Of a stretch of DNA of 15,904 bases, positions 1-15,904 are shown in pieces (within the stretch, counting starts at the first letter, position 1; each line of letters starts with the position of its first letter). Both the position numbers and the translations under genes were made by a program. The stretch spans positions 1-15,904 of the forward strand of contig JAGGXI010000025.1 of the NCBI GenBank assembly GCA_021163155.1, in the 5' to 3' direction. This DNA is from Candidatus Aerophobota bacterium. Lineage in GTDB: Bacteria; Aerophobota; Aerophobia; Aerophobales; JAGGXI01. The notes beneath the pieces are model-generated. The model had not been told where the DNA came from and did not search any database. It was given only the letters and a program-made list of their open reading frames with translations.

Positions 1-78
1 GCTAAAGCCTGCGGCTACCAGTTTACGTCTCACTGTTTTTCCCCCTTTAATCCTCTAATCCTCTAATCCTCTTTTCAC
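1..78 (-). repeat. Inverted, left-truncated copy of interspersed palindromic repeat
   Basis: Read on the minus strand, positions 35 to 1 match the repeat at 15599-15656 and 15711-15768 over 35 nt with one mismatch, including the sequence CTGGTAGCCGCAGGCTTTAG. The window edge cuts the 18-nt palindrome. Three exact tandem units of TAATCCTC (48-71) are the reverse complement of the GGATTAGA units in the 3' copies. This is the same repeat family in opposite orientation. No protein-coding potential is seen. Confidence 0.85.
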
Positions 79-107
79 TTGACATCAATAATAAATAATG
101 GTATATT
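79..107 (+). promoter_or_regulatory. Sigma-70/sigma-A type promoter of the his operon
   Basis: A consensus -35 box TTGACA (79-84) is separated by 17 nt from a TATATT -10 box (102-107). The -10 is preceded by TGG (99-101), an extended -10 feature. Transcription should start around 113-115, leaving a leader of about 45 nt before hisZ. It lies immediately downstream of the repeat copy. Confidence 0.85.
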
Positions 108-133
108 TCTTTAAGGTATTAATACTTTAAAGA
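108..133 (+). promoter_or_regulatory. 26-nt palindrome, probable operator of the his operon
   Basis: Positions 108-133 form an inverted repeat in which 12 of 13 base pairs match and the remaining pair (115/126) is G-T. The core is GTATTAATAC (116-125). It starts directly after the -10 box and covers the expected transcription start, the classical position for a repressor site. There is no loop and no T-run, so a DNA operator is more likely than an RNA terminator. The obvious candidate binder is the TrpR-like protein encoded at 7302-7619. That pairing is inference. Confidence 0.65.
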
Positions 134-159
134 ATTAAATTAATAAAGAAGGGATGATA

Positions 160-1413
160 ATGTTTGAAAAGATAAGTATTCCTGATGGATTAAACGATTT
201 ATTACCGGAAGAGGTCATCAAAAGAAGATTTCTTGAAAGAAAAATAAGTGAAGTTTTTAAAAAATGGGGCTATAGAGAGATAATAACACCTTCATTTGAA
301 TTTTACGAAGTCCTTTCTAAAGGGGCCGGAATCCCTTTAAAAAAGGAGATGATTAAATTTTTCGACCGCGAAGGAAATATCGTTGCTTTTCGCCCTGAGA
401 TGACCACTCCTATCGCCAGAATATCAGCAACTAAATTAAAAAATGAACCTAAACCTTTAAGGTTTTGGTATACAACCAATGTATTTAGATATGATAGTCC
501 TCAGATGGGTAATAGAAGAGAATTTACCCAAAGTGGAGTGGAGTTGATTGGAGTAAAGACAAAAGAAACTGATGCTGAAGTTATAGCTTTAGCTATAGAG
601 TGCTTAAAAAATGCTGGTCTTAAAAAATTTTTAATAGATGTGAGCCATATAGATTTTTTTAATGGAATTATGAAATCAATTAAGGTCGAAGAAAATGAAA
701 AACAAGAAATTAAAAAAGCTATTATTAAGAAAGATTTTGTATTGCTGGAGAAAATATTATCTTTAGCGAACCTAAAAAGGAGAGAGAAAGAGCTAATATT
801 AAATCTCTTTTCCTTAAGAGGAGGAGAAGAAGTATTGGAAAAAGCGGCAAGTATGGTAAATAATAAATTTTCTATTTCTGCTTTAAAAAAACTTAAAGAA
901 GTTTATAATATTTTAAGAGATTATGGATTAAAGGAATATATTTCAATAGACATGGGGATTATTCGCGATTTTGATTATTATACCGGGATTATATTTGAAG
1001 GTTATACTGATTATCTGGGATTTCCTGTTTGTGGTGGCGGAAGATATGATAATTTATGCTATAAATTCGGGGAAGATTTACCAGCGACGGGTTTTGCTAT
1101 AGGATTAGAGAGATTAGCATTAGCTTTGGAGAAAGAAGATTCAAATTCCTTAAAGATTAATGAGCCTTTAAAGTATCTTATATGCTATAAAGAAGGATAT
1201 CTTAAATCTGCCTTTGAATTAGCTCAATATTTAAGAAAGAAGGGGTTGAGAATAGAAGTCGAGGTCCTCAGAAGAAACCTTAATGATGCTCTTTTGTATG
1301 CATCTTCTAAAGAAATAAAATATTTAATAATGGTGGATAGTAAGATAGAATTAAAAAATAAGATAAAAGTCATTGATGTACTCTCAAAAAAAGAAAAAAA
1401 TAAAATTTTATAA
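160..1413 (+). CDS. hisZ: ATP phosphoribosyltransferase regulatory subunit HisZ
   Basis: A catalytically inactive paralogue of histidyl-tRNA synthetase that activates the short form of HisG and carries its histidine feedback control. The class II synthetase core is visible: motif 2 region LRFWYTTNVFRYDSPQMGNR, the histidine-binding segment RDFDYYTGIIFE (about residues 271-282 counted from the ATG at 154) and motif 3 with GGGRYDNL and ATGFAIGLERL. A diverged C-terminal part of about 90 residues follows. The adjacent short HisG (223 aa) is the form that needs HisZ, which favours HisZ over a true HisRS. An ATG at 154 is in frame, but the ribosome binding site AAGAAGGG ends directly against it. 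The ATG at 160 has normal spacing and is preferred. First gene of the operon, about 45 nt after the predicted transcription start. Confidence 0.88.
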   Translation: MFEKISIPDGLNDLLPEEVIKRRFLERKISEVFKKWGYREIITPSFEFYEVLSKGAGIPLKKEMIKFFDREGNIVAFRPEMTTPIARISATKLKNEPKPLRFWYTTNVFRYDSPQMGNRREFTQSGVELIGVKTKETDAEVIALAIECLKNAGLKKFLIDVSHIDFFNGIMKSIKVEENEKQEIKKAIIKKDFVLLEKILSLANLKRREKELILNLFSLRGGEEVLEKAASMVNNKFSISALKKLKEVYNILRDYGLKEYISIDMGIIRDFDYYTGIIFEGYTDYLGFPVCGGGRYDNLCYKFGEDLPATGFAIGLERLALALEKEDSNSLKINEPLKYLICYKEGYLKSAFELAQYLRKKGLRIEVEVLRRNLNDALLYASSKEIKYLIMVDSKIELKNKIKVIDVLSKKEKNKIL

Positions 1414-1437
1414 TTAAAAAGGATAAAGGAGAGCAAT

Positions 1438-2109
1438 ATGGGATATTTAACTGTTGCTTTATCAAGTGGAAAATTATTTGAACCAACTATTGAATTATTA
1501 AAAAAAATGGGAATAAATAGTGAACAATGGGAAGATGAAACTAGAAAATTAGCCTTTTTTGACCATGGTAATAATTTAAAATTTATCATTACTAGACCTA
1601 AGGATAATCCTACTTATGTAGAGTATGGAGCAGCTGATGCGGGAATAGTAGGAAAAGATATTTTAATGGAAGAAGAAAAAGATGTTTATGAGCTTTTAGA
1701 TTTAAAGTTTGGAGATTGTAAATTAGTTTTAGCTGGCTTAAGAGAGAAAGGTCCCGATTTTTATAAGAATGGAGGGCATTATTTAAGAGTAGCTACAAAA
1801 TATCCCCATATTACTATAAAATATTTTCAAAAGAAGAAAAAACAAGTTGAGGTAATAAAACTTTATGGTTCCATAGAATTAGCTCCTTGTGTTGGTCTTT
1901 CAGATATGATTGTAGATGTGGTTTCTACAGGACGCACTTTAAGAGAAAATAAGTTAATTGAGGTTGAACAGATATTTCCTATTAGTGCACGATTTATTGT
2001 CAATCGGATTAGTTATAAAACTAAACATAAAAAGATTAAAAAGTTTGTAGAAGAAATTAAGAAAATTATCTACTTTAGTGAACAAAGGGAACAAAATGAA
2101 CTTAATTGA
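1438..2109 (+). CDS. hisG: ATP phosphoribosyltransferase catalytic subunit, short form (HisG)
   Basis: Catalyses the first committed step of histidine synthesis, joining ATP and PRPP to give phosphoribosyl-ATP. The protein is 223 aa and lacks the C-terminal regulatory domain of long HisG, so it should form a hetero-octamer with HisZ. The N-terminal VALSSGKLFEP segment, the YGAADAGIVGKD region and the PRPP-binding loop DVVSTGRTLRE (residues about 160-170) are all present. The ribosome binding site AAAGGAG lies 7 nt before the ATG. The gene starts 24 nt after hisZ, and its 3' end overlaps the hisD start by 14 nt, as expected for translational coupling. Length and motifs look intact. Confidence 0.95.
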   Translation: MGYLTVALSSGKLFEPTIELLKKMGINSEQWEDETRKLAFFDHGNNLKFIITRPKDNPTYVEYGAADAGIVGKDILMEEEKDVYELLDLKFGDCKLVLAGLREKGPDFYKNGGHYLRVATKYPHITIKYFQKKKKQVEVIKLYGSIELAPCVGLSDMIVDVVSTGRTLRENKLIEVEQIFPISARFIVNRISYKTKHKKIKKFVEEIKKIIYFSEQREQNELN

Positions 2110-3394
2110 AATTATTGCTTTAACCAGAGAAAATAAGGAAAAGGTATTCAAAAATTTTAACCAGAGATATGTAAGAGAGGATTTAACAAAAATAGAAGAA
2201 AAGGTTAAAGAAATTATCATTAAAGTAAGAGATGAAGGGGATAAGGCTTTAATTGAGTTTACAAAAAAGTTTGATAAAGCAAAATTAAAGCCTTTGGACA
2301 TTTTAGTTAACCAAAAAGAGATTAAAGGAGCTTATAAAAAGATAAAAAAAAATTTTTTAGAAATAATAAGAGAAATAATAAAGAGAGTAAAAGAATTTCA
2401 TCAAAGGCAGAAAGAAAACTCCTGGATAACTATAAGAGAGAGAGGAATAATTTTAGGGCAAATTGTAAATCCTATAGAGAAAGTTGGGATTTATACCCCC
2501 GGCGGAACCGCTGCTTACCCTTCCTCACTTATAATGGGAGCAGTGCCTGCTAAGATTGCCGGGGTAGAAGAAATTGTTATGGCTACTCCTCCTTCACCAG
2601 AGGGCAAAGTAAATCCTTATCTATTAGTTACTGCTCAAGAATTAGGAATATCAACGATTTATAAAATGGGTGGTGCCCAGGCTATCGCTGCCTTTGCCTA
2701 TGGGACCGAAACTGTAAAACCGGTAAATAAAATTATAGGGCCAGGAAATATTTATGTAACTCTGGCAAAAAAAGAGGTTTTTGGAAAGGTAGATATTGAT
2801 ATGTTGGCTGGACCAACTGAAATTGTAATTTGGGCAGATAATAAAGCAAGCCCAGAGCTTATAGCTTCTGACTTATTTTCCCAGGCAGAACATGATGTGA
2901 ATTCGTCAGCTATTTTAATTACAGAATCAAAACTATTAGCCAAAGAGGTTAAAAGAGAAATAGAAAATAAAATAAAAGATTTAGAGAGAAAGGAGATTAT
3001 TGGTGAATCCTTAAAAAATTGGGGGAAAATAGTAATAGCTCAGGATGACAGGATAATATTAGAATTCATTAATAATTTTGCTCCCGAACATCTGGAACTT
3101 CAAATAGAAAATCCGTGGGAAATTTTAGGGGAGATAAAAAATGCGGGGGCAATATTTATTGGCTCCTACTCACCTGAACCAATAGGCGATTACTGGGCTG
3201 GCCCTAATCATATTCTGCCTACTTCAGGAGGAGCAAAGTTTTTCTCTCCTTTATCAGTAGATGATTTTACTAAAAAAAGCAGCCTAATTTTTTATAGTAG
3301 AGAAAGATTAAAAGAAGTTAAGGGAAAAGTAATGAGTTTAGCCTGTTTGGAAGGATTACAAGCTCATGCTTATTCAATGAAAGTAAGAAGGTAA
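2096..3394 (+). CDS. hisD: Histidinol dehydrogenase (HisD)
   Basis: Zn-dependent enzyme that oxidises L-histidinol to histidine in two NAD+ steps, the last reactions of the pathway. The 432-residue length is normal. The expected signatures are in order: GIYTPGGTAAYPSS (131-144), GPGNIYVTLAKKEVFG (215-230), DMLAGPTEI, SQAEHD with the zinc ligands Gln263 and His266, FAPEHLEL with the catalytic Glu331-His332, GDYWAGPNH with ligand Asp365, and a C-terminal AHAYS with His424. A GTG at 2078 is in frame, but ATG 2096 has AAAGGGA five nt upstream and begins like family members, so it is chosen. The start overlaps the hisG end. Confidence 0.96.
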   Translation: MNLIEIIALTRENKEKVFKNFNQRYVREDLTKIEEKVKEIIIKVRDEGDKALIEFTKKFDKAKLKPLDILVNQKEIKGAYKKIKKNFLEIIREIIKRVKEFHQRQKENSWITIRERGIILGQIVNPIEKVGIYTPGGTAAYPSSLIMGAVPAKIAGVEEIVMATPPSPEGKVNPYLLVTAQELGISTIYKMGGAQAIAAFAYGTETVKPVNKIIGPGNIYVTLAKKEVFGKVDIDMLAGPTEIVIWADNKASPELIASDLFSQAEHDVNSSAILITESKLLAKEVKREIENKIKDLERKEIIGESLKNWGKIVIAQDDRIILEFINNFAPEHLELQIENPWEILGEIKNAGAIFIGSYSPEPIGDYWAGPNHILPTSGGAKFFSPLSVDDFTKKSSLIFYSRERLKEVKGKVMSLACLEGLQAHAYSMKVRR

Positions 3395-3397
3395 TAA

Positions 3398-4456
3398 ATG
3401 GGAATTAAAAATTACCTCTATTTAAATAATCTTATCATAAGAAAACAGACTTTAGACAAGCTTCCTAAAATAGATACGATTATCTTTGATATTGATGGAG
3501 TCTTAATTGATGTGCGTTTATCATTTAGAAAGACAATCTGTGAAACTGTACAATTTTATTTTAAACAGATTTTACATTTTGAGGGGAAAGTAGATTTGGT
3601 TAAATTAGAAGAAATAGAATTTTTCAAATTAGCCGGTGGATTTAATAATGATTGGAATTTAAGTTTAGCAATTGTTCTATTTTATTTGATAAAAGCAGTA
3701 AAAAATAATCTTAAAGATACCAATGAGTTAAGAAATTCAAAACCTGATTTAAAAGAATTTGCTGAAAAGATATTGTCCAGAGGAGAGGGATTATTTGGCG
3801 TAAAGAGAATAGCTGAACAAGATAAAAAGATAAGAGAAAAAGTTTTTAATTTATGGAATAAGGGTTTAATAATTAAGATTTTCAAAGAGATTTACGCTGG
3901 GGAAAAATATTGTTTCAATCTTTATGGATTTCAACCTTCAATAATTAGGGCTAAGGGGAATATTGAGAAAGAAAAAGTTATTTTAACTAATAATAAAAGA
4001 GATATTTTGCGAAATCTGGCTATAGGTATCTTAAGCGGAAGAACTAAAGAGGAAGCAGAGATAGCCTTAAAGAAAATAAGGTGGGAAGATCTTATTTCTG
4101 AGAATCATATCATTACCGCTGATTATAATTTTGAAAAGCCGAATCCTGCCTGCCTAAAAGAATTATCTGATAGACTGCATACCCGAGTAGGAATATACAT
4201 TGGCGATACGAGGGACGATTTAATTACAGTTAAAAACTTCAATAAAGGAGAAAAGGGAAAGGAGTTTTTATCAGGCATAGTGTCATCAGACTATAATTTT
4301 AATTTAAAGGGTAATATGGAGCATCTTTACCTTAGAGAAGGAGTTGATCTTCTTGCTCCCGAGGTTAACGAAATTTTAGATTTATTGAAGAAAGTAAAGA
4401 GTGATAAACTATGCAATATAAAGAGAGAGGCAAACATTGAAAGAGAGAACAGGTAA
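3398..4456 (+). CDS. HAD-superfamily hydrolase, candidate histidinol-phosphate phosphatase
   Basis: A haloacid dehalogenase family phosphatase of 352 aa. The four HAD motifs are visible: motif I DIDGVL with the nucleophile Asp31 and Asp33, motif II ILSGR with Ser213, motif III Lys247 in FEKPNP, and motif IV GDTRDD (269-274). About 175 residues between motifs I and II form a large cap, with a GGFNNDW segment near 80-86. That architecture resembles the TIGR01548-type HAD proteins as I recall them. It lies 3 nt after hisD and overlaps hisB by 20 nt, so it is firmly inside the operon. No other histidinol-phosphatase (HisN, HisJ or the HisB N-domain) is in the window, so dephosphorylation of histidinol phosphate is the likely job. 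The substrate is inferred from context only. Start ATG with AAGAAGG upstream. Confidence 0.75.
   Translation: MGIKNYLYLNNLIIRKQTLDKLPKIDTIIFDIDGVLIDVRLSFRKTICETVQFYFKQILHFEGKVDLVKLEEIEFFKLAGGFNNDWNLSLAIVLFYLIKAVKNNLKDTNELRNSKPDLKEFAEKILSRGEGLFGVKRIAEQDKKIREKVFNLWNKGLIIKIFKEIYAGEKYCFNLYGFQPSIIRAKGNIEKEKVILTNNKRDILRNLAIGILSGRTKEEAEIALKKIRWEDLISENHIITADYNFEKPNPACLKELSDRLHTRVGIYIGDTRDDLITVKNFNKGEKGKEFLSGIVSSDYNFNLKGNMEHLYLREGVDLLAPEVNEILDLLKKVKSDKLCNIKREANIERENR
4422..4439 (+). promoter_or_regulatory. Ribosome binding site and TTG start of hisB
   Basis: GAGAGG (4425-4430) sits 6 nt before a TTG at 4437. No ATG occurs near the expected N-terminus: the next Met is residue 41, inside the first metal-binding motif. 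The residues after the TTG align with the usual IGPD start (basic residues, then RKTAET). TTG is therefore the start. Confidence 0.7.
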
Positions 4457-5030
4457 ATACAAAAGAAAAACTGCGGAAACCGCCGTAAGTGTTAAAATAA
4501 ATCTGGATGGTAGCGGAATTTGTAATGTGCAAACAGAAATTTTCTTTTTAAACCATATGCTTTCTTTGTTGGCTAAGCATGGATTTTTTGATATTGAGGT
4601 GAAAGCAAGTGGTGATCTTGAGGTCGATTATCATCATACTGTGGAGGATATAGGAATATGTTTAGGAGAAGCAATAAAAGAAGCTTTGCAGGATAAGAAG
4701 GGTATAAAAAGGTATGGATTATCAATTCTACCTATGGATGAGTCTTTAGTTAGAGTAGCTTTAGATTTAAGTGGGAGAGGAAGGTTAATATTTAAAGTTC
4801 GGTTTAAAGATGAGAGGGTAGGTTCTTTTGAAGTTAATTTAATAGAGGAATTTTTCAGGGCTTTATCTTATCATAGCGGAATGACTTTACACATAAATTT
4901 AATCTACGGAGAAAACTCCCATCATATTATTGAAGCCATATTTAAATCATTTGCTCAAACTTTAGACAAAGCAAGCAGTCGGGAAGAAAGATTAAAAGGC
5001 GTTCCGTCCAGCAAGGGAATTCTTGATTAA
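4437..5030 (+). CDS. hisB: Imidazoleglycerol-phosphate dehydratase (HisB), with atypical first motif
   Basis: Mn-dependent dehydration of imidazoleglycerol phosphate to imidazoleacetol phosphate. The monofunctional 197-residue form has no phosphatase domain. Metal-binding elements are present: His40, His48, the HHTVED motif with His66, His67 and Glu70, then His152 in MTLHI and SHHIIEA with His162, His163 and Glu166. The C-terminus GVPSSKGIL is typical. The first motif is odd. Families usually read TGIPFLDHMLD, whereas here it is TEIFFLNHMLS, so Gly, Pro and both Asp residues are replaced while the metal-binding His stays. TTG start inside the end of the HAD gene. The 3' neighbour was hisH, now only a remnant. 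Confidence 0.9.
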   Translation: MKERTGKYKRKTAETAVSVKINLDGSGICNVQTEIFFLNHMLSLLAKHGFFDIEVKASGDLEVDYHHTVEDIGICLGEAIKEALQDKKGIKRYGLSILPMDESLVRVALDLSGRGRLIFKVRFKDERVGSFEVNLIEEFFRALSYHSGMTLHINLIYGENSHHIIEAIFKSFAQTLDKASSREERLKGVPSSKGILD

Positions 5031-5051
5031 AAGTGATAGAGGGTTTTAAAT

Positions 5052-5116
5052 ACGATTATTATAATAGATTACGGAATGGGAAATTTAAAATAAGAAATTT
5101 TGGAGAGTTGAACTAA
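5052..5116 (+). pseudogene. hisH: hisH remnant: internal deletion scar, start codon lost
   Basis: Between hisB and hisA, codons 5052-5090 read TIIIIDYGMGNLK and then stop (TAA 5091). This is the hallmark N-terminus of HisH, the glutaminase subunit of imidazoleglycerol-phosphate synthase, normally beginning M-IIIDYGMGN. The initiator is ACG instead of ATG, 8 nt after an AGAGGG ribosome binding site. A second frame ends RNFGELN and a TAA (5114-5116) directly before the hisA ATG, and looks like a HisH C-terminal end. The rest, roughly 180 codons of a usual 200, is missing, including the catalytic Cys and the His-Glu pair. The two ends are in different frames, and the hexamer AAATTT occurs on both sides of the junction (5081-5086 and 5095-5100). 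Recognition of the N-terminus is strong; assignment of the C-terminus is weaker. Confidence 0.8.
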
Positions 5117-5842
5117 ATGCAGATAATTCCAGCTATAGATATTAAAGAGGGAAAATGTGTTAGATTGAGAGAAGGCAAACTCCAGGATATGGAGATTTTC
5201 TCTGAGGAACCTGTAGTTATAGCCAGAAGATGGGCTGACAAAGGAGCAAAGATTTTGCATGTAGTGGATTTAGATGGAGCTTTTTATGGTAAATTAACTA
5301 ATATATTGTTAATAAAAAAGATTATTAAAGAGGTAAAACTTCCTGTTCAGGTAGGGGGAGGAATTAGAAGTTATAAGGAAGTAAAAAATCTCTTAAATTT
5401 TGGAGTAGCAAGAGTTGTTCTGGGAACTCTTCTTTGGGAAGATAGAGATTTAGCCAAAAGATTATTTAATGAATTTTCTTGCCGAATAATAGCCGGGATT
5501 GATGCGCGGCAGGGATTTGTAGCGGTGCAAGGGTGGCAGAATATTACTCAAATTGAAGCTATTGAATTTGTTTTAGAGATGGAAAGATTAGGTGCGCAAA
5601 GGGTAATTTACACTGATATCCAAAGAGATGGGACTCTTACAGGACCTAACATTGCTGTTATAGAAAAGACGCTAAAAAAAGTTAATATTCCTCTCATTGT
5701 CTCAGGAGGGATTGCTTCTTTAAATGATATTAAAGAGTTAAAAAAATTTGAAAAGTTAGGATTAGAAGGAGTTATTCTCGGTAAAGCTTTATATAAAGAA
5801 AATATTTTATTAGAAGAGGCTATAAAGATAGCCAGAAATTAA
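5117..5842 (+). CDS. hisA: ProFAR isomerase (HisA)
   Basis: Phosphoribosylformimino-5-aminoimidazole carboxamide ribotide isomerase, a (beta-alpha)8 barrel that performs the Amadori rearrangement feeding imidazoleglycerol-phosphate synthase. The catalytic Asp8 (IIPAIDIKEGKCVRL) and Asp129 (AGIDARQG) are present, with the phosphate-binding VGGGIR (79-84), the GWQ segment (139-141) and TDIQRDGTLTGPN (166-178). The length of 241 aa is normal. The ribosome binding site GGAGAG (5102-5107) lies in what was the end of hisH. The start ATG directly follows the hisH stop, so translation was probably coupled before the deletion. Confidence 0.95.
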   Translation: MQIIPAIDIKEGKCVRLREGKLQDMEIFSEEPVVIARRWADKGAKILHVVDLDGAFYGKLTNILLIKKIIKEVKLPVQVGGGIRSYKEVKNLLNFGVARVVLGTLLWEDRDLAKRLFNEFSCRIIAGIDARQGFVAVQGWQNITQIEAIEFVLEMERLGAQRVIYTDIQRDGTLTGPNIAVIEKTLKKVNIPLIVSGGIASLNDIKELKKFEKLGLEGVILGKALYKENILLEEAIKIARN

Positions 5843-5861
5843 GTTAATTTAGGAGGTTTTT

Positions 5862-6638
5862 ATGAGTTTAACAAAAAGGATTATACCCTGTCTTGATGTA
5901 AATAGAGGTCGGGTAGTTAAAGGAATTAAATTTGTAAGTCTGGTAGATGTTGGGGATCCGGTTGAGTTAGCCTATTTTTATGAAAAAGAGAAAGCAGATG
6001 AAATTGTTTTTTTGGATATTACTGCCTCATTTGAAAAAAGAAATATTATGATTGAAATAGTTGAAAAAACAGCAGAAAAAGTTTTTATACCTTTTACAGT
6101 AGGAGGTGGAATTAAAAACCTTGAAGATATTTATCGTTTGTTAAGAGCAGGAGCAGATAAAGTTTCTATTAATACAGAAGCTGTTAAAAATCCCGATTTA
6201 ATTAGAGAATCATCTTTAAAATTTGGTAGCTCCACTATTGTAGTAGCTATTGATGCAAAGAAAATAGGTTCGGATTGGGAGGTATTTATTAATGGCGGAA
6301 GGACAAGAACCTGTCTTAAGGTTGTTGATTGGGCTAAAAGGGTGGAAGAGCTGGGAGCGGGAGAAATACTACTCACCAGTATGGATGAAGATGGGACAAA
6401 AGATGGGTATAATATTGAGTTAACTAAAGAAGTTTCCAATGGAGTAAATATTCCTATTATTGCTTCTGGAGGTGCCGGTAATCCTGAACATATTTACCAG
6501 GTATTAACTGAAGGAAAAGCTGATGCTGCTTTAGCTGCTTCTATATTTCACAGGAAAGAGTATTCTATTAAAGAGATAAAAAAATTTCTCCAATTAAGAG
6601 GAGTAAAGATAAGATTAGAGGGAGAGTCTACGCTATGA
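5862..6638 (+). CDS. hisF: Imidazoleglycerol-phosphate synthase cyclase subunit (HisF)
   Basis: The barrel that closes the imidazole ring from PRFAR and ammonia, releasing AICAR. The length of 258 aa is normal. Catalytic Asp12 ([15 protein letters not shown]) and Asp131 (VVAIDAK) are kept, as are VGGGI (80-84), [14 protein letters not shown] and IIASGGAG. The residues that form the ammonia gate towards HisH in the Thermotoga enzyme (Arg5, Glu46, Lys99, Glu167) are all conserved here as Arg6, Glu47, Lys100 and Glu168. The partner gene hisH is only a remnant upstream, so this HisF either uses free ammonia or a HisH encoded elsewhere. The ribosome binding site AGGAGG lies 7 nt before the ATG. 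The stop overlaps the hisIE start (ATGA). Confidence 0.96.
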
Positions 6639-7312
6639 ACCTAAAGAATATTTTAGAGAGTATAAAATTTAACAAAGATGGTTTAATACCAGCAATAGTT
6701 CAAGAAGAGGGAACAACTCAGGTTTTAATGTTAGCTTATATGAACGAGGAGTCTTTAACTAAAACTTTAAAGACAGGAAAAAGCTGGTTTTATAGTAGAA
6801 GCAAAAAAAGACTCTGGCTAAAAGGGGAGACATCGGGTAACACTCAAAAAGTGAAAAGGATTTATCTGGATTGCGATAATGATGCTCTTCTTATATTAGT
6901 TGAACAAAAAGGGGTAGCCTGTCATACTGGAAGATATTCTTGTTTCTTTAAAAGTATAGAAAATAATCAAATAAAGGAAACGAGGGAAAAAGAGAAGTTT
7001 AATTATTTATCAAGAGAAAAAGATATTATAAATGAGATTTATCAAGTAATTCAAGAGAGAAAATCTAATTATCAAAGTGATTCTTATGTTTGTAAACTGC
7101 TAACTCAACCAGAAGATAGGTTACCTAAGAAAATAGGTGAGGAAGCTACTGAGGTTATCATTGCCTTAAAGGATAAGGATAAAACCTCATTGATTTATGA
7201 AATTGCTGATTTGTGGTTCCATACTTTGGTGGCTTTAGGTTATTTGGATATTTCCCCGGAAGAAGTTTTTAAAGAATTAAGAAAAAGGAGGAAATTAAAA
7301 AATGGAGGATGA
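6635..7312 (+). CDS. hisI: Bifunctional phosphoribosyl-AMP cyclohydrolase / phosphoribosyl-ATP pyrophosphatase (HisIE)
   Basis: A fusion of the second and third pathway enzymes. The N-terminal HisI domain (about 1-110) shows the metal site DCDNDA with Asp79, Asp81 and Asp83, and the zinc cysteines Cys80, Cys96 and Cys103 in [11 protein letters not shown]. The C-terminal HisE domain (about 125-225) shows the MazG-like helices with [10 protein letters not shown] (168-177) and EIADLWFH (189-196), which bind Mg and pyrophosphate. A charged linker (about 111-124) joins them. The length of 225 aa is typical of the fusion. It starts in a 4-nt ATGA overlap with hisF, and its 3' end overlaps the TrpR-like gene by 11 nt. 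Often named hisI or hisIE. Confidence 0.95.
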
Positions 7313-7619
7313 GGAAATAGGAAGATATCCTCGATGGAGAGATGAACTTACTGACCAGTTATTCAAGGCTATATTACTTCTTAAGAATAAAGAGGAATGC
7401 TATCGTTTTTTTGAGGATTTGGCTACAATTAATGAGATAAAAGAGATGAGTCAAAGGCTAAAAGTAGCTCAAATGTTAAATCAGGGTTTTATCTATGAAG
7501 AAATTGTTCAGAGAACAGGAGCAAGTTCAGCAACTATTAGCCGGGTTAAAAAATGTTTAAATTATGGAGCGGATGGTTATAGGTTAATTTTAGAGAGGCT
7601 ACGCAAGGTAAAGAAATAA
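7302..7619 (+). CDS. TrpR-like (YerC/YecD family) DNA-binding protein, candidate his operon repressor
   Basis: A 105-residue, all-helical protein of the Trp repressor-like family, with no enzyme motifs. The [17 protein letters not shown] start and the [15 protein letters not shown] segment are typical of YerC/YecD proteins. The helix-turn-helix lies at about 63-86 ([20 protein letters not shown]). It is the last gene of the operon, overlapping hisIE by 11 nt, with AGGAGG (7286-7291) upstream of the ATG. TrpR-family regulators named HisR have been proposed for histidine operons of Gram-positive bacteria by comparative genomics, as far as I recall. Together with the promoter palindrome at 108-133, a histidine-responsive repressor with autoregulation is the best inference. 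Direct evidence for ligand or site is lacking. Confidence 0.85.
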
Positions 7620-7650
7620 GAAAAAGATATTGAGGCTTTATCCTGCCAAA

Positions 7651-7674
7651 TGTCAAATGTTGAGACCTGACCCC
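7651..7674 (+). repeat. REP-like half-site fragment
   Basis: The segment includes GAGACCTGACCCC (7662-7674), preceded by TGTCAAATGTT. I associate this consensus with repeats near REP-associated (Y1, RAYT) transposases in many genomes. Only one arm is present here and no transposase is in the window, so it is at most a remnant. Confidence 0.35.
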
Positions 7675-7774
7675 TGTAACTGCAATCTTCTCTCTCCCTG
7701 ATTGCCAAAATTCAAAAAAATGTTAAACTTACTATTAATTAAAACTACTATAAGTTTTATAAATGGAGCTAATC

Positions 7775-7829
7775 ATTGAGAAATGAGAACTACAAGAGTA
7801 TTGTAAATATACTTTTCTTAATTCTCAAT
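7775..7829 (+). promoter_or_regulatory. Nested hairpin and possible promoter upstream of dnaX
   Basis: ATTGAGAA (7775-7782) pairs perfectly with TTCTCAAT (7822-7829). Inside it, AAGAGTAT (7794-7801) pairs with ATACTTTT (7809-7816), with one G-T pair and a 7-nt loop. The same stretch contains TTGAGA (7776-7781), 17 nt, TATTGT (7799-7804), a moderate sigma-70-like promoter. Whether this acts as a promoter, a weak terminator or an mRNA structure cannot be decided from sequence. Confidence 0.35.
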
Positions 7830-7845
7830 TCTAAGGATTTTTTAT

Positions 7846-9162
7846 ATGTCTTATCAAGTATTAACAAGAAAATGGCGTCCACAACTTTTTGAAGAGGTGG
7901 TAGGGCAAGACCATATAATACGCATCCTAAAAAATGCTGTCTCTTTGAGGAGAATAAGTAATGCCTATTTATTTTCAGGACAAAGAGGAGTAGGAAAAAC
8001 CAGTACAGCACGCATTTTAGCCAAAGCTTTAAATTGTGAAAAAGGTCCTACACCTGCACCTTGTAATAAATGTAGTATATGTAAACAGATAATCAGAGGC
8101 AATTGTTTGGATGTTTTAGAAATAGACGGAGCTTCAAATAGAGGAATTGATGAAGTAAGAGAATTACGAGAAAAAGTGAGGTTTTCTCCTGTTAAAGCAA
8201 GATTTAAGGTGTATATTATAGATGAAGTGCATATGCTTACTAATCCTGCATTCAATGCTCTTCTTAAAACTCTGGAAGAGCCTCCATCTTATGTAGTGTT
8301 CATATTTGCTACAACTAACCCCCATAAACTCCCTCAAACTATTACTTCACGATGTCAGCATTTTGAATTTAGAGGAATTTCCGCATCCGCTATTCTCCTT
8401 AGATTAAAACAGATAGTAGAAAAAGAGAAGATTGATATAACTGAGGAGGCTCTTCGTCTAATTGTTGAAGCAGCAGAAAACAGCATGAGAGATGCTGAAA
8501 AAATATTGGATCAAACTACCTCTTATACTGAAGAAAAAATAACAGAAAAAGATATTGCTGATATTCTGGGAATGGTAGAAAAAAGATATTTATTTCAGTT
8601 TACAGAAAATTTAGCTCATAAAGCTAATTTATCCAACATAAAGCTGGTTGACCAACTACTTAAGGAAGGAAAAAGTGCGGAAGGGTTTATTTCAGGATGG
8701 CAGAAATGGTTCAGAGATTTAATTATAATTAAAATAGGAGGAAAACAAGATTCTCTTCCTATCTTAAATTTAAATGAAAGAGAAGAATTAGAAAAACAAG
8801 CATCCTATTTTAAATTGAATCAGATTATCTACTTTATAGATGTTCTCTCTGAGTTCAGGCAAAAGATTACTTTTTCCTCTGAACCACAGATTCACCTGGA
8901 ACTTTTAATGTTTCAGCTTTCCTCTTCTCTTGCAGGGATGGATAATTTAAATTTAAAAGAGCCTGAATTATCCGCAATATATCAAAAGATATTAGACTTA
9001 GAAAAAAGACTTACTTCTAATCATTCTTCTTCAAAGATCAAAAAAGAGGAAGAGAAAAAAAATTCTCCGGATGAAAATGGCGAAGAAGAAGAATTTAAGA
9101 AAATAATAGTTAAAGCAATGGATATTTTTGAAGCAGAGATAGTAAACAATGACAGGAGGTAA
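7846..9162 (+). CDS. dnaX: DNA polymerase III subunit gamma/tau (DnaX), short C-terminal region
   Basis: The AAA+ ATPase of the replicative clamp loader. The N-terminal part is classical: Walker A GQRGVGKT (45-52), a zinc module with Cys64, Cys73, Cys76 and Cys79, Walker B IIDEVH (124-129) and the sensor/arginine-finger segment TSRCQHFEF with Arg169. Domain III (about 240-360) is present. After a charged Lys/Glu/Ser linker (about 385-415) the protein ends quickly with an IIVKAMDIFEAEIV helix that resembles the extreme C-terminus of bacterial DnaX. The usual tau region that binds the polymerase is not seen, and 438 aa is short for the family. Start ATG with AAGGA 8 nt upstream. The stop lies in the ribosome binding site of the next gene. 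Confidence 0.93.
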   Translation: MSYQVLTRKWRPQLFEEVVGQDHIIRILKNAVSLRRISNAYLFSGQRGVGKTSTARILAKALNCEKGPTPAPCNKCSICKQIIRGNCLDVLEIDGASNRGIDEVRELREKVRFSPVKARFKVYIIDEVHMLTNPAFNALLKTLEEPPSYVVFIFATTNPHKLPQTITSRCQHFEFRGISASAILLRLKQIVEKEKIDITEEALRLIVEAAENSMRDAEKILDQTTSYTEEKITEKDIADILGMVEKRYLFQFTENLAHKANLSNIKLVDQLLKEGKSAEGFISGWQKWFRDLIIIKIGGKQDSLPILNLNEREELEKQASYFKLNQIIYFIDVLSEFRQKITFSSEPQIHLELLMFQLSSSLAGMDNLNLKEPELSAIYQKILDLEKRLTSNHSSSKIKKEEEKKNSPDENGEEEEFKKIIVKAMDIFEAEIVNNDRR

Positions 9163-9168
9163 TTTCAT

Positions 9169-9504
9169 ATGGTTTCTAACATATTTAAATTATTAAAGCA
9201 GCTTCCAAAGATGCAAGGAAAGATGAAAAAAATACAGGAAGAAATAGCTAAAGAGAAAGTTACTGGTTCAAGTGGGGGAGGAATGGTGGAGGTAACTATT
9301 AATGGAAAATTTGAACTCCTTGATATACGTATAGAAAAGAGAGTGTTAGAAGAAAAGGATGTGGAAATGCTTGAAGATCTAATAGTTTCAGCTGTAAACA
9401 ATGGGATAAGCAAGGTAAGGGAGTTAATTAAACAAAAAGTAACGCAATTTACTGGTGGATTAGATATTTCCGAGATGAATATCCCGGGATTATTTAATGA
9501 ATAA
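9169..9504 (+). CDS. YbaB/EbfC family nucleoid-associated protein
   Basis: A small DNA-binding protein of 111 aa, expected to act as a dimer on the nucleoid. The N-terminal coiled-coil-like helix (about 8-28, QLPKMQGKMKKIQEEIAKEK) is followed by the characteristic VTGSSGGGMVEVTINGKFEL segment (31-50) and a second helix with EDLIVSAVNNGISKVREL. The perfect AGGAGGT (9154-9160) overlaps the dnaX stop codon, so the two genes are co-translated. This is the standard dnaX-ybaB pair. The gene that usually follows, recR, is not present. Confidence 0.93.
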   Translation: MVSNIFKLLKQLPKMQGKMKKIQEEIAKEKVTGSSGGGMVEVTINGKFELLDIRIEKRVLEEKDVEMLEDLIVSAVNNGISKVRELIKQKVTQFTGGLDISEMNIPGLFNE

Positions 9505-9578
9505 TGTAATAATAGAAAAGATTTAAACTCAGAGACCTGTTATGCAAGAGTATTTTTACAGGGAAAGAAGTTCTTAAA

Positions 9579-9599
9579 TTACCTCAATATATGAGGTGA
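9579..9599 (+). promoter_or_regulatory. Hairpin enclosing the buk1 ribosome binding site
   Basis: ACCTCA (9581-9586) pairs with TGAGGT (9592-9597) around the loop ATATA. The stem can extend by a T-G and a T-A pair. The 3' arm holds the Shine-Dalgarno AGGTGA (9594-9599) of the first butyrate kinase, so folding could hide it. No strong promoter is seen in the 96-nt spacer 9505-9600. Confidence 0.4.
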
Positions 9600-9603
9600 A
9601 ATG

Positions 9604-10671
9604 ATGGGTTACAGAATATTGGTTATAAATCCCGGGTCTATTTCTACCAAGATATCTTTCTTTAAAGATAAAAAGCAGATAGTTAAACGCAAAATTAGCC
9701 ATAATAGGAAAGCACTTTCGAAATTTCCATCGCTTTTGGCTCAACGAGAATTTCGAGAGAAGGAGATATTAAACCTCATAAAAAATGAAGACTATATGAT
9801 GAATAGATTCGATGCTATAGCTGCAAGAGGTGGTATTTTGAAACCTCTACCAGGTGGTACTTACAGAGTAAATGAGAAGATGGTGAATTACCTGAAATAT
9901 GAAACTCCTGTTCAACATGCCTCGAATTTAGCTGCCATAATAGCGTATGATTTTTCAAAACAATACGATATGCCTGCCTACATAGTTGACCCTGTAAGCG
10001 TAGATGAGTTCGATGAAATTGCCCGAATATGCGGCATCCCAGAAATACAACGTCGTAGCCTGGACCATCCATTGAATCTAAAAGCTGTTGCGAGGAAATG
10101 TGCAAAAGAATTAGGTAAATCTTACGAAGAGTTGAATCTCATAACTGTCCATTTAGGTGGTGGAATTTCTATTACAGCTCACAGAAAGGGAAAAATGATA
10201 GATGGAAACAACACAAATGATGAGGGTCCATTTACACCTGGAAGGGCTGGAGAAGTTCCGGTTGGCGCTTTAGTTAAAACTGCGTACAGCGGGAAGTACA
10301 CTTACGAAGAACTTTACTCATCGCTTGTTGAAAATGGTGGTATTGTTGCCTATTTGGCAACCAATGATTTTAAAGAAGCCATAAGGCGCTTTGAGAAAAG
10401 GGAAAAAAAAGCGAGATTGGTCTTAAAAGCTATGGTTTATCAGATATCCAGGGAGATATATGCCATGTCCGCTGTTTTAAAAGGCAGGATAGATGCCATA
10501 GTTATAACGGGAGAAATGGCTCACGAACCATATATTGTGAATTCTATAAAAGAATATATCTCTAACCTTGCACTTGTTCTAATTTTTCCTGGTGAAATGG
10601 AGATGGAAGCGTTGACATTAGGAGTACTGCGTGTCCTTAAAGGGAAAGAAAAGGCAAAAATTTACGAATAA
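9604..10671 (+). CDS. buk: Butyrate kinase family protein, divergent copy (buk1)
   Basis: An acetate/butyrate kinase (ASKHA) family protein of 355 aa, expected to interconvert an acyl phosphate and ADP with a carboxylate and ATP. It keeps the N-terminal LVINPGS phosphate motif, QHASNLAAI, IVDPVSVDEFDEIAR and VHLGGGISI. Compared with its neighbour at 11671 it departs at several usually constant places: ARGG for GRGG, LDHPLNLKA for IFHALNQKA, a changed DGNNTNDEGPFTPGRAG segment, and TGEMAHE where the family has TGG[LM]AHS. It may prefer another acyl group or be a less active paralogue. An ATG at 9601 also exists, but the ATG at 9604 has better spacing from AGGTGA. The stop is 11 nt before ptb. 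Confidence 0.85.
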   Translation: MGYRILVINPGSISTKISFFKDKKQIVKRKISHNRKALSKFPSLLAQREFREKEILNLIKNEDYMMNRFDAIAARGGILKPLPGGTYRVNEKMVNYLKYETPVQHASNLAAIIAYDFSKQYDMPAYIVDPVSVDEFDEIARICGIPEIQRRSLDHPLNLKAVARKCAKELGKSYEELNLITVHLGGGISITAHRKGKMIDGNNTNDEGPFTPGRAGEVPVGALVKTAYSGKYTYEELYSSLVENGGIVAYLATNDFKEAIRRFEKREKKARLVLKAMVYQISREIYAMSAVLKGRIDAIVITGEMAHEPYIVNSIKEYISNLALVLIFPGEMEMEALTLGVLRVLKGKEKAKIYE

Positions 10672-10682
10672 GGTGAAAAGAG

Positions 10683-11600
10683 ATGAAAGTAAATTCATTC
10701 AATAAGCTTATACAAGTGGCTAAGGAAACTTCTTGCAAAAGAATAGCAGTAGTTATGGCAGAAGAATCATCGGTTTTGAAGGCTGTTGAAAGAGCAAGAA
10801 AGGAAGGTATGGTAGAAGCAATCCTCTTTGGCAAGGAAGAAGAAATACGAAAAGTCGCTATAAAGGCAGAAATTTCACTTCAAAATTATGAGATAGTTAA
10901 CGTATTGTCACCTCAAAAGGCGGCATATAAATCAGTGCGCTTTGCAAGAGAAGGAAAGTTTGATATGATTATGAAAGGAAATATCAAAACAGCCGATCTA
11001 TTTAAAACTGTACTGGATAAAGATACAGGGCTTCGCATTGGCAGAACCTTAAACGTAGTGAGTTTATTTGAGATACCAGGCTACAATAGATTGATAATGG
11101 CAGCAGGTGGAGCTATAATCATCAATCCAACCCTTAAACAGAAAGTAGATATGATAAACAACTGTGTTGAAGTGACTGATAGTCTTGGATGGGAAAATCC
11201 TCTCACAGCCATAATAGCGGGGATAGAAGTGGTGAATCCTAAAATGCCTGCTACTGTAGAAGCTGCAATACTTTCAAAAATGTATGATAGAGGACAAATA
11301 AAAGGCACAGTAGTAGATGGACCATTTGCGATAGATAATGCTATATCTGTGGAAGCTGCAAGGATAAAGCATATATCCAGCCCGGTGGCTGGAAAAGCCG
11401 ATATTCTAATAATGCCAAACATAGAGGTTGGTAATATCTTTTACAAAACATTAGTATTTTTAGGAGGTGCCAGGGTTGCCCCTACTGTTGCAGGTGCGGC
11501 TGTCCCTATAGTTATTACATCCCGTGCAGATACAGAAGATACAAGGTTGTATTCCATAGCATTATCTTCCATTTATGCTGAGAAAAGACGAGGTTATTGA
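10683..11600 (+). CDS. ptb: Phosphate butyryltransferase (Ptb)
   Basis: Transfers the acyl group from butyryl- or isobutyryl-CoA to phosphate, giving the acyl phosphate used by butyrate kinase. The 305-aa length fits the Ptb/Pta family. Characteristic blocks are MKGNIKTADL, IINPTLKQKVDMINN (146-160 region), VVDGPFAIDNAIS, ADILIMPNIEVGNIFYK and the C-terminal VPIVITSRADTEDTRLYSIA. The ribosome binding site AAGGTGA overlaps the stop of the upstream kinase. Two kinase genes flank it. With the downstream 2-oxoacid oxidoreductase, branched acyl-CoA (for example isobutyryl-CoA) is the likely substrate, which is inferred from gene context. Confidence 0.92.
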   Translation: MKVNSFNKLIQVAKETSCKRIAVVMAEESSVLKAVERARKEGMVEAILFGKEEEIRKVAIKAEISLQNYEIVNVLSPQKAAYKSVRFAREGKFDMIMKGNIKTADLFKTVLDKDTGLRIGRTLNVVSLFEIPGYNRLIMAAGGAIIINPTLKQKVDMINNCVEVTDSLGWENPLTAIIAGIEVVNPKMPATVEAAILSKMYDRGQIKGTVVDGPFAIDNAISVEAARIKHISSPVAGKADILIMPNIEVGNIFYKTLVFLGGARVAPTVAGAAVPIVITSRADTEDTRLYSIALSSIYAEKRRGY

Positions 11601-11611
11601 AAAGGCAACGC

Positions 11612-11640
11612 TTCACATTTCCTCCTCAACACTATATGCT
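11612..11640 (+). promoter_or_regulatory. Possible internal promoter before second butyrate kinase
   Basis: TTCACA (11612-11617), 17 nt, TATGCT (11635-11640) match sigma-70 boxes at 5 of 6 and 4 of 6 positions. It lies in the 70-nt gap after ptb, the longest gap inside this module. Such a site could give separate expression of the downstream five genes. Confidence 0.3.
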
Positions 11641-11670
11641 GTTTTCCCCTTAAGATAGTAAAGGAGTTAA

Positions 11671-12738
11671 ATGAAGAGAATCCTGGTGATAAATCCTGGT
11701 TCGGTTTCTACTAAAATCGCCATTTTTGAGGATGAGGAAGAAAAGATATCCACTACACTTTATCACTCTTCTGAAGAATTGTCTAAATATTCTACTGTAT
11801 ATGCTCAATACGCCTTTCGTAAGAATACGATTATTGATTTTTTAAAAAAGTCTGGGCTATCTCCAAAGGATTTTGATTGTGTAGTAGGAAGAGGAGGATT
11901 ATTGCATCCAGTAGAGAGTGGAACATATGTTGTGAATGAAAAGATGAAGGAAGATATGATGGATGCAAGATACGGAGAACATGCGTCTAATTTGGGAGCG
12001 ATTCTGGCAGATGAGATTGCAAAAGAAAATAATGTAGAATCTTTCATTGTGGATCCAGTTGTAGTAGATGAAATGGTAGATTTCGCACGTCTTTCAGGGC
12101 ATCCTATGTTTAAACGTGTATCCATTTTTCATGCACTTAATCAAAAGGCAGTTGGAAGAGATACAGCAAAAAAGATAGGTAAAAGATACGAGGATTGTAA
12201 TTTCGTTGTAGCTCATATGGGAGGAGGTATATCCATAGGAGCACATATGAGGGGTAAGGTGGTGGATGTAAACAATGCTCTCAACGGTGATGGTCCATTT
12301 TCACCTGAGAGGTGTGGAACTGTCCCCGCCACGCAATTGCTGGAATTATGCTTTTCTGGTAATTGGACATTTAAGCAGATGAAGGAAAAGATAAAAGGAA
12401 AAGGAGGCCTTGTAGCATATTTAAGTACTAACGATATACGCAAGGTGTTGAAGATGATAGAGAATGGAGACAAACATGCCAAATTGATCTTTAATGCTCT
12501 TGCATATCAGATATCGAAGTGGGTATGTAAGATGGCGACCATGCTGAAAGGTAACATAGATGCTATCATACTAACAGGAGGATTAGCTCACAGTGAACAA
12601 TTGATATCGTTAATAAAGGAAAGGGTAGGGTTCCTTGCCCCGGTAGAGGTTGTACCAGGTAGTGATGAAATGAAGGCACTTGCTTTAGGTGCATTGAGGG
12701 CACTAAGAGGTGAAGAAAAAGTAAAGTATTATGATTGA
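11671..12738 (+). CDS. buk: Butyrate kinase (buk2)
   Basis: Butyrate (or branched-chain fatty acid) kinase of 355 aa that yields ATP from the acyl phosphate made by Ptb. The family motifs are canonical: LVINPGSVSTKIAIFED (5-21), VVGRGGLLHPV, YGEHASNLGA, FIVDPVVVDEM, SIFHALNQKAVGRD, VVAHMGGGISIGAH (179-192), VNNALNGDGPFSPERCG, and ILTGGLAHS near residue 300. It is therefore the better candidate for the main catalytic kinase of the two copies. AAGGAG lies 5 nt before the ATG. The last codons overlap the next gene by 8 nt. Confidence 0.93.
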   Translation: MKRILVINPGSVSTKIAIFEDEEEKISTTLYHSSEELSKYSTVYAQYAFRKNTIIDFLKKSGLSPKDFDCVVGRGGLLHPVESGTYVVNEKMKEDMMDARYGEHASNLGAILADEIAKENNVESFIVDPVVVDEMVDFARLSGHPMFKRVSIFHALNQKAVGRDTAKKIGKRYEDCNFVVAHMGGGISIGAHMRGKVVDVNNALNGDGPFSPERCGTVPATQLLELCFSGNWTFKQMKEKIKGKGGLVAYLSTNDIRKVLKMIENGDKHAKLIFNALAYQISKWVCKMATMLKGNIDAIILTGGLAHSEQLISLIKERVGFLAPVEVVPGSDEMKALALGALRALRGEEKVKYYD

Positions 12739-13426
12739 AGATAAATTTGATACTAAAATATTCGGCGATAATAAAAGGACCTTTGCCTTTGTTGGAGATT
12801 TTGGTAGTGGAAAGACCGAGATAGCCATTAACTTCGCCCTGTTAAGAAAAGCTCTCGGGAAAAAGGTTGCAATTGCGGATTTAGATGTGGTCAATCTGTA
12901 CTTTCGTTCTCGAGAACATACGGATTATTTAGAGGAAAGAGGAATAAGGGTTGTGCTTCCTTCTCGAGAGTACAGGAATGCAGATGTTCCTATGATAACG
13001 CCAACCGTTATGGGAAGCATATCCGATCATAAAGTAGACCTCATCCTGGATATCGGTGGAGAAGAGAATGGCATCGTTGTATTAGGTTATCTTTCGGAAT
13101 ATTTGTTCAAAGAAGATTACGAGATAGTATTGGTGATAAACGGACGCAGACCGTTCACGAGGAATGAAGAAGATATTGTGGAGCTATATAGTAGATTGAG
13201 AGAAAAGGCGAGGGGATTAAAGATAAACTCGTTGGTGAATAATACGAATCTGATGGAAGAAACCACAGGAAAGATAATAAAAGAAGGAGAAGATTTGCTC
13301 AAGAAGGTTTCCAAAACCCTTTCTATTCCAATCGCCTTTAACTCAGTTGCAAAAGGGGTGGATTTGGAAGAAGTGAATTTAGAATATCCAATTTTTTGGA
13401 TAAAGAGATTTAATATTGTGTATTGA
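12731..13426 (+). CDS. P-loop ATPase of unknown role (MinD/ParA/CobQ-like)
   Basis: A 231-aa nucleotide-binding protein with no named function that I recognise. The Walker A GDFGSGKT (22-29) is followed by an N-terminal helix and IADLDVVNLYFRSRE (48-62), like the switch I region of SIMIBI-class ATPases. LILDIGGEENG (104-114) resembles switch II, with DIGG in place of the DxxG or DTPPG pattern. INGRRPFTRNEEDI and LVNNTNLMEETTG follow, the latter like an NxTxL-type base-recognition segment. No membrane segment or Fe-S cysteines are visible. It starts in an 8-nt overlap with buk2 and sits directly before the ferredoxin and oxidoreductase genes, so a role in assembling or regulating that complex is plausible but unproven. 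Confidence 0.75.
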   Translation: MIEDKFDTKIFGDNKRTFAFVGDFGSGKTEIAINFALLRKALGKKVAIADLDVVNLYFRSREHTDYLEERGIRVVLPSREYRNADVPMITPTVMGSISDHKVDLILDIGGEENGIVVLGYLSEYLFKEDYEIVLVINGRRPFTRNEEDIVELYSRLREKARGLKINSLVNNTNLMEETTGKIIKEGEDLLKKVSKTLSIPIAFNSVAKGVDLEEVNLEYPIFWIKRFNIVY

Positions 13427-13442
13427 GCAAGGAGGCATAAAT

Positions 13443-13679
13443 ATGGCATCTGGTTATATTGAAATTGATAAAGAGAGATGTAAAGGATGTGGATTGTGCA
13501 TCAATGCTTGCCCTAAGAAAGTAATAAAGTTCAGTAATGCATTTAATAGTAAGGGCTACCATTCGGCGGAATTCAACGACCCGGGGAATAACTGTATAGC
13601 ATGTGGCTTTTGCTATATGATGTGTCCTGATACTTCTATTACGGTATACAGGTATGCTACAACAGCAGCTAAAAAGTAA
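13443..13679 (+). CDS. 2x[4Fe-4S] ferredoxin subunit of 2-oxoacid oxidoreductase (delta, VorD-like)
   Basis: A 78-aa ferredoxin-type protein with two CxxCxxCxxxCP motifs: Cys13, 16, 19, 23 and Cys51, 54, 57, 61. It should carry two [4Fe-4S] clusters and pass electrons from the TPP subunit to external ferredoxin. The longer spacer between the motifs (27 residues) is typical of oxidoreductase-linked ferredoxin subunits. A TTG at 13416 would give nine extra codons overlapping the ATPase gene, but the AAGGAGG (13429-13435) eight nt before ATG 13443 settles the start. It lies 16 nt from the ATPase stop and 15 nt from the alpha gene. Confidence 0.9.
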   Translation: MASGYIEIDKERCKGCGLCINACPKKVIKFSNAFNSKGYHSAEFNDPGNNCIACGFCYMMCPDTSITVYRYATTAAKK

Positions 13680-13694
13680 GGGAGGAGACAAAAT

Positions 13695-14765
13695 ATGAGT
13701 GAAAAGATATTAGTCAAAGGGAATGAGGCCTTTGGCGAAGCTGCAATAAGAGCAGGTTGTCGATATTATTTTGGTTATCCGATAACACCACAAAATGAAT
13801 TGATCGAATATATGTCAAGAAGATTACCTGAAGTTGGGGGCAAGTTTTTACAGGCTGAGAGTGAAGTATCAGTGGTTAACATGCTCTATGGTGCTTCCTG
13901 CATGGGAGTGCGTGTTATGACATCCACATCATCTCCGGGTTTCAGTTTAATGCAAGAGGGTGTTTCATACATAGCTGGTGCAGAATTACCAGCTGTCTTT
14001 ATAAACGTTGTTAGAGGTGGGCCTGGACTTGGAGATATACAACCTGCTCAGGGTGATTACCTTCAGGCCACAAAAGGTGGGGGTCACGGCGATTACAGGT
14101 TAATCGTCTTAGGACCATCCACGATTCAGGAAGCAATAAAATTGGTAATTCTTGCATTTGATCTGGCAGATAAATACAGAACACCGGTTGAAATATTGGC
14201 TGATGGTATGATAGGTCAAATGATGGAGCCCGTTGAGCTCCCCGAGATGAGACCACTCGATGCACTTCCTAAAAAGCCATGGGCTTTGACTGGAGCAAAA
14301 GGAAGAAAACCAAACAAGATTACCTCTTTTGATTTAGACCCATACAATCTGGAAAAGATGAATTTGAGATATCAAGCAACGCGAGAGAAAATAATTACTA
14401 ATGAACAAAGATGTGAAGAGGTAAACATAGAAGGAGCAGATATATTAGTAGTTGCTTATGGAACAGTTGGAAGGATTATGAAGACAGTTATAGAGTTGGC
14501 GGAAGAGAAATCTATGAAAGTCGGTTTATTTAGACCAATAACGCTTTGGCCATTTCCGTATAAGCAACTTGAAGAAATATCGAAAAAAGTAAGCACTGTC
14601 TTGACCGTGGAGTTAAGTGGAGGACAGATGCTGGAAGATGTGAAATTGGCAGTTAAAGATAATGCCAATACACCTTTTTATGGTAGGATGGGTGGCGTTA
14701 TTCCAACACCGGAAGAGATCTTAGGACAGATAGAAAAGTTAGTTAAAAAAAGGAGGGAGGTATGA
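13695..14765 (+). CDS. vorB: 2-oxoacid:ferredoxin oxidoreductase alpha subunit (VorB-like, 2-oxoisovalerate)
   Basis: Pyrimidine-binding (PP) and transketolase C-terminal subunit of the complex that converts 2-oxoacids and CoA to acyl-CoA, CO2 and reduced ferredoxin. The 356-aa length fits the VorB/KorA type. Visible are YYFGYPITPQNELIEY (24-39), FLQAESEVSVVNMLYGAS with the conserved Glu residues, the TSTSSPGFSLMQEGVSYIAG segment and RGGPGLGDIQPAQGDY. A C-terminal domain with ADILVVAYGTVGR and LFRPITLWPFP follows. The gene neighbours (Ptb, butyrate kinases) favour branched-chain 2-oxoacids, and the NELIEY context resembles 3-methyl-2-oxobutanoate dehydrogenases. KorA (2-oxoglutarate) is the alternative. 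GGAGG upstream; its stop overlaps the beta start. Confidence 0.85.
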   Translation: MSEKILVKGNEAFGEAAIRAGCRYYFGYPITPQNELIEYMSRRLPEVGGKFLQAESEVSVVNMLYGASCMGVRVMTSTSSPGFSLMQEGVSYIAGAELPAVFINVVRGGPGLGDIQPAQGDYLQATKGGGHGDYRLIVLGPSTIQEAIKLVILAFDLADKYRTPVEILADGMIGQMMEPVELPEMRPLDALPKKPWALTGAKGRKPNKITSFDLDPYNLEKMNLRYQATREKIITNEQRCEEVNIEGADILVVAYGTVGRIMKTVIELAEEKSMKVGLFRPITLWPFPYKQLEEISKKVSTVLTVELSGGQMLEDVKLAVKDNANTPFYGRMGGVIPTPEEILGQIEKLVKKRREV

Positions 14766-15517
14766 GGGCAAAGGTAGTGATGAAGAGACCAGAATCTCTC
14801 TCGAAGATGGACTTCACCTATTGTCCAGGATGCCATCATGGTATAGTACACAGGCTAATTGCAGAGATAATAGACGAATTGGGGATTCGTGAAAAAACTA
14901 TTATGGTTGCACCTGTTGGATGTGCTGTCTTTGCTTATAACTTTTTTGATATTGATGGAACGGTAGCATCTCATGGAAGGGCTCCGGCAGTTGCAACAGG
15001 AATGAAACGTGCAAAGCCCAATAGGATAATATTCACTTATCAGGGAGATGGTGATCTTGCTGCTATAGGTACTACTGAAATAGTTCATGCTGCAAATAGG
15101 GGAGAGAATATAACAGTAGTATTCATAAACAATGCTATATATGGAATGACTGGTGGTCAAATGGCTCCAACAACACTTATAGGGCAAAGGACCACAACAA
15201 CAACTAATGGTAGAGACCCAAAGACAGCTGGTTATCCTATACGAGTTTGCGAAATGCTATCCCAACTGGAAGGCTCAGTATATATAGAAAGGGTTGCAGT
15301 GGATACGCCTCAACATGTAATGAAAACAAAGAAGGCAATAAAGAAGGCGTTTAAGAATCAGATAGATGGACTTGGCTTTTCACTTGTAGAAGTTCTATCA
15401 ACCTGTCCTACCAATTGGGGTCTGCCTCCAGCGGAAGCCATAAAATGGTTGCAAGAGAATATGATGGAGTTCTACCCTTTAGGTGTCTATAAAGATAAGA
15501 CCAAAAAGCAGGATTAA
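14762..15517 (+). CDS. vorA: 2-oxoacid:ferredoxin oxidoreductase beta subunit (TPP-binding, VorA-like)
   Basis: Thiamine pyrophosphate-binding subunit of 251 aa. Mg/TPP contacts are the GDGD motif (95-98) and INNAIYGMTGG (122-132). The cysteines Cys21, Cys24, Cys54 and Cys215 match the four ligands of the proximal [4Fe-4S] cluster in this family (Cys12, 15, 46 and 197 in the Sulfolobus enzyme). An ATGA overlap couples it to alpha. The C-terminal TKKQD is encoded by DNA matching the downstream repeat, so the original end may have been replaced. No gamma subunit gene follows. An OFOR can consist of two chains plus ferredoxin, or the gamma chain may lie elsewhere. Confidence 0.88.
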   Translation: MRAKVVMKRPESLSKMDFTYCPGCHHGIVHRLIAEIIDELGIREKTIMVAPVGCAVFAYNFFDIDGTVASHGRAPAVATGMKRAKPNRIIFTYQGDGDLAAIGTTEIVHAANRGENITVVFINNAIYGMTGGQMAPTTLIGQRTTTTTNGRDPKTAGYPIRVCEMLSQLEGSVYIERVAVDTPQHVMKTKKAIKKAFKNQIDGLGFSLVEVLSTCPTNWGLPPAEAIKWLQENMMEFYPLGVYKDKTKKQD

Positions 15518-15518
15518 A

Positions 15519-15656
15519 GGGAAAAGGCAGGACTAAAAAGGCAGGATTAAAGGATTAGAGGATTAAAGGATTAGAGGGAAAACCAAGAAAAAGGCAAGAT
15601 TAGAGGAAAAACAAAACAGTGAGAAGTAAACTGGTAGCCGCAGGCTTTAGCCTGCG
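15519..15656 (+). repeat. Interspersed repeat, copy A
   Basis: Begins GGGAAAAGGCAGGACTAAAA, then four 8-nt units alternating GGATTAAA and GGATTAGA (15544-15575). A diverged stretch follows, then a 58-nt block (15599-15656) that is identical in copy B. It ends with the perfect palindrome CGCAGGCTTTAGCCTGCG (15639-15656). No T-run follows the palindrome, so it is not a standard terminator, although it could still serve as an mRNA 3' end structure. Confidence 0.9.
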
Positions 15657-15667
15657 TAAAAGCAGGA

Positions 15668-15768
15668 GGGAAAAGGCAGGACTAAAAAGGCAGGATTAGA
15701 GGATTAGAGGATTAGAGGAAAAACAAAACAGTGAGAAGTAAACTGGTAGCCGCAGGCTTTAGCCTGCG
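15668..15768 (+). repeat. Interspersed repeat, copy B
   Basis: Same order as copy A: GGGAAAAGGCAGGACTAAAA, three exact GGATTAGA units (15693-15716), then the 58-nt block 15711-15768 identical to 15599-15656, ending in the 18-nt palindrome (15751-15768). The offset between identical blocks is 112 nt. The inverted copy at the left edge of the window matches this version in having three tandem units. Confidence 0.9.
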
Positions 15769-15786
15769 AAGAAGTGGGATGTGAGA

Positions 15787-15821
15787 GGAAAAGGCAGGAC
15801 TAAAAAGGCAGGATTAGAGGG
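15787..15821 (+). repeat. Interspersed repeat, partial copy C
   Basis: Matches only the head of the repeat (GGAAAAGGCAGGACTAAAAA to GGATTAGAGGG), with a single 8-nt unit. The palindromic tail is missing and unrelated AT-rich sequence follows. Confidence 0.8.
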
Positions 15822-15904
15822 AGTAAAGTACGTTTTCAGGCTGTGTAAATAATATTGTGATTGAGATTCTCAAATCAATAATTTTCTATAATGACTAAAA
15901 CGAA
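15822..15904 (+). promoter_or_regulatory. AT-rich tail with possible promoter and small palindrome
   Basis: A perfect -10 box TATAAT occurs at 15887-15892. The only nearby -35 candidate, TTGAGA (15861-15866), is 20 nt away, longer than ideal, and it is part of the palindrome TTGAGATTCTCAA (15861-15873). This could be a regulated promoter for a gene beyond the window. No coding sequence is seen in this stretch. Confidence 0.3.

Follow-up and report, generated by a model that had tools for sequence, protein, structure and literature searches.

The histidine operon of a Candidatus Aerophobota bacterium (assembly GCA_021163155.1) has lost its hisH gene, with the neighbouring genes intact. The operon lies in the window analysed here, the 15,904 nucleotides at positions 1 to 15,904 of contig JAGGXI010000025.1. 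The hisH product supplies ammonia from glutamine, and the cyclase subunit HisF is retained. Comparison with relatives confirmed that the scar left between hisB and hisA, at 5052-5116, is real. The operon itself, spanning window positions 1-7619, looks from its sequence affinities to be of a type known otherwise from the distant Atribacteria/JS1-like bacteria, brought in by horizontal transfer or xenologous replacement. Tree and identity data point to this origin, which the first-pass annotation had missed and which is new here. The parts of the operon and the gene marking its right flank are as follows:

154..1413, forward strand: hisZ, ATP phosphoribosyltransferase regulatory subunit (TIGR00443, 366.9 bits; 67% identity to the syntenic hisZ of L175)
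1438..2109, forward strand: hisG (TIGR00070, 200 bits)
2105..3394, forward strand: hisD (TIGR00069, 537.8 bits)
3398..4456, forward strand: HAD-family hydrolase, candidate histidinol-phosphatase from its position only (HAD_2/Hydrolase Pfam; same place in the operons of relatives)
4437..5030, forward strand: hisB, IGP dehydratase (PRK00951-type models)
5117..5842, forward strand: hisA (TIGR00007, 266.5 bits, cut-off 228.95)
5862..6638, forward strand: hisF, cyclase subunit without its glutaminase (TIGR00735, 374.8 bits, cut-off 294.55)
6635..7312, forward strand: hisIE (PRK02759, 263.9 bits)
7302..7619, forward strand: TrpR-related regulator of the YerC/YecD type, final gene in the putatively transferred operon (TIGR02531; 73-80% identity and syntenic in L174 and L175)
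7846..9162, forward strand: dnaX, host-lineage gene marking the right flank of the operon (identities and tree)

Reading the sequence directly, the hisB stop codon occupies 5028-5030. The 5' piece of the scar opens with ACG at 5052-5054 and continues with IIIIDYGMGNLK at 5055-5090 to a TAA stop at 5091-5093, the codons of 5052-5093 being ACG ATT ATT ATA ATA GAT TAC GGA ATG GGA AAT TTA AAA TAA. In another frame, the codons from 5093 are AGA AAT TTT GGA GAG TTG AAC TAA, or RNFGELN-stop. This out-of-frame reading, (KI)RNFGELN, ends with the TAA at 5114-5116, and the hisA ATG at 5117 directly adjoins it. We assigned the following features to the region:

5033..5116, forward strand: possible micro-ORF of 27 codons with a GTG start, arising from the deletion, its TAA adjoining the hisA ATG (open reading frame only)
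5038..5043, forward strand: AGAGGG, former Shine-Dalgarno-like site of hisH, aligning with GGGAGGG 5' of the intact hisH in L135
5052..5090, forward strand: hisH 5' remnant, 13 codons TIIIIDYGMGNLK, with ACG in place of the ATG start (sequence, HisH profile score, DNA of relatives)
5093..5116, forward strand: hisH 3' remnant, RNFGELN-stop, in a frame different from the 5' piece (C-terminal profile, DNA of relatives)
5102-5107, forward strand: GGAGAG, likely hisA ribosome-binding site, within the hisH 3' remnant

The 5' piece carries the HisH N-terminal motif I-x-I-I-D-Y-G-M-G-N-L. Against a HisH profile built from 20 sequences its N-terminal block of 12 residues scores 48.75, compared with 18.25 for the next-best N-terminal score elsewhere in the window and a maximum of 25.2 over 15 Markov-simulated windows. 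The C-terminal heptamer IRNFGEL has a chance probability of about 6e-5 per position against the HisH C-terminal profile, and the way the HisH C-terminus adjoins hisA, RNFGELN-stop-ATG in the window, corresponds to KNFGELS-stop-ATG in relatives.

The order of the host is a poor source of comparators, as hisH there lies beside hisF, often with guaA too, and away from hisA. We instead searched named genomes for HisF, which led to Candidatus Atribacteria CG_4_8_14_3_um_filter_34_18 (L055). This genome has HAD-hisB-hisH-hisA with a 205-aa hisH, and its order was searched next. There hisB and hisA directly flank a full-length hisH at nine loci (L135, L139, L140, L141, L142, L143, L144, L145 and L148) from eight genomes, L148 being a second copy within one of these; the JS1-like genome concerned, G042, has two divergent his operons (L139 and L148) with hisH in each. 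Aligned with the window, the six closest intact hisH genes give 31-32 matches over 38 bases at the 5' end, where their ATG lies over the ACG, and 15-19 over 21 bases at the 3' end, at gene position 594-597 of 618-627. In L135, L139 and L140 the stop of hisH directly adjoins the start of hisA, as in the window, and hisB is 70-75% identical to the hisB of closer relatives. Two fuller relative stretches preserve the complete order hisZ-G-D-HAD-B-H-A-F-IE-trpR, to which the window is identical except for hisH. The operon of CG_4_8_14_3_um_filter_34_18 and its relatives thus shares with the window its gene order and hisH-hisA junction, with protein identity of 60-80% for most genes, but differs in having a full-length hisH of about 203-207 aa.

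These comparisons bear out the first-pass annotation, which had proposed that the first 13 hisH codons remain between hisB and hisA with the start changed from ATG to ACG and a stop immediately after them, that an out-of-frame piece of the HisH C-terminus runs up to hisA, and that the flanking genes stay open. Relatives that carry the full gene at this position confirm these points; the stop is read directly, and in alignments of the hisB-hisH-hisA junctions both ends of the remnant match intact hisH DNA. The net loss is 553 bp relative to a 618-bp relative, which is not a multiple of three. It took away all of the catalytic apparatus, with the oxyanion strand, the GICLGMQ region of the nucleophilic cysteine and FHPEKS. 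No full-length class I amidotransferase with a Cys-His-Glu triad stands at this place, the GICLG and FHPEKS of the intact relative both being absent. GGAGA also precedes hisA in relatives, and the window copy lies within the 3' remnant; hisA therefore keeps its likely ribosome-binding site, as the remnant holds GGAGA(G).

The hexamer AAATTT does occur at the junction as first described, with copies at 5081 and 5095, but the short-repeat deletion suggested from it does not hold: one copy would be expected to remain and both persist. AAATTT or close variants are found at both ends of intact hisH genes, in the N-terminal G-N-L codons and the C-terminal N-F codons. We therefore rejected AAATTT as the recombined repeat, since both copies remain, each at its normal place at one of the gene's two ends. 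A short TTTAAA match is possible at both ends of some intact hisH genes; this route would need a further loss of 4 nt to give the observed junction.

In trees, the window HisF groups with the JS1-like clade (support 100/99; its best identity is 81%), whereas DnaX encoded on this contig groups with the host order (support 100/100). This conflict between trees on one contig indicates that the operon was acquired horizontally. DnaX is 58-72% identical to the host order over long matches (mostly 61-72%) versus 47-50% to JS1-like genomes, and GMP synthase, encoded on another contig, likewise resembles the host lineage, at 65-69% versus 59% to the Atribacteria genome. At the left end, window positions 1-70 carry a repeat of which host contig C86 has three copies at its end. 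The GC content of the his part, 0.30-0.34, is lower than that of the right end of the contig, 0.36-0.41, and searches of the same 93% complete genome gave no further hisA or hisF. Together, these observations argue for horizontal acquisition and not a binning error. Contamination by a misbinned JS1 contig was rejected on the host-type dnaX, the host repeat at the left end and the lack of other hisA or hisF genes, although the contig could conceivably be chimeric, joined between 7620 and 7845. We infer that transfer ran from a JS1-like donor to the host and preceded the deletion.

Several further features of these flanks were observed. The repeat, GCTAAAGCCTGCGGCTACCAGTTTACGTCTCACTG, is common to two contigs of the genome (window 1-70 and L052:9266-9698), with its core also in L027 from the same order, and a GAGACCTGACCCC motif at 7662-7674, in the spacer from trpR to dnaX that bounds the putatively transferred operon, also occurs in L033 from the same order. 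The dnaX product is 438 aa long, whereas most relatives from the order have an open frame of some 555-590 aa; an ebfC-type gene starts no more than 6 bases after dnaX, which seems to lack the C-terminal tau part. A phage search gave no match, and we found no literature on histidine biosynthesis in Atribacteria.

HisF itself shows, at the level of sequence, no sign of relaxation. It has one rare substitution in 93 strongly conserved columns, like its hisH-bearing relatives, and keeps the HisH-contact residues. R6, D12, E47, D99, K100, D131, E168 and D177 are all retained; the protein reaches the TIGR00735 cut-off and conserves, in T. maritima numbering, the catalytic D11/D130 and R5/E46/K99/E167, which we take to be the gate residues. 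A catalytic role for D11 and D130 is described (PMC11350729). A change of Q to S at 124 was considered as a consequence of hisH loss and rejected, being common to hisH-bearing relatives. The change of D to N at 184 is unlike JS1-like relatives, in a column that is only 90% conserved. Nothing in HisF indicates adaptation to free ammonia, and the loss of hisH may simply be recent.

The genome is a 93% complete assembly in 119 contigs from a 1.8-Mb uncultured lineage. Searching it for another hisH or an unlinked class I glutaminase, as the first-pass annotation had suggested, returned no other HisH above the TIGR01855 cut-off, and PF00117 matched only GuaA and PyrG (named from frame length, GuaA also by sequence). 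The search of the genome yielded neither a chorismate-binding protein nor a TrpG, PabA or CarA that might compensate for HisH. CarB is full length (L052:5734-9039, contig C86), with no CarA beside it and none detected elsewhere in the genome, apparently a second synthetase that lacks its glutaminase; CarA is present in 7 of 12 host-order relatives tested. At 93% completeness each absence, of HisH or of CarA, is weak evidence on its own. Second HisF-like proteins, about 51% identical to the window HisF, occur in the host order (L039, L040, L044 and L037), and some of these frames adjoin a CarB-like frame, with no HisH detected beside them. It is conceivable, though we consider it doubtful, that the lineage has switched to free ammonia in several pathways, with HisF lacking HisH and CarB lacking CarA. 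If so, internal ammonia would be high, from habitat or metabolism, and separable class I glutaminase subunits would be in the course of being lost singly, one after another.

The explanation we favour, and hold to be probable, is that a JS1-like operon was acquired, that hisH was deleted, probably afterwards, and that HisF is fed by free ammonia. An operon of the Atribacteria/JS1-like type would have entered between the host repeat and the host dnaX. An internal deletion, probably after transfer, would then have cut about 550 bp out of hisH, fusing codon 13 out of frame to the last seven codons, and the start codon would have become ACG. Expression of hisA would be spared through the ribosome-binding site in the 3' piece, with the 5' piece left as debris. 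We infer that HisF uses free ammonia directly and not ammonia channelled from HisH, and that the pathway still runs. A dying pathway, in which the deletion is real, histidine is taken up and the other his genes have yet to decay, seems rather improbable. Loss of hisH causes auxotrophy in E. coli and Salmonella (PMC3896937), and a 5' remnant still matching relatives at most of its bases is consistent with a recent event. However, every other gene of the operon is still open, the conservation of HisF equals that in relatives with hisH, and hisC is present elsewhere in the genome.

We give little credence to the idea that the remnant is kept for a function, with the GTG micro-ORF coupling hisB translation to hisA. 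Its frame is open from 2 nt past the hisB stop to the TAA adjoining the hisA ATG, but the GTG has no clear Shine-Dalgarno sequence, openness by chance is easy at such a length, and hisA retains its own GGAGAG. Such coupling would in any case be an addition compatible with the favoured explanation and not an exclusive alternative. It is quite unlikely that a working HisH, for example from a native hisH-hisF pair, is encoded in the missing ~7% of the genome and serves HisF in trans. An unlinked hisH could be missing because of the incompleteness and fragmentation of the assembly, and 9 of 17 genomes of the host order have hisH, adjoining hisF and often guaA in those examined, but the guaA locus of this genome (contig C2) has neither hisH nor hisF alongside and no second hisA or hisF turned up in the genome. 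Least probable of all, by a little, is an assembly artefact or minority variant, whereby an intact hisH in the population was collapsed by the assembler or by a chimeric read. While the genome is a fragmented assembly, a collapse leaves unexplained both the ACG start and the absence of another HisH-bearing contig in the bin, and intact hisH genes have no long repeat common to both ends that could drive it. The two lesions, deletion and lost start, argue for real decay and not assembly collapse alone.

Returning to the favoured explanation, ammonia-fed HisF is preferred on account of its intact residues and three precedents. HisF by itself, given ammonium salts, carries out the cyclase reaction in vitro (PMC11350729); a C. 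glutamicum ΔhisH strain is reported to grow without histidine, and its hisF to complement hisH loss in E. coli (unpublished results cited in PMC3896937); and histidine synthesis on high ammonia has been proposed for Blochmanniella with hisH pseudogenes (PMC12779916). Natural loss of hisH with HisF retained is thus rare but already reported. What is new here is that the operon was apparently acquired horizontally, that the scar is well resolved and that CarB without CarA offers a parallel case. In the window, imidazole glycerol phosphate synthase has naturally lost its glutaminase half, in a bacterium outside the known endosymbionts and with intact relatives as controls, which would allow a test of whether HisF alone can support histidine synthesis on ammonia in nature. 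Tools that assess pathway completeness would score a gap in histidine synthesis in this genome.

The closest known systems differ from it in distinct ways. The Blochmanniella ant endosymbionts (PMC12779916) likewise show natural inactivation of hisH with small ORF fragments left behind, but the operon in the window looks horizontally acquired and its host is an uncultured lineage that is not known as an insect symbiont. The C. glutamicum ΔhisH strain (PMC3896937) also has HisF without HisH and keeps the other his genes; there, however, the deletion was engineered and growth without histidine was reported, whereas the loss in the window is natural and such growth would be a prediction.
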